From IMG/VR virus record IMGVR_UViG_3300030380_004776, positions 1 through 50,950 of that record: DNA of 50,950 bases; one strand, 5' to 3'. Position numbers and translations under genes: made by a program. Positions 1 to 50,950 of the stretch are shown piece after piece; the first letter of the stretch is position 1, and the number at the start of each line of letters is the position of its first letter. This DNA comes from a virus. The notes beneath the pieces were generated by a model, which worked only from the letters and a program-made list of their open reading frames with translations, had not been told where the DNA came from and ran no database searches.

Positions 1-163
1 CTCCTTCTATTGGTACATCAGGAAAATTTTTTTGTAAAACTTTCTGACAATATTTATCAAATTCTACAAACTTTACTGTATCAAATATTCCAGTGGAATG
101 AAGACCTAAACTAAAACCTCCAATTCCACTAAATAAATCTAATACTTTAAGTTTATTGTTCAA
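1..163 (-). CDS. DNA cytosine-C5 methyltransferase, N-terminal part, cut by window edge
   Basis: The first 54 codons show motif I of C5 methyltransferases, DLFSGIGGFSLGL, followed by a VEFDKYCQKVLQKNFPDVP stretch that matches the motif II/III region; motif I binds S-adenosylmethionine. An in-frame TGA lies just upstream, so the first usable start is the TTG at 163, preceded by a GAGAG element and overlapping the end of the next gene upstream (153-350). The catalytic Pro-Cys motif and target-recognition domain would lie beyond base 1 and are not visible. Family call is firm; whether the gene is full length is not known. Confidence 0.85.
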   Translation of the reverse strand, partial: MNNKLKVLDLFSGIGGFSLGLHSTGIFDTVKFVEFDKYCQKVLQKNFPDVPIEG

Positions 164-350
164 TTTGTTCTCTCATCTTCAAGAACTTTTGTTTAGCTAT
201 TTTTAACATACGATCAAACAGTGGCTCTGCTTTAATCGTATGTATTTTATTTCTAAGTTCTCCATTGACATATAATGTAATATTATTTGTTTGATGATCT
301 AATTCAATTGTAAAAAACTCTTTAGCTTTTATTTTTTTTGGATCCGACAT
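153..350 (-). CDS. Small hypothetical protein (65 aa)
   Basis: Not recognised. The frame is open up to 389, but the ATG at 350 (MSDPKKIKAKEF) is preded by a good GGAG ribosome site and shortens the overlap with the upstream gene to 29 bases, so I prefer it. The protein is lysine-rich with a predicted beta pair (FTIELDHQTNNITLYVNGEL) followed by an amphipathic helix. It is part of a run of small overlapping minus-strand genes, the type of locus that usually carries host take-over functions in phages (inference). Confidence 0.6.
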   Translation of the reverse strand: MSDPKKIKAKEFFTIELDHQTNNITLYVNGELRNKIHTIKAEPLFDRMLKIAKQKFLKMREQIEQ

Positions 351-546
351 TTGCTTCTCCATTAATAAGTTTTGAACGAAAGACTGCATTAGGCACTTTA
401 TGTTTCTTAGCTTGATGATCTATGTAGTCACTTAATATTTTTGATATCATAGCACCTGGAGCTCTAAACTTTTCTTTACATAAGCCCTTGAGTAAATCAT
501 AATCAGTTTTTTTTATTGCAACAGATTTCCATTTATTAATGTCCAT
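322..546 (-). CDS. Small hypothetical protein, possibly a helical DNA-binding protein (74 aa)
   Basis: Begins at an ATG with a GGAGG site six bases upstream; the start overlaps the end of the preceding gene (536). The N-terminal half (NKWKSVAIKKTDYDLLKGLCKEKFRAPGAMISKIL) has a short strand followed by two helices, a pattern seen in ribbon-helix-helix proteins, but I cannot confirm that family. The C-terminal tail is basic and ends in Lys-Ser. A regulator role is only a guess. Confidence 0.6.
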   Translation of the reverse strand: MDINKWKSVAIKKTDYDLLKGLCKEKFRAPGAMISKILSDYIDHQAKKHKVPNAVFRSKLINGEANVGSKKNKS

Positions 547-835
547 CTTTGACCTCCATATCTTCTGTTAATATTAATGGTGTTTCTACAATACCTAAAG
601 CATCTTTAAGTCTTTGGTTTTCGGCAGTAAGCTTATCCAAATTTTTTTTGAGTTCGTCAATATTTTTGAATAAACTTTCCATAGCATCTTGAAGTTTACC
701 TAATGCATCCATATTACCCTCAGGTTGTTCCCCCAATGGTAAAACACTTCCTGGTGGGTAAGTTGCATTAGAACTAGCTGTTGGTGGTAATGTTATACTA
801 CCAGTTGTAAATTTAATTGTTTTTTTTATTGACAC
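536..835 (-). CDS. Small coiled-coil hypothetical protein (99 aa)
   Basis: Starts at GTG (835), supported by a strong GAGGAGG site six bases upstream. Residues about 42-80 form a heptad-patterned coiled coil (LGKLQDAMESLFKNIDELKKNLDKL and following). The N-terminal third is rich in Thr, Ser, Pro and Gly and looks disordered. It overlaps its upstream neighbour by 23 bases and its downstream neighbour by 11, so translational coupling is likely. Function unknown. Confidence 0.6.
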   Translation of the reverse strand: MSIKKTIKFTTGSITLPPTASSNATYPPGSVLPLGEQPEGNMDALGKLQDAMESLFKNIDELKKNLDKLTAENQRLKDALGIVETPLILTEDMEVKDGH

Positions 836-1103
836 TTATGTCCTCCTCTGTTGGTTCGTTTTTTCTACACTCTAATTCATCTTCTACTAAAAGTGTAGCC
901 ATCGTTTTATTGAATGGATAATGTTTTCTGTTTATACCATCTATGAAATGTACATCTGCGATTGCGTCAACATACATATCCATATGAAGAGAATCTTCAA
1001 TAGGGCTGCCATCCCAATCATGTGAGGGAATGAGAGATAATTGTTGATCTACTTCAGAGATGATATTATCTAGTATTAGACTTTTACTTTTTTGTTTTTT
1101 CAT
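813..1103 (-). CDS. Small acidic hypothetical protein (96 aa)
   Basis: First gene of the minus-strand cluster that runs down to base 1. The sequence is acidic (SHDWDGSPIEDSLHMDMYVDAI and a C-terminal Glu/Asp stretch), reminiscent of small DNA-mimic or inhibitor proteins, but no family is recognised. The ATG at 1103 has no Shine-Dalgarno element; a sigma70-like promoter at 1111-1139 would start the transcript almost at the ATG, so the message may be leaderless. Confidence 0.55.
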   Translation of the reverse strand: MKKQKSKSLILDNIISEVDQQLSLIPSHDWDGSPIEDSLHMDMYVDAIADVHFIDGINRKHYPFNKTMATLLVEDELECRKNEPTEEDISVNKKNN

Positions 1104-1120
1104 GAAATTTTATATATATG
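1092..1120 (+). promoter_or_regulatory. Weak candidate promoter for the plus-strand small-gene operon
   Basis: TTGTTT (1092-1097), 17-base spacer, TATATG (1115-1120), placing the start near 1127, about 20 bases before the ATG at 1147. It overlaps the minus-strand promoter, so the two could compete. Match is modest. Confidence 0.3.
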
Positions 1121-1139
1121 GGACAAATAGTTAAGTCAA
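1111..1139 (-). promoter_or_regulatory. Candidate sigma70 promoter, minus strand
   Basis: TTGACT (1134-1139), 17-base spacer, TATATA (1111-1116). Expected start point is about 1103-1104, which coincides with the ATG of the 96-aa gene. It sits in the 43-base divergent gap between the minus-strand cluster and the plus-strand operon. Confidence 0.5.
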
Positions 1140-1146
1140 ACAAATT

Positions 1147-1359
1147 ATGAAATATTTATTAACAATAACTTTGTGCTCAATGATAGATAATGTATGTGTT
1201 GCACCTCATACTTTTCCGCATGAATTTGATAATTTATATTCTTGTCAAATTATGGGATATAAAAAAGCCATTGATAAAATTGAAGAAATAGGTATCGATA
1301 AAATAAATGAATTTAAAATTTATACTACTTTTGCTTGTAAACCTTTTAATACAATATGA
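1147..1359 (+). CDS. Small cysteine-containing protein with hydrophobic N-terminus (70 aa)
   Basis: First of four plus-strand genes. The N-terminal segment (MKYLLTITLC) is hydrophobic, like a short signal or membrane segment. Then come a Cys (YSCQIMGYKKAI), a helix and a C-terminal Cys (TTFACKP). The arrangement resembles the next gene and the late 72-aa protein at 36211-36429. The stop overlaps the next start as ATGA. No characterised family is recognised. Paired cysteines could form a disulphide if the protein is exported (inference). Confidence 0.6.
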   Translation: MKYLLTITLCSMIDNVCVAPHTFPHEFDNLYSCQIMGYKKAIDKIEEIGIDKINEFKIYTTFACKPFNTI

Positions 1360-1616
1360 TAATTAAATTTATATTATTAGGCAGTATATGTTGGAATTTC
1401 CAAGATGTTGGTACACAATGCACACAATATCTTGTAGATAATCTCTCAAATGCTACCATATGCAGAGAAAAAGCAATTGAGGTAGGTAGGTCCCACAAAG
1501 ACAAGATCGAAGAATTAGGGGGCTTTATGGATGATTATAGGGTACATTGTATGGCTATTGACTCAGAGGGCTATAATGTTGACCATTCATTCGAAATATC
1601 TTATAATATCTTATGA
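1356..1616 (+). CDS. Small cysteine-containing protein, paralogue-like (86 aa)
   Basis: Starts at the ATG of an ATGA overlap with the previous gene. A hydrophobic N-terminus (MIIKFILLGSICW) is followed by Cys residues at about 12, 22, 36 and 65 (ATICREKAIEVG ... YRVHCMAID). The spacing of the last two cysteines around a helix matches the preceding gene, suggesting an old tandem duplication. Function unknown; a small exported or membrane-associated phage protein is plausible. Confidence 0.6.
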   Translation: MIIKFILLGSICWNFQDVGTQCTQYLVDNLSNATICREKAIEVGRSHKDKIEELGGFMDDYRVHCMAIDSEGYNVDHSFEISYNIL

Positions 1617-1798
1617 CGGCTTATCGTATCAGAGCAAGTATGGGAGGGCAGCAAATAGACCAAGTTGTCGAAGCTGCAAATTGTAATGAAGCGATATTAA
1701 ATTTGTCAGAACAAGTGGACCAAGGTAAGGTTGAAATTATCAATGATGGTTTTACTGGGAATGCTAGGGTTCACATAACTTATGAGGAACTTAAATGA
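1613..1798 (+). CDS. Small hypothetical protein (61 aa)
   Basis: Third gene of the ATGA-coupled plus-strand operon. Short alternating strands and a central helix (YRIRASMGGQQIDQVVEAANCNEAILNLSEQV ... ARVHITYEEL) suggest a small alpha/beta fold. No family recognised. The coupling at both ends is the main support for it being a real gene. Confidence 0.55.
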   Translation: MTAYRIRASMGGQQIDQVVEAANCNEAILNLSEQVDQGKVEIINDGFTGNARVHITYEELK

Positions 1799-1977
1799 GT
1801 CCTGAAAAAATAAAGTTGTTGAAAGAACTTCAAGAACTTGAAAATAAGTGGTCAGCTGATCTTATGACTAATGGGTTATGTACAGTTGATATGCTTAAAA
1901 CAGAAAGTGATATTAGATCAAAAAGAAATGCGATCAAATATCAAGATGTACAAGAAAATTTAGCTGCTGCTGGTTAA
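1795..1977 (+). CDS. Small helical hypothetical protein (60 aa)
   Basis: Last gene of the plus-strand operon, again joined by ATGA. Predicted entirely helical (KIKLLKELQELENKWSADL and so on), possibly a coiled-coil hairpin. Its stop codon overlaps the stop of the convergent LAGLIDADG gene by a few bases, leaving no room for a terminator between the two converging transcripts. Confidence 0.55.
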   Translation: MSPEKIKLLKELQELENKWSADLMTNGLCTVDMLKTESDIRSKRNAIKYQDVQENLAAAG

Positions 1978-2402
1978 TTTTTCTTAAGTTTTAAAAAAGG
2001 AAACTTTTTACTTAGGGCATCTGTCGGCTTTTTAAACTCATAATGATTTATAATCTTAAATAATTTTTCTCTTTTAGCTACTGCATAAGGTATAAATAAT
2101 TTAGCAAGGTATAATGCTTTTTGATGAGAACATCTCCATCTCCATTGATCTTTTTTACCTAATGAACCTTTACCTATACCTTTGAAATGTATAGACCCAA
2201 CTTTTACAATATCATAAAAATTTTTTATACAATCCAAATCAGTCATTGCAATCTCCATAGCAACATTCCATTTTTTATAAATTTTACCTGATGGATTTTT
2301 ACAATTGTATTGTGCATAATTTATATTGCCCTCACCATCAAATAAACCAGCTGCGTATCCAATTAAATCTTGATTATTGTGAGGTAAGTTTTTACTTTGC
2401 AT
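1974..2402 (-). CDS. LAGLIDADG-type homing endonuclease, single motif (142 aa)
   Basis: Residues 17-25 read AAGLFDGEG, a LAGLIDADG motif with the acidic residue expected to bind metal at the dimer interface; single-motif members act as homodimers that cut long target sites. The C-terminal half (KKDQWRWRCSHQKALYLAKLFIPYAVAKREKL) is typical of phage and organelle members. I choose the ATG at 2402 over the GTG at 2405. It follows the DNA polymerase gene with an 11-base overlap. No intron or intein is visible in the polymerase, so this looks like a free-standing mobile gene (inference). Confidence 0.8.
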   Translation of the reverse strand: MQSKNLPHNNQDLIGYAAGLFDGEGNINYAQYNCKNPSGKIYKKWNVAMEIAMTDLDCIKNFYDIVKVGSIHFKGIGKGSLGKKDQWRWRCSHQKALYLAKLFIPYAVAKREKLFKIINHYEFKKPTDALSKKFPFLKLKKN

Positions 2403-4266
2403 CACCCCAACTCTTTCCTAAACCATAGTCAACAACACTTGGTACTTTAAACTCAATAGCATTTTGCATAATATTTTGTATTTCTTTAGCATGAGTTTCA
2501 TCTTTAATGTTAAAACATAATTCATCATGTATTTGTAACATAGGTAAATGACCTGCCTTATAACAATCTAACATCGATTGTTTTGTTTGATCTGCAGAAG
2601 ATCCTTGAATTAATCTATTCAAAGCTTTGTAAGTATAGGCTCTCTTTATATTATCTTTACCATATTTAGCTACTGCATCTTCATATTTTTCTGCAACATG
2701 TAAACCAAAGTCTCTAGTTTCCCACATATCAAATCTACATTTTCTACCTTTTTTAGTTCGTATTACTCCTTTTTCATCTGCTGCATATTTACATCTATCT
2801 GATAATTTCTTAACAAACGGTACTTTTTTATTGTATTTTATAATTAATTCATCTGCTTCATCTTTTGAAACACCTAAAGATATTGCCAACTTATTTTTTC
2901 CCATACCATACATTAATCCTAAACCAATCGTTTTTGCTTGAGTTCTTTCTATACCAACTAAATCTGCAACTGTTTGATGAAAGTCTGCACTAGCATTTTG
3001 ATAAGCTTCTACTAATTCATTTGAGCCCTCATAACCATCACCAATAGATGCTGCATAATGTACAGTCATTCGAGGTTCTTGTTGGGAGTAATCAAAACTA
3101 CCCCACTTAAAACCATCTTCAGGAATAAACAAACTTCTAATTTTAGGACCAAAGTCTTTGTTTCTAGCTGGTACTTGTTGTAAGTTAGGATTACTCATCG
3201 ATAATCTACCCGATACTGTACCTCCGTTGTCTCCTCTTAATTGATTTATCTCTCCATGAATTCTTCCATTAACTTGATACTTCATGATAGAAGATAAAAA
3301 AGTTCCGTGAAATTTGTTTACCTCTCTTGCACTTACAATCAATTGTGCTATTTTATTTTTATTATTAATTAACCAATTTTGTGTAAAGGACGGTTCTTTT
3401 GTTTTTTCGGTTCGTGGATATTCTAACTTCAGTTTGTCAAAAGCTTTGGCAATCTGGCGTGATGCCCAAATGTCTACTTCTATTCCTGATTCTTTTTTTA
3501 TGGCCAATAGTATTTCTTTTTCTTGGGTCTTCATTTCTTTTCGTAGTGATTCAGCTTTTTCCACTTGCACTTTCACACCTCGTTGACGCATCTTTATTAA
3601 CATCGGAAGCAATTGCTGCTCCATTTCCCAAACCGTAGATAAGCTCTGTTGAGCTATCTCATGTTTAAATCTTTGCCATAATTTTAAAGTTAGTTCTGCA
3701 TCTTGCTCTGCATAATATCCAACATGTTCTGCTGGTAATTTCCACATCTCTGCTTTAGGGTCTATACCATGAGCTGCTGCGGCTTCTCTTAATTCTGTCT
3801 CAGCTTTTATCTCATTTAAATAATCAACTGATAATGCATTTAAAGAATATGAATATCTATTCTCATCTATTAGTGCAGCTGCAATCATTGTATCAACTAT
3901 AGGTCCGTTGACCGTGATTCCCGATGCTTCTAGCCAACCAACATCGTATTGTGCATTGTGAAATATTTTAGTGTTAGGTAAAGCACATACATCTTTCATA
4001 TATTTTTTTACTTGTTCAGGTATCATGTTGCCACCACCTAAATGGCCAAAAGGAAAATAACCTTTCCATCCCTCAACGGCAACGGCAAACCCTACTATTT
4101 CTCCTTTACCTAAAGCCCAACCAGCTCCAAGTCTTTCATTGATACCGTCATCTCTTGTTTCTAAATCGATAGCTATTTCTTTGTATTGTGATAAATCTTT
4201 ATATTCCATTGGAGTATTCCACATTGATTTTTTAAACGTTAAGGTTAATTGTAGGCCATTACTCAT
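2392..4266 (-). CDS. DNA polymerase, family A, with 3'-5' exonuclease domain (624 aa)
   Basis: Replicative polymerase of the T7/Pol I type. Exonuclease motifs: D34 and E36 (IAIDLETRD), NAQYD (104-108) and YAEQD (185-189). Polymerase motif A is DYSQQEPR (from D392), motif B RTQAKTIGLGLMYG (441-454), motif C HDE (580-582). All catalytic acids are present. The residue at the Pol I Phe762 position in motif B is Leu449. There is no 5'-3' exonuclease domain and no obvious DnaJ-like insertion. The start overlaps the end of the upstream oxygenase by 8 bases. Confidence 0.97.
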   Translation of the reverse strand: MSNGLQLTLTFKKSMWNTPMEYKDLSQYKEIAIDLETRDDGINERLGAGWALGKGEIVGFAVAVEGWKGYFPFGHLGGGNMIPEQVKKYMKDVCALPNTKIFHNAQYDVGWLEASGITVNGPIVDTMIAAALIDENRYSYSLNALSVDYLNEIKAETELREAAAAHGIDPKAEMWKLPAEHVGYYAEQDAELTLKLWQRFKHEIAQQSLSTVWEMEQQLLPMLIKMRQRGVKVQVEKAESLRKEMKTQEKEILLAIKKESGIEVDIWASRQIAKAFDKLKLEYPRTEKTKEPSFTQNWLINNKNKIAQLIVSAREVNKFHGTFLSSIMKYQVNGRIHGEINQLRGDNGGTVSGRLSMSNPNLQQVPARNKDFGPKIRSLFIPEDGFKWGSFDYSQQEPRMTVHYAASIGDGYEGSNELVEAYQNASADFHQTVADLVGIERTQAKTIGLGLMYGMGKNKLAISLGVSKDEADELIIKYNKKVPFVKKLSDRCKYAADEKGVIRTKKGRKCRFDMWETRDFGLHVAEKYEDAVAKYGKDNIKRAYTYKALNRLIQGSSADQTKQSMLDCYKAGHLPMLQIHDELCFNIKDETHAKEIQNIMQNAIEFKVPSVVDYGLGKSWGDAK

Positions 4267-4891
4267 TCTTATCCTTTATTTTTTTTTCAACAAAATTCAT
4301 ATTGTATGCAACTGTTATTCTTTCAACATTACTTTTAAATGGATAAACCATATGTAATAAATCTGATGGAAAAATAAACATTTCGCCTGCTTCACAAAAA
4401 AAATCTTTTTTCCAAGCACTTTGCAATCCATCATCTGTGGTCTGTTGCCCAAGTCCAGCTATAAAAGTAATTGATCCAGGGCTATAACTTTTTACTCCTG
4501 CCCTATTGTGAACCTCCGCTTCTTTTGAAATTTCATTAGGCATGTCTAAAAAAATGACTGCAGAAAAATTGCCACCATGAGTATGTGGTGGATTAAAATC
4601 TCCTGGCCCCATGTAATTAACCCAAGAATCTTTTATTAAAAATTCTTTGTTGTGATTGTTAGATTTGTAATAAAAACTATGGCATTCTTTAAATGAATTT
4701 ATGTCTTTTTGAATTATTGTTTGTAAATCTGTTGAATTAATTTTGTATTCATTTTTAATGTGTCCTGCTAAATTATTTTGATAATTTAAATCTTTATCTT
4801 TTTTACATATTTTAAAAATTTTTTTAATTTGATCTTCTTGTATTTTACAGTGATACAATATTGGTCCCCAAAAATAAAATTTACTTTGCAT
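4259..4891 (-). CDS. Fe(II)/2-oxoglutarate oxygenase, TIGR02466-like (210 aa)
   Basis: Phage-type dioxygenase with a double-stranded beta-helix. Visible motifs: PPHTHGGNFSAVIFLDMP (metal ligand region, H103/H105), a GEMFIFPSDLLHMVYPF strand with the distal H180, and ERITVAYNMN with R191 that would hold the 2-oxoglutarate carboxylate. These match the TIGR02466/2OG-FeII_Oxy_5 pattern. The substrate is unknown. Unlike the other oxygenases, it sits in the replication module directly upstream of the polymerase and overlaps the small lipoprotein gene by 11 bases. Confidence 0.85.
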   Translation of the reverse strand: MQSKFYFWGPILYHCKIQEDQIKKIFKICKKDKDLNYQNNLAGHIKNEYKINSTDLQTIIQKDINSFKECHSFYYKSNNHNKEFLIKDSWVNYMGPGDFNPPHTHGGNFSAVIFLDMPNEISKEAEVHNRAGVKSYSPGSITFIAGLGQQTTDDGLQSAWKKDFFCEAGEMFIFPSDLLHMVYPFKSNVERITVAYNMNFVEKKIKDKNE

Positions 4892-5006
4892 TTTTATTTA
4901 AATTTACAAGTTGTTTTACAATTGTTGTTGCTGGATTTAAATCGAAATCTCTTGCACACCCTGTCAGGATCATAACAATACCAATAATAATAATTATATT
5001 TTTCAT
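4881..5006 (-). CDS. Small predicted lipoprotein (41 aa)
   Basis: A short frame with ATG at 5006 and a GAGG ribosome site. The product starts MKNIIIIIGIVMILTGC: one Lys, a hydrophobic stretch and a lipobox (L-T-G-C with Cys17), followed by a short polar tail. That is the form of a signal-peptidase II lipoprotein anchored in a membrane. Small phage lipoproteins act as outer-membrane spanin subunits or exclusion proteins; which applies here cannot be read. Its stop lies inside the first codons of the oxygenase gene. Confidence 0.7.
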   Translation of the reverse strand: MKNIIIIIGIVMILTGCARDFDLNPATTIVKQLVNLNKNAK

Positions 5007-5018
5007 GATACCTCATTG

Positions 5019-5297
5019 TTAGTTTTTAGTTTTTTTATCATATAATCTATCTTTAAGATGTTTTATTTCTAAATCACAATAATGTTTTATTTTTTCTAAA
5101 TCTTGTAGTGGATTACCTTTTAATAAATATCTACAAACATATTTTATTATATTAGCTTGTAGTGGATTAAGATTATTTTTTCTAATAAATGTCCAAGGTT
5201 GCACGACAAATTTTTTGTAATGTGATCCTCCAATTTGTTTATTATCAGGAAAAGTTTCATCTAATAAATTTTTATTTGTCATTTTTTTCTTGTACAT
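5019..5297 (-). CDS. DUF3310-like protein (92 aa)
   Basis: Contains the signature of DUF3310: IGGSHYKKFVVQPWTFIRKNNLNPLQANIIKYVCRYLLKGNPLQDLEKIKHYCDLEI. As I recall, T7 gp1.7, described as a nucleotide kinase, carries a related domain, so a role in nucleotide metabolism is possible but not shown here. The first ATG could be MYKKKM or the later MTNKN; both lie within the end of the helicase gene, so the two are translationally coupled. Confidence 0.75.
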   Translation of the reverse strand: MYKKKMTNKNLLDETFPDNKQIGGSHYKKFVVQPWTFIRKNNLNPLQANIIKYVCRYLLKGNPLQDLEKIKHYCDLEIKHLKDRLYDKKTKN

Positions 5298-6903
5298 AAA
5301 TTAAATAGTCTTGTCCAATAGGATAGTTAAACTTATAGTCTGTTCTCAATAAATGTAAAGTTTTTCTTGCTCTTGTTACTCCTGTATACCATACTTTACG
5401 TTCATCACTTTTTTCTTGTTTATTTTTATTTTTATAATCAGATGGGTAATTAGCTTTACTATACAACACAACATGATTTGCTTCACCACCTTTTACAGAA
5501 TGAATTGTATCAATAGTTATTAGTGGATCTTTGTCTAATTCTTTTTGACCATATCTTCTAAGTAATCTTATAAAATGTCTTACTTGTCTTGGTTTAAAAT
5601 TTCTTCTTAGTATCCAATACCATGGTTTAGTTTTTTGGTTATCTTCTAATGTAAGGCCACACCACTCTTTTAATGTTTGAAAATCATATTCTTTAAAATC
5701 AGGTTCTGCTCTCCAAAATTTATCTAATCTATAAGCTGGGTCTTCTAGTTCTCTTATATGTTTATACATGTTACGAGCCATTTTCTTATCTATTTTTTTT
5801 CCTTTTGTTATTGCAGTCCATGCCTTAATTGATTCCCACTGTTTTTGATCAAAACACTTTGTGCCTTTATTATCTTTGTAATATAGACCAGCATCTTTAG
5901 CTAACATTCTAAGTTCATTTACAGTCTCATTAATTCTACCAAGTATGTACCAATCTTCATTAAATGTTTCGAAAGGAATTTCTTTAAAAGATAAATATGC
6001 TTTTACATAACCTTTGGTACCACCAGGTAAGTATTCTTTTTCTTCACTATCATTAATACCTCTTCTAATTACTTGTGAGAATCTATGTATGGCCTCACCA
6101 AATCTTTGAGTTCTTCTAAGTTTTACCTTACGACCTGGAAAAAATTTAGTAAAATATTTTGGATCAGCTCCATTCCATTTATATATAGCTTGATCATCAT
6201 CTCCTGCTAAATAAATTCTATCTACTTTAGGAGCCATCTTATAAATAACAGACCATTGTAATGGTGTACAATCTTGTGCTTCATCAAGTATCAAAACTTT
6301 TAGCGATGGAAAGTCTATTTCTTTTATTGCTCTTTCAATCATATCATCAAAATCTATAAATGATCTTTCTCCACCACCAGTCTTATAATGTTCGTATGTG
6401 CTTATCTTTCTAAGAAATACAGTCATTGAATCTCTTTTGTAACTTTCTAATTTATAAGCTTCTTCAGGTTTAATTAATAAATTTCTAGCTTTACTGTACA
6501 CACCAAGAGACCAATCCTTATACATAAAATTATCATCAGCTAATCTCTTATCACTTGTTTTAATTACTTTTGTTTGTAAAGCAAAATCAATAGTGCAATC
6601 TTTTGGATCAAATACTTCTTCAGGAAAATATCTTCGACAATAAGTATGTAGAGTTTTAAATCTAGAAAAATCATCTGTATTATATTGTGGAAAAGATTCC
6701 ATGGCTCTTTTAACTGCAGTATTAACAGCTTTATTTGTAAATGATAGATAAGCTATTTGTTGTGGTTTAATACCTTTTCTTAAATAATTTTTTAAAACTT
6801 TTTCAATTAAAGTATATGTTTTACCTGTACCGGGAGGACCAAAAATTTTTATTGTTTTATGATAAAGTTCTTTTAATATTTTTACTTCTTGAGCTTTATC
6901 CAT
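5272..6903 (-). CDS. SF1 helicase, UvrD/Rep-like (543 aa)
   Basis: Superfamily 1A motor. Walker A GPPGTGKT (22-29), motif Ia YLSFTNKAV, Walker B ILDEAQD (205-211), motif III LAGDDDQAIYKWNGAD (from 232), motif IV RRTQRF, motif V TIHSVKGGEANHVVL (about 474) and motif VI VWYTGVTRARK (about 515). All ATPase residues are in place. It is shorter than cellular UvrD, with reduced 1B/2B insertions. Likely unwinds DNA during phage replication or recombination beside the polymerase and primase. Confidence 0.93.
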   Translation of the reverse strand: MDKAQEVKILKELYHKTIKIFGPPGTGKTYTLIEKVLKNYLRKGIKPQQIAYLSFTNKAVNTAVKRAMESFPQYNTDDFSRFKTLHTYCRRYFPEEVFDPKDCTIDFALQTKVIKTSDKRLADDNFMYKDWSLGVYSKARNLLIKPEEAYKLESYKRDSMTVFLRKISTYEHYKTGGGERSFIDFDDMIERAIKEIDFPSLKVLILDEAQDCTPLQWSVIYKMAPKVDRIYLAGDDDQAIYKWNGADPKYFTKFFPGRKVKLRRTQRFGEAIHRFSQVIRRGINDSEEKEYLPGGTKGYVKAYLSFKEIPFETFNEDWYILGRINETVNELRMLAKDAGLYYKDNKGTKCFDQKQWESIKAWTAITKGKKIDKKMARNMYKHIRELEDPAYRLDKFWRAEPDFKEYDFQTLKEWCGLTLEDNQKTKPWYWILRRNFKPRQVRHFIRLLRRYGQKELDKDPLITIDTIHSVKGGEANHVVLYSKANYPSDYKNKNKQEKSDERKVWYTGVTRARKTLHLLRTDYKFNYPIGQDYLIYVQEKNDK

Positions 6904-7387
6904 TATTAATTACTACTATCATTAATGGTCTTAAATAACCAGTCTTAGGTTCTTTATTATCTTCACTAAAAAATTTAGTGCCATATAATCCTTTTGTTTT
7001 TTCAATAAATCTAATTTCTACATTTTTCTTAGGTTTATGTTTTTTATTATCCCAAAGATAGTTATGAAAATAAACTGAATTAGTAGAGGCTGGTAAAAGA
7101 AATACTGAAGTGCATTTAGACTCAGAAGCTTTTTTAATAAATTTTGGTATCTTACCATCAAACATTGGGTGACAATAAACAACCTCACCATCCCAGTTTT
7201 GAGTACATGCATCAATTTCTTTTGTCCAATATTTTGGAAGTAAATGATTTTTATCAGAGGCACATGCGTCTACAGTAAATTTAAATTCTTTAATAAGTTG
7301 AGTCCATATTTCTTTTGGAGTTCTAATCCACTCCATTTTAAGTATGTTTTTATTGTGTAATAAATTAAATTGTTTTTGTTGTACCAT
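6896..7387 (-). CDS. Dam-like phage N6-adenine methyltransferase with altered catalytic motif (163 aa)
   Basis: The layout follows the phage DNA N-6-adenine methyltransferase (Dam) family: WIRTPKEIWTQLIKEFKFTVDACAS, then WDGEVVYCHPMFDGKIPKFIKKA, then VFLLPASTNSVYFHNYLW, then an IRFIEKTKG strand. Where active members have NPPY this protein has HPMF (73-76), so base flipping and catalysis are doubtful. The ATG forms a TAATG overlap with the primase stop; an internal ATG at 7336 is an alternative start. Family placement is good, activity questionable. Confidence 0.75.
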   Translation of the reverse strand: MVQQKQFNLLHNKNILKMEWIRTPKEIWTQLIKEFKFTVDACASDKNHLLPKYWTKEIDACTQNWDGEVVYCHPMFDGKIPKFIKKASESKCTSVFLLPASTNSVYFHNYLWDNKKHKPKKNVEIRFIEKTKGLYGTKFFSEDNKEPKTGYLRPLMIVVINNG

Positions 7388-8940
7388 TAGGTTTTAAATT
7401 TGCCAGTATGAAATTCATCATCCATTTCCGATACTGCTTTTGTTTGTTTTGGTTTAGTTGCTTTTTTATAATCTACAAATTTAGGCATCTCTACTGACCA
7501 TACATTTTTTACTCCCTCATGGTAATCTATTCGATTACAACCTAACAAATGCATTGCTTCTGCTGCACTTTTAAATGTTTTATCATTACCTAGAAACTTT
7601 TCAAAAGTAATTTTTTTGAAGTAACATACATTTGTTTTAGAATCTAAGACAACATAATTATCTTGTAGCTTATCAAAGTCGTCTTCTTCAATATGGCTTT
7701 CAAAGAATTTTTTAAGAAAATTATATTTCTCTTCTCCAAGTGTATCTTCAAATTTCATTTTCTCATTCTCAACTGCTTTTTTAACGATAGTTGACATAAG
7801 CATCTCAAAAGGAGATGGTCCACTTCTAGGTCTAGGTAGTGTTATCCAATAGATTCCATATCTAAGTAATTTTACTCGAAAAGACTTTTCATCTTTCATG
7901 TCTTCAGGGCCAATAATAATTTTTTCACCTTGAAACACAAATGAATATTCAATTGATTTAGTGCTTCTAATAAATTCTATTTCTTCAAAATCATCTATTA
8001 AATCTGGTACTTGTGAGCCTATTCCTAACTTCCTAAACTTACATAAATCTTTATTACATATAGGTGTGATTGCACCAAGTTTAGGTGGACACTTATAATT
8101 GTAATCTTTTTTAATTACAGATCTTGCAACAGAGTTTTCTACTTCTCTTGTATCCATAGGTGTAACAAATATTTCTTGATTTCTTTTTTGCAAAATAGTT
8201 CTCATCTCATCTATTGTAATTTTGCCATCTGACTTTTTCATTTCAAGCACACCCACATTGTAAAGTAAATCGTTACGGTGATTACCAGACCATTTATCCA
8301 TAATCATTTTTTGAACACATGGTGGATAATGTTTCCAATCTTCTTCAGGCTCATATTCTTTTACTTTTATATTTTGCAATTGATCTAACGATAAAGTTTT
8401 ATTTCTAATTATTTCAATAAATGTTCCTATCATTACTGGGGTGTTGGATTCATTATAGGCAAACTCAGTGGTAGCATTCATATTGAAGTAAGGCATGTTC
8501 ATACATTTATTCATTGGAAATACTTCTAATGCTTGAAAGAAATTTTTATTCCATTCATTTAATTTTTTTAAAACATCTTTGACTGGATACCAATTATCTA
8601 AAAACAAAAACAAATGTAGGCCACCTGATTTTGATCTAACTGGTATTAAGGGTAATTGATTATCTCTTAGAATATCTATAACTTTTTTTTGTGAATAGTC
8701 TTTATAACTTTGTGGGTCTATATCGATACATCCCCACTTACACATATCATCCTTTTCAGGTTTGATACCTATACGTTTCGTACCTTCTAAATGTTCCTTC
8801 CAAATTTTAAGAGTAACTGGTTCGTGGACCGTGAGTGTTTGGCCTACTGTCTTGCCCCGTTCATCTACCTCTCCAGTAAGAGAGGTAGTGATGAACAGTT
8901 CAGAATTTCCCTCAAATATTTTTAAGAGTTGCTCCTCCAT
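7387..8940 (-). CDS. Primase/polymerase of the archaeo-eukaryotic type (517 aa)
   Basis: N-terminal AEP catalytic features: WGCIDIDPQ with D73 and D75 (metal-binding motif I) and SKSGGLHLFLFL with S105/H109 (nucleotide-binding sxH motif II). A central segment has four cysteines (C208 in YPPCVQKMI, C284 in YNYKCPP, C295 and C300 in ICNKDLCKF) in an order seen in primase-associated Fe-S or zinc domains. The C-terminal third is unassigned. Likely makes replication primers. It lies between the ssDNA-binding candidate and the helicase. Confidence 0.82.
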   Translation of the reverse strand: MEEQLLKIFEGNSELFITTSLTGEVDERGKTVGQTLTVHEPVTLKIWKEHLEGTKRIGIKPEKDDMCKWGCIDIDPQSYKDYSQKKVIDILRDNQLPLIPVRSKSGGLHLFLFLDNWYPVKDVLKKLNEWNKNFFQALEVFPMNKCMNMPYFNMNATTEFAYNESNTPVMIGTFIEIIRNKTLSLDQLQNIKVKEYEPEEDWKHYPPCVQKMIMDKWSGNHRNDLLYNVGVLEMKKSDGKITIDEMRTILQKRNQEIFVTPMDTREVENSVARSVIKKDYNYKCPPKLGAITPICNKDLCKFRKLGIGSQVPDLIDDFEEIEFIRSTKSIEYSFVFQGEKIIIGPEDMKDEKSFRVKLLRYGIYWITLPRPRSGPSPFEMLMSTIVKKAVENEKMKFEDTLGEEKYNFLKKFFESHIEEDDFDKLQDNYVVLDSKTNVCYFKKITFEKFLGNDKTFKSAAEAMHLLGCNRIDYHEGVKNVWSVEMPKFVDYKKATKPKQTKAVSEMDDEFHTGKFKT

Positions 8941-8948
8941 AAAAAATA

Positions 8949-9764
8949 TTAAAACGGAACACCAGTTTTTGCTTCGTTACTATTATTTCCTTGAGATTGA
9001 TTATCTTGTGTAAAATCTACTTTACCAAAAATATCACTCTTCATAGCACTTTGATAAAAGGCTTGAGTCGTTTCTAAAACTTTCAAATGTTCTTGTGTAT
9101 TTAAAAATTTATCAAACTCAACAACCCATCCATACCAAGAGTTTTGTGAATTAGACTCTTTGGTTGTGCTTAACTTATAAGCAGTTGACCATGATGGTGG
9201 ATTGAACATACCACTTTTACCTTGTGCTCTTCTAGACATGATCATAGAATTCCATGTCTTAGATTTTTTCTTTTGAGTAGATTTCATAGTGATCAAAGCT
9301 TGTTCTATTGGATTGTAGTTTGCATCCAATATATAAACAAAATGATTACCAGTATCTTCAACATAGTTTCCGTTTTCTAATCGGTCTTTGTTGTCGGCAC
9401 CTCTAGTTGTTTGGGACATAATAGCTGGATCAGTATGAATACCTACTGGTCTTCCTGGACTATCCCCTTTATCTTTCCACTCATTAAAAGTATTAATGTA
9501 AAGACAAGGCACTACTATTAATCCTTGTTTACCTTTCCAAACCGTACCAGATGTTTCACTCCATATGTCTCCTTGCTTAGCAGTCTCAACATATTTACCA
9601 TCAGTCTCATCTAAGACTGGAGAGTTTGCATATAGTATTTTTAAGATTGGTAGTTTTTGGTCTCGAGCTGTAACATACTCTTGACCTTGACCCGCCATCT
9701 GCTCTAAATTAATTGCAGCTGGAAGATTGTCTTTTTTAGTCGTCATCGCTTTTTTTTCGATCAT
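8949..9764 (-). CDS. Putative single-stranded DNA-binding protein (271 aa)
   Basis: No catalytic motif. A beta-rich core (KQGLIVVPCLYINTFNEW ... NHFVYILDANYNPIEQALITMKS ... NSWYGWVVEFDKF) is followed by a polar, Asn/Gln-rich tail that ends in Pro-Phe, as phage ssDNA-binding proteins often do. Its place immediately upstream of primase and helicase supports the call. The ATG at 9764 has an AAGGA site at good spacing and overlaps the previous stop as ATGA. Function is inferred from context. Confidence 0.5.
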   Translation of the reverse strand: MIEKKAMTTKKDNLPAAINLEQMAGQGQEYVTARDQKLPILKILYANSPVLDETDGKYVETAKQGDIWSETSGTVWKGKQGLIVVPCLYINTFNEWKDKGDSPGRPVGIHTDPAIMSQTTRGADNKDRLENGNYVEDTGNHFVYILDANYNPIEQALITMKSTQKKKSKTWNSMIMSRRAQGKSGMFNPPSWSTAYKLSTTKESNSQNSWYGWVVEFDKFLNTQEHLKVLETTQAFYQSAMKSDIFGKVDFTQDNQSQGNNSNEAKTGVPF

Positions 9765-10312
9765 GATTGTTCCTTCGTGGTTATTTTAGTTTTATTTGCA
9801 ACATAAGTTCCAAACAGTTCAGCAGGTACATCTTTACCAAGATCTTGAATTTGTTCTCTAACAAATCCTCTAAGACTACTTGGATGAACAGAAGTTTTCT
9901 GCTTCACTGGTAGACCTTTTGCTTTCAGCTCTTCTATAATTGATTTAGCTTCATTATCTTGCTTCATCCCAAATTCCAAAGACACTTGGTTTTTAATCAA
10001 ATCTCCATGGCCATTTTCTCTAAGCCAGTTAAAAGCTTCATCACTTTTAGACGCTGGTATTCTAGCTGAATAGAATGGTTTAACCTCAACGGATGAACCA
10101 TCTGCTAATTTTAGCAGAGATAAACCAGCTTGTTGCATTAAGTTTGGAATTGTTTGCTCAGAAAGAGTAGTTTCGACTTCTTTTAACTTTTTAAGTTCTT
10201 CTTCAGCCGTCATTATTTTTTTCTGAGTTTCCAATAACTTATTGCAAGATTTAGCAATGTCTGTCGACATGCCAGTATCTACCGATATGATAGATTCTGC
10301 TTCTAAGTCCAT
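9761..10312 (-). CDS. Conserved-looking replication-module protein, coiled coil (183 aa)
   Basis: First gene of the replication operon, with a perfect AGGAGG ribosome site before the ATG at 10312. A coiled coil spans roughly residues 20-52 (CNKLLETQKKIMTAEEELKKLKEVETTLSEQ), followed by LMQQAGLSLLKLADGSSVEVKPFYSARIPASK and a short helical C-terminal half. I do not recognise a named family. Position next to the ssDNA-binding candidate suggests a role in replication or recombination. Confidence 0.6.
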   Translation of the reverse strand: MDLEAESIISVDTGMSTDIAKSCNKLLETQKKIMTAEEELKKLKEVETTLSEQTIPNLMQQAGLSLLKLADGSSVEVKPFYSARIPASKSDEAFNWLRENGHGDLIKNQVSLEFGMKQDNEAKSIIEELKAKGLPVKQKTSVHPSSLRGFVREQIQDLGKDVPAELFGTYVANKTKITTKEQS

Positions 10313-10338
10313 AAGAACCTCCTTGTGCGAGAATCAAT

Positions 10339-10366
10339 ATATTATTAATTTGATTTATGCAAACAA
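10339..10366 (-). promoter_or_regulatory. Candidate sigma70 promoter for the replication operon
   Basis: TTGTTT (10361-10366), 16-base spacer, TAATAT (10339-10344) on the minus strand, leaving a short leader that carries the AGGAGG site of the 183-aa gene. It lies in the 73-base divergent gap with the SNF2-like gene. Confidence 0.45.
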
Positions 10367-10377
10367 ATAATTTAAAT
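10350..10377 (+). promoter_or_regulatory. Weak candidate promoter for the SNF2-like gene
   Basis: TTGATT (10350-10355), 16-base spacer, TTAAAT (10372-10377). The expected start is about 10384, two bases before the GTG start codon, and no Shine-Dalgarno element is present. Consistent with a leaderless message, but the -10 match is poor. Confidence 0.25.
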
Positions 10378-10385
10378 AATTCTGC

Positions 10386-11792
10386 GTGTATAATTATAAA
10401 ACAAAACCATTCAAACATCAAAGACAGTCATTAATAGAGGGAGCCAAGCCATACAACTTTGCTTATTTTATGGAGATGGGAACTGGTAAGACTAAAGTTG
10501 CTATTGATAATGCAGCTTATTTATACCAAGAACAAAGAATTGATTTTGCTTTTGTTATTGCACCTAATTCAGTTTATCAAAATTGGAAAAAAGAAATAGA
10601 CTTTCATTGTCCTGAAGAAACTAATATTTATATTTGGAAAGTTACCAAAGATAAAACATTTAAATTAGACCCAAAAAAATTAACGTTTATATTAATGAAC
10701 GTAGAAGCTTTATCACATGCATCTGGTAAAAAATGGCTAGAATATAAATTACTTAAACATGGTATGAGAAGTATGGTTATATTAGATGAAAGCACATCTA
10801 TAAAAAATCTTAAAGCCTCGAGAACAAAAGCTATTATTAAATTAGGGCAATTAGCTAGATATAAAAGAATTCTGACTGGTTCACCTATAACTAAATCACC
10901 ACTTGATTTGTTTTCTCAGTGTGCTTTTTTAGATAAGAAATTATTAGGGTATGAAAATTTTACAGTATTCAAATCAAAATATGCAGTCATGTATAGTATT
11001 GAAAGAGGTGGATATAATATACAAATACCAAAGTATTATGTAAACCTTGAAGAGTTAGAGTTCAAACTTAAATCATTTTCTTATAGGGTTAGAAAAAAAG
11101 ATTGCCTAGACTTACCAGAAAAAATGTATGTACAAAGACATATAGAATTACCTGATGAACAAAGAATTGCTTACGAAAAATTAAAAGCGACTGCTATTAT
11201 TTTACTGCAGAATGATGAAGTATCATACAACAATAAACTTACTGAATTACTTAAATTACAACAAGTAGCAAATGGTTTTGTAAAAACAAATGATGGAAAA
11301 ATCGTAGACTTTAAGTCTAATGCTAAATTAAAAGAATTAATGAGTATCTTGGAGGAGAGTGAAGACAAGTGTATTATATGGGCTAATTATGTACACAATA
11401 TAGAAATGATTAAAAAGAAACTAGGAGAGGTATATGGAAAAGATTCGGTGGTTTCGATATACGGAAAAGATTCAGTGGATGTTCGTAACAAAGCTGTTGA
11501 AAGTTTTCAGTCTGATGACAGATGCCGTTTCCTTGTTGGGAACCCTACTGTTGGTGGTTATGGTCTTACCCTTACTGCTGCTAAGTATGTTATATATTTT
11601 AGTAATTCTTACAACTTGGAAGTCCGTCAACAAAGCGAAGATCGTGCTCATAGATATGGTCAAACTTCTCAAGTCACATATATAGATCTTATTGCAACAG
11701 ATACTATTGATGAAATGGTATTACATAATTTAGAAAATAAAATTGAATTATCTGCTAAGACTCTTGGGGAACAAGTTCAGAAGTGGCTTTAG
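10386..11792 (+). CDS. SNF2-like superfamily 2 helicase/ATPase (468 aa)
   Basis: Motor with Q-like N-terminus FKHQRQSLIEG, Walker A MGTGKT (31-36), motif Ia FVIAPNSVYQNW, motif II ILDEST (132-137), motif III LTGSPIT, and in the second RecA lobe GGYGLTLTAAKYVIYFSNSYN and QSEDRAHRYGQ (motif VI). These define the SNF2 family; phage members are thought to remodel protein-DNA complexes or help replication and recombination. Starts at GTG. It is the only large plus-strand gene in the window, lying alone between two minus-strand blocks, and its 3' end overlaps the convergent methyltransferase gene by 38 bases. Confidence 0.92.
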   Translation: MYNYKTKPFKHQRQSLIEGAKPYNFAYFMEMGTGKTKVAIDNAAYLYQEQRIDFAFVIAPNSVYQNWKKEIDFHCPEETNIYIWKVTKDKTFKLDPKKLTFILMNVEALSHASGKKWLEYKLLKHGMRSMVILDESTSIKNLKASRTKAIIKLGQLARYKRILTGSPITKSPLDLFSQCAFLDKKLLGYENFTVFKSKYAVMYSIERGGYNIQIPKYYVNLEELEFKLKSFSYRVRKKDCLDLPEKMYVQRHIELPDEQRIAYEKLKATAIILLQNDEVSYNNKLTELLKLQQVANGFVKTNDGKIVDFKSNAKLKELMSILEESEDKCIIWANYVHNIEMIKKKLGEVYGKDSVVSIYGKDSVDVRNKAVESFQSDDRCRFLVGNPTVGGYGLTLTAAKYVIYFSNSYNLEVRQQSEDRAHRYGQTSQVTYIDLIATDTIDEMVLHNLENKIELSAKTLGEQVQKWL

Positions 11793-12249
11793 TTTCTAAT
11801 GTACAAATGGTATCATTGTGTTGAGCCCCATGATTAACTAATAAAATTTTTTGTATTTCAAATCCATTCTTCTTACCCATACCCCCTGAGTTCCAACCAA
11901 AAGATATAACCTTTCCATTCGGTTTAATAATTCTTGTTATTTCTTTTTTACAATTAGACCAATATTTAGTTATTCTTCTATTCTGATCATTATCATTTGA
12001 GTTATGGAAATATATACCTAAACTTTTGTATTTTTCTTTAAGTTGATATTGTGAATATGGAGGGTCAAAAACTAAAGAATTTATTGAACTAGTTTCGATA
12101 CTTTTTAAAAAATCAATTGCATCTTGTTTAAAAGGATATGGAAATGGATCAACATAATCTAAACCTAAATTTTCTTTTATAAATTTATTAATAGGTTTTA
12201 TTTTAAATGTCCGATGGTTAGGCATTGCCCAAACTCTTTTTATTATCAT
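11755..12249 (-). CDS. Adenine-specific DNA methyltransferase, DPPY type (164 aa)
   Basis: Catalytic motif IV is intact: SLVFDPPYSQYQ with DPPY at 62-65. A later ISFGWNSGGMG segment fits the SAM-binding part of small phage N6-adenine methyltransferases. I take the ATG at 12249, which overlaps the previous stop as ATGA and has AAGAAG upstream; an upstream TTG at 12273 is less likely. It shares a DPFPYP motif with the DPCPYP of its neighbour. Probably methylates phage DNA against host restriction or for regulation. Confidence 0.82.
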   Translation of the reverse strand: MIIKRVWAMPNHRTFKIKPINKFIKENLGLDYVDPFPYPFKQDAIDFLKSIETSSINSLVFDPPYSQYQLKEKYKSLGIYFHNSNDNDQNRRITKYWSNCKKEITRIIKPNGKVISFGWNSGGMGKKNGFEIQKILLVNHGAQHNDTICTLETKATSELVPQES

Positions 12250-12701
12250 AATTTCTTCTTTAAAATAAAACAAGCTATATGCCTACCAGTTCCTTTACCT
12301 TGAGATTTATCCTCTGTTGCTAACCACTTAACGTCTCCTAAATTTCTTATCTCAGCTCCAGCCTTAATCATCATTAATATCCATTTGTCTATTGGATAAA
12401 CAAGAACAACTTCCTTACCTTTTTCATTTTCTGCTATGGCTTTTCTAACCCAAGCAGTGGGACCTTTCTTTTTTCCTTCATGTATAATAGAACCAAATGG
12501 TGGGTTAACATAGTTTGATTTACCCCACTCATTTGTAAGTCCATCAAAATCTTTTGGTTTAGGATAAGGACATGGATCAAAATCGAACTTAAATTCATCA
12601 TTTAATTCTTTCATTAAATCATCTGGTGTAAGCCAATAGTGTTTTCCATCTTGGCCATTACCCTTATGAAATTTATTATCCTTTGGATGTTTTTTCTTCA
12701 T
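12246..12701 (-). CDS. Phage N6-adenine methyltransferase, NPPF type (151 aa)
   Basis: HYWLTPDDLMKELNDEFKFDFDPCPYP, then SNYVNPPFGSII (NPPF at 66-69), then WVRKAIAENEKGKEVVLVYPIDKW follows the Dam-family order of the phage DNA N-6-adenine methyltransferases. The catalytic motif is a functional variant, in contrast to the HPMF form at 6896-7387. Coupled by overlap to both neighbours. The target sequence cannot be predicted. Confidence 0.8.
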   Translation of the reverse strand: MKKKHPKDNKFHKGNGQDGKHYWLTPDDLMKELNDEFKFDFDPCPYPKPKDFDGLTNEWGKSNYVNPPFGSIIHEGKKKGPTAWVRKAIAENEKGKEVVLVYPIDKWILMMIKAGAEIRNLGDVKWLATEDKSQGKGTGRHIACFILKKKL

Positions 12702-13398
12702 GATATCTATTAACTCTTTCTAACCATTTATCTTCATACTCTTTTAATTTTGCCTCATTCATTTTAAATTCTTGATATAAAACATCTTTTGTACAAACAC
12801 ATATAAGGCCTTGTGTTATAGGACCATATTGTTTTTTATGTGCTAGTGAATATGCAGCTATTTGATAATAATAATCTTCAACAAACTCTTCTCTCTTTGG
12901 TTTGTTGCTTTGTTTAAAGTCAATAATTGTAGGCTTATCATCATAAAGGCCAACTACATCTGTGGCTCCTGCCCATCTATCTTCATAAGCTAGACTTACT
13001 TCATTACCCCATACCTCTTTCAATAGGTCAAGATTGTTTACTATCTCATGAGCCATAAGTCTTGCTTTAGCTCCATCCTCAGAGAGATTTATGTAGCCAC
13101 GGCCATCTATGTAGTTTTCTAAGACATAGTGCATCTCCGTGCCTCTGAGAGCCGCCTGAGAGGTAATTCTAGCTGCTTCTTGGTATCCTACTCTTTCACG
13201 CCACCTATCAAGTCCAGCTTTCTTTTCCTCTGATTGAGTAGCAGACAGTATGGTTGTAACACTTGGTATTTTTTTGTTACCTACATTATAGGTCCGTGAG
13301 CCGTCCTCTTCTTGTCTAGTATACTTTTTGTACTTGTATTTACTTATTAACTTGAGATCGGTAATTTGAAATTTGTTATTATCTTTGATTAGTCGCAC
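12676..13398 (-). CDS. PD-(D/E)XK exonuclease, RecB/Cas4-like (240 aa)
   Basis: Nuclease core: RGTEMHYVLENYI (Gly86 and His90), E133 in NEVSLAYEDRWAGATDVVG with D147, the IIDFKQS strand with D160 and K162, and YYYQIAAYSLA with Q179. This is the RecB-like order of active residues used by 5'-3' exonucleases in phage recombination and DNA processing. Start codon GTG at 13398. It sits with the methyltransferases at the end of the DNA metabolism block, next to virion genes. Confidence 0.88.
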   Translation of the reverse strand: MRLIKDNNKFQITDLKLISKYKYKKYTRQEEDGSRTYNVGNKKIPSVTTILSATQSEEKKAGLDRWRERVGYQEAARITSQAALRGTEMHYVLENYIDGRGYINLSEDGAKARLMAHEIVNNLDLLKEVWGNEVSLAYEDRWAGATDVVGLYDDKPTIIDFKQSNKPKREEFVEDYYYQIAAYSLAHKKQYGPITQGLICVCTKDVLYQEFKMNEAKLKEYEDKWLERVNRYHEEKTSKG

Positions 13399-13406
13399 AT
13401 GGTCTT

Positions 13407-13622
13407 TTAGAATACTTTGAATAGAAGAGCAACAATTATTCCAATCATAGAAGTCATTAAAAAAGCAGTAGAAGATATAAGAATTTTTTCAATTCTATGT
13501 ATATCTGTATGTAAATCTTTTATTTGTTTGTTAGTCTGTTCTTGCATAATTCTGCATAACTTCTCATGATCATCCATTCTTTGATGAGCAAGGGTATCTT
13601 TATTAGAAGTTTTTCTTGGCAC
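13407..13622 (-). CDS. Small tail-anchored membrane protein, XhlA/holin-like (71 aa)
   Basis: A coiled-coil N-terminal part (HEKLCRIMQEQTNKQIKDLHTDIHRIEKILI) is followed by one C-terminal transmembrane segment (about 48-70). The form resembles XhlA-type haemolysin/holin-accessory proteins, though similarity is structural only. Start is GTG at 13622 with a GGTGGGA element; it overlaps the end of the large virion protein gene by 20 bases. Confidence 0.6.
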   Translation of the reverse strand: MPRKTSNKDTLAHQRMDDHEKLCRIMQEQTNKQIKDLHTDIHRIEKILISSTAFLMTSMIGIIVALLFKVF

Positions 13623-16260
13623 TTACTATCCCACCTTTATTAAAAAGGTTTAAAGTTTGAGCTAACTCTAAATTAGATTGTCCACCCATTGGTAAGTTAG
13701 ATGGTGTAACATTTGGTAATGGTATGTTACTAGTATTTTTTACATTAGGAGGAGGTTCATTTACAATTGTTCTTTGTCCTTGATTTTTCACAACTTCAAT
13801 TGCTGGAGCTTCTTCAGGATTAGGTCTTACTTCTCCCTGTGCTCCCTCTAATATCCCAGTTTCAAAAAATTTATCATATTTTGATTTGTTACCCTCTATT
13901 TCATTCATCATGGAAGTAGCTTCCTCAGCTGAAAAAATTCCTTCATCAACACCAGCACTTGCTAGTTGTGAAAAGTATCTTGTCATTTTTTGTGTTGAAT
14001 CAATAGTTAAACCTTTACCACCCAAACCTTTAATTAATAGATTTGTAAATCTAGGAGAAGAAATCATTTTTGCTATACCTGCTGGACCTGCAACAAAGAA
14101 TGCAGCAGTACCGGGATCAAAGTTTCCTGTGGCTCCCATAAATAAACCTAGTCCTTGAGAGAATGCACCAGCAGCATTTAATTGCATAAACATCATAGGG
14201 TTAGAACCAGCTTCACTTGCGTTTCTAATTTTACCTTCATAAATTTTCATGGCATCAGTATAGTCTTCTAAATTTTTAACTTGTTGCCCACTTAAAAAAC
14301 CATCTTTCTTTAAAAGAAATCTATGTTGATTTAAAAATTTTTGTGCTTGAGTGTTTGTTAATGTTGGATATTGTCCCTTAAGTGAAACAGAATTTTTTAA
14401 ATAATCAGTAAGAAATTGTCCTCTAACTGCTGCTTTTATTTCAGTTCTATTTGGAAACAAATCATATTGTTTACCATTAATTGTTGTTCTTGATTCATCA
14501 AGAGTTTTAAAAAAAACATCATAGTAATCTTCTTTACCACTAGCAACAATTTGTTTATATACAGTTTCAATACCTCTTTCATTATTTAATATTTTTTTAA
14601 GTGTTGTATCTCTAAATAAATTTGCTCCAAAAGAAGTAAACTGAGATGCAGTAGTTCTTAGATTATTTAATGTTGGTGGTAATGGAGAGTTAGCCATCAT
14701 AGCCTCCATTCTTTTCATTATCTCAGCTTGAACTGCACTGGCTCCATTATTAAATCTCATTCTTGAAATTGCACCATAGACTGATCTAAAATCATTAAAA
14801 TTAGCTCGATCTTTTAAACCACCAACAAGATCAGTCATTTCAAAAATACTTCTTCCTTCATCAGTATTTCTAATAATAGCTTTAGCTGCAATTGTTTCTG
14901 TAAGGTAATCATCTAAACTTGAAGTTATTTCTTCTACCTTATTAACACCTTTACCTCTTAAAACTTTTAATTGTTTTGGAGCATTTTGTATAATTACATC
15001 ATATGCTGGGTTATAAGTCCCATCCGGTAATTTAATTGTTTCATCAATTTGTTTACTTAAATCTTGCCATAAACTATTTTTTATAGCATCATAAGAATTT
15101 CTATTTTTTGTAACTCCATCTTGTATAAGTTTTCCAACTGCATTCCCAAACTCATCAAAGCCAGAAAAATCTGCACCCATTTTACCTAAACCTTTTTGAA
15201 TATCTGTTTTTAAAAGTGATTCAACCATTACATCTATTCCATTAAGTGTAGCCATTTTTCCAGTTTGTTCAGCAGTTCTTACAACACCAGACCCTATTAA
15301 TGCTGTTCTTCCAACATTAGATATAAAATTTACAGCATTATTCTGAGTTAAAAAACCAGGTGTTATATTTGCTTTTTCTATATCTTTAAAAAACGTAGGA
15401 GTTCTTTTATTAATATTAGTAATCATTTCTGCAGTTCTTTTAGGGTCTTTTAAAATTGCAGCTTGTTCTGCAGTTATTCCTTCTATTTCAATATCTCCAT
15501 ATTCTTTTGTTAATTTTTTATTTCCTTTTGTGCTTTTACTTTTTGTTAATTCTTCAATAGCATCGTCAGTAAGTTGTTTTCCTGATTGATCTATTTCTCT
15601 TAAAACTTTAAAAAATTCTTTATCTCTTGCTAATATTTGAGTAGCTCGTTCAGCACCAGTAATAGTATCTATTGTTCCTTTAGTTATTTTGTTATAAACT
15701 TTTGAAAGACCACCAGCTAAACCAAAACCTAAAACTTCTCCAAATGCACCTTGCGCCGCACCTCTTGCTACTTCTTTTACAATGCTTTCTCTTGGGTCAA
15801 ATGTTTGAGCAATACCAGCTCCAGTTGCACCACCTATACCAGCTCCAGCTGTAGCATAACCAACCTTTTGCATAGTATTTGCAGAAATATTTAATAAAGG
15901 TCGTACTAATCTTGCAGTCCTTGCAGCAAGAGCACCAGCAGCAACTAAAGATCCTCCACCAGTAACTGGGGCTAAAGCTGCACCAGCTATTCCTCCTGCT
16001 ATAGACAGACCTACTTCAGAAACTAATCTAAAAAATGTAGGACTCTTTAAAAAACTTTCTGTATCTTTATTGTATTTACCTTTTTCAGCATCAGTAAGTA
16101 TATCTTCTGGTGAAACCATTAGTTCTAATTCTTTATCAAAATTAAAAGAAGTATTTTGTTTTTTTCCTGAAAGATAAGTTTCAATAGCCAAAGTTTCTTT
16201 TTTAGTTGGCTCTTCACCTTTTATTTTAAATTTTTGTCCTTGTACAATTACTTCTGCCAT
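13603..16260 (-). CDS. Large internal virion (ejection) protein (885 aa)
   Basis: I take the ATG at 16260 (MAEVIVQGQKFKIKG), which has AGGAG upstream and follows the previous stop, rather than the more upstream in-frame codon. Ala/Gly-rich hydrophobic segments near residues 80-145 (VGLSIAGGIAGAALAPVTGG ...) could insert in a membrane, and the rest is long and helical. Position at the end of the P22/T7-like virion block and size fit an internal protein ejected with the DNA. No muralytic motif was seen. Function inferred from context. Confidence 0.65.
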   Translation of the reverse strand: MAEVIVQGQKFKIKGEEPTKKETLAIETYLSGKKQNTSFNFDKELELMVSPEDILTDAEKGKYNKDTESFLKSPTFFRLVSEVGLSIAGGIAGAALAPVTGGGSLVAAGALAARTARLVRPLLNISANTMQKVGYATAGAGIGGATGAGIAQTFDPRESIVKEVARGAAQGAFGEVLGFGLAGGLSKVYNKITKGTIDTITGAERATQILARDKEFFKVLREIDQSGKQLTDDAIEELTKSKSTKGNKKLTKEYGDIEIEGITAEQAAILKDPKRTAEMITNINKRTPTFFKDIEKANITPGFLTQNNAVNFISNVGRTALIGSGVVRTAEQTGKMATLNGIDVMVESLLKTDIQKGLGKMGADFSGFDEFGNAVGKLIQDGVTKNRNSYDAIKNSLWQDLSKQIDETIKLPDGTYNPAYDVIIQNAPKQLKVLRGKGVNKVEEITSSLDDYLTETIAAKAIIRNTDEGRSIFEMTDLVGGLKDRANFNDFRSVYGAISRMRFNNGASAVQAEIMKRMEAMMANSPLPPTLNNLRTTASQFTSFGANLFRDTTLKKILNNERGIETVYKQIVASGKEDYYDVFFKTLDESRTTINGKQYDLFPNRTEIKAAVRGQFLTDYLKNSVSLKGQYPTLTNTQAQKFLNQHRFLLKKDGFLSGQQVKNLEDYTDAMKIYEGKIRNASEAGSNPMMFMQLNAAGAFSQGLGLFMGATGNFDPGTAAFFVAGPAGIAKMISSPRFTNLLIKGLGGKGLTIDSTQKMTRYFSQLASAGVDEGIFSAEEATSMMNEIEGNKSKYDKFFETGILEGAQGEVRPNPEEAPAIEVVKNQGQRTIVNEPPPNVKNTSNIPLPNVTPSNLPMGGQSNLELAQTLNLFNKGGIVSAKKNF

Positions 16261-16267
16261 ACATCTC

Positions 16268-17128
16268 CTAATTAGCACTCACGTCTATTACATCTCCTTG
16301 TTTTTTCAAAGAGACTTCTCCTACTAGATCAAGATAATTTTCTGCACCTTGTCCAGAGTTTTCCATAATTTCCATAGCTGTTGTAAAATCTGCATTGTTA
16401 TTCTCAGCAATTTTAATTGCATCTGCAAAGTAACCATCTAAAGCTTTCATTTTTCCTTCAAACGTAGCTTCAGTATCTCCAAGTTGTGGTATAAGTTTTG
16501 TAATTCTTTTTGCTTCTTGTTCAGATACTGCTGCACCTGATATAGCTTGTGTTATAAAAGAAGTGGCTTGTTGAATTTTACCTTTCATTGCAGCGTAGTT
16601 TTTTGAATACTCAGACCCACCTGCTTTACCTAGAGTAGCTTTAATTCTATTTAAATCAGCAAAACCAACTGGCTTACCTAAAGCATAATAGTCAGATTGT
16701 ATTTTTGATAAAATACTTCTTACTCTTTTTCCACCTTGAATTTGTTTTATTTGTTCAGCTGATGGTTTTGACACAACGGTAATTTTTCCTTTACCATCTA
16801 TTTGTGCGATAGTTCCAACTGGTAAATTAGCAGCTTTAACTTCATCAGTAGTTAATGTTCTACTCAAATCAGAAGCAGTGGCTTTTTGTTTTTCGACAGA
16901 TAAAATAGTGGCCGGTAGTTTTCCAAGTCCTTCTCCTAAAGCACTAAATACAGGAGCAGTTCCTTCTCCTTTGGCTTGTAATAATGGAGCAGCAAGTGTT
17001 GCGGCATAAATAGCTTTTTCTTTAGGAGATAAAGAACTTATACCACCAGTTTGAAAATGTTTTATAGTTGGTTTTAAAGTTTTAAAATATCTATCCTTAA
17101 ATAATTTTCTAGTTAATACTTTATCCAT
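16268..17128 (-). CDS. Internal virion protein (286 aa)
   Basis: Helical protein with a Lys-rich N-terminus and a hydrophobic Ala-rich stretch (IYAATLAAPLLQ, about 40-52). A short strand-rich segment VGTIAQIDGKGKITVVSKPS is in the centre and helices follow. ATG is preceded by GAGGTA. It lies between the 885-aa and 279-aa ejection candidates with almost no spacing. No named family recognised; virion location inferred. Confidence 0.55.
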   Translation of the reverse strand: MDKVLTRKLFKDRYFKTLKPTIKHFQTGGISSLSPKEKAIYAATLAAPLLQAKGEGTAPVFSALGEGLGKLPATILSVEKQKATASDLSRTLTTDEVKAANLPVGTIAQIDGKGKITVVSKPSAEQIKQIQGGKRVRSILSKIQSDYYALGKPVGFADLNRIKATLGKAGGSEYSKNYAAMKGKIQQATSFITQAISGAAVSEQEAKRITKLIPQLGDTEATFEGKMKALDGYFADAIKIAENNNADFTTAMEIMENSGQGAENYLDLVGEVSLKKQGDVIDVSAN

Positions 17129-17129
17129 A

Positions 17130-17969
17130 CTACCTCGGTTGCATTAAGTTGTAAGCAGAGTATGCACCTAGTCCTGCACCTAATGCTTGTCCAACTGGGT
17201 TAGCACCGGGAGCCGTGGTTGCTGTAAGTGTACTCTGTGTTGTTGGTAAATTTGTCATAATACCTTTTAAGAATTCTATTCTTTGGTAAGGTTCATATTG
17301 TCTTTGTAACGCAGTTTGTCTTTGAGCATCTAATGCAGCTTGGCCTATTCCTCTTTGAACTCCACCTGCCTGCATTTGAGCTTGAATGTCAGCAAGAGAC
17401 ATAGCTTGTTGTTGAGCACCTAATTGACCTAATGTTGCTCCAGCAGCTAATTGTTGTTGTCTTTGAGTTTGAGCTGCACCTAATGCAGTTTGAAAACCTT
17501 GTGCTTGAGCTTGTCCAATATTAGCTAGTCTTGCTCTTTCTATTTCAGCTTCAGCAATACCTTGTCTTCCTCCACCAAAAGCACCACTTGCAACTGCTTG
17601 TGCACCTAATCTATTTGTAGCCATTTGTGCCTGTCTTGTAATTTCATCAGTAACAAATGATTGATAAGGATTTAAAAAAGAAGATATATTCGGAGCAGTC
17701 TGTGCAGTTTGTAATGCAGTTATACCTTGACCAACTGTACCAGCACCTACACCAGTTTGTCCAGCTTGAGTAATAGCCGCTTGTTCTATTCCTGAAAGAG
17801 GAGCAACTTGCACTGCTGGTAATGAAACTGGAGAAGAAGCTAATTTAGCCGCTTGATCATATAACGATAATTTTCTTGCTTCAACACCTGGAGCTTCTCT
17901 TTGTGTTACAACTGAAGTGCCACTTTGCTGTGCAGGAGCACTACCACCACCACCAAAAATAAAACTCAT
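17130..17969 (-). CDS. Ala/Gln-rich internal virion protein (279 aa)
   Basis: Low-complexity protein dominated by Ala, Gln and Gly (for example QAQAQGFQTALGAAQTQRQ), with a Gly-rich N-terminus (MSFIFGGGGSA) and Gly/Ala-rich C-terminus. Helical Ala/Gln-rich proteins of this size are common in the ejection sets of marine podoviruses and resemble T7 gp14 in position and composition, not in clear sequence identity. Likely forms part of the channel for genome delivery. Confidence 0.55.
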   Translation of the reverse strand: MSFIFGGGGSAPAQQSGTSVVTQREAPGVEARKLSLYDQAAKLASSPVSLPAVQVAPLSGIEQAAITQAGQTGVGAGTVGQGITALQTAQTAPNISSFLNPYQSFVTDEITRQAQMATNRLGAQAVASGAFGGGRQGIAEAEIERARLANIGQAQAQGFQTALGAAQTQRQQQLAAGATLGQLGAQQQAMSLADIQAQMQAGGVQRGIGQAALDAQRQTALQRQYEPYQRIEFLKGIMTNLPTTQSTLTATTAPGANPVGQALGAGLGAYSAYNLMQPR

Positions 17970-18430
17970 TATTTAATCTCCTTTGTATATAAATATCTTT
18001 TTACTCCCCAACCTTTTGTTTTTAAAAAAGGTTGCCAACCTGGTCTTGCGTGTACAGCTATTCTTTTACAACTAGCTGATTTAGCAAGTCCCTCTAATGT
18101 TTCTGCAAGATCGTCTTGCCATAATTCTCTTTTTTCTCCTTTTAATAAAATCACTTCGCATTGATTAAAGTTAGGAAGAGCCGTGATTCGTGTAACACAT
18201 ACACCGAATACTTTGTATTGAATACCATCATCAGAACCAAACATAACAAATAATTGCATTTGGCCTTCTTTAATTAATTTTTTCAAATCACTTATATCCA
18301 TAGGATCACCATCATATTTTAAACCCTCTCTCAACATAAAGTCTACCAAGTTCCAATACTCATCAAGCATTCTTGGAAAAATCTCAAGTACCTCTACTTG
18401 TTTTTTTATTTTAGTTTGGTTTACTTGCAT
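17969..18430 (-). CDS. GNAT-fold acetyltransferase-like virion-module protein (153 aa)
   Basis: Strand order with DGIQYKVFGVCVTRITALPNFNQCEVILLKG, then a helix LAETLEGLAKSASCKRIAVHARPGWQPFLKTKGW, resembles the GNAT fold, with the last part matching the usual GF..Y region. The acetyl-CoA pyrophosphate loop (Q/RxxGxG/A) is not clear, so enzymatic activity is uncertain. Overlaps its neighbours on both sides inside the ejection-protein block. Confidence 0.5.
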   Translation of the reverse strand: MQVNQTKIKKQVEVLEIFPRMLDEYWNLVDFMLREGLKYDGDPMDISDLKKLIKEGQMQLFVMFGSDDGIQYKVFGVCVTRITALPNFNQCEVILLKGEKRELWQDDLAETLEGLAKSASCKRIAVHARPGWQPFLKTKGWGVKRYLYTKEIK

Positions 18431-19349
18431 TGACTAAATCGTAAATTCTTTTTAATTTTTTTTGTTGGTCATAGAAAAAATCTGCACCAGCTTTTCTCAT
18501 GCCTTTAAAACTTTTTGGATCAGCACCAGATAATATACCAGCTCCTAATACAGCGTCAGCACGAGATACAAATTCACCATCAGCTAATTGAGCTAACATT
18601 GTATCTTCATCTTTATCACCAGCTCCCGCACCATCCTCTACATAACCCTCTGCTCTTACATAATTGTTAACATCATTTTCATTATGATCAATTTTAGATG
18701 GAAGATAATTTATACCACCTTGATTATATTTTGGTATAGCAGTAGCAAGTCCACCTTGATTTGCATAAAACATATCCGATCCGTATATAGCTGATCTTGC
18801 TGGCATAGCATTTGCTACTGGTTCAAAACCACCTTCAAGTTTTTGTGATTGTTCTTTATATGCTTGTTTATAATCTTCTTCTGTAAAAGGTGGTTTAGGT
18901 TCTTCACCCCCACTGTCTAACAATGGTAAAATGCTTCCACCTATAAGTGCAGTTTCAAGTGGATTTTCTTTGGCTTTAGTGATTAAAGATTTTATACCTG
19001 TTTCTGCAGGTGCTGCTTCCATTACATTTAAACCTGAAAGTTCCCCACCTCTTGAAACTATTTCATTACCAAATTTATCTACACCTATAACTTTACCTTG
19101 CGGTAAGTTTGCTTTATTTAAAAAACTAGAACCTAAATTTCCTTTAGGTGCCATAGTCGCGGCTTCTTTGCCAAAACCTAAACCTGAAAAAGCTGATCCT
19201 TGTCCCACACCCATTCCAGCTCCACCAACTTGTCCTATAGCATAAGAACCACCACCAACTAAGGCTGCATCTCTTAATGCTCTTTTTGTAGATTTACCTC
19301 TAAGTTTTTGTACGCCAAATGTGGCTAATGCTAATGTGAATGGATCCAT
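18411..19349 (-). CDS. Virion-associated protein, Gly/Ala-rich (312 aa)
   Basis: First gene of the ejection block, served by the promoter at 19376-19404 and an AGGA ribosome site. Gly/Ala-rich N-terminus, then a segment DEDTMLAQLADGEFVSRADAVLGAGILSGADPKS followed by a basic helix. The LADGEFV-type motif recurs in marine phage structural proteins. Exact function unknown. Confidence 0.55.
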   Translation of the reverse strand: MDPFTLALATFGVQKLRGKSTKRALRDAALVGGGSYAIGQVGGAGMGVGQGSAFSGLGFGKEAATMAPKGNLGSSFLNKANLPQGKVIGVDKFGNEIVSRGGELSGLNVMEAAPAETGIKSLITKAKENPLETALIGGSILPLLDSGGEEPKPPFTEEDYKQAYKEQSQKLEGGFEPVANAMPARSAIYGSDMFYANQGGLATAIPKYNQGGINYLPSKIDHNENDVNNYVRAEGYVEDGAGAGDKDEDTMLAQLADGEFVSRADAVLGAGILSGADPKSFKGMRKAGADFFYDQQKKLKRIYDLVNASKPN

Positions 19350-19375
19350 ATACTATTTTCCTAATTATAGTATAC

Positions 19376-19404
19376 ATTATACCTTTTTAACCTTTGATTA
19401 TCAA
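19376..19404 (-). promoter_or_regulatory. Strong candidate sigma70 promoter for the ejection-protein operon
   Basis: TTGATA (19399-19404), 17-base spacer ending in AAAAAGG, perfect TATAAT (19376-19381), minus strand. It spans the stop codon of the glycosyltransferase gene and gives a leader of about 20 bases before the ATG at 19349. The same layout occurs at 29570-29598. Confidence 0.65.
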
Positions 19405-20271
19405 CTCATCAGCAAAACGACCTTGATAACAATGCTCACCAACATGGACTATAGGGGCTTCAACATATGCATAACATTTACCACCAATATCTTTCCATAA
19501 TTTACAAAAACTAAAATCTTCTCCTAAATATGATTTTGTTTCAGGGTCGTGTAAACAATCAAAGAAATTCCATAGATGTGGTCTATCTACATATTGTCCA
19601 TTTATAACAGTTTTTTGCACTATACCTTTATCTGGATATGCCTTAATCATTTTTTCAAATACAGACCTTTTAATTAACATACAACCAGTTGGACTATGGG
19701 TTACTTCCATAACACCGTTATCAACTTTAATGCTTTTAGGGTTTGCAACTTTAATGGGATAAGTATTAAGCATTTTTTTTAAATCTTCAGGTTTTTTTAC
19801 TTCTCCTTTTTTTATTTTATCAAACAGTTTATCCCACATCATAGTCTTTAATGGATAAGGTATAGATATAAGTTCTTTGTTTTTTTGAATCATTTTAAAA
19901 ATTGATGGTGTATGAAAATAGATATCTGAATCTATAAATAACATATGAGTGTGTTTACTTTCTAAAAAACTAGATACACATAAATTTCTACCTTGTGTTA
20001 TTAGAGAAGACTTCATTAAACAAAACTGTGTTTCAACTCCAGCATCTAATGCATGTTTTTGTAATTCTAATAAAGCTTGTGTGTAGTGAATAGAACAATC
20101 ACTATGAACAGGAGTTGCTATGAATATTGAAAAGTCTGCTTTTGGTTTGGTCTCTTTAGATTTATTTTTCCACAACGGTGTTATAGCTTTTTCATGTGGT
20201 TGTGGATCGGTTTTTAATTCAGTCAAAGTTTGATAAGTATCTTCATTTACAAATTGATCATTTTCTTTCAT
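19387..20271 (-). CDS. Glycosyltransferase, GT-A/family 2-like (294 aa)
   Basis: Starts a GT-A-like region at FSIFIATPVHSDCSIHYTQALLELQKHALDAGVETQF, followed by SLITQGRNLCVSSFLES and a DxD-type metal site in MLFIDSDIYF. Later SPTGCMLIKRSVFEKM and GEDFSFCKLWKDIGGKCY fit the acceptor-binding half of phage glycosyltransferases. Probably adds sugar to a virion protein or host surface glycan. The start has an AGGAAAA site. It heads the downstream end of the glycan cassette. Confidence 0.8.
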   Translation of the reverse strand: MKENDQFVNEDTYQTLTELKTDPQPHEKAITPLWKNKSKETKPKADFSIFIATPVHSDCSIHYTQALLELQKHALDAGVETQFCLMKSSLITQGRNLCVSSFLESKHTHMLFIDSDIYFHTPSIFKMIQKNKELISIPYPLKTMMWDKLFDKIKKGEVKKPEDLKKMLNTYPIKVANPKSIKVDNGVMEVTHSPTGCMLIKRSVFEKMIKAYPDKGIVQKTVINGQYVDRPHLWNFFDCLHDPETKSYLGEDFSFCKLWKDIGGKCYAYVEAPIVHVGEHCYQGRFADELIIKG

Positions 20272-20715
20272 TTAATTTTTTCCTATTGAAATTGATAATG
20301 TTATTCTTGGAGACAACCCTACTGATTGATGCCATTCTCCTTGTTCTACATAAAGTAAATCTCCTGGACATACAATGTATTTTTCACCCTCTACTAAATA
20401 AAGAGTTTCTCCGTACAAATTAAATAATAAAACACTGCAATTATCGGTGTGTGCAAATCCACTTACTCCACTTACAAAACTCATAAATATAAAAGGATCA
20501 TAGGCTTTGTCTATAATTTTAAGTTTAATGCAAATTTTATTTATTAATTGTTGAAAAAATTTGTCAACGTGAACATTTTCTACTTTGATTACATTGTGCA
20601 AAACGTTTTTTTCTTTCTCAAATATTTTAGATAAGTAATGATCTTTTGAAAGTAATTTAAACAACTCATTAAAGTCTAATAAAGTTTTATCAAAGTCTTT
20701 ATAAATTTTTGGCAC
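20272..20715 (-). CDS. JmjC/cupin-like Fe(II)/2OG oxygenase (147 aa)
   Basis: A double-stranded beta-helix with GFAHTDNCSVLLFNLYGETLYLVEG (H89 and D91, the HxD pair), a GDLLYVEQGEWHQ strand with distal H129, and SPRITLSIS with R137. The WHQSV pattern is JmjC/cupin-like rather than prolyl-hydroxylase-like. Sits between two glycosyltransferase genes, so a modified glycan or glycoprotein could be its target (inference). Confidence 0.75.
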   Translation of the reverse strand: MPKIYKDFDKTLLDFNELFKLLSKDHYLSKIFEKEKNVLHNVIKVENVHVDKFFQQLINKICIKLKIIDKAYDPFIFMSFVSGVSGFAHTDNCSVLLFNLYGETLYLVEGEKYIVCPGDLLYVEQGEWHQSVGLSPRITLSISIGKN

Positions 20716-21631
20716 TCAAAGCTCCCTTTAAAAAATTTGTCCATTCTTGTCCTTTTTTATCCCAGTTATAAAATTTTTTATAGTATTTTTGTTGTTCATT
20801 TAAATGGTCTTGAACAGATTCTTCATGTAAATAATTAGAAGCAGTATTAATAGCACTCGCAGTATCTAAAGCCATTTGTTCATAGTTTGTAGAATAATTT
20901 ATGTACACTGGCCACTCAGCACAAGTTTCATACAATGCACCAAAATTATTTGTAATAACATGTACGCCAGAAGCTAGTGCTTCTAAAGCAGACACACAAG
21001 ATGTTTCTTCAAATATACAAGGGTAAACAAACATATCATAATTTGGCATCATCTCTTTAATAAATTCATTTGGCTTGTAACCAATATAATTTACATTTGA
21101 TAATTCTTTTGCTTGTTCATAAAGAGGTAAGAATTCTTCATCATGTGATTTACTAAAATCACTTCCATAGACTTGCGAGGATGAATATACATCTAGTATA
21201 ATATTAGGGTTTTTTATTTCTTGCATTGCTCGAAGTAATACATTTAATCCTCTCCAAGGTGTACAGTGATGCACTAAACGTATAGGCTCTCCTTTTTTAT
21301 ATATTTTTCTTATAGGAAATTCTTCAATACCATTTTTAATAACTATTGATCGTTCAGTTGGTATGTCAAAAAAATATCTAAATTTTTCATAATTCCAATG
21401 ACTGTTAAAAACATACCAATCATATTCTTTATGTCGTTCTTTATTTCTAAAAAACTCTTGAAGATTTGGTTGATCATAAGAATTTTTTTGCCATAAGATA
21501 TTCATCTTATTTTTGTCAATGGGAACTTTACCAGGTATAGAAGTACATATTTGAACTTGATCTAGTAATTCTTTAGAAACGTTTCTTTGTAACATTTCCA
21601 TTTGTAATTCAGTTGCACCTCTTGGCTTCAT
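20699..21631 (-). CDS. Glycosyltransferase, GT-B fold/family 4-like (310 aa)
   Basis: C-terminal lobe carries the GT4 pattern EETSCVSALEALASGVHVITNNFGALYET with the nucleotide-sugar-binding Glu, preceded by IRLVHHCTPWRGLNVLLRAMQEI (domain-linker motif) and VNYIGYKPNEFIKEMMPNYDMFVYP. The N-terminal acceptor lobe is short, but SHWNYEKFRYFF and SIVIKNGIE are typical. Transfers a sugar from a nucleotide donor. Overlaps the oxygenase gene by 17 bases. Confidence 0.88.
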   Translation of the reverse strand: MKPRGATELQMEMLQRNVSKELLDQVQICTSIPGKVPIDKNKMNILWQKNSYDQPNLQEFFRNKERHKEYDWYVFNSHWNYEKFRYFFDIPTERSIVIKNGIEEFPIRKIYKKGEPIRLVHHCTPWRGLNVLLRAMQEIKNPNIILDVYSSSQVYGSDFSKSHDEEFLPLYEQAKELSNVNYIGYKPNEFIKEMMPNYDMFVYPCIFEETSCVSALEALASGVHVITNNFGALYETCAEWPVYINYSTNYEQMALDTASAINTASNYLHEESVQDHLNEQQKYYKKFYNWDKKGQEWTNFLKGALSAKNL

Positions 21632-21634
21632 AAA

Positions 21635-21832
21635 TTATTTTTTTGTATGTGCATCCATAGAAACTCGTGTCACTGTAATTTCTAAATCTTGTCTAAAATC
21701 ATCTGCAGTAGTATCAGTATTAGGATCAGCAACATCAGAGTCAAACTCAGCTTTATCAGCATAAATTTTTCCAGTTCTCTTATGTTTAATTATTTCTTTT
21801 GCCTCTGCTGGAATTTTTGGTAAATCGTTCAT
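21635..21832 (-). CDS. Small hypothetical protein (65 aa)
   Basis: Short polar protein with a central HKRTGKIYADKAEFDSDVADPNTDTTADDFRQDLEITV segment. AGGGAGAG precedes the ATG, which overlaps the preceding stop as TAATG. The early part resembles small phage proteins that sit beside virion genes, but I cannot name a family. Confidence 0.55.
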   Translation of the reverse strand: MNDLPKIPAEAKEIIKHKRTGKIYADKAEFDSDVADPNTDTTADDFRQDLEITVTRVSMDAHTKK

Positions 21833-21963
21833 TATACTCTCCCTTGTTTATGGTATTTCTTATAACTTCTTTTTTCATTTTTGTTAAGTCTTTTTTTGTG
21901 TCGACCTGGCCTTTTTCTAGGTTTTGGTCTTGGTACGTAGTGAATAAACTTTTGTCTAGCCAT
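21832..21963 (-). CDS. Small very basic protein (43 aa)
   Basis: A short frame from ATG 21963: MARQKFIHYVPRPKPRKRPG followed by a run of Arg, Lys, His and Tyr. About half the residues are basic. Such short Arg/Lys-rich proteins recur in marine phages near virion genes and may bind nucleic acid. It overlaps both neighbours (the sulfotransferase stop at 21956, and the next ATG as TAATG), which supports translation. Confidence 0.65.
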   Translation of the reverse strand: MARQKFIHYVPRPKPRKRPGRHKKRLNKNEKRSYKKYHKQGRV

Positions 21964-22561
21964 AGATTACTTTATAATCTTTGTAATAATAGTTTTTTAT
22001 ACAATTAATTTGCGATGGTGTAAACTCTATATCATTTGTAGAATCGTAATCACCTTTTTCATAATCAAGACTAATCTGATCAAATTTAAAGTTAAATTTT
22101 TCGTTTAACCACTCAATAAATTTTTTATCTAGCCCATTTTCATATTGCCAAATATGTGTATCATAAGACAAAAAATTTACTTGTGGCACAAACCAATTAT
22201 GAGAAGTTGAAATTATTTGATTGTTAATAAAAATATTTAAATCATCTATTACTCGTGTAACATTTTGTTCATTTAAATCTACATCGTTAATTTTAAAGGT
22301 AGCCTTAAGTAATGATTTAAAACGTGAGACAGGGTCTCTTACTACTGTAAATTTTGTTAAATCTTTTTTACTTGAAAGTTGTAAATAATATGGATACTCA
22401 AAATGTGCAACATCAATATCTTTTTGTTTTATTTTATCTTTTTGAAAAAAAGTATAGTCTGTAAAATTACAACTATAATTATTTCGTCTAAATAAATTTT
22501 CAACATATCTACCACCCGTTCTTGGAATGTGCACAAAATAAAATTGATTGTTAATTAACAT
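21956..22561 (-). CDS. Sulfotransferase-family protein (201 aa)
   Basis: Both PAPS-binding signatures are present: HIPRTGG (11-17) is the 5'-phosphosulfate loop and VVRDPVSRF (73-81) the 3'-phosphate motif. These place it in the carbohydrate sulfotransferase group. It would transfer sulfate from PAPS to a sugar or tyrosine. It is adjacent to two glycosyltransferase genes, so a sulfated glycan product is a reasonable inference. Joined to the neighbouring gene at 22561 by a TAATG overlap. Confidence 0.85.
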   Translation of the reverse strand: MLINNQFYFVHIPRTGGRYVENLFRRNNYSCNFTDYTFFQKDKIKQKDIDVAHFEYPYYLQLSSKKDLTKFTVVRDPVSRFKSLLKATFKINDVDLNEQNVTRVIDDLNIFINNQIISTSHNWFVPQVNFLSYDTHIWQYENGLDKKFIEWLNEKFNFKFDQISLDYEKGDYDSTNDIEFTPSQINCIKNYYYKDYKVIYG

Positions 22562-22911
22562 TAACCATTTTCTTGTGATCTATCTATAAGTGCGTAACTT
22601 ATTGCTCCTTGAATTGCATTACTTCCTGTAGCTGCTTGTACTGTTATTGCATCACCTGCTTCTAAATTTAAACCTTGAGGTGTAGCATTAACTTGTGATT
22701 TAGCAGCAACTTCATCTCTAAAAAATTCATACTCAGTGTTTGAATCAGAAGCATCTACTAAATTCATGTTTACTAAAATACCTGAAGAGGCATCGTTGTT
22801 AGAACAATAAACACTTTTAACTATTATTGTTGCATCACTAGGGCACGTTAGTGCTGTAGTTTTACCGGTACTAGCTTGTTTGTAACCTTGATTTTTATAT
22901 CTAATTGTCAT
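22561..22911 (-). CDS. Small beta-rich structural protein (116 aa)
   Basis: Composition and strand pattern (TTALTCPSDATIIVKSVYCSNNDASSGILVNMNLVDAS ... LEAGDAITVQAATGSNAIQGAISYALID) are those of small phage head or tail decoration proteins with a beta-sandwich. The same general shape is seen in the 97-aa and 110-aa proteins at 38158 and 38455. Overlaps the previous stop as ATGA. Precise location in the virion unknown. Confidence 0.6.
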   Translation of the reverse strand: MTIRYKNQGYKQASTGKTTALTCPSDATIIVKSVYCSNNDASSGILVNMNLVDASDSNTEYEFFRDEVAAKSQVNATPQGLNLEAGDAITVQAATGSNAIQGAISYALIDRSQENG

Positions 22912-23072
22912 GATAAAAAGTAATTAAAAGCATCTTGTTCATTTTTTATTTCTCTTTGATAAGAAGTGTTTAACTTATCTTTTAAAGTTTGTAAAGATTG
23001 TGCTACTTGTCTTTGATTGTCTTCAGTATAAATCGGTGTTGGTTCAGGTATTACTACATCAATTCTAGCCAT
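22908..23072 (-). CDS. Small hypothetical protein (54 aa)
   Basis: A short frame with TAATG overlap to the nozzle gene upstream and ATGA overlap to the next gene. Product MARIDVVIPEPTPIYTEDNQ then a helix (RQVAQSLQTLKDKLNTSYQREIKNEQDAF). Coupled overlaps at both ends support it as a real gene of the tail operon; role unknown. Confidence 0.6.
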   Translation of the reverse strand: MARIDVVIPEPTPIYTEDNQRQVAQSLQTLKDKLNTSYQREIKNEQDAFNYFLS

Positions 23073-25222
23073 TATCTCATACCATCTGGTTGTACATCTG
23101 CCCTAAAAGTTCCATATCTCCAATTTTGATCAGTAGATAAATTTGCAACTTTAATACTTGCAAATCTTGATCTTGCTCTTGTGTCTACTTTTTCTGTTGT
23201 ACTATTAACAGTAAAAGGTCCGAGAGGCGAGGATGCTGCAGTATTAGACGGAAACTTTCTTAAGTTGATAGTTATTTGTGCATCACCAGTAATTAATTTA
23301 AAATCAGGAAAGAATCTTCTAAGACTCATAAAAAATTGACCATCTCCTCCTTGAGATAAATCAAAATCTCCAGATTGGATAAAAGCAGGTATAGCTGTTT
23401 TAGTACCAGCTGAGTCAACTTCATTGTTACCTACCTCATGTGCATAATATGTTGAAGCTCCATTTGCATTCGTAACTCCTTGAATTGTTGGAAAAGTAGG
23501 AGTTCCTGAAGATGAGAATTCTGTTGCGTAAGGATTATCATATAAAGTTGCATCAAACCAAGTAGTTCTTGATAATGATCCAGTTGTCCAAGTTTGTTCT
23601 GTGTAATTATAAGTTACGACTCTGTCAATTAATGTTGAATTAGCTTTAGGGTAAAACCAACTAATTTCTTCATACAAATGATTTAGTCCTGCATAAATTT
23701 GTTCACCATTAGAGTAACTTAAACCAAGATTGTCTCCTTTATTCGTAAATACAAAATCTTCAACTAAACATGGTACAGATTTTACAGTACCATCATAAAC
23801 AAAAAAACCTCCAGCTTGACCCATCCACCAAACTGCACCGTTAACATATTTCACAGCATGTTGTCCTATTAATCCACAATTAGAACCTACTTGCCTAATT
23901 GAAAAAGTAAAAGGTGGACCAACGAATTGCATAACATATGCAGATGTATCAGTTAATATTAAAATATAATCTTTACCTTTTGCGGCTCCAACAATTTTTG
24001 TTCCTGAGTCAATTCTAAAAGTACCAGCAGTATTTATAGAAGTAGGAGCATAATCAGAAATATCTTCTTGATCTGAAAATCTAATAAACATCTTATCTTG
24101 TGTTGAACTTGTACCTATAGTTGTTTCTGTTCCCAAAAGAATTAAATGTCTATCTCTTTCAGAAACAATAGACATGACTGAAGTAGTAGGAGCACCACTT
24201 ACGACAGTAGCTCTAGTTGATAGTGCAGCAGCTAAAGTTGAAATAGTGTCCCATTCAAAAGTTTTACCATTTTTTATAGTAGCAATTAATTTTGATCCAA
24301 AATGATCTAATGACCAAGAAGCTGATTCTAGTGTTACCCCACCTGTTAGTGACGCAGTACCCCATCCTAAATATATTTCAACTGAAGCACCCGTAGAATG
24401 TGCAGTTCTTGTTCCCGCTACTCCTCTAGTGATACCAGTTAAATCATTTGAAGAAATACCAGTGTAACTTATAAATTCAGTGCCTACTTTAATTGTGCCT
24501 GAAGTTGGAAAACCAACAACTGAAGATAATGTAATAGAAGTACCCGACCCTCCTGTACCAGCAGTATCATCTTGTAATAAACCATTTAAAGTAGATATAA
24601 CTCCAGATGAGCCTCCCCATCCTGATGTACCATATCCAAAACCAGATGTTTGATTTAAAGGACCAACTTTAACATAAGGGTTAATTACAGCAGAACCACT
24701 TGCCGCAACAGTAGTTCCAGCATTGGCAGCCATAGTAATTGTAAAAGTGTCTTGTGATGGTACGGTCACTACTTCAAAAGTATTAGTTGTAAAATCTGCA
24801 GCTGAATAACCAGCTCCACTTGGAGGTGTTACAGAGGTAAATGTAAATAAATCTCCAGCAGATAATCCATGAGCAATTTTATTTACTGTTACGGTAGGAC
24901 TAGTATTAACCGTTGTAAATGTTGCTCCTGAAATTGCAGCATCTAGTGGTGTAATATCGTAAAAAGCATCTTCAAAATATATAAGTAAAACTTTGTTTGT
25001 ACCAATTGCTGAGTATCTTCTTCCATCTAAATCTGCCCAAACTAATTGATCTCTAGCTGCACCACACAAAGTGTTTGCAGTAATTTGTTCCCAACCACCT
25101 ATTTTTTCAGGTAAGCCATATCTAAATCTTACAAAATCCCCATCAGTCCATTGTCCCTCAGCACCCGTTGCGGTTACTTGTTTATTAAATCCTGGTCTAA
25201 TCTGTACATTTGTTAAAGGCAT
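23072..25222 (-). CDS. Tail nozzle/hub (DNA stabilisation) protein (716 aa)
   Basis: N-terminus MPLTNVQIRPGFNKQVTATG ... WTDGDFVRFRYGLPEKIGGWEQI is typical of large podovirus tail hub or nozzle proteins (P22 gp10/T7 gp12 position). Residues about 105-180 form a HGLSAGDLFTFTS-type beta domain; residues 222-285 hold a second small domain that also occurs in the 303-aa tail protein. The C-terminal half has propeller-like repeats with many aromatic residues. The start has no Shine-Dalgarno, but a promoter at 25228-25256 would give a leaderless message. Confidence 0.78.
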   Translation of the reverse strand: MPLTNVQIRPGFNKQVTATGAEGQWTDGDFVRFRYGLPEKIGGWEQITANTLCGAARDQLVWADLDGRRYSAIGTNKVLLIYFEDAFYDITPLDAAISGATFTTVNTSPTVTVNKIAHGLSAGDLFTFTSVTPPSGAGYSAADFTTNTFEVVTVPSQDTFTITMAANAGTTVAASGSAVINPYVKVGPLNQTSGFGYGTSGWGGSSGVISTLNGLLQDDTAGTGGSGTSITLSSVVGFPTSGTIKVGTEFISYTGISSNDLTGITRGVAGTRTAHSTGASVEIYLGWGTASLTGGVTLESASWSLDHFGSKLIATIKNGKTFEWDTISTLAAALSTRATVVSGAPTTSVMSIVSERDRHLILLGTETTIGTSSTQDKMFIRFSDQEDISDYAPTSINTAGTFRIDSGTKIVGAAKGKDYILILTDTSAYVMQFVGPPFTFSIRQVGSNCGLIGQHAVKYVNGAVWWMGQAGGFFVYDGTVKSVPCLVEDFVFTNKGDNLGLSYSNGEQIYAGLNHLYEEISWFYPKANSTLIDRVVTYNYTEQTWTTGSLSRTTWFDATLYDNPYATEFSSSGTPTFPTIQGVTNANGASTYYAHEVGNNEVDSAGTKTAIPAFIQSGDFDLSQGGDGQFFMSLRRFFPDFKLITGDAQITINLRKFPSNTAASSPLGPFTVNSTTEKVDTRARSRFASIKVANLSTDQNWRYGTFRADVQPDGMR
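24368..24559 (-). repeat. Inserted beta domain shared with the 303-aa tail protein
   Basis: Encodes residues 222-285 of the nozzle protein, with SGTIKVGTEFISYTG, LTGITRGVAGT and AHSTGASVEI. The counterpart at 32733-32933 has SGTIQIGLEFITYTG, LTGATRGARGS and AHAAGVPV. The two copies align through their length. Confidence 0.75.
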
Positions 25223-25227
25223 AAGAC

Positions 25228-25256
25228 ATTATAACTTATTCTAGAGAGCTTATAAA
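25228..25256 (-). promoter_or_regulatory. Candidate promoter for the nozzle gene
   Basis: TTTATA (25251-25256), 17-base spacer, perfect TATAAT (25228-25233), minus strand. The expected start point falls on or next to the ATG at 25222. It lies in the 27-base gap between genes. Confidence 0.45.
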
Positions 25257-25744
25257 GACTTCTCATATTCGATGTTAATCCAACAAGTATAATTTTTGTC
25301 TGTTGGACTTGTTAAATTATATGAGATATTACTAGGTAAAGTAATAAGTCTGTTTTCAACACATTCTATTTGATCCCCACCTCCAACACAAACACTTGAA
25401 TTTGTACTGTTTAAACAAAGAATTGATCGTAATAAATTTGTTTTAAAATTAGGTTTGATTGGAATATCAATATTTTTATTTGTACGACTTATTAATAAAA
25501 CATCTGCACTATTTACCTTCTCGACATTCAAACCTTTTAAAAGACTACTTATGGTAGGGCTCATGAAAGGACTTACTTCTCTTTCTTCGTGTTTATTAAT
25601 TGAAATTAAACTATGAAAAAATTTTAAATACTTTAAATCTTCTGTTGTTAATATAAATGTCCATGGGAACTTATCTGAAAAGATAATATCTTTTGCCATG
25701 TAAAAAGTTTTATTTTCAAGATAATTATTTGTAACATTAATCAT
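25250..25744 (-). CDS. Degenerate 2OG-oxygenase-like protein (164 aa)
   Basis: I choose the ATG at 25744 with AAAGAAAG upstream, overlapping the previous stop. The order FPWTF, FFHSL, SPFMSPTISSLLKGLN, ISRTNKN, ENRLITLPSN and CWINIEY follows phage 2OG-oxygenase relatives that open with FPW and end in a conserved iNi.Y strand. The HxD pair and distal His of active members are not seen where expected. It is therefore probably a catalytically dead beta-helix with a structural or binding role. Next to two intact oxygenase genes. Call is tentative. Confidence 0.45.
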   Translation of the reverse strand: MINVTNNYLENKTFYMAKDIIFSDKFPWTFILTTEDLKYLKFFHSLISINKHEEREVSPFMSPTISSLLKGLNVEKVNSADVLLISRTNKNIDIPIKPNFKTNLLRSILCLNSTNSSVCVGGGDQIECVENRLITLPSNISYNLTSPTDKNYTCWINIEYEKSL

Positions 25745-25973
25745 CTTTCTTTGGTTCAACACCCTCAGCTACAGAATCGCTTTTAGTCATCAAATCTTTA
25801 ACCTCAGGACCTAATTTTGTATTGAATGTCCAAACCATATTAACTAAACAGTTACCAAAGTGTTTCAAAACTTCAGGTGTGAAATGTATTTTTTTATGTT
25901 TGTTTATAATTTTAACTTCTTCTTCAGAAAAAGTTAAATCGCAAGAACCATCATCGTGTTGTTTAAAAAACAT
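25737..25973 (-). CDS. Small hypothetical protein (78 aa)
   Basis: Contains CDLTFSEEEVKIINKHKKIHFTPEVLKHFGNCLVNMVWTFN, a helix-rich segment followed by an acidic tail. AAGGGA precedes the ATG. Located between two oxygenase-type genes; family and function unknown. Confidence 0.55.
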   Translation of the reverse strand: MFFKQHDDGSCDLTFSEEEVKIINKHKKIHFTPEVLKHFGNCLVNMVWTFNTKLGPEVKDLMTKSDSVAEGVEPKKDD

Positions 25974-25983
25974 GTTTTTCCCT

Positions 25984-26529
25984 TTAATTTTTTTTATAAT
26001 AATAACTTCTTTTATCTAAATGATAATCTTTATTTTTACCATTTTTATCGACATAATGCAAAAAAGTTTGTGCTGCAAAATCCCCATTAAAAAGCTCTCT
26101 CCAATGAGTTAATTCACAACCTAAATAAATAACTGCATCACCAGGTTTTTGTAAAATAGAGCTTCCATCCATAAAAATAGGCCACGGTGTTGAATCATTA
26201 TCTATATTAATAGTTACACTTATTTCACATGCTGGTCTATCTTTGTGTTTTTTAAGATGAGCATATTTTGTGTACATTCTCCAATATGTATATGTTGGTA
26301 ATAATTCTTTACCAGTGTGTTGTTCCATCAATTTAAGTTTTGTTAGCATTAAAGATTCCATTAAAGGATCTGCATAATAATATGTATCGGCATTAACTTG
26401 AGAAACATCAAAATCTGTTGTGTTAAGTGTATGTCGTATATGACAATATTCTTTTAATAATTTTAACTCTTCTTGTGTTAAAAAATTTTCTATTTTTTTA
26501 TATTTAAAATCTTTTCCTATAATGCCCAT
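25984..26529 (-). CDS. Fe(II)/2OG oxygenase, prolyl-hydroxylase-like (181 aa)
   Basis: The double-stranded beta-helix shows HLKKHKDRPACEISVTINID with the HxD pair H95/D97, a PGDAVIYLGCELTHWRE strand with distal H142, and a following AAQTFLHYVD strand. These are the iron-binding residues of 2OG oxygenases. Overlaps the neighbouring prolyl-4-hydroxylase-like gene by 13 bases. Substrate not known. Confidence 0.85.
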   Translation of the reverse strand: MGIIGKDFKYKKIENFLTQEELKLLKEYCHIRHTLNTTDFDVSQVNADTYYYADPLMESLMLTKLKLMEQHTGKELLPTYTYWRMYTKYAHLKKHKDRPACEISVTINIDNDSTPWPIFMDGSSILQKPGDAVIYLGCELTHWRELFNGDFAAQTFLHYVDKNGKNKDYHLDKRSYYYKKN

Positions 26530-27125
26530 GATACTAATGAATACCTTGTTCCTTTTGTTACTGGTTTTACTGCATGTGGATACATAAAATTACTTGGCCA
26601 AATTATCATTCTATTTTTAATTTTATCTATGTTTATTTCTGTTTTCCCGTCAGGGTTTCTAAAAACTAACTCACCACCTTCATAATTATCGTTTATAAAA
26701 TATATTACACTAAATGTTCTTGGAACTCCAATTCCATGATCGTGATGAAATTTGTAATGTCCACCCTCTCCATATTTAAGAACTTGTATAACTTCTATAT
26801 TGTATCTCATTTTTTCAAATGTAACTAAATCAATATAATTATTTAAATTGTGTTTTATCGTAGCCAAAAAAAAATTAGCCCAATGTATATTAGTAACGCT
26901 TTCTTCATTAATATTTTTAAGAGTACACATTTTTGTGTCTCTTGTTTTTTTTACAACAACATCACTTGTACTTCCATCTTCACCTAACGCAACAACTCCA
27001 GCGTCCTTAAAAATTAAATGTTCATTACAAACCTTTGTAAAATTCTCAAGTGTTTTTGGATGTATTACATTGTCAAAAACTTTTATATAATTAGCTAAAT
27101 TTGTAGAATCTAATTTTATTTCCAT
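26517..27125 (-). CDS. Prolyl-4-hydroxylase-type Fe(II)/2OG oxygenase (202 aa)
   Basis: Clear P4H catalytic core: YGEGGHYKFHHDHG with H127 and D129, NYEGGELVFRNPDG, WPSNFMYPHAVKPVTKGTRYSLVSW with distal H184 and R194. Members hydroxylate proline or lysine side chains in proteins using Fe(II), O2 and 2-oxoglutarate. It lies in the tail operon two genes after the tail fibre and its 143-aa neighbour, in transcription order, and is followed by a second oxygenase. Confidence 0.9.
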   Translation of the reverse strand: MEIKLDSTNLANYIKVFDNVIHPKTLENFTKVCNEHLIFKDAGVVALGEDGSTSDVVVKKTRDTKMCTLKNINEESVTNIHWANFFLATIKHNLNNYIDLVTFEKMRYNIEVIQVLKYGEGGHYKFHHDHGIGVPRTFSVIYFINDNYEGGELVFRNPDGKTEINIDKIKNRMIIWPSNFMYPHAVKPVTKGTRYSLVSWAL

Positions 27126-27853
27126 ATTTTTTTATTCCAAAATTTATTTTTGTATCGATGAATTACTTCACGACCCCATAAACTATGTCTTAAATTTTTG
27201 CTTTTACTTATTGTTTCAATTTTCATTTTCCAACTTTCTCTTTTGAAAGGAATGACTTGCACATAAGGTGTACCCTCTTTTATTACTGTGTCAAGAACTG
27301 GGTATTTATCACCATTAACAATAAAAGGGAAATTTATTTCATTAGGAAATACATCAGTATCTACAATTCCTGGAATAATAGAAAAACGATCATCGGTATT
27401 ATTTAATGGTGGTAAAAACAAACAAGAATACCCCGGTGGTGTTTCAATGATCCATGGATTAAGTATTTTATGCACCTCCATTGTTTTATTTTTTTGAACA
27501 AAAGGACATTTCATTCCTAATTGTCCAATAGGATGTGACTCATCATTGTAAGTATTTACATTTGTAAAATGATAAATTTCTGAACCAGCATCTAATTGTG
27601 CGAAAGCTTTTGAAATCCTTTCATTGTCAACTTTTATATTATGCTTTATTCTGTATTCAATAGGTATACTAAGAGTATAACCAATAGTTAAAGTATCTAA
27701 AAAAGGCATACAACCTTTAACTGTTTTTTCTTTTAAATTATGTGAAATTTCTTTGTACCAATCTGGTATATTTAATTTAGATGGTTTTGGTCTTATATTA
27801 AAATTATTAAGATATATCTTGCTTGTCTTAAATTTTATTATATTTTCAAACAC
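27116..27853 (-). CDS. Uncharacterised phage protein, possibly DUF6065 (245 aa)
   Basis: The segments IPDWYKEISHNLKEKTVKGCMPFLDTLTIGYTL, LNPWIIETPPGYSCLFLPPLN, IIPGIVDTDVFPNEINFPF and EGTPYVQVIPFKRESWKM occur in this order in a phage/bacterial family that I believe is DUF6065. Many conserved Pro, Trp and aromatic residues; a beta-rich enzyme-like fold is plausible. Start is GTG at 27853. Overlaps the P4H-like gene by 10 bases, suggesting joint function. Confidence 0.6.
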   Translation of the reverse strand: MFENIIKFKTSKIYLNNFNIRPKPSKLNIPDWYKEISHNLKEKTVKGCMPFLDTLTIGYTLSIPIEYRIKHNIKVDNERISKAFAQLDAGSEIYHFTNVNTYNDESHPIGQLGMKCPFVQKNKTMEVHKILNPWIIETPPGYSCLFLPPLNNTDDRFSIIPGIVDTDVFPNEINFPFIVNGDKYPVLDTVIKEGTPYVQVIPFKRESWKMKIETISKSKNLRHSLWGREVIHRYKNKFWNKKIWK

Positions 27854-27875
27854 AACCCATTGTTATAATAAATAA

Positions 27876-28307
27876 TTATAATTGTAAAGAATGAAAGAAT
27901 GTAATTGAATTGTCTTCACAGTATTCTTCCCAAGTTTGATTCATAGGAAAAGTAATTGTAGAAGTATCAAAGTCTTGTAATAAATTACAATAATTTTGTA
28001 CATCATTATATCTAGGATGGTTTTGATTATTCCATGTCCATGGTTTTACTAGTTCTAAAGTCGAATTTAAAACTTGTTTTAAAACATCACTGTTTGGGTA
28101 ACCATCAAAATCTATATCTTCTGCAACGACTGCATCGTTTTCATATCTAATCCATTTTTTAGATTTGATTATATCTTGAAACAAATTGTCATCAATTGTT
28201 GCAACTGTATAATCTTGTTCCTTACAATTTATTAGACTTTTAGCATCCTCGTTTTCAGCTACTCTATAAATTTGTCCTACGTCTTTTGTAAAATATGCAA
28301 ATGCCAT
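27876..28307 (-). CDS. Hypothetical protein next to tail fibre, possible fibre chaperone (143 aa)
   Basis: No recognised family. N-terminal strands (MAFAYFTKDVGQIYRVAENEDAKSLI) and a helical C-terminal half ending TWEEYCEDNSITFFHSLQL. It immediately follows the tail-fibre gene, the usual place for a fibre assembly chaperone, but the assignment rests only on position. Confidence 0.45.
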   Translation of the reverse strand: MAFAYFTKDVGQIYRVAENEDAKSLINCKEQDYTVATIDDNLFQDIIKSKKWIRYENDAVVAEDIDFDGYPNSDVLKQVLNSTLELVKPWTWNNQNHPRYNDVQNYCNLLQDFDTSTITFPMNQTWEEYCEDNSITFFHSLQL

Positions 28308-28309
28308 AA

Positions 28310-29545
28310 TTATCCCTCGTTTGTGTAAAATGCTAATCCACCAAAAATACCTGATTGGCCACCTTGTTGAGGTGCACCTCCTGCGTTTCCAGCATCACCT
28401 GCTCCATCAGAGTTTGAAGGACCAATAAATAAAATTTGTCTTGACATTACGTTTGATGAACTTGGGTTTCCAGGATTACCAGGGTTTCCTGGACTTTGGT
28501 TTTGTCCCGGTCTACCGCCAGTTCCACCGTTTCCACCGTTAGTGGTTAATAAGTTTTCTACGTTTGTGGCTCCTCCAGCACTTCCAGGAGTGTTAGATCT
28601 TGTTCCTTGAGGTGCAGGTGCAGCAGCACCTCCAGCACCGACAGTAAATGGATAATCAGTATCAGCAGATACACTTCCAGTAAAGAAACCAAAACCTCCG
28701 TCAGCTCCAGCTCCACCAGGTTTTTGGCCTCCGCCCGATCCACCTCCGCCTCCGCCTGCTACAGCGAATGCTTGAAATTTTGAACCACTTGGTCCAACAC
28801 TAATAGTTCCTGAAGCAGGTCCTATTTTAAAAACTTTTGCAACCATGTTAGCTGCTCCAGCTCCTGATGAAGCTGCTGTAAGTCTACCTTGTGCATCTAC
28901 AGTAATTGATGCTGCAGTGTAAGAACCAGCCGATACAGTTGTGTTAGCAAGTTTGTCGGCAGTTACCGCATCATCTGCAATTTTGTCAGTAGTTACATTT
29001 GCGTTTAGAATTCCCGCAGTAACAACTGCGTTGTCTGAAATTTGTGCAGCTCTAATTGCATCATCTGCAATTTTGGCATTTGTAACAGCATCATCAGCTA
29101 TTTGAGCTGTTCCAATAGTACCACCTAAAGTGTCAAGAGATACTTCTTTTAAATTTGTGCCGTCTGAGTAAGCAGCATAAATTTTTGCAGCATCTAAAGT
29201 AAAACCAGTTCCACTTGCAGTTTTAATTGTTAGGTTTGTTGGATTAGTTAATCCAGTTGCATCAAAAATATAAAATTTTTCTATACTATCAGGTATAGTA
29301 CAAATTGTACTTGCAGCTATTGTAGCTGTTGCAAATTTAATTACCATATTTCTAGCATTAGAAAGAGTTTTATCAGTCATTGCTAAAGCTAAAGTACCAC
29401 CACTTGAAAGTGTTACTTGTTCAAAACCTGCAATTGCTTGTTGAATTAAATTTAAATTATTATTAGTGTTATCTCCCCATGTACCAGCGTTTTCACCAGT
29501 GACCATAAGTTCAAGTTTTAAATCTGTAGAATAACTAGATGTCAT
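28310..29545 (-). CDS. Tail fibre/receptor-binding protein with glycine-rich tip (411 aa)
   Basis: N-terminal attachment region (MTSSYSTDLKLELMVTGENAGTWG) followed by a shaft with short repeats (IADDAVTNAKIADDAIRAAQISDNAV and relatives). From about residue 260 the chain becomes very rich in Gly: GGGGGGSGGG, then PGQNQSPGNPGNPGNPS and a GGAPQQGGQSG end. Gly-rich tips of this sort form polyglycine-II helices in phage adhesins. Probably contacts the host receptor. A TTGATT-N17-TATAAT promoter lies just upstream. Confidence 0.85.
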   Translation of the reverse strand: MTSSYSTDLKLELMVTGENAGTWGDNTNNNLNLIQQAIAGFEQVTLSSGGTLALAMTDKTLSNARNMVIKFATATIAASTICTIPDSIEKFYIFDATGLTNPTNLTIKTASGTGFTLDAAKIYAAYSDGTNLKEVSLDTLGGTIGTAQIADDAVTNAKIADDAIRAAQISDNAVVTAGILNANVTTDKIADDAVTADKLANTTVSAGSYTAASITVDAQGRLTAASSGAGAANMVAKVFKIGPASGTISVGPSGSKFQAFAVAGGGGGGSGGGQKPGGAGADGGFGFFTGSVSADTDYPFTVGAGGAAAPAPQGTRSNTPGSAGGATNVENLLTTNGGNGGTGGRPGQNQSPGNPGNPGNPSSSNVMSRQILFIGPSNSDGAGDAGNAGGAPQQGGQSGIFGGLAFYTNEG

Positions 29546-29569
29546 ATAAATTTCTCCTTAAATAATATA

Positions 29570-29598
29570 ATTATACCTTTATCATGCTGCCAAATCAA
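29570..29598 (-). promoter_or_regulatory. Strong candidate sigma70 promoter for the tail-fibre gene
   Basis: TTGATT (29593-29598), 17-base spacer ending in ATAAAGG, perfect TATAAT (29570-29575), minus strand; a leader of about 18 bases with AAGGAG before the ATG at 29545. Same design as 19376-19404. Confidence 0.65.
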
Positions 29599-30691
29599 CC
29601 TCTGTCCATGTATTAGTTACACCAGGGTCTATTTCTTGCCAAGAAGTTATTATTGGGTTTCCAATAGATGCTGTCATTTGTATACCAGAAACATCAATAT
29701 TTGCTAATCCAGTGATAGTCACTGAACCAACTGAACCAGATAATTGTAATCCTCCAACACCTATAATTTGACCTGGTATTTCAGCGTGTTGACCAAGTGT
29801 TAAAGTTCCTTGTATTCCAGTAGGTTGTTCAACAGTAGTTTGAATTAAATTAATATTACCTTGAGTTGATGTCATCTGTATTCCAGTGACATCTACTGGG
29901 GTTTTTAATCCAGCAATAGTTGTACCTACCGATCCAGTTAAAGACCCAGCACTGCTTACAGTAACATTAGCATCAGCTTCAAAATCTAAACTACCGATAG
30001 TAAAATCTAGTTGATCTTCTGCCGCAAATACAGTTATATCTTGATCAATTTTTAATGAGAAACTTCCAAAAGTAGAAGTTAACTGTCCAGCACTTGTAAC
30101 TGAAACGTCTACATCTGTAAAAGCACTTGTAGCGGGAAAATTAACTGTAGAAGTTATTTGTTGTCCCGCAGGTAAAACAGAATAAGCTTCACCCCAAGCA
30201 AGATTACCCCAAGCTCTTCTGCCCCAACCAATTCCTGTTAATTGTGATTCATCAACGGTAGCTGCACCAACGCTTGAAGTTAAAACACTTCCAGTTGTGA
30301 TAGCTCCTATTCCAATTGTAGCACTACCCACACCCATTGAAGAAAGATTACCAACAGCTGTAAATGTAAATGATATTCCAGCTAGTTCTTCTCCTAAAGA
30401 TGATGTAAGTTGAATTCCACTTGGTGATACAGTAGCATCCCCAGTTACTGCTTGAAGACTTCCAATTGAAGAAGTTAATTGTTGTCCAGTAATTGTAGGT
30501 TGTGAACCTGAAAGTTCTCCCCACTCGTTTTCACCCCAAGTGTCTCCACCCCAACCTATTTGAACAATACCAGTACCAGACGCACTGCCAATGCTGTAGG
30601 TTGCACTTATTCCAGAAACAGAAAGTCCGACATCACCTTGTGCTGCCCAACTACCTTGTCCCCATTGAAGTGCACCCCACGCATTTGACAT
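29582..30691 (-). CDS. Repeat-containing virion protein with WG motifs (369 aa)
   Basis: Three Trp/Gly clusters (WGALQWGQGSW, WGGDTWGENEWGEL, WGRRAWGNLAWGEA) alternate with about ten beta repeats of the form GxQLTSSxGS xxVTG of roughly 25-35 residues. The C-terminus is WQEIDPGVTNTWTEVDL. Composition is that of an extended fibrous or baseplate-like structural protein of marine phages. Lies between the tail fibre and the small 150-aa structural gene. No characterised homologue recognised. Confidence 0.6.
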   Translation of the reverse strand: MSNAWGALQWGQGSWAAQGDVGLSVSGISATYSIGSASGTGIVQIGWGGDTWGENEWGELSGSQPTITGQQLTSSIGSLQAVTGDATVSPSGIQLTSSLGEELAGISFTFTAVGNLSSMGVGSATIGIGAITTGSVLTSSVGAATVDESQLTGIGWGRRAWGNLAWGEAYSVLPAGQQITSTVNFPATSAFTDVDVSVTSAGQLTSTFGSFSLKIDQDITVFAAEDQLDFTIGSLDFEADANVTVSSAGSLTGSVGTTIAGLKTPVDVTGIQMTSTQGNINLIQTTVEQPTGIQGTLTLGQHAEIPGQIIGVGGLQLSGSVGSVTITGLANIDVSGIQMTASIGNPIITSWQEIDPGVTNTWTEVDLAA

Positions 30692-30703
30692 TCATTATAT
30701 TCC

Positions 30704-31156
30704 TTAAGCTAATCTTAAAATCGCAGCAGAAGTAGTAAATGCTGGAAACTGAATAGTAAATGTTCCAGAAGTTGCAGTTTTGTCTCCGCCAAAATCTAAG
30801 ACAGCAACTGCATCAGTAGTATTTGAACCACCGTCAGTTGTTGTATTATAAATTAATGCACCTCTTGCAGTAAGAGTTACACCAACAAAAGATAAATCAG
30901 CAAAATCAGTAATTGAAACAGATGAAGATACTTTAACACCTTGGTTAACCAAAGCTTTTCCACCAGCAGAATATCCTGACGGTGATGAAACTTCATTTGC
31001 AGTTGCATAATTTGTTGTTGATTTTCCTAAAGTCGCTGAACTTGTATACATGGCTAATTTGTACGTGTCTCCATTAGGAGCAGTATCAAAATCATGTTGT
31101 CCTTGAAGTAATTCTTTTTTAAAAGAATCACAAATTGCATTAGTTGTTATTGCCAT
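30704..31156 (-). CDS. Structural beta-sandwich protein of the tail region (150 aa)
   Basis: Begins with a helix (MAITTNAICDSFKKELLQGQHDFDT) followed by strands GDTYKLAMYTSSATLGKSTTNYATANEVSSPSG, then GKALVNQG, LSFVGVTLTARGALIYNTT and ATSGTFTIQFPA. The pattern recurs in phage tail-tip/adhesin-associated proteins. An SD sits before the ATG. Exact position in the virion unknown. Confidence 0.6.
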   Translation of the reverse strand: MAITTNAICDSFKKELLQGQHDFDTAPNGDTYKLAMYTSSATLGKSTTNYATANEVSSPSGYSAGGKALVNQGVKVSSSVSITDFADLSFVGVTLTARGALIYNTTTDGGSNTTDAVAVLDFGGDKTATSGTFTIQFPAFTTSAAILRLA

Positions 31157-31174
31157 AATTTTTCTCCTTTAAAT

Positions 31175-31846
31175 TTATGGACTAGGAGAGTCAACCTTGA
31201 TTCTTGGAACCCCGTCTTGATATTCTCCTCGTCTTCTTCTACCCATTTGTTGTAGGGCAAAATTTTGTGTTTCTTCATTATACTTCGAATTGTATAGGTT
31301 GTATAGGTTATCGGGTCCTTTTAAAAATCTGAAAGCTTCAGATAATACACCATGTAATAACATTGATTCTTGATTCGTAGATAAATATGTATTTGTAGTG
31401 CTTGTAAAATTAGGTGGACTTTTTATATAATTTAATTGAACAGTATCAGCAGTTGCTGGTGTAGGAGCAACCAAGATAACTGGTCCTTGTTGAACATTAT
31501 CTTCCCAATTAGCCCAATATTTCGGAGTCCCAGTTGTTGAATCATTAGGTGAAAACTCTGAAATAAAACTTGTGTCTCTTTTTTCTAAAAAAGTTCTGTT
31601 ACCACTACTATCAATAACTTGAACAGATCTTACAATAATAGCATCCGAGGGTAATATTACATATCTATTCCCTGCTGTAAAATTTGAAGTAGCATATTTT
31701 CTTAAATCATCATAGTCTACTTTTCCTGCTACATCTAATTCAACAGATTTTATAAAATCTTGTATTATAGCATCAGTTAAAACATTGCTATCTACTTCAG
31801 TGTAGTTTCTTACTTGTGTTAAAAAATTTGCGTGAGTAACAGCCAT
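31175..31846 (-). CDS. Head-tail adaptor/connector protein (223 aa)
   Basis: Helical start (MAVTHANFLTQVRNYTEVDSNVLTDAIIQDFIKSVELDVAGKVDYDDLRKYA) followed by a beta insert (RYVILPSDAIIVRSVQVIDSS) and C-terminal helices with an Arg-rich GRRRRGEY stretch. This resembles adaptor proteins that sit beneath the portal in podoviruses. It lies in a row of three tail/neck genes with TAATG-type joins. Confidence 0.65.
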   Translation of the reverse strand: MAVTHANFLTQVRNYTEVDSNVLTDAIIQDFIKSVELDVAGKVDYDDLRKYATSNFTAGNRYVILPSDAIIVRSVQVIDSSGNRTFLEKRDTSFISEFSPNDSTTGTPKYWANWEDNVQQGPVILVAPTPATADTVQLNYIKSPPNFTSTTNTYLSTNQESMLLHGVLSEAFRFLKGPDNLYNLYNSKYNEETQNFALQQMGRRRRGEYQDGVPRIKVDSPSP

Positions 31847-32301
31847 TACGTTATACTTACCTCCACAGAACCTACTAATGATGAAAGTTCTCTTCGTCTA
31901 TTTTGTAAGGATGGGTCTTCAGGTACCATACTATGTATAGTGGTTGTAATACCATTTGATGTAACTTCAAATTCTTGTGTTCTAAATGCAAAATCTCCAG
32001 GTAAAGATAGATTTGCTACACCAACAAAAATTCCTCCAGAGTCTGCAATAGTATCATCATTTGGAGCTTGTGGGTTAATAGTAGATATATCAGTTGGTTG
32101 TTGAAATTTCATAGTTCTTGGATTTTGTAAAGCCACTGCATCTGCTTTATGATAAGGTGGATCAAGTTGTGGATGCTTTGGTTCAAATTCAGAAATATGT
32201 ACTAATGCACCGGTCCATTCTTTAACCATTTCTCTATAAGGAAATGCTTGACCTGATCTATCAGAAATAGCTAATGATCTTTTACCACTTGCGTAAGCCA
32301 T
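31846..32301 (-). CDS. Conserved phage neck/tail protein (151 aa)
   Basis: Short beta-rich protein (MAYASGKRSLAISDRSGQAFPYREMVKEWTGALVHISEFEPKHPQLDP). Single-domain proteins with SGQAFPYREMVKEWTG-type segments accompany tail adaptor genes in marine phages, but I have no family name. Sits between the 223-aa and 303-aa adaptor-like genes, sharing single-base overlaps. Confidence 0.6.
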   Translation of the reverse strand: MAYASGKRSLAISDRSGQAFPYREMVKEWTGALVHISEFEPKHPQLDPPYHKADAVALQNPRTMKFQQPTDISTINPQAPNDDTIADSGGIFVGVANLSLPGDFAFRTQEFEVTSNGITTTIHSMVPEDPSLQNRRRELSSLVGSVEVSIT

Positions 32302-33212
32302 TATACACCATCCCCAAAATAAGTTTGAGGAGAAATGTAAACTGATGTTCTTGAGCCATCTTCGTTAAGTGCTCTTAATAATTCATCCTCATAAAGTTGT
32401 TTTAATAATTGAATTCTATCTGGTGCTTTTTTTTGTGATAAATAATATGCAAGGCCTGAACACATGCATGGTAAAAATCTAAAAGGCACATCTGGATTGT
32501 TTGTATAAACACCAGCATCTTCAATTCTATCAATTGAATAATATTTTAATGTTGTGTAAGTAGATGCATTTGGAGCTAGATAAACACTTATTGTTGGTTG
32601 TGTTTGTCTATCAACATAATATTGAGATGGTTGTCCAGTTGTTAATTTATTTGGTAAAGCAGAATAAGCTGACCTATCAATTTTTGTTAAAGCTACATCT
32701 TGTGTACTTGCAGTTCCTGAGCCAGTTATATTTTGCACTGGCACCCCTGCTGCATGAGCCACGGCTAACGAACCACGAGCTCCTCTTGTTGCTCCAGTCA
32801 ATGTGTGTGTTGATTTACCAGTGTAAGTAATAAATTCTAATCCTATTTGAATTGTGCCACTCGATGCAAATCCAGTACCATCTGTAAGTACAACGCTTGT
32901 TGCAGAATCAGTCAAAGCAGTACTTAAAGTTCCATTTACTGCACCACTTGAAGAAATATAAGCTTCTAAAACATCATTGACTTGAGTAGGGACTGAGTAA
33001 GTTGCTACTCCAGCTGTAAATTGAATTTGATTTAATTTAACTTTCCAAAGATGAACACCTCTGTTGCCCCACTCTGAAAATAAAAGATTTAAACTTCGTC
33101 TAGCACTTCTAATATCATAACCACTATTTGTTCGAATACCACATCTCTCGTATGCTTCTTCAATAATATCATCGATTTGTAAATCGAATGTAGTAGTTCC
33201 TGACGTTGCCAT
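32301..33212 (-). CDS. P22 gp4-like head completion/tail accessory protein (303 aa)
   Basis: Residues 9-60 (FDLQIDDIIEEAYERCGIRTNSGYDIRSARRSLNLLFSEWGNRGVHLW) match the helical start of P22 tail accessory factor gp4-type proteins that bind under the portal. An inserted beta domain (about 94-160) is also found in the 716-aa nozzle protein. After it the helical fold resumes (PFRFLPCMCSGLAYYLSQKKAPDRIQLLKQLYEDELLRALNED). Joins portal to nozzle. Confidence 0.72.
   Translation of the reverse strand: MATSGTTTFDLQIDDIIEEAYERCGIRTNSGYDIRSARRSLNLLFSEWGNRGVHLWKVKLNQIQFTAGVATYSVPTQVNDVLEAYISSSGAVNGTLSTALTDSATSVVLTDGTGFASSGTIQIGLEFITYTGKSTHTLTGATRGARGSLAVAHAAGVPVQNITGSGTASTQDVALTKIDRSAYSALPNKLTTGQPSQYYVDRQTQPTISVYLAPNASTYTTLKYYSIDRIEDAGVYTNNPDVPFRFLPCMCSGLAYYLSQKKAPDRIQLLKQLYEDELLRALNEDGSRTSVYISPQTYFGDGV
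32733..32933 (-). repeat. Inserted beta domain shared with the 716-aa nozzle protein
   Basis: Encodes residues about 94-160 of the gp4-like protein, splitting its two helical parts. Its SGTIQIGLEFITYTG and LTGATRGARGS motifs match the domain at 24368-24559. Confidence 0.75.
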
Positions 33213-33218
33213 AATTCA

Positions 33219-33551
33219 TTACATTATATCTTTATAATAATCTAAACTTTTTCCTGGTGGTAATTGTTCATCTTGTAAACCCATGCCTGATGTTCTAGCT
33301 GCACCATAACCTTGAACAGATTTACCCATAGATGCTTTAATTGCTTTACTAGCAATTTGACCAGCTTTTTTACCTTTTTCTCTTTTAGAACTTTTAGATG
33401 CACCAATCATAGATTCAGTTTTTCTTATGTCTCTTTTATCATCGCCTTTAACTGACATTCCTTTATTGGCTTTTTTCATCATTTTAAAATCCTCTCCAGA
33501 TATTTTACCATCGTTATTTTTATCTAATTTTTTTTGATTGCCTTTTAACAT
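33219..33551 (-). CDS. Small basic protein with one EF-hand-like loop (110 aa)
   Basis: Residues 10-21 read DKNNDGKISGED, an EF-hand calcium loop with D10, N12, D14, G15, I17 and a final D21 instead of the usual Glu. A Lys/Ser-rich middle part follows, and the tail is SLDYYKDIM, similar to the ends of neighbouring small proteins. Probably a minor virion protein; calcium binding is possible but not shown. Confidence 0.6.
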   Translation of the reverse strand: MLKGNQKKLDKNNDGKISGEDFKMMKKANKGMSVKGDDKRDIRKTESMIGASKSSKREKGKKAGQIASKAIKASMGKSVQGYGAARTSGMGLQDEQLPPGKSLDYYKDIM

Positions 33552-33562
33552 AATATTTCTCC

Positions 33563-33838
33563 TTAAATTTCTATCATACCACCATAATACTTCTTGGTAA
33601 AGGTACTCACATTTGTTGGTTTACCACCAACTCCTTGGGCTTTACTTCTTTTTCTCGCAACGGCACTCCGCTTCTGGGAGTCTGTCATCTTCGATGCTTT
33701 TGCAGCAGGGACGCACTTTGGATACTTTCTCTTGGAGTCGGCTCTTTGTTTTGAACGCCCACAAGGTGCGTAAGAACCATCTTTTCGTTTGCTTCCAATA
33801 TCTACCCATTTTTCATCAAACCATTTTTTTAGTCCCAT
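33563..33838 (-). CDS. DUF5872-like small basic protein (91 aa)
   Basis: The motif WVDIGSKRKDGSYAPCGRS, then KYPKCVPAAKASKMTDSQKRSAVARKR, matches the DUF5872 family as I know it: conserved Cys pair and Arg/Lys repeats. Function of the family is unknown. C-terminus TFTKKYYGGMIEI resembles its neighbours' ends. Higher GC and different codon use than adjacent genes. Probably virion or DNA associated. Confidence 0.75.
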   Translation of the reverse strand: MGLKKWFDEKWVDIGSKRKDGSYAPCGRSKQRADSKRKYPKCVPAAKASKMTDSQKRSAVARKRSKAQGVGGKPTNVSTFTKKYYGGMIEI

Positions 33839-34077
33839 TAGAATACTCCTTTGAAACCTTTACCTCTTATAGCAGCTCCACCACCTCTTGCTTCACCACC
33901 ACACATTAAACCTTTAGCTTCGATTGATTTGTTTTCTCTAAAATTTGCTCTATCTAAATCATCTCCATATTTTCTCGCATCAAAAGGATTATCAAATAAT
34001 TTATCTTTTTCACCACTTCCTACTAATTCTTCAGCAGTTTTGTAATTTTTTTTCTTTTTATTTTTCTTACTCATCAA
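33838..34077 (-). CDS. Small phage protein with C-terminal RGGGAA motif (79 aa)
   Basis: Lys-rich N-terminus (MSKKNKKKKNYKTAEELVG), central FDNPFDARKYGDDLDRANFREN, and the tail MCGGEARGGGAAIRGKGFKGVF. Similar Arg-Gly-rich tails occur in the 137-aa protein at 48113 and in many cyanophage/pelagiphage proteins. Likely a minor virion component. The first two codons are both Met; the second is also plausible as the start. Confidence 0.6.
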   Translation of the reverse strand: MMSKKNKKKKNYKTAEELVGSGEKDKLFDNPFDARKYGDDLDRANFRENKSIEAKGLMCGGEARGGGAAIRGKGFKGVF

Positions 34078-34462
34078 TCATGCCTTTATAATAATTACTT
34101 AAACTTTTATTTGATACATTGTGGCCAGCTAAATCTCCTCTTATATAACTACCATCATAAGGTTGAAGTTTTTGTGCAAATTGACCATTAGAAGCTTTTA
34201 CAACTGATTGTAAACTTTTGGCTTGAGCAGCATGTAATTTAGATGCTTTTTTTAAACCACCAATAACTTTTTTAATCTTAGCCTCACCACCAATCTTTTT
34301 GCCAGCTGGTTTTGGTCCTTTGAAATCTTTTCTTTTTACACCACTTGGGTCTTTAATTTTTCCCGCACAAATTTTACTAGCATAAGCGTTAGCATATGCT
34401 GAAGGATATACTCGAAATTTTCTCTTAGCGGCCGCTTTGCCTCTAGCACATAGTTTTGTCAT
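34067..34462 (-). CDS. Small basic virion-type protein (131 aa)
   Basis: N-terminus MTKLCARGKAAAKRKFRVYPSAYANAYASKICAGK is a pattern repeatedly seen in marine phage proteins of unknown function, with a Cys pair and basic helices. Middle KPAGKKIGGEAKIKKVIGG is Lys-rich; the tail reads LSNYYKGMIDE. Could bind DNA in the virion (inference). Overlaps small frames on both sides. Confidence 0.68.
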   Translation of the reverse strand: MTKLCARGKAAAKRKFRVYPSAYANAYASKICAGKIKDPSGVKRKDFKGPKPAGKKIGGEAKIKKVIGGLKKASKLHAAQAKSLQSVVKASNGQFAQKLQPYDGSYIRGDLAGHNVSNKSLSNYYKGMIDE

Positions 34463-34571
34463 AGTGTTTTAGCCTTTTTCTGTTGTACAACTTTTTAGAT
34501 TGTATCACTTTTGGCTTATAGTTTCTAGACCTTAACTTTTTTGCTATTGGATTTTTTATAAAGGTCATCAT
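34443..34571 (-). CDS. Small basic protein in an overlapping frame (42 aa)
   Basis: A short frame starting ATGATG at 34571/34568: MMTFIKNPIAKKLRSRNYKP then KVIQSKKLYNRKRLKH. NPIAK...R..KPKV...KK.Y.RK is a pattern I know from small marine-phage proteins. It overlaps the 56-aa gene by 47 bases and the 131-aa gene by 20 bases in different frames; AAAGGA precedes the start. Function unknown. Confidence 0.6.
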   Translation of the reverse strand: MMTFIKNPIAKKLRSRNYKPKVIQSKKLYNRKRLKHYDKTMC

Positions 34572-34695
34572 AGTATGAGCTAAGTCCTTTAACATTTGGA
34601 GCCTTTACCTTGAATTGATTTCTAGTTTTTTTACCCCAATTTCTTCCTAAACCGGGTTCTAATAAACTTGATATTTGTGATCTTGATATTGCCAT
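34525..34695 (-). CDS. Small basic protein (56 aa)
   Basis: A short frame with ATG at 34695: MAISRSQISSLLEPGLGRNW, then GKKTRNQFKVKAPNVKGLSSYYDDLYKKSN. The opening MAISR.Q....LEPGL resembles the start of the capsid protein gene at 41040 (MAISRAQLVKELEPGLNALF), an odd similarity in an unrelated protein. The SSYYDDLY segment matches the tails of neighbouring small proteins. Ends within the next gene. Confidence 0.6.
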   Translation of the reverse strand: MAISRSQISSLLEPGLGRNWGKKTRNQFKVKAPNVKGLSSYYDDLYKKSNSKKVKV

Positions 34696-34703
34696 AATTA
34701 ATA

Positions 34704-35219
34704 TTAATATTTGTAAGAATGTATGTCAATGTTGAATGATATTATTATCTTTTTTTCATTTGATTTGTTTTCAGGCGAATGATGCTGGTAATATGCTGGA
34801 AATGTAATTAAATCTCCCTCTTTTGCGTCAAAATTAATGACCTCACCGTTTGGTTTTTTCAAAATAGTTTTTAAATTTTTATTCGGCAAATTTATGTATA
34901 AAACATTTGTAAAATGAGTTCCTGGGTGTGTATGTGAGCCATGCCAATCACTTTTATTATATACTTGAAACCAAATATTATTAAAACCAATTGAACTAGC
35001 TTTAATAACAGATGTAAGATTATTGCAGTAATTTTCATAAATATTATTAAAAAAGTAATCAACATATTCTCTTTTCATACTTCGAGGTATTTTAAAATCT
35101 GTATGTGATATTTTTTCATTATCACTATTAAAAGAAGTTTCAGGAATTTTATTTATTAAATTTATTAAATTTAATTTGTGTTTACTAAATTGATCTACTT
35201 CGTGAATTATTAAATCCAT
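34704..35219 (-). CDS. Fe(II)/2OG oxygenase, TIGR02466-like (171 aa)
   Basis: IWFQVYNKSDWHGSHTHPGTHFTNVLYINLP carries the metal-ligand region (H96/H98), GDLITFPAYYQHHSPEN the distal His (146 or 147), and KKIIISFNID closes the barrel with Lys near the 2-oxoglutarate position. The fold matches phage oxygenases of the TIGR02466 type. Placed between small basic virion genes and the endolysin. Confidence 0.82.
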   Translation of the reverse strand: MDLIIHEVDQFSKHKLNLINLINKIPETSFNSDNEKISHTDFKIPRSMKREYVDYFFNNIYENYCNNLTSVIKASSIGFNNIWFQVYNKSDWHGSHTHPGTHFTNVLYINLPNKNLKTILKKPNGEVINFDAKEGDLITFPAYYQHHSPENKSNEKKIIISFNIDIHSYKY

Positions 35220-35698
35220 TAAACTAATAGGTCTTTTGCTTTTCCTAATATTGGTTTGTATTTTGTTTTTCCATCTTCTTTAAAAGCGTGAAGAAATTGT
35301 TTTCTTGGTGTACCCTCTGTTATGCTACAATGTATCCATCCGCTGTTGGGTTCGCCAGCAGTGTAGAATTCAAGAATCAATTGATCCCATTCTAATTCTT
35401 TATGTATCCAGTCTGCAAGTTCAGCGTTGTCTACACCTGGACATTCGAAATCTGCCGCTTCTGCACGAGCATGTTGGCTGTTCGCTGAGCTGCCGATGGC
35501 TTGACACAGGATAGGGCTACGGAACCCGCTGGTCACCTTTACTCTTCCGAAATGGTCACGAACTGGTTGTAAAATTTTTTCACACAAAGTTTTTAATTTT
35601 TCAATTTGTCCTGCATTAGGATTATTATTAATCCCCCTACGTATCGCTGTATCTGATTTAGTTAATTCTGATAAAGTAAAGTTCCGTGTTAATTCCAT
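35219..35698 (-). CDS. M15-type peptidase, probable endolysin (159 aa)
   Basis: FTLSELTKSDTAIRRGINNNP ... LQPVRDHFGRVKVTSGFRSP ... SSANSQHARAEAADFECPG ... SGWIHCSI is the Peptidase_M15_3 pattern; zinc ligands H76, D83 and H123 are present. It would cleave peptide bridges of peptidoglycan at lysis. No signal peptide; export would need a holin. The part around 35400-35560 has clearly higher GC than neighbours. Confidence 0.88.
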   Translation of the reverse strand: MELTRNFTLSELTKSDTAIRRGINNNPNAGQIEKLKTLCEKILQPVRDHFGRVKVTSGFRSPILCQAIGSSANSQHARAEAADFECPGVDNAELADWIHKELEWDQLILEFYTAGEPNSGWIHCSITEGTPRKQFLHAFKEDGKTKYKPILGKAKDLLV

Positions 35699-36207
35699 TA
35701 AACCTCCAAAATTATATTTAAATTAATTCTATATGTTTCTGTTGTTGGACCATATCCAGCATGGGATAAGTTACTTTTAAAAATTTTTGCTTCATCTTTT
35801 ATATCTTCTATTATATCATCTTCTACTTGTAAGTAACCATTACAGGTATTAAAAGAATAAATAATAGTCATAAAATTTTCATCTTTTTCATCTGTATGGA
35901 AATTGCATTTATGACCTTTTGTATAGAAATTCCACATAAATCTTTTAATATTTTTATATTGTAAATTAATTTTTTTACAAACAAGCTCAGTAATAATAAA
36001 TGCATACATATTAAGTTTACTTTCATTTTCATTACTAGGTGGTATTGTGCATTTGCTCATACCCTCAAAATACATATTATTTGTAAAAATTTTTTTTCTG
36101 TTTTCTTGTGTTGTGTGACCTATTTCAAACTGTAAATATTTCAGTTCATTTTTAATTTGATCAATAATATTATCAGTTAATACATTATTAACTTTTTGTA
36201 TTTTCAT
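35698..36207 (-). CDS. Fe(II)/2OG oxygenase (169 aa)
   Basis: GHKCNFHTDEKDENFMTIIYSFN holds the HxD pair H104/D106, IFKSNLSHAGYGP the distal H149, and TYRINLNIIL the 2OG-binding R160. Classic double-stranded beta-helix spacing. Cys and aromatic residues are frequent in the N-terminal part. Lies between the endolysin and a small Cys-pair protein. Substrate unknown. Confidence 0.85.
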   Translation of the reverse strand: MKIQKVNNVLTDNIIDQIKNELKYLQFEIGHTTQENRKKIFTNNMYFEGMSKCTIPPSNENESKLNMYAFIITELVCKKINLQYKNIKRFMWNFYTKGHKCNFHTDEKDENFMTIIYSFNTCNGYLQVEDDIIEDIKDEAKIFKSNLSHAGYGPTTETYRINLNIILEV

Positions 36208-36210
36208 TTA

Positions 36211-36429
36211 TTATTTTAATATTAACTTCTTTATAGATAAACTTCCATCAATATTTGACTCTAATTCTGCCATCGATTTTATACATTGGTACTTAACATG
36301 TCCATCAGGTTTCGTGCTACGTTTTGCAACCCTTTTCCCTTTCAAACATTCAGACATTGATGGTTGTATACGAGCCTCCTTAATCTCTCCTTGTACAATC
36401 ATAAGTAGTGCTACAACTAATTCTGTCAT
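36211..36429 (-). CDS. Small protein with hydrophobic N-terminus and Cys pair (72 aa)
   Basis: MTELVVALLMIVQGEIKEARIQPSMSECLKGKRVAKRS ... VKYQCIKSMAEL: a short hydrophobic segment, then two Cys separated by about 22 residues. The arrangement resembles the plus-strand small proteins at 1147 and 1356. Overlaps the 125-aa membrane protein gene by one base; possibly an exported partner such as a spanin-like component (tentative). Confidence 0.5.
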   Translation of the reverse strand: MTELVVALLMIVQGEIKEARIQPSMSECLKGKRVAKRSTKPDGHVKYQCIKSMAELESNIDGSLSIKKLILK

Positions 36430-36806
36430 TAATAATTCTTTCCGTTTTCTCTAACTTTATCTTTTAACTCTTCAATATCAGCCAAAGCTTTTTCTAATTG
36501 TGAGTTAAGAAATTCTATATTGACTTTATTTGTCATATTCATCTCTTGAGTCTTCTCCATTTTCTCAACAGACTTGTACAAATCTTCGAGTAAAAAATGT
36601 TGTTCTTGATCTACCGGGACTTGTTCAGATTTTTTTAACAAATCATTTTCAAACAATTCACGTGATGTCTCCAGTGAAACCAACCTAGCTGTCAACTCGG
36701 TAAAAGCAAACACGCCAGCACCTACGATAACTATGAGACTAGCAACCGTTTTCATCGGCATCTGCACAGCAGCGGATTCAGATATATTTAATGGTTTATC
36801 AGCCAA
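36429..36806 (-). CDS. Membrane-anchored coiled-coil protein, spanin/holin-accessory-like (125 aa)
   Basis: One transmembrane segment (about 20-37, VASLIVIVGAGVFAFTEL) followed by a long coiled coil (residues 40-118). N-in topology with a periplasmic coil is the shape of inner-membrane spanins. Start is TTG at 36806 with AAAGGA upstream. DNA is richer in GC than its surroundings, like the endolysin gene. Confidence 0.55.
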   Translation of the reverse strand: MADKPLNISESAAVQMPMKTVASLIVIVGAGVFAFTELTARLVSLETSRELFENDLLKKSEQVPVDQEQHFLLEDLYKSVEKMEKTQEMNMTNKVNIEFLNSQLEKALADIEELKDKVRENGKNY

Positions 36807-36900
36807 GTTTTTTTCCTTTGTTTATTCCTTTTTTAATAATATAAGATTGCGTTCCATTTGCACCAATGTCAACTTCTCTCCTTAAGTTTTTTATTAGCAA
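36799..36900 (-). CDS. Possible tiny gene (33 aa)
   Basis: Short frame from TTG at 36900 encoding LLIKNLRREVDIGANGTQSY then IIKKGINKGKKLG; the last bases overlap the TTG start of the 125-aa gene. The amino-acid sequence looks protein-like but there is no Shine-Dalgarno element, and a shorter alternate frame near 36870 has a better one. Included because the 95-base interval is otherwise empty. Confidence 0.3.
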   Translation of the reverse strand: MLIKNLRREVDIGANGTQSYIIKKGINKGKKLG

Positions 36901-36901
36901 T

Positions 36902-37036
36902 TTAGTTTGATTTTTTTCTTTTTCTTTTTTGGAATAACTTTCCAATAATTTTGTGTCCCTCATCGAATAACACTCCTATTTTCATTACTAAATTATCTAA
37001 CCAACTAAAAATTTTATATAAATATTTATCTATCAT
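36902..37036 (-). CDS. Small basic hydrophobic protein (44 aa)
   Basis: ATG at 37036 overlaps the stop of the 240-aa gene (ATGATAGATAA). Product MIDKYLYKIFSWLDNLVMKI then GVLFDEGHKIIGKLF and an RKRKK tail: an amphipathic helix with aromatic residues and a basic tail. Could associate with membrane. The open frame extends upstream to 37108 but that part overlaps the previous gene out of frame. Confidence 0.45.
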   Translation of the reverse strand: MIDKYLYKIFSWLDNLVMKIGVLFDEGHKIIGKLFQKRKRKKSN

Positions 37037-37748
37037 TTTTTTTCCCATTATTTTCAAAAGACATATCATCTGCATAGTCTTTGTATTTATCATATGTCCT
37101 TTTTTCATCTTTTACTTTTTCCATTTGGTAAAACATTCTATCAGAATCCTCTGTGACCATGCTAGAGTCTTCCGCATCCCAATAAGTAGTTTGGACTTTA
37201 TAGTCAGGCCAACTGTTATCAGTAGTATAGCTAGTACAGTGCCACAAAATACGATTATTAGGCTGAGCTGCATAATTACCATTATCAAGCTCCAATATAT
37301 GTGCACACTTGTGTTCTTGAGGAATTTCAGAATGTTCTGTGTCGATGATGTTAACATCTGGATGAGCCCAGTCGATTGTGAAAAGATATTTGCCATGATA
37401 GAATTTTTTATCTAATCCAAGGTATTTACCTTTTAAACCATCCAACCAATCAAAGCAAGTAACACTAGGCCAGTAGCTAAAACAGTTCCACAATTCCAGC
37501 TCGTGTACTTGCATATCGGGCACATCGGCTCTACTAAACTGTTTTTGGAAAAATGCTGAGATAGGCAGCCTCCAATAACACGCACCGTTTGGTAACATGA
37601 TGTTAAATAAGATAGCCCTGCCTGAAATACTGCTAATACTAAAGATAACACAGTCACTATACTGTCCTTTATTTTCTTCCATGTCATAAAGATACTCCTT
37701 CCTAATTTTACAATATATTGGAGGTATATTTGAATTGAGATAGGCCAT
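37026..37748 (-). CDS. Conserved marine-phage protein of unknown function (240 aa)
   Basis: Starts MAYLNSNIPPIYCKIRKEYLYDME, a form frequently seen in marine podovirus and cyanophage proteins, then alternating strands with many Trp, Cys and Tyr (YWRLPISAFFQKQF, ELWNCFSYWPSVTCFDWLDGLKGKYLG) and an acidic/Lys C-terminus. Beta-rich and probably globular. No named family recalled. Lies among small basic genes and oxygenases. Confidence 0.6.
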   Translation of the reverse strand: MAYLNSNIPPIYCKIRKEYLYDMEENKGQYSDCVIFSISSISGRAILFNIMLPNGACYWRLPISAFFQKQFSRADVPDMQVHELELWNCFSYWPSVTCFDWLDGLKGKYLGLDKKFYHGKYLFTIDWAHPDVNIIDTEHSEIPQEHKCAHILELDNGNYAAQPNNRILWHCTSYTTDNSWPDYKVQTTYWDAEDSSMVTEDSDRMFYQMEKVKDEKRTYDKYKDYADDMSFENNGKKNDR

Positions 37749-37854
37749 GTTTATATTTTTCTCTCCAATAATTTTTTCTTTCTAGAATTCTAATTCTTTT
37801 TTCAAGGTCATTATACCCAAATAATTCTTTAAAAAAAGTTTTTAACATTTCCAT
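37708..37854 (-). CDS. Small basic helical protein (48 aa)
   Basis: A short frame from ATG at 37854 (or the second ATG at 37848, which overlaps the previous stop): MEMLKTFFKELFGYNDLEKRI then RILERKNYWREKYKHGL. Basic amphipathic helices; AAGAAG precedes the start. It ends 41 bases inside the next gene in another frame. Similar short proteins lie beside TerL and holin genes in marine phages. Function unknown. Confidence 0.5.
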   Translation of the reverse strand: MEMLKTFFKELFGYNDLEKRIRILERKNYWREKYKHGLSQFKYTSNIL

Positions 37855-38156
37855 CTTCTTCTCGCTTGTCTAATTCTTGAATTTGGATCATTTCTAGTTT
37901 TTGCACTAGACCTTTTTAACTGACCAAGGCTTCTAGCACAATAACTTTTTCTTCTATTGGCATCTTTTGACCCAGGCTTAACTTTACCAGTGACTGCTGT
38001 TTTTAATTTAGAGCCAGGGTTCATTCTTCTGTAAGCTTTGACTCCAGCTTTAGTCATTCCAGCCCCTTTTTTTGTGGGTCGATAATTTTTTTTATTTCTA
38101 GGTGGCATACCACCTTTTCTAAGTTCGATTATGTCTGCGTAATAATCTAAATCCAT
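37842..38156 (-). CDS. DUF6321-like small basic protein (104 aa)
   Basis: The core RPTKKGAGMTKAGVKAYRRMNPGSKLKTAVTGKVKPGSKDANRRKSYCARSLGQLKRSS matches DUF6321 as I know it: Arg/Lys-rich with a CARS motif. Conserved across marine phages; role unknown, a nucleic-acid-binding virion component is plausible. The N-terminus LDYYADII echoes the YYK-type tails of the other small proteins. Confidence 0.78.
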   Translation of the reverse strand: MDLDYYADIIELRKGGMPPRNKKNYRPTKKGAGMTKAGVKAYRRMNPGSKLKTAVTGKVKPGSKDANRRKSYCARSLGQLKRSSAKTRNDPNSRIRQARRRWKC

Positions 38157-38157
38157 A

Positions 38158-38451
38158 TTAAGTAAATGTAATAGTTACACCTGCTGTATTAGCAATGGTT
38201 GCATGAATACCATCTAAAAATAAAATTCCACTACCAGGTAAGTACATATCTAAACCCTCTTCTCCAAATAAATATGTGGCAATAACAGGTCCTCCCGAAC
38301 CACCACTCCTAAAAATAACAGACCCATCAGCACTATTACCTTTGCCTTGAATAGATGTAAGTCTTGCTCTTTTATTTCTAGCAACCATTTGAGCTGTGCT
38401 AGTTGCATGTGCAACCGATTGATCTGAAGTAAAACTACCACCGCCTGACAT
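38158..38451 (-). CDS. Small head/decoration-type protein (97 aa)
   Basis: Beta-rich protein: ARLTSIQGKGNSADGSVIFRSGGSGGPVIATYLFGEEGLDMYLPGSGILFLDGIHATIANTAGVTITF. Shares the form RL.SI.....GSV.F......LDMYLP..GILF with the 110-aa neighbour; the pair probably arose by duplication. Small trimeric decoration proteins have this shape. Position in the head is inferred. Confidence 0.6.
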   Translation of the reverse strand: MSGGGSFTSDQSVAHATSTAQMVARNKRARLTSIQGKGNSADGSVIFRSGGSGGPVIATYLFGEEGLDMYLPGSGILFLDGIHATIANTAGVTITFT

Positions 38452-38454
38452 TTA

Positions 38455-38787
38455 TTATCCTGGGTTTGAAGTTGTTAATTGTGGTGCACTGTATTTATCT
38501 GTAAGCAAAGTATAAGCTGTTACTTTGGTTTTTGTTTTACAAAAAATTCCTTTTGGAAATAAAATACCATCTTCAGGAAAGTTAAAATTAATTACATCTC
38601 CTGATGGAACATCGGCTTGAAATAAAGTTGTGCCACTATTTGATGTTGTGGTTAATTCTAAAGTACCAGCACCAGTTCCATCGGATGCAATAATAATACC
38701 CTTAAGTCTTATAGGTTGTGAAATAATTGCAGCGGCTCCCGCAGCAGCATCTGATCTAGTAGCTTGTATGTCGGCTTTAACTGCCAT
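38455..38787 (-). CDS. Small head/decoration-type protein (110 aa)
   Basis: IRLKGIIIASDGTGAGTLELTTTSNSGTTLFQADVPSGDVINFNFPEDGILFPKGIFCKTKTKVTAYTLL gives a beta-sandwich of the same layout as the 97-aa protein. N-terminal helix MAVKADIQATRSDAAAGAAAI. A perfect 8-bp stem-loop at 38804-38823 lies directly upstream of its ribosome site. Confidence 0.6.
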   Translation of the reverse strand: MAVKADIQATRSDAAAGAAAIISQPIRLKGIIIASDGTGAGTLELTTTSNSGTTLFQADVPSGDVINFNFPEDGILFPKGIFCKTKTKVTAYTLLTDKYSAPQLTTSNPG

Positions 38788-38803
38788 AAATTCTCCTAAG
38801 TTT

Positions 38804-38823
38804 GTGGCTCCCTAAGGAGCCAC
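38804..38823. repeat. Perfect 8-bp inverted repeat with four-base loop
   Basis: GTGGCTCC (38804-38811), CTAA, GGAGCCAC (38816-38823). It is in the gap between two decoration-protein genes. There is no T-run after it on the minus strand, so it is more likely an mRNA structure (processing or translation control) than a terminator. Confidence 0.6.
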
Positions 38824-38833
38824 TAATTATTTA

Positions 38834-39379
38834 TTACTGTGCATCAAAAGGTGTTGCAATTGTTCCATTACCAAGTAACTGACCCTCTACAGCATATAAG
38901 TTAGCTGCGATTGCAGTAAATTTGATTCTTGAACCTTTAAGACCACCCGTTGTAGCGTTTGATCCACCAGCTTCACCATTAAGATTAACTTCATTATCAC
39001 CAGTTGAAACTTGAAATTGTTTACCAGCTACTGACGCAGTAATACCGACTGTAGCAGCACCAACAAATTTGTCAGCTGTGTTAGCAGTCTTGATAGTTCC
39101 TGTAAAATTATCAATAAAAAGAATTTCAAAAGTTGTTCCTATTGTATTTGCGTTATTTGGATCACTTCCTGGTCCTGCAATAGCAGAATCAGCAGTTGAA
39201 ACAATTGCAGGTATTGTAATTGCAGTTGGTGTTCCAGCAGGATCCATTGTTACTAATCTTCCTGCATGGTCGGCAACAGTTAAATCTGTAGCTAAAGTAA
39301 CAGCTTTTACTGCAGCAGGTCCTAAATTAATAAAACCATTTTTTGATCTGACTGGGCCGTCAAATGTAGTATTTGCCAT
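38834..39379 (-). CDS. Head-associated structural protein (181 aa)
   Basis: Thr/Ala/Gly-rich beta protein beginning MANTTFDGPVRSKNGFINLGPAAVKAVTLATDLTVADHAG. The motif FDGPVRS.NGF is common to small marine phage head proteins. C-terminus LKGSRIKFTAIAANLYAVEGQLLGNGT. Likely a minor capsid or decoration subunit. The gene has its own leader with an inverted repeat and a possible promoter. Confidence 0.6.
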   Translation of the reverse strand: MANTTFDGPVRSKNGFINLGPAAVKAVTLATDLTVADHAGRLVTMDPAGTPTAITIPAIVSTADSAIAGPGSDPNNANTIGTTFEILFIDNFTGTIKTANTADKFVGAATVGITASVAGKQFQVSTGDNEVNLNGEAGGSNATTGGLKGSRIKFTAIAANLYAVEGQLLGNGTIATPFDAQ

Positions 39380-39403
39380 AATATTCTCCTTTGTATAGCA
39401 TTA

Positions 39404-39448
39404 AATTTTGTAGTCTCTATACCGTCTGCCTAGCCAGTCTACAAAATT
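39404..39448. repeat. 10-bp inverted repeat in the leader of the 181-aa head gene
   Basis: AATTTTGTAG (39404-39413) and CTACAAAATT (39439-39448) are perfect complements with 25 bases between. On the minus-strand transcript they would close a large hairpin just before the 181-aa gene. No T-run follows; a 5' UTR structure is the better reading. Confidence 0.55.
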
Positions 39449-39470
39449 ATTATTTATTCTAGGTTTATAT

Positions 39471-39499
39471 ATTCTATAATATGTCTTTTATGTTGTAAA
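39471..39499 (-). promoter_or_regulatory. Candidate promoter upstream of the decoration-protein genes
   Basis: TTTACA (39494-39499), 17-base spacer, TAGAAT (39471-39476), minus strand, upstream of the inverted repeat and the 181-aa gene. The -10 box is a modest match. Confidence 0.35.
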
Positions 39500-39503
39500 G
39501 GCA

Positions 39504-40055
39504 CTAGAGATTATTGGGCTTACCAAAATTATCAAATTTTTTATTATATTCATTCATATTAAAACTTAAACCAAATTTAGAAAAATCATCTTCATTTTTT
39601 TCGCACCCATGTGTTAAAAAACTACTAAATATTACAAATTTACCTTTTTCAGGTTTAACTTTTTCTTCTATTTGGGGAAAATTTAAAAATTGAGACGATG
39701 AATTTAAATAAATTGCTCCTGACCAAAGTGATTTATTATGACTGTGATAATTAGTTTTTTCATTTCTTTTTAACTCAAAACCCCAAGCTTCCTCCATTCG
39801 ATATGGTGGAAAATCTGTAAGGGAATCTACGTATTTAATAAGTGGTTTTATTATTGCAATAAATTTTGGATCTTGCGTATAAGTTTGCCAAGATGTCATT
39901 GACCCCTTAATATTAGTTATATAATTTAAGTTTTTTCCAGAACTGCAATTTTGTTTGATTGAGTTTATGAAATAGTCAGCATCTAAATCTACGTATCCAA
40001 CAGTAAAAAAACTATCTAATAAAACATTTTTTTCTAAATGTTTTTTAATTTGCAT
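39504..40055 (-). CDS. Fe(II)/2OG oxygenase, TIGR02466-like (183 aa)
   Basis: NEKTNYHSHNKSLWSGAIYLNSSSQFLNFP has the metal ligand region (H104, H106 counted from the ATG at 40055), KGKFVIFSSFLTHGCEKN the distal H149, and FGLSFNMN the closing strand. I prefer the ATG at 40055; the upstream GTG at 40070 lies in the T-run side of the capsid terminator. No Shine-Dalgarno element is visible for either. It sits directly behind the capsid gene terminator. Confidence 0.8.
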   Translation of the reverse strand: MQIKKHLEKNVLLDSFFTVGYVDLDADYFINSIKQNCSSGKNLNYITNIKGSMTSWQTYTQDPKFIAIIKPLIKYVDSLTDFPPYRMEEAWGFELKRNEKTNYHSHNKSLWSGAIYLNSSSQFLNFPQIEEKVKPEKGKFVIFSSFLTHGCEKNEDDFSKFGLSFNMNEYNKKFDNFGKPNNL

Positions 40056-40070
40056 AATTTTATTTAGCAC

Positions 40071-40103
40071 AAAAAAAAGGGCAGTGCAAATGCACCGCCC
40101 TTT
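40071..40103 (-). terminator. Rho-independent terminator after the major capsid gene
   Basis: Read on the minus strand: AAAGGGCGGTGC, loop ATTT, GCACTGCCCTTT (12 pairs, one G-U), then a run of T (40071-40078). It lies 25 bases beyond the stop of the capsid gene and immediately before the oxygenase gene. This is the clearest terminator in the window. Confidence 0.9.
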
Positions 40104-40128
40104 CTAATTCTTAACACTTATGTAAATA

Positions 40129-41040
40129 TTAAGCTAATTTACCATTTCCAAATATACATCTTGGATCAGAAAACCCAAATGAATATCTTTCTCTAGCTTT
40201 AAATCTTACATTTCCAGTATCGAAGTCTCCCTCAATCGCAGTTTTGATTGGCGATCTAACAAAGTGTTTTAAACCGTTAGGTACGTCAGTCAACAAGAAG
40301 TATGAGTCAGTATCAGTTAAAAAGTTATTCACTGAATAACCTTCTGGTACCATTCCCATGCTTACAAGTGCATTGATATCATTATCTGCAGTCGAAGTTC
40401 TTTGAGGTGATTTCATCAATCTCTCAGCAGTAAATTGTAATTCTTTTGGAATTATCATTTTTCTACCTTGAGCAGCGATTCTTAATCCTCTTTCATCTAC
40501 GAATCCAGCGATATCGATTAACGATTGCTCTAATGAAGTTTCGTTAAGGTCTGCAGCTACTGCTAAAACGTTTGCAAAAGTACCACCAGTTGCAAGTGGG
40601 TGAGAAGCATTAATTAATGATACTCCATCTCCACCAGTTACTGTGGCTACTTGTGCATTGTTTAATACATTAGCAGCTTTAACTTGCTTCGTGTTTGACA
40701 TAGATCTTGCAAGAGCTCTTGTGTATCTTGCAGCTAATCTGTCATATAGGTTGTCTTCAATTGCTTCTTCAGTGATAGCAAATGCTAACGCAATAGTTTC
40801 GTGATTGTATCTTGCTGTGAAAGTTTCACCTGCTTGATCAAATACTACTCCAGCACCCTCTTGTTTAGTTGGTGCAGAAGCGAAACCACTTAACATTACT
40901 TCTTCTTCGAAAGCTCTGTCTGAAGTTTCAGTTACAAAAATCTCCGCATGTTGATTTTCGTATCTATTATACTCAAGTCCAAATAGTGCATTTAGACCTG
41001 GCTCTAGTTCTTTAACTAGTTGTGCTCGTGATATTGCCAT
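40129..41040 (-). CDS. Major capsid protein, HK97-like fold (303 aa)
   Basis: Segments typical of coat proteins: LEYNRYENQHAEIFVTETSDRAFEEEVMLSGFASAP, ETIALAFAITEEAIEDNLYDRLAARYTRALARSMSNTKQVKAANVLNNA, QGRKMIIPKELQFTAERLMKSPQ and a beta-rich C-terminus. Size matches HK97-type subunits without a long scaffold delta domain; a separate scaffold gene lies nearby. TAGGAG precedes the ATG. Followed by a strong terminator. Confidence 0.88.
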   Translation of the reverse strand: MAISRAQLVKELEPGLNALFGLEYNRYENQHAEIFVTETSDRAFEEEVMLSGFASAPTKQEGAGVVFDQAGETFTARYNHETIALAFAITEEAIEDNLYDRLAARYTRALARSMSNTKQVKAANVLNNAQVATVTGGDGVSLINASHPLATGGTFANVLAVAADLNETSLEQSLIDIAGFVDERGLRIAAQGRKMIIPKELQFTAERLMKSPQRTSTADNDINALVSMGMVPEGYSVNNFLTDTDSYFLLTDVPNGLKHFVRSPIKTAIEGDFDTGNVRFKARERYSFGFSDPRCIFGNGKLA

Positions 41041-41055
41041 AATCTTATACTCCTA

Positions 41056-41640
41056 TTATAGACCTGTTCCACCTTGACGGTAGAAGTGATTGTTGATTCT
41101 AACCAAAATGTTAGCGTTTGAAGTCGTAAGATCATCATTTTCAGGATCTTGCGATATATCAATTGCTTGTACTGCAAATGTGCCAGCCGTTCCAGTGACT
41201 CCCACATCTAACATACATTCTGATATCCCAGTTGTTGTATTTCCAGTATCCGTAGTAAGCGAATAGTTTGTAAATAAATCCGCCTGTGCAAAAACCGCAT
41301 CTGCATTCATCAAAAATACTGCATCTGGATCATCAACAACAAAAGCAGTTATTCCGCCTTGTGTAGGGTTGATTGAACCCGGATAGAAATTTGAGAAAGT
41401 TGGTTTTTGAGTAGTTGGATCATTATAAAAACATCCGTTAAAAACACCCACAACAGCATAAGATGTATTTCCAGCTGCTCTAGTTATAGTACCATTTGTT
41501 AATGGTCTAACTAAATCACCTTGGAAAATTGCAGTTGCACTGTTATCTGCAATCTTATATCTGTTTTGAGCTCCTACTAATGGTGTACCGTCTAGTTTTC
41601 TGTAAGGTCTTAGACCAAACTTTTCTAGTTGATTTGCCAT
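41056..41640 (-). CDS. Head protein beside the capsid gene (194 aa)
   Basis: FGLRPYRKLDGTPLVGAQNRYKIADNSATAIFQGDLVRPL is a strand-rich start seen in phage proteins adjacent to capsid genes; later strands AVVGVFNGCFYND and AVFLMNADAVFAQADLF. Probably a head-decoration or capsid-associated subunit. The gene lies 15 bases upstream of the capsid gene, in the same transcript. Confidence 0.65.
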   Translation of the reverse strand: MANQLEKFGLRPYRKLDGTPLVGAQNRYKIADNSATAIFQGDLVRPLTNGTITRAAGNTSYAVVGVFNGCFYNDPTTQKPTFSNFYPGSINPTQGGITAFVVDDPDAVFLMNADAVFAQADLFTNYSLTTDTGNTTTGISECMLDVGVTGTAGTFAVQAIDISQDPENDDLTTSNANILVRINNHFYRQGGTGL

Positions 41641-41696
41641 AGTTATTTTCTCCTTTAACAGTTTATTTTAATAACCCAGCAGCAATTACAAAAAAA

Positions 41697-42167
41697 TTAT
41701 TTTTTGCGACTACCACCAAAGGTCACTCTTGACTGTCTATCAATATTGATAGGCATGTCTGGGTGCTGTTCCTTCATAAGATCATTATCTACCGCGTTCA
41801 TTCTTTCTTGAGTAATTCTATTGAAATACTCAGCACGTGAGACTAATATCTCCTCTGGTATCCTTGCCAGCACAAGGCCTCCAATCCCAATACACCCCTC
41901 GTATTTTCCTTCGGTATAGAAAGGATATTTATTTTCACCAATCTCACTAATAATTTGATCAGCTCTAACAAATTCCCAACCTTCCCTTAATTTTTTAGAT
42001 ACATTAGCTGTATCTTCAAAACCTTGAACGTTAGTACGAATCCATCTATGACTGTACCCGTTCGGTGCAGGTGGTGCATCCAAACTGGATGGTGGAGTCC
42101 AGCTTTTTGGTGCTTCTTTTGAAGCTTTCTTTTCTGACTCCCGTGAAGTTCTTTTAATTGTACTCAT
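41697..42167 (-). CDS. Conserved head-morphogenesis protein (156 aa)
   Basis: A disordered Lys/Pro-rich start (MSTIKRTSRESEKKASKEAPKSWTPPSSLDAPPAPNG) leads into YSHRWIRTNVQGFEDTANVSKKLREGWEFVRADQI and GIGGLVLARIPEEILVSRAEYF. The YSHRWIR...G..D..NV..KLREGWE motif is common in marine phages between scaffold and capsid genes. Likely structural or assembly factor; exact role unknown. Confidence 0.65.
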   Translation of the reverse strand: MSTIKRTSRESEKKASKEAPKSWTPPSSLDAPPAPNGYSHRWIRTNVQGFEDTANVSKKLREGWEFVRADQIISEIGENKYPFYTEGKYEGCIGIGGLVLARIPEEILVSRAEYFNRITQERMNAVDNDLMKEQHPDMPINIDRQSRVTFGGSRKK

Positions 42168-42169
42168 AA

Positions 42170-43234
42170 CTATTTATCCTCCTTCACGTATCTAGCATAT
42201 TCCTCTAGTGGCACATTTAATCTTTTAGCAATTGCTACCTGTGATTTTGTGAGTCTCACAGTTCTGCGTCCTTGTTGGCTACGACCAGCCGAAGCAACAG
42301 TTTGGACGGGTTTAGGTGCTTCTTTTTTAGGCTCGTCTTTAGCAGCATCAAAACTATCAGGAAAATATTTCCTTAGTCTTGAATTTACTTCATTATAATA
42401 CTCCTCACTGTCTACTTCAATACCCTCTTGAGAAATATTGTTGTGTATTGTGATTGCAGCATTAGTCATGACTTCATCATTTCCAAACCATGAATTCTCT
42501 TCAGCCCACTTCTTGGCTTTCGGAGTTATTTGTGGCATAGAATCTGATGTTCCGCTGTTTGAGGTATCAGCTTGTACGTTTTTTTGTTGTTTATTTTCTT
42601 CTTCTATTTTCTTTTTTTCTTCACGATTTGTTATTTCTAATCTAGCTTTTTCTTTTTCTACAGCTAATTGAGTTAACTTATCGTTTGCTTCCATAATTTG
42701 AGAAGCGTCTTGCTTTTCGATAGCTTGTTGTAAAGCTACTTTGACCTGTTCTCTTTGAGCATCTACCCTTGCATCTAATTCTTTAAGATACTGTTCGTCA
42801 GTAGAATTTAACTTTTTAAGATTAGTGTCAAATTTCTTTTGTATTCCTTGAGCATATTCAAGAGCTGCTTTTTCTCTTCTTTCAGCTTCTTTCTTTTGAA
42901 AGACAAGTTTATCAATTCTTTTTTGATAATCTCTTCTTGATTCATTCAAGTTTGGTTTCTCTTCTGATTTAGATTCAACCTTTTTTTCTTCAACAACTTC
43001 TTCTTTTACATCTTCAGTTATTTCTATTTTAGGTTCATCTTTTTTTTCATCAGAAGTTTTTTCGTGACCAGTGTAACCTAGATCAACTTCACCAACATTT
43101 AAGTTGGGTTCTTTTTCTTTGGTAGCCTCTTCTTTTACTTCAATGTTTTCTTCTTTAACATTATCAGTATCTAAATCGACTTCTTTTTCTTTGGCTAATA
43201 GAGCTTCCGCACTATAGTCTTTTACTTCTGCCAT
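42170..43234 (-). CDS. Scaffolding protein (354 aa)
   Basis: Highly acidic, Lys/Glu-rich and mostly helical. A long coiled coil covers about residues 95-215 (RRDYQKRIDKLVFQKKEAERREKAALEYAQGI ... EKARLEITNREEKKKIEEEN), after a disordered acidic N-terminus. Position between GroES-like and capsid genes and low-complexity composition fit an assembly scaffold that is expelled from the prohead. A C-terminal basic patch (GRRTVRLTKSQVAIAKRL) would bind coat protein. Confidence 0.75.
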   Translation of the reverse strand: MAEVKDYSAEALLAKEKEVDLDTDNVKEENIEVKEEATKEKEPNLNVGEVDLGYTGHEKTSDEKKDEPKIEITEDVKEEVVEEKKVESKSEEKPNLNESRRDYQKRIDKLVFQKKEAERREKAALEYAQGIQKKFDTNLKKLNSTDEQYLKELDARVDAQREQVKVALQQAIEKQDASQIMEANDKLTQLAVEKEKARLEITNREEKKKIEEENKQQKNVQADTSNSGTSDSMPQITPKAKKWAEENSWFGNDEVMTNAAITIHNNISQEGIEVDSEEYYNEVNSRLRKYFPDSFDAAKDEPKKEAPKPVQTVASAGRSQQGRRTVRLTKSQVAIAKRLNVPLEEYARYVKEDK

Positions 43235-43249
43235 GTTTATCCTCCTTTA

Positions 43250-43693
43250 TTAAAATAAATGGAGAATATCTTCTGGCTTACCTATAGTTCCTATGATCTC
43301 GTCATCATTGAGAATACGGTGTTCACCGTATTTAGTTTGAAATCTACTTCCAGTGTATCTGCCATAAACAACAAATTCACCTTCTTTACACCAAGGCCCA
43401 TTAGGAAATTTTTCTTTATCAGCATAACAACAATCACCCATTTTAACGACTAATCCAACGACTGTTGTCATTTGAATTTTGTCTTGAGTTTCGTCTGCTA
43501 ATATAACACCGCCTTTTGTCTTTGCTTTACCAGACCATGGTCTTACAAGCATACGGTATCCTACTGGGGTTGGAATGATTTCAAGATATTCTTTGATGCC
43601 TTTTGGATCAGTTGGAATTTGTGATTTAACCTCTGCTTCTTTTGTTTGGTCTTTACCAAAATCAGTAAGTTTAGGTTTTATCAGTTGTACCAT
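43250..43693 (-). CDS. GroES-like co-chaperonin (147 aa)
   Basis: Central domain PVGYRMLVRPWSGKAKTKGGVILADETQDKIQMTTVVGLVVKMG, then CKEGEFVVYGRYTGSRFQTKYGEHRILNDDEIIGTIG, matches the Cpn10 beta-barrel with the mobile loop around 56-72. Phage GroES-type proteins (T4 gp31 in function) work with host GroEL to fold coat protein. The N-terminal 40 residues are an added extension. Placed between portal-side genes and scaffold/capsid, which fits this role. Confidence 0.85.
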   Translation of the reverse strand: MVQLIKPKLTDFGKDQTKEAEVKSQIPTDPKGIKEYLEIIPTPVGYRMLVRPWSGKAKTKGGVILADETQDKIQMTTVVGLVVKMGDCCYADKEKFPNGPWCKEGEFVVYGRYTGSRFQTKYGEHRILNDDEIIGTIGKPEDILHLF

Positions 43694-43874
43694 CGTTATC
43701 CTCCTTATGCAGGTTTTTAATATCCTGAAGCAGCGTTTCTAATCCGCTGAGTCTGCCTCGAGCATACATTAATTGAGATTCTGTTTCAACCCCATAGCAT
43801 ATATGTTCTTTTACACTTGATATTTGTTTGTTTATAGAATTTCTTATTGCTTCAACTGTATAATGATCTAACAT
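43671..43874 (-). CDS. Small hypothetical protein (67 aa)
   Basis: Helical protein: MLDHYTVEAIRNSINKQISSVKEHICYGVETESQLMYARGRLSGLETLLQDIKNL and an acidic tail. Looks like a short helical bundle, frequently next to GroES-like genes in marine phages. Overlaps both neighbours. Function unknown. Confidence 0.6.
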   Translation of the reverse strand: MLDHYTVEAIRNSINKQISSVKEHICYGVETESQLMYARGRLSGLETLLQDIKNLHKEDNDGTTDKT

Positions 43875-44452
43875 TTATATCTCTTAAGTGAAAATTTATT
43901 TTTACCTTGTTTTAATGGCATAAATCCATAATCATTTACAATTATTTTTAATATTGAATCCATCTCAAATTTTGGATAGTCATCATAAATAAATACACTA
44001 CCTTTGTGTGATCGTTCTGCAAAAAAAATAGATTCCTTAATAACATCTATTGTTTTGTGTGGTCCATCAAAATGAACTAAATCATATTTATTTCTTAATT
44101 CTTTTTTATCTCTATAAATAGGTACTCCATCATGAAATCTTTTCATAAATTCAATATCACAAATTTGTAATAACGAAAAATTAGGATAATCTAAATCCTT
44201 AACTAATTGATGTTTCATTTCATTTGTATAATTAGCTGTACAAGGACCCACAGTATCGTAGTGTTGATAATTAAGATTACCGTATGGGTCAATTCCAATA
44301 TGCCAATGTTTTTTAAATAATAATGAATCTAAAATTATTTTTGAACCAGCTCCCATTCTTACTCCTATCTCAGCAGTAAAAAAATCATCTCCTTCAAGAG
44401 ATTTACACGCTTCTTCTATTATTTCGTATTCGGTGCTATCACCTTTAATCAT
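43868..44452 (-). CDS. SAM-dependent methyltransferase, Methyltransf_24-like (194 aa)
   Basis: SAM-binding motif AEIGVRMGAGSKIIL (about 27-41), IGIDPYGN (motif II), YDLVHFDGPHKTIDVIKESIFF and GSVFIYDDYP: the order of the Methyltransf_24 family, often a sugar or small-molecule O-methyltransferase. No DNA methyltransferase motif. Located between the GroES and holin genes; possible target is a glycan or capsid protein (inference). Confidence 0.78.
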   Translation of the reverse strand: MIKGDSTEYEIIEEACKSLEGDDFFTAEIGVRMGAGSKIILDSLLFKKHWHIGIDPYGNLNYQHYDTVGPCTANYTNEMKHQLVKDLDYPNFSLLQICDIEFMKRFHDGVPIYRDKKELRNKYDLVHFDGPHKTIDVIKESIFFAERSHKGSVFIYDDYPKFEMDSILKIIVNDYGFMPLKQGKNKFSLKRYKC

Positions 44453-44655
44453 ATTTTAAATGCTTGTAGAGCTGAAAGTTTTTCTTCTGAATCTGTGATA
44501 ACAGCTAGTTGTTTATCAATCTCATCAAGGTGTTGTGGGTGTTCACCAATCCCAACTGAATTGTTTAAATATATTTTAATTGTTGCATCTGCTTCTGATA
44601 TTCGTGCATTGTATCTATCTTCTAATGCATTTATTAAAGCCATTTTAAGATTCAT
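44449..44655 (-). CDS. Small hypothetical protein (68 aa)
   Basis: MNLKMALINALEDRYNARISEADATIKIYLNNSVGIGEHPQHLDEIDKQLAVITDSEEKLSALQAF: two helices joined by a GIGEHPQHLDEID turn. This form is common in marine phage genomes near head genes. ATGA-type overlap with the methyltransferase gene. Function not known. Confidence 0.6.
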   Translation of the reverse strand: MNLKMALINALEDRYNARISEADATIKIYLNNSVGIGEHPQHLDEIDKQLAVITDSEEKLSALQAFKI

Positions 44656-44669
44656 AAAGAATCTATATA

Positions 44670-44816
44670 TTATTTATTTGGATTGTAAATATCTTTTATT
44701 TTACCTTGGGCTACTAATTTTTTTAAATCACTTTTTGTCATACTAGAATAATCTGGTTTTTCTTCTTGTTTTACAAGATTCCATGGTCTAAATAATTTTT
44801 TAATCCAATTCCACAT
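44670..44816 (-). CDS. Small basic protein (48 aa)
   Basis: A short frame from ATG at 44816, overlapping the holin stop as TAATG: MWNWIKKLFRPWNLVKQEEK then PDYSSMTKSDLKKLVAQGKI. An aromatic amphipathic N-terminal helix may lie on the membrane; the C-terminal part resembles a short helix-extension-helix. Its position after the holin suggests a lysis accessory, but this is speculative. Confidence 0.55.
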   Translation of the reverse strand: MWNWIKKLFRPWNLVKQEEKPDYSSMTKSDLKKLVAQGKIKDIYNPNK

Positions 44817-45205
44817 TATTTTTTACCACCATTATTTCTAAATATTTGTGTTCCCTTAATGCCATAGATGCTGGCTACGACCAAAATCCACAAATTTGTG
44901 AACCATGAAGGAAGCTGTGAGAACATGTCAAAAAATAATTTTACCTTGTCCATAGCAGTCGGATCATCCGATACAACTGCCCAAGCGAGCAACGCCACGG
45001 GCGTGGAGAGAATTATCAAAACTGCCTCGTCTTTCCAGTCTGACTGTCGGGATTCTAATAATTTTCCTTGGTAAGCTTCCTCACCTCTTGCTTGTCTTTC
45101 TGCATGTAATAATTGTGCGTCTGACATAGCTATTTTAGCTTTTTGCCTATTGGCATAAATTTTTGAACCAGCTTGTGCCGCTAGTTTAATTGCTGATAAC
45201 CACAT
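44816..45205 (-). CDS. Probable holin, GTA/3TM-holin-like (129 aa)
   Basis: Two clear membrane segments (about 61-79, EAVLIILSTPVALLAWAVV; about 101-117, WFTNLWILVVASIYGIKG) after a polar helical N-terminus ending SDWKDE. The WKDE...STP turn at the first segment and spacing recall holins of the gene-transfer-agent 3TM group. Would permit endolysin release. Its DNA is unusually GC-rich compared with neighbours. Confidence 0.65.
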   Translation of the reverse strand: MWLSAIKLAAQAGSKIYANRQKAKIAMSDAQLLHAERQARGEEAYQGKLLESRQSDWKDEAVLIILSTPVALLAWAVVSDDPTAMDKVKLFFDMFSQLPSWFTNLWILVVASIYGIKGTQIFRNNGGKK

Positions 45206-45786
45206 TATTTGTGTCCTCCTCTTTTCATTTTAATTGGAGGCACTTGTGGGTTTGGCCCTCTCTTAGGGGGTGGTCCATAACTTACACCACCTGAAAGTCC
45301 TCCGACTTTGTATGGAACAAAATTAAAAAAATTATCTTTAGGTTTAATTAAACTTTTGTCAATTGGTTTTGTTGTTGAGATTGCAGAAGTAGGTATTATT
45401 GGTTTTATTCTTGAGTTACCTTGATTATCATTTCTTACTATTTTAGGACCAGTTTTACCTTGCGTTAACATCTCTCCACCTAACACGTCTACTTTTTTTT
45501 GTTCTACTAAATTTTTTTTATTATACATACTTTTTTTTGCAAGGTTCAAAGTAGTTGCACCAATTTGATAACTAATTGGTGTTACTATTCCAAATGGTCT
45601 TGGATTAACATATTTAGGTCCTGATTTAACTGTAACTTGTTTATTTTGGTTTTTAGAAAATTCCGATCCTGGACCTACTGCACTTCGATCTACAGCACCT
45701 CTTTCATCAGCTCTACCTGCGTTTCGACCTGAAGCTCTATCAGATTTTGCAGCATCACCACCTCTATAACCTTTTGGTTTTTTCAT
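45205..45786 (-). CDS. Basic, low-complexity virion-region protein (193 aa)
   Basis: Charged start MKKPKGYRGGDAAKSDRASGRNAGRADERGAVDRS, central GIVTPISYQIGATTLNLAKKSMYNKK and a Pro/Lys-rich tail (YGPPPKRGPNPQVPPIKMKRGGHK). No domain is recognised. It lies directly downstream of the portal gene with a shared base. Perhaps a minor head or packaging-associated protein. Confidence 0.5.
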   Translation of the reverse strand: MKKPKGYRGGDAAKSDRASGRNAGRADERGAVDRSAVGPGSEFSKNQNKQVTVKSGPKYVNPRPFGIVTPISYQIGATTLNLAKKSMYNKKNLVEQKKVDVLGGEMLTQGKTGPKIVRNDNQGNSRIKPIIPTSAISTTKPIDKSLIKPKDNFFNFVPYKVGGLSGGVSYGPPPKRGPNPQVPPIKMKRGGHK

Positions 45787-48113
45787 TATTTTTTCTTACT
45801 CCTTGCGATATCAAGTTTTTCATCAGCTATTCTAATTCTTTCTGCCGCTTGATCTTCATTATTTTCTAATTTCATTTTTTCAATATCTAATCTTTCATCA
45901 ATTTCGTTTTCTCTTATCTCATTTGAATTCATATCTTGCTCTGCTTTTCTTTGTAAGTCTAAAGCTTTTAAATCTAGTTCTCTTTGCTTTAACATAACAA
46001 GAGGATCTTGTTTTTGACCCATAGCTTCTGATTGTGCAAGTTCAGTTGTAAGCTCTGCAACTCTTTGAGCTATCATGGCAGATACTCTAATCTCTGCACC
46101 TTGAGGATCTGATTGTAACATTTGTTGCATCATTGGATCATCTTGAATTATTGCTCCTACTTCGCCTTGAGCTAACATAGAAACGTGTTCAGATATGTGT
46201 GCTTGTAATGCGGCATAAACTTGTGGATTAATTTGTACCATTCTTGTAGACATAAAAGCTCTATGGGCTGCAATATGCGCCTTATGATCTTGTGTTGGAA
46301 AAGCTCTTAATGGTTTTTGCATAATTGCTTCCATATTCTCTGTTGCTGGGTCTTTTGGTACTGGTTTTTCTTGAGGTATAAGCAATTGATCGATATCTTG
46401 TGTACCTAATGCTTCATATACTCTACGATATGCTTCTCTTAAGTTGTGCATCATAGGATTTGACATAGCAATCTTTAAATTTTCGTTAGCTAACGTTACT
46501 CTTTGTGCCATACTCATGATATTAGGGTCGGCAACAGGAATAACATCTACTCTATCATCAAAATCTGTCTGTTTTACTGCTTGATCGGCACCATATACTG
46601 AATATGGGTAGATTGGTGGTAAATATGTAGCAAAAACTTTTGATAAAAGTCTAAATTCTCTTCTCATTGAGTAATAACATCTCTTGTGTATAGCACTCAT
46701 GACTCTCGAACCACGTTCCAACAACGAAACAGTAGTACCAACAGCTCTATTTTGCATGTCATTACCAGTATCCATGTTAGTTATAGCTGCAAACTTCTGT
46801 CCAGCTTGTACAACAAAGCCCATTAGTTGGTATAATGTAGCTGATGGTTCTTTAAATGGTAAAATTTGAAACTGATCTTTGATGTTTCCACCCGGTGCAT
46901 CTACATCTCTAAACTCTCCTGGCTGAAATGGTTGGTCATCATCTCTAATTCGTATACCTCTAGACTTAAATCCAGCTGGTAAATTAGATAATGTACCTGC
47001 ATCAAGTAATTGTCTAAGTGATTGTGTAGCTGTTCTACTTAAACCACCTATCATATGAGTTAAACCAAACCCATAAAAACCTAAACCAGGTAAAAATTTA
47101 AAATGTACAAAGTATTCTTTTCTTTTTTTAGTTTCATCGTTCATGTCATAGTTACGATAGATAGATAAAATTTGTCCAGAGCCTTCATCAATTGTAACAA
47201 TGTAAGGAACCTTAACTTGTTTTTCAGGGTTTTGCATTTCAAACTCTTCTAAATTACAATCAACGTGCATCTCTAAAATAGAAAAAGAATATTGTTTATC
47301 ACCACCTGGTGTTATTCCCTCTAACTCTTGATATTTTTTTTCAATTTCAGATGGACCCTTAGAAGTAGGTTTTAATTCTACATCTCTATAAAATCCTGCT
47401 TGTTGTTTTTTTAAAATTTCATTCTCTCCCATTTTAATTACATGAGTAATTCTTTCACAATCCATTAAATCCGTTGCATAATATGGGACTACTAAATCTT
47501 CTGCTGGAATAAATTTAGATACAGCTCTTTGCATAACTTCATCATAATAAACTTTTTTAAATGCTGAACCTGCTAATGCTAGATAAAATAATAATTGATC
47601 AAACTCTGGAGTATATTCTTCCATCTCTTCAGTAATCATGTAATTCATGAAATCTTGAACTCTTTGTGCTTGATTCATTTTTTCATTATCTTCTACACCG
47701 AGAACTCTAGTTTTTACTGGTCCCGATGATGGTAATAATTCTTTATAAGCTTGTGCTTGAAACTGTGTGACTGCTTCTGATAACAACGGATGAGTAACAG
47801 AAGCTGACCCTCTAAATGGTCTTGTCATTTCTCTTTGGTTGAGTCCTAATAAATCTAGATTATTTGTATAACTTGTTTCCCAATCTTTTCTTGAGACTCT
47901 ATCTTTTTTATAATCGTCAAGCAATTGATTTGACATTCTCTGCAATACCTCATCGGACATGTCTTCGGCAAGATTGCTAAAGAATGCTTCAGTTTCATTT
48001 ACAGCTTCTTCGACTGTTGTTTGGCCAGTATCTTCTGATTCTAATTCAACATCGATTTCTTCTGTCTCAGGAGTTTCTGTCTCCTCAACAATTGCTTTTT
48101 CGATTTCAGCCAT
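45786..48113 (-). CDS. Portal protein, P22-like (775 aa)
   Basis: A large portal of the P22 type: MSDEVLQRMSNQLLDDYKKDRVSRKDWETSYTNNLDLLGLN, TRPFRGSASVTHPLLSEAVTQFQAQAYKELLPSSGPV, the stem-like ITEEMEEYTPEFDQLLFYLALAGSAFKKVYYDE, and a long C-terminal helical barrel (KQRELDLKALDLQRKAEQD ...). Length equals P22-type gp1. Forms the dodecameric DNA channel joined by TerL and the gp4-like protein. Confidence 0.88.
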   Translation of the reverse strand: MAEIEKAIVEETETPETEEIDVELESEDTGQTTVEEAVNETEAFFSNLAEDMSDEVLQRMSNQLLDDYKKDRVSRKDWETSYTNNLDLLGLNQREMTRPFRGSASVTHPLLSEAVTQFQAQAYKELLPSSGPVKTRVLGVEDNEKMNQAQRVQDFMNYMITEEMEEYTPEFDQLLFYLALAGSAFKKVYYDEVMQRAVSKFIPAEDLVVPYYATDLMDCERITHVIKMGENEILKKQQAGFYRDVELKPTSKGPSEIEKKYQELEGITPGGDKQYSFSILEMHVDCNLEEFEMQNPEKQVKVPYIVTIDEGSGQILSIYRNYDMNDETKKRKEYFVHFKFLPGLGFYGFGLTHMIGGLSRTATQSLRQLLDAGTLSNLPAGFKSRGIRIRDDDQPFQPGEFRDVDAPGGNIKDQFQILPFKEPSATLYQLMGFVVQAGQKFAAITNMDTGNDMQNRAVGTTVSLLERGSRVMSAIHKRCYYSMRREFRLLSKVFATYLPPIYPYSVYGADQAVKQTDFDDRVDVIPVADPNIMSMAQRVTLANENLKIAMSNPMMHNLREAYRRVYEALGTQDIDQLLIPQEKPVPKDPATENMEAIMQKPLRAFPTQDHKAHIAAHRAFMSTRMVQINPQVYAALQAHISEHVSMLAQGEVGAIIQDDPMMQQMLQSDPQGAEIRVSAMIAQRVAELTTELAQSEAMGQKQDPLVMLKQRELDLKALDLQRKAEQDMNSNEIRENEIDERLDIEKMKLENNEDQAAERIRIADEKLDIARSKKK

Positions 48114-48526
48114 TAATAAAGTTTTGTAGGTTTCATACCACCCATAGCCATTCCACCGCCACGAGCTTTAACCATTGTACCACCTTTTGATCTGTTAAAA
48201 CCAATTCTATTACTTCTTCTTTTTTTTAAAGTTTGTGTTACAGGATTATCTGAAGTTCTAGCTTTCATTAATTTTGATCTATTAAGTTGACCTATTCTTG
48301 TTCTTGGATTTAATACTGTTAATGATTCATCTCCTAAAACTTTTGCTGATGTTTTTGCATTATCTAAAAATCCAGTTTTCGTTACTGCTTTTCTAGCTTT
48401 TTGAGCTTTACTATAAACATCTGATTTACCAATAGGGGATTTACCTAACAAACCTAATTTAGATGCACCTGCTAATCCAACCATAGCAGCCAACATCACA
48501 TTTCTTTTTCTTGATCTTTTTGACAT
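48113..48526 (-). CDS. Small basic protein with RGGG tail (137 aa)
   Basis: Arg/Lys-rich; residues 1-32 contain an Ala/Gly-rich hydrophobic helix (RNVMLAAMVGLAGASKLGLLG), the tail is GGTMVKARGGGMAMGGMKPTKLY. The tail resembles that of the 79-aa protein at 33838. Lies between TerL and portal, a place where small terminase subunits may occur, but no TerS features are seen. Confidence 0.5.
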   Translation of the reverse strand: MSKRSRKRNVMLAAMVGLAGASKLGLLGKSPIGKSDVYSKAQKARKAVTKTGFLDNAKTSAKVLGDESLTVLNPRTRIGQLNRSKLMKARTSDNPVTQTLKKRRSNRIGFNRSKGGTMVKARGGGMAMGGMKPTKLY

Positions 48527-48536
48527 GTCTTCTCCT

Positions 48537-50021
48537 TTAATAATATATATATTTTTTTTCTTTCATACTTTGTACCTCATCCTCGTCAGAATAAGTCTTT
48601 ATAAAAGAACCTTGTCGGTATCTTAACATAGCTTGTGTGGTACTGTCCACATAATCGTCATACTCTCCATGAGGAAACGCAGCACATTCTTCTATTACTT
48701 CTTCTGCCCAATGTTCATCTCTTGGATAATAAACTTGTCCAGCTTCAAATATTGGAGCACATGCATTTACTCTTGAATGTTTATCTTGTCCTCTTCCAGG
48801 TGTGTAATCCATAACGGGTATACCCATTCTACGAAATTCTTGTAATAAACTTTGTCCTGAAGCTTTGGCTTCGATAATAACTGTTTCTGGTTGCCAGTAT
48901 TTGTATTGATCTAAGGCTACCATTTTTAATTCTGGAAAATCGTACTTACCTTTAATTGCATCAATTAACATAATAGCATCTGATTTAGATTCGTGAGGCG
49001 TGAATATTCCCCATGTGGTGATAGCAGAATAATCGGCAGTTTCTTTTTTACTGAATGCCGTGTCGTAAGATTGTATAACATGTTTTAAAGTCGGAATGTC
49101 CTTGGCCCACGGAACCCACCAGTCTCTTTTTAAGATTGCTCCCTCTTCAGATGTTGGATTCTGCATGTATTGTGCAGACCAATTTCTAATTGATATTGAC
49201 GCTTTAACTTTTTCTAATTCATCTAGTTCCCAATACTCTGGCCAAACTGGTTGTGCGTTTTCATCTTCACCAATTAAAGCTGGAAAAGAAATTTTTTCCC
49301 ACTTGTCTGCCTTAGGTTCATTTTCTGATTTTATTAATCGACCAGTCAAATCATCTTGAGCCCATCTTGTCATTACAAGAACAATAGAGCCTCCCGGTTG
49401 TAAACGTTGTCTAGGTCCAGATAGATACCAATCATAAGTTCTCTCCATCGCACTATCGGATAGTGAGTCTTGTTCAGTATGTGGATCATCGATAATAAGT
49501 AAGTCCGCCCCTCGTCCTGTGATAGAACCGCCAACACCCGCTGCAAAGTATTCCCCACCTTGATTGGTCTCCCAACGTCCTTTTGCTTTACTATCTTCTC
49601 TTAGTTTAACATCTCCAAAGATTTGTTTATACTCTGGACTATCAATTAAATTTCTTACCTTAGCACCAAATCTTCCTGAAAGTTCTGCGTTGTGAGATAC
49701 TTGCATTAATTTCATTTTAGGGTTCTTTCCTATCATCCAAGCTGGAAAGTATATCGATGCAAATTCTGATTTAGTATGTCTTGGAGGCATATTTACAATA
49801 AGCCTTCCTTTTTTGTGTTTAGCAATTTTTGTAAACTCATGTGCTATGTGTTGATGATGTCCCCACTTATCTGGATCACTATCAGTTCTACAAATAAAAT
49901 CTGGCCAAACATTCTTTACAAAATACAAGAAGTTATCTTGACATAATTTTATATGTTGAAGCCACACTTTTTCGAGCCTCTTTCGTAGCTGATCGGTGGT
50001 CATCAAATCTGTATTAGTCAT
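48537..50021 (-). CDS. terL: Terminase large subunit (494 aa)
   Basis: ATPase: variant Walker A NMPPRHTKS (77-85), Walker B LLIIDDPH (174-181), motif III VMTRW (216-220). The nuclease domain starts at QSYDTAFSKKETADYSAITTWGI with D320, followed by IDAIKGKYDFPELK and a later DDYVDS segment. Packages DNA through the portal. Its start overlaps a possible small gene at 50018 as ATGA. No small subunit is identified. Confidence 0.95.
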   Translation of the reverse strand: MTNTDLMTTDQLRKRLEKVWLQHIKLCQDNFLYFVKNVWPDFICRTDSDPDKWGHHQHIAHEFTKIAKHKKGRLIVNMPPRHTKSEFASIYFPAWMIGKNPKMKLMQVSHNAELSGRFGAKVRNLIDSPEYKQIFGDVKLREDSKAKGRWETNQGGEYFAAGVGGSITGRGADLLIIDDPHTEQDSLSDSAMERTYDWYLSGPRQRLQPGGSIVLVMTRWAQDDLTGRLIKSENEPKADKWEKISFPALIGEDENAQPVWPEYWELDELEKVKASISIRNWSAQYMQNPTSEEGAILKRDWWVPWAKDIPTLKHVIQSYDTAFSKKETADYSAITTWGIFTPHESKSDAIMLIDAIKGKYDFPELKMVALDQYKYWQPETVIIEAKASGQSLLQEFRRMGIPVMDYTPGRGQDKHSRVNACAPIFEAGQVYYPRDEHWAEEVIEECAAFPHGEYDDYVDSTTQAMLRYRQGSFIKTYSDEDEVQSMKEKKYIYY

Positions 50022-50128
50022 ATATATTTACTATACCCTTGGGTCCCCAAAAAAGAAACCCTTTCATTTAAGGCTTTTGTACTTCTATCTGTCATAGCAA
50101 GTAAAGGTAAAGTTAGTAAAATACACAA
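50018..50128 (-). CDS. Possible small membrane protein (36 aa)
   Basis: A TTG at 50128 with AGGA six bases upstream opens a frame MCILLTLPLLAMTDRSTKAL then NERVSFLGTQGYSKYI, ending in an ATGA overlap with terL. The frame stays open upstream to 50188 and would add more Phe/Ile/Leu, but has no ATG or GTG there. A shorter start is ATG at 50095. The hydrophobic part could reflect the AT-rich DNA, so confidence is low. Confidence 0.35.
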   Translation of the reverse strand: MCILLTLPLLAMTDRSTKALNERVSFLGTQGYSKYI

Positions 50129-50202
50129 AAAAAATCCTAAAAAAATAGAAATAAAAAAATTTCTATTTTTGAATTTTGATTGGTACCTCTATTGATGGGA
50201 GC

Positions 50203-50228
50203 CACACGCCCCACGTGTGGGGCGTGTG
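50203..50228. repeat. GC-rich perfect 12-bp inverted repeat
   Basis: CACACGCCCCAC (50203-50214), GT, GTGGGGCGTGTG (50217-50228). It follows the stop of the 65-aa gene by 8 bases in the minus direction. No T-run follows it there; on the plus strand only TT TAAAG. It is by far the most GC-rich palindrome in the window. Terminator-like or a recognition site; nature uncertain. Confidence 0.75.
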
Positions 50229-50236
50229 TTTAAAGA

Positions 50237-50434
50237 TTAAGATTTTTTTAAGTCCTCGACATATTCATCGATCCGATCATATGCGAAACTTTCAACCGAT
50301 GATAATGTCATCGATTTAGACATCGTAAACGTGTGCAATATTTCACCTTTTTCAAGTTCCAATTGCCAATTGCCATCATTGTCTTTGAGTGGTTTACAAT
50401 TAATAAACCACCCTTTATATGATAATCGAGCCAT
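50237..50434 (-). CDS. Small hypothetical protein (65 aa)
   Basis: MARLSYKGWFINCKPLKDNDGNWQLELEKGEILHTFTMSKSMTLSSVESFAYDRIDEYVEDLKKS: three strands and a C-terminal helix, a compact alpha/beta form. No family recognised. Last gene before the GC-rich hairpin at 50203. Confidence 0.55.
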   Translation of the reverse strand: MARLSYKGWFINCKPLKDNDGNWQLELEKGEILHTFTMSKSMTLSSVESFAYDRIDEYVEDLKKS

Positions 50435-50436
50435 GT

Positions 50437-50586
50437 TTAAACCTCCATTGTCTTAATTGCTAAAACAATCCCACCGATTGCAAGTGTGCAACCGATGAGA
50501 ACGTCAACCCTAAAAAGAACCACAACACCCAAAAAAGCAATTGCGAAACTAATTAAGATTAAAATAATATGTAATGCTATATTCAT
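50437..50586 (-). CDS. Small two-helix membrane protein (49 aa)
   Basis: From ATG at 50586, just after the previous stop: MNIALHIILILISFAIAFLG then VVVLFRVDVLIGCTLAIGGIVLAIKTMEV. Two hydrophobic helices separated by a short polar turn, no charged N-terminus. The frame is open to 50628 but that part overlaps the previous gene. Small inner-membrane protein of unknown function; antiholin or superinfection-exclusion roles are possible. Confidence 0.55.
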   Translation of the reverse strand: MNIALHIILILISFAIAFLGVVVLFRVDVLIGCTLAIGGIVLAIKTMEV

Positions 50587-50587
50587 A

Positions 50588-50911
50588 TTATTTCTTATAG
50601 TTTGTTTTAAGTTCAACCGACTCACCACCGACTAGAAATTGATCGTAAATTTCTGGATGTTTCTCTTTGAAAGATTTAACGTCAAATCTAGTCGTATTCT
50701 TTTTAAGAATTTCTAGACTGAATTCGCAACCTTTATACTTACCGACTGTGAATCCTCCAAGGTTTTCAACTATTGGAAGTGTTTCATCCTTTACGTTAAG
50801 CCATAATTTATTATATGACTTTCTTAGGTTATTAATCTCACACGCTTTGAAAAGCTTTTGAGATTGTGCAACGTTTAACTTTGTTGCTTTTTGTTTTTTT
50901 TGTACTGACAT
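50588..50911 (-). CDS. Hypothetical protein (107 aa)
   Basis: Starts with AGGAG seven bases before the ATG. Helical N-terminal part (KATKLNVAQSQKLFKACEINNLRKSYNKLWLNVKDE) then strands (FTVGKYKGCEFSLEILKKNTTRFDVKSFKEKHPEIYDQFLVGGESVELK). The FDVKSFKEKHPEIYDQF segment resembles a recurring phage motif, but I know no function. A TerS role cannot be excluded: it lies upstream of terL. Confidence 0.55.
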   Translation of the reverse strand: MSVQKKQKATKLNVAQSQKLFKACEINNLRKSYNKLWLNVKDETLPIVENLGGFTVGKYKGCEFSLEILKKNTTRFDVKSFKEKHPEIYDQFLVGGESVELKTNYKK

Positions 50912-50950
50912 TTTATACTCCTATTTGTTAGTTTGTTTTTATGTTTTGTA

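Follow-up and report, generated by a model that had tools for sequence, protein, structure and literature searches.

The window analysed here is the whole of a 50,950-base linear virus record, which is kin to the SAR11 podophages HTVC023P and HTVC027P. On its minus strand a tail fibre gene is followed, in order, by g143, g245, a P4H-type oxygenase gene (P4H), g181, g170 and g716. The features of this region are as follows, from the fibre downstream.

28310..29545, minus: tail fibre gene, 411 aa, an open reading frame matching phrog_31104, tail-fibre PHROGs and PF21722; its N-terminal part is common to related fibres, and its C-terminal part is a Gly-rich tip
28313..28810, minus: Gly-rich tip, residues 246-411, with Gly_rich_2 (PF21722) at residues 246-399
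28463..28492, minus: PGNPGNPGNP, residues 352-361, inside the fibre tip; P361 is at 28463-28465
27876..28307, minus: g143, a small protein encoded behind the tip; occurs where tips are Gly-rich
27116..27853, minus: g245, phrog_7084, predicted dUTPase-like fold
26517..27125, minus: P4H-type 2OG-Fe(II) oxygenase, ATG start, 202 aa
25984..26529, minus: g181, listed for its relatives as 'ferrochelatase'; by prediction a 2OG oxygenase of PHD2-like type, with HxD...H
25250..25762, minus: g170, phrog_274, follows g181 in some loci; its annotation is 'DNA endonuclease V'
23072..25222, minus: g716, structural protein; an anchor independent of tip and P4H

As a preliminary description of this DNA had it, P4H lies two genes behind the fibre, with g143 and g245 in between and all on the minus strand. 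The g245 and P4H genes overlap by 10 bases and the P4H and g181 genes by 13, which suggests coupled translation. Of 54 fibre loci, 17 also contain g170. For g143, neither Pfam nor PHROG gave a match. The structure model of g245 resembles dUTPases (VIA Z about 10); g245 was also considered as another oxygenase and rejected, as the structural matches listed are dUTPases, with modest Z.

Near the tail module lie a glycosyltransferase group-1 gene (20699-21631) and a sulfotransferase-like gene (21956-22561, just below the Pfam cut-off). Four more 2OG/cupin-type genes occur in the window (34704-35219, 39504-40070, 35698-36207 and 20272-20715); two have PF13759 matches above cut-off, one is a weak 2OG match and one a sub-threshold cupin/JmjC match.

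A pair of predicted 2OG oxygenases

The P4H reading frame carries H127, D129, H184 and R194 exactly where the preliminary description placed them. It matches Pfam 2OG-FeII_Oxy_3 (PF13640) at E=3.8e-20, with 73 bits against a cut-off of 27. Across 40 aligned P4H homologues, H127, D129 and H184 never vary, and conservation of R194 is at least 90%. When the P4H profile is compared with the PDB, it matches PHD2 (E 2.5e-11), prolyl 3-hydroxylase 1, PKHD-type hydroxylases and bacterial prolyl 4-hydroxylases, so that the nearest solved relatives are mostly prolyl hydroxylases; the likeness to PHD2/EGLN1 lies in this profile match, while sequence identity is low and P4H is viral. With an iron triad, a basic 2OG-binding residue and a curated family match, 26517-27125 is, judged by its sequence, a prolyl-hydroxylase-like 2OG-Fe(II) oxygenase.

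The adjacent g181, which did not figure in the pairing first described, is predicted to be a second PHD2-like 2OG oxygenase. Its structure model is confident (pLDDT 97), and an oxygenase fold is predicted with high confidence. The top Foldseek matches are P. putida PPHD (E 1.9e-07) and PHD2, the best of all being PPHD with EF-Tu. VIA Z scores are about 15-16 for PHD2 and PPHD and 16-17 for the 2OG-dependent epimerase SnoN. The predicted fold is a double-stranded beta-helix with HxD...H, formed by H95, D97 and H142, which are at least 90% conserved in the g181 alignment. As with P4H, the likeness to PPHD and PHD2 is one of fold, with low identity and a viral protein, and a search of the g181 sequence against the PDB gave no match.

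In relatives, g181 is widely labelled 'ferrochelatase' (phrog_2954, HTVC023P gp67 and many cyanophages), and one phage record hedges between oxygenase and ferrochelatase names for a g181-type protein. This label is contradicted by the predicted oxygenase fold and by a Pfam scan, in which none of 38 g181 family members had a ferrochelatase match. Some phages have the P4H and g181 parts fused in one protein. Wittmers et al. 2022 (PMC9599517) have already published the adjacency of a 2OG-Fe(II) oxygenase and a 'ferrochelatase' in HTVC023P-type pelagiphages; both the type of gene pair and the phage group agree with those found here, which limits the novelty of the pair itself. As far as its account of these two genes goes, that paper files them as auxiliary metabolic genes and makes no tie to fibre tips; here the second gene is reassigned to an oxygenase fold.

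Linkage of the pair to Gly-rich fibre tips

Comparative genomics had been proposed in the preliminary description as a check on whether GXY-rich fibre tips and P4H genes co-occur. The co-occurrence of Gly-rich tips with this P4H subfamily is near-exceptionless in the family, and the linkage extends to unrelated phages. When loci are selected by their fibre, P4H and g181 lie downstream in 54 of 54 cases, these being distinct related tips with at least 4 kb of downstream sequence. When loci are selected by P4H, a Gly-rich protein, fused to the fibre or separate, lies upstream within 6 kb in all 70 loci with room for it. Because these two sets share ancestry, g716 was used as an independent anchor. 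Among group C loci found through g716, P4H is present at 90 bits or more in 21 of the 22 with a Gly-rich tip.

The link between tip and pair is not absolute. Of the g716 loci without a Gly-rich tip (seven in group C and seven in group A), 7/14 keep P4H/g181 orthologues, and a strict dependence of the pair on such a tip is rejected. In those of these loci that were read, the tip is a tail-collar-like protein, and the pair sits on the other strand, surrounded by further 2OG genes. All five psg01-like loci (group B) have Gly-rich fibres; three of them hold g181 and a weaker P4H-like match, and two hold a P4H-like match of 94-95 bits without g181. Within the g716 set, g245 occurs only with Gly-rich tips and g143 profile matches are limited to the same kind of locus. 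A quick tree of P4H splits tip-linked from collar-linked sequences with 2 label changes, compared to 17.2 when labels are shuffled; its one mixed row is a labelling artefact, since the Gly-rich reading frame at that locus (L203) is not a tip.

The pair also adjoins Gly-rich fibres in HTVC023P, HTVC033P, pelagimyophage Mosig and cyanophage S-CAM8, and the linkage thus recurs in unrelated podo- and myoviruses (HTVC033P, Mosig, S-CAM8). Nearly all loci in the g181 scans hold the pair. In two further scans, 66 distinct pair loci had 4.5 kb of upstream sequence present, and in 44 of these a Gly-rich reading frame, in every case on the strand of the pair, begins or lies no more than 5 kb upstream. 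Some cyanophages encode homologues of one enzyme or of both with no Gly-rich gene beside them. Twenty whole phage records contain both g181 and a Gly_rich_2 match, and in 14 of them the two are no more than 5 kb apart, compared to an average of 3.6 under random placement; 14 was never reached in 200,000 draws, a probability that is indicative, as related records are counted separately. Of the 27 other 2OG genes in those records, only 1 is as close as this to a Gly_rich_2 gene.

Proline context in the linked tips

The tip domain of the window fibre is Gly_rich_2 (PF21722; E=6.5e-07, 30 bits against a cut-off of 24.3, residues 246-399), a domain of the adhesin type for which polyglycine-II structure is characteristic, as in S16 gp38. 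The tip probably folds in a polyglycine-II-like manner. The S16-like gp38 and hafunavirus adhesins (PMC8651126) share with it a Gly-rich distal tip. A search of the fibre sequence against the PDB gave no meaningful match, and a tblastn search of phages with a consensus tip gave none, probably owing to low-complexity masking.

Proline makes up 7.3% of the residues in pair-linked tips, and it is placed unevenly. In 79 clusters of linked tips, Gly-X-Pro-Gly (GxPG) occurs 155 times and Gly-Pro-X-Gly (GPxG) 57 times, compared to 73 and 72 after shuffling. Gly-X-Pro-Gly is the context favoured by collagen hydroxylases, and the linked-tip prolines, as read from their sequences, prefer it. The best-conserved tip proline position has Pro in 90 of 118 tips and Gly next in 88; window P361 aligns there, and about a quarter of tips lack this proline.

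Controls were taken from a Pfam search over 299 genomes, as a profile scan of genome contigs with the Gly-rich domain gave two loci only. These 28 Gly-rich control clusters surround Gly_rich_2 matches of bacterial genomes that lack the pair, and they belong to other lineages than the linked tips; they contain 22 GxPG and 23 GPxG. The density of GxPG per 100 aa is 1.27 in linked tips and 0.40 in unlinked Gly-rich domains, a threefold difference. In 45 clusters of distant partners there are 100 GxPG and 38 GPxG, compared to about 93 of each after shuffling, so that in this set GxPG is not enriched and the signal is GPxG depletion, a pattern that a purely structural constraint could also produce.

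Two related contigs (L367 and L406), which represent one natural loss, retain the tip, g143 and g245 and have no tip-side pair; the conserved proline motif is missing from their tips. Homologues of g245 also lie near the adhesins of HF1-type haloviruses, which resemble the window tip in being Gly-rich and differ from it in being Pro-poor, with no P4H or g181 in the loci examined. Together, this loss and the distant halovirus comparison are suggestive only that proline tracks the pair. At L367, a 470-aa flavin-dependent-halogenase-like protein (7031-8440) with GxGxxG and WxWxIP motifs is encoded among several 2OG genes beside the Gly-rich tip.

Candidate substrate and alternatives

The genes are intact and conserved, they are linked to Gly-rich fibres, and the proline bias is absent from unlinked domains. 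From these observations we infer the tip as substrate, proline as the residue, a polyglycine-II fold and a physical effect or benefit. P4H and g181 would be two PHD-like 2-oxoglutarate/Fe(II) oxygenases working as one module, by which the phage's own Gly-rich tail-fibre tip is modified during its synthesis. The likeliest chemistry would be hydroxylation of proline in X-Pro-Gly, for which the window candidates are at least one of P352, P355, P358 and P361. As a likely result, packed strands rich in glycine, probably of polyglycine-II-like form, would become stiffer or be capped; alternatively, hydroxyls might be added to the receptor-binding surface. We give hydroxylation of X-Pro-Gly in the phage's own tip by the pair about an even chance of being correct. 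A broader version, in which the two PHD-like oxygenases, g143 and dUTPase-fold g245 form an adhesin-maturation cassette hydroxylating X-Pro-Gly of polyglycine-II-like tips, is put forward tentatively, as a possibility short of an even one.

Searches of an open-access library turned up no phage hydroxylase reported to act on a fibre, and no tie between the pair and a fibre tip. Marine phages often encode 2OG oxygenases, which are generally classed as metabolic or DNA-modifying without a known target. If the host-recognition tip is the substrate, one widespread pair would be accounted for, a recurrent 'ferrochelatase' label would be put right, and a phage adhesin would prove to be chemically tailored; under the broader version this would be a receptor-binding protein that SAR11 and cyanobacterial phages share. 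Many marine phages have the pair behind a Gly-rich tip, and they may thus chemically modify the portion of the virion that meets the host.

The pair could instead act on the tip, or on a neighbouring virion protein, at a residue other than proline, for instance by hydroxylating Asn, Asp or Lys or by readying a residue for glycosylation. The linkage data name no residue, Asn and Ser are common beside Gly in tips, a glycosyltransferase is encoded in the same module, and the closest VIA matches of g181 include SnoN, which is not a prolyl hydroxylase; however, the solved relatives of P4H and the Pro-Gly bias that tracks the pair both favour proline, and we regard a different residue as unlikely. 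A host or other non-tip protein, such as a translation factor, is a similarly doubtful target. In that case the pair would lie near fibres as shared variable host-interaction cargo, which would suit the collar-tip phages that keep it, the EF-Tu hydroxylase PPHD as top Foldseek match of g181, and the hypervariable island that the fibre region forms in related myophages (PMC7029224). Yet the P4H subfamily goes with tip type, and other 2OG genes of the same genomes are not found near Gly-rich fibres (1/27 vs 14/20).

Hydroxylation of tip proline, as preferred here, differs from the collagen-type helix proposed in the preliminary description, in which hydroxyproline would stabilise a triple helix in the tip. 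The PGNPGNPGNP stretch is real, at residues 352-361, but it amounts to three Gly-Asn-Pro triplets, and the name 'collagen-like' does not hold for the tip. Three consecutive GXP are unusual (0.14% of shuffles), whereas the longest GXY run in the window tip is 4 triplets, which 54% of shuffled tips reach; run lengths of GXY are at chance level given the glycine content. The window tip thus lacks the extended uninterrupted GXY of collagen. Among 118 related tips upstream of P4H, GXP runs of at least three occur in 2 and of at least two in 27, and the GNP run is nearly private to the window genome. Extended GXY repeats are absent from all but a few linked tips. In the L050 tip, a GXY run of 19 triplets contains 5 Pro, each in the Y position.

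True collagen-like proteins do occur near P4H/g181 in other viral contigs, at L473:8549-12409 (103 GXY triplets) and L459:1-528 (46), with Pro mostly in X; at L459, P4H and g181 are fused. Where fibres near the pair have long GXY repeats, they lack Pro or carry most of it in the X position, which argues that the pair is not simply a collagen system. Repeat length, the window run being too short for a helix, and the X or Y placement of Pro lead us to reject a collagen triple helix in the tip, the domain is Gly_rich_2, and stabilisation of such a helix is highly improbable in spite of the GNP triplets and the L050 run. The collagen-like prophage fibres of E. coli O157:H7, also Gly-rich phage fibres, are reported to contain long GXY domains, to lack a prolyl hydroxylase and to show no preference of Pro for the Y position (PMC3368898), whereas the window system has a hydroxylase-like pair, an X-Pro-Gly preference and no long GXY.

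Auxiliary metabolism, with an oxygenase and a ferrochelatase serving host iron or haem as proposed for HTVC023P-type phages, has the published annotation and the adjacency of both genes in its favour (PMC9599517, as far as that account goes) but is scarcely credible, since g181 is confidently modelled as a 2OG oxygenase with no ferrochelatase Pfam match and the fibre linkage would be left unexplained. The arrangement of pair and Gly-rich fibre is present in the cultured phages HTVC023P, HTVC033P and Mosig.
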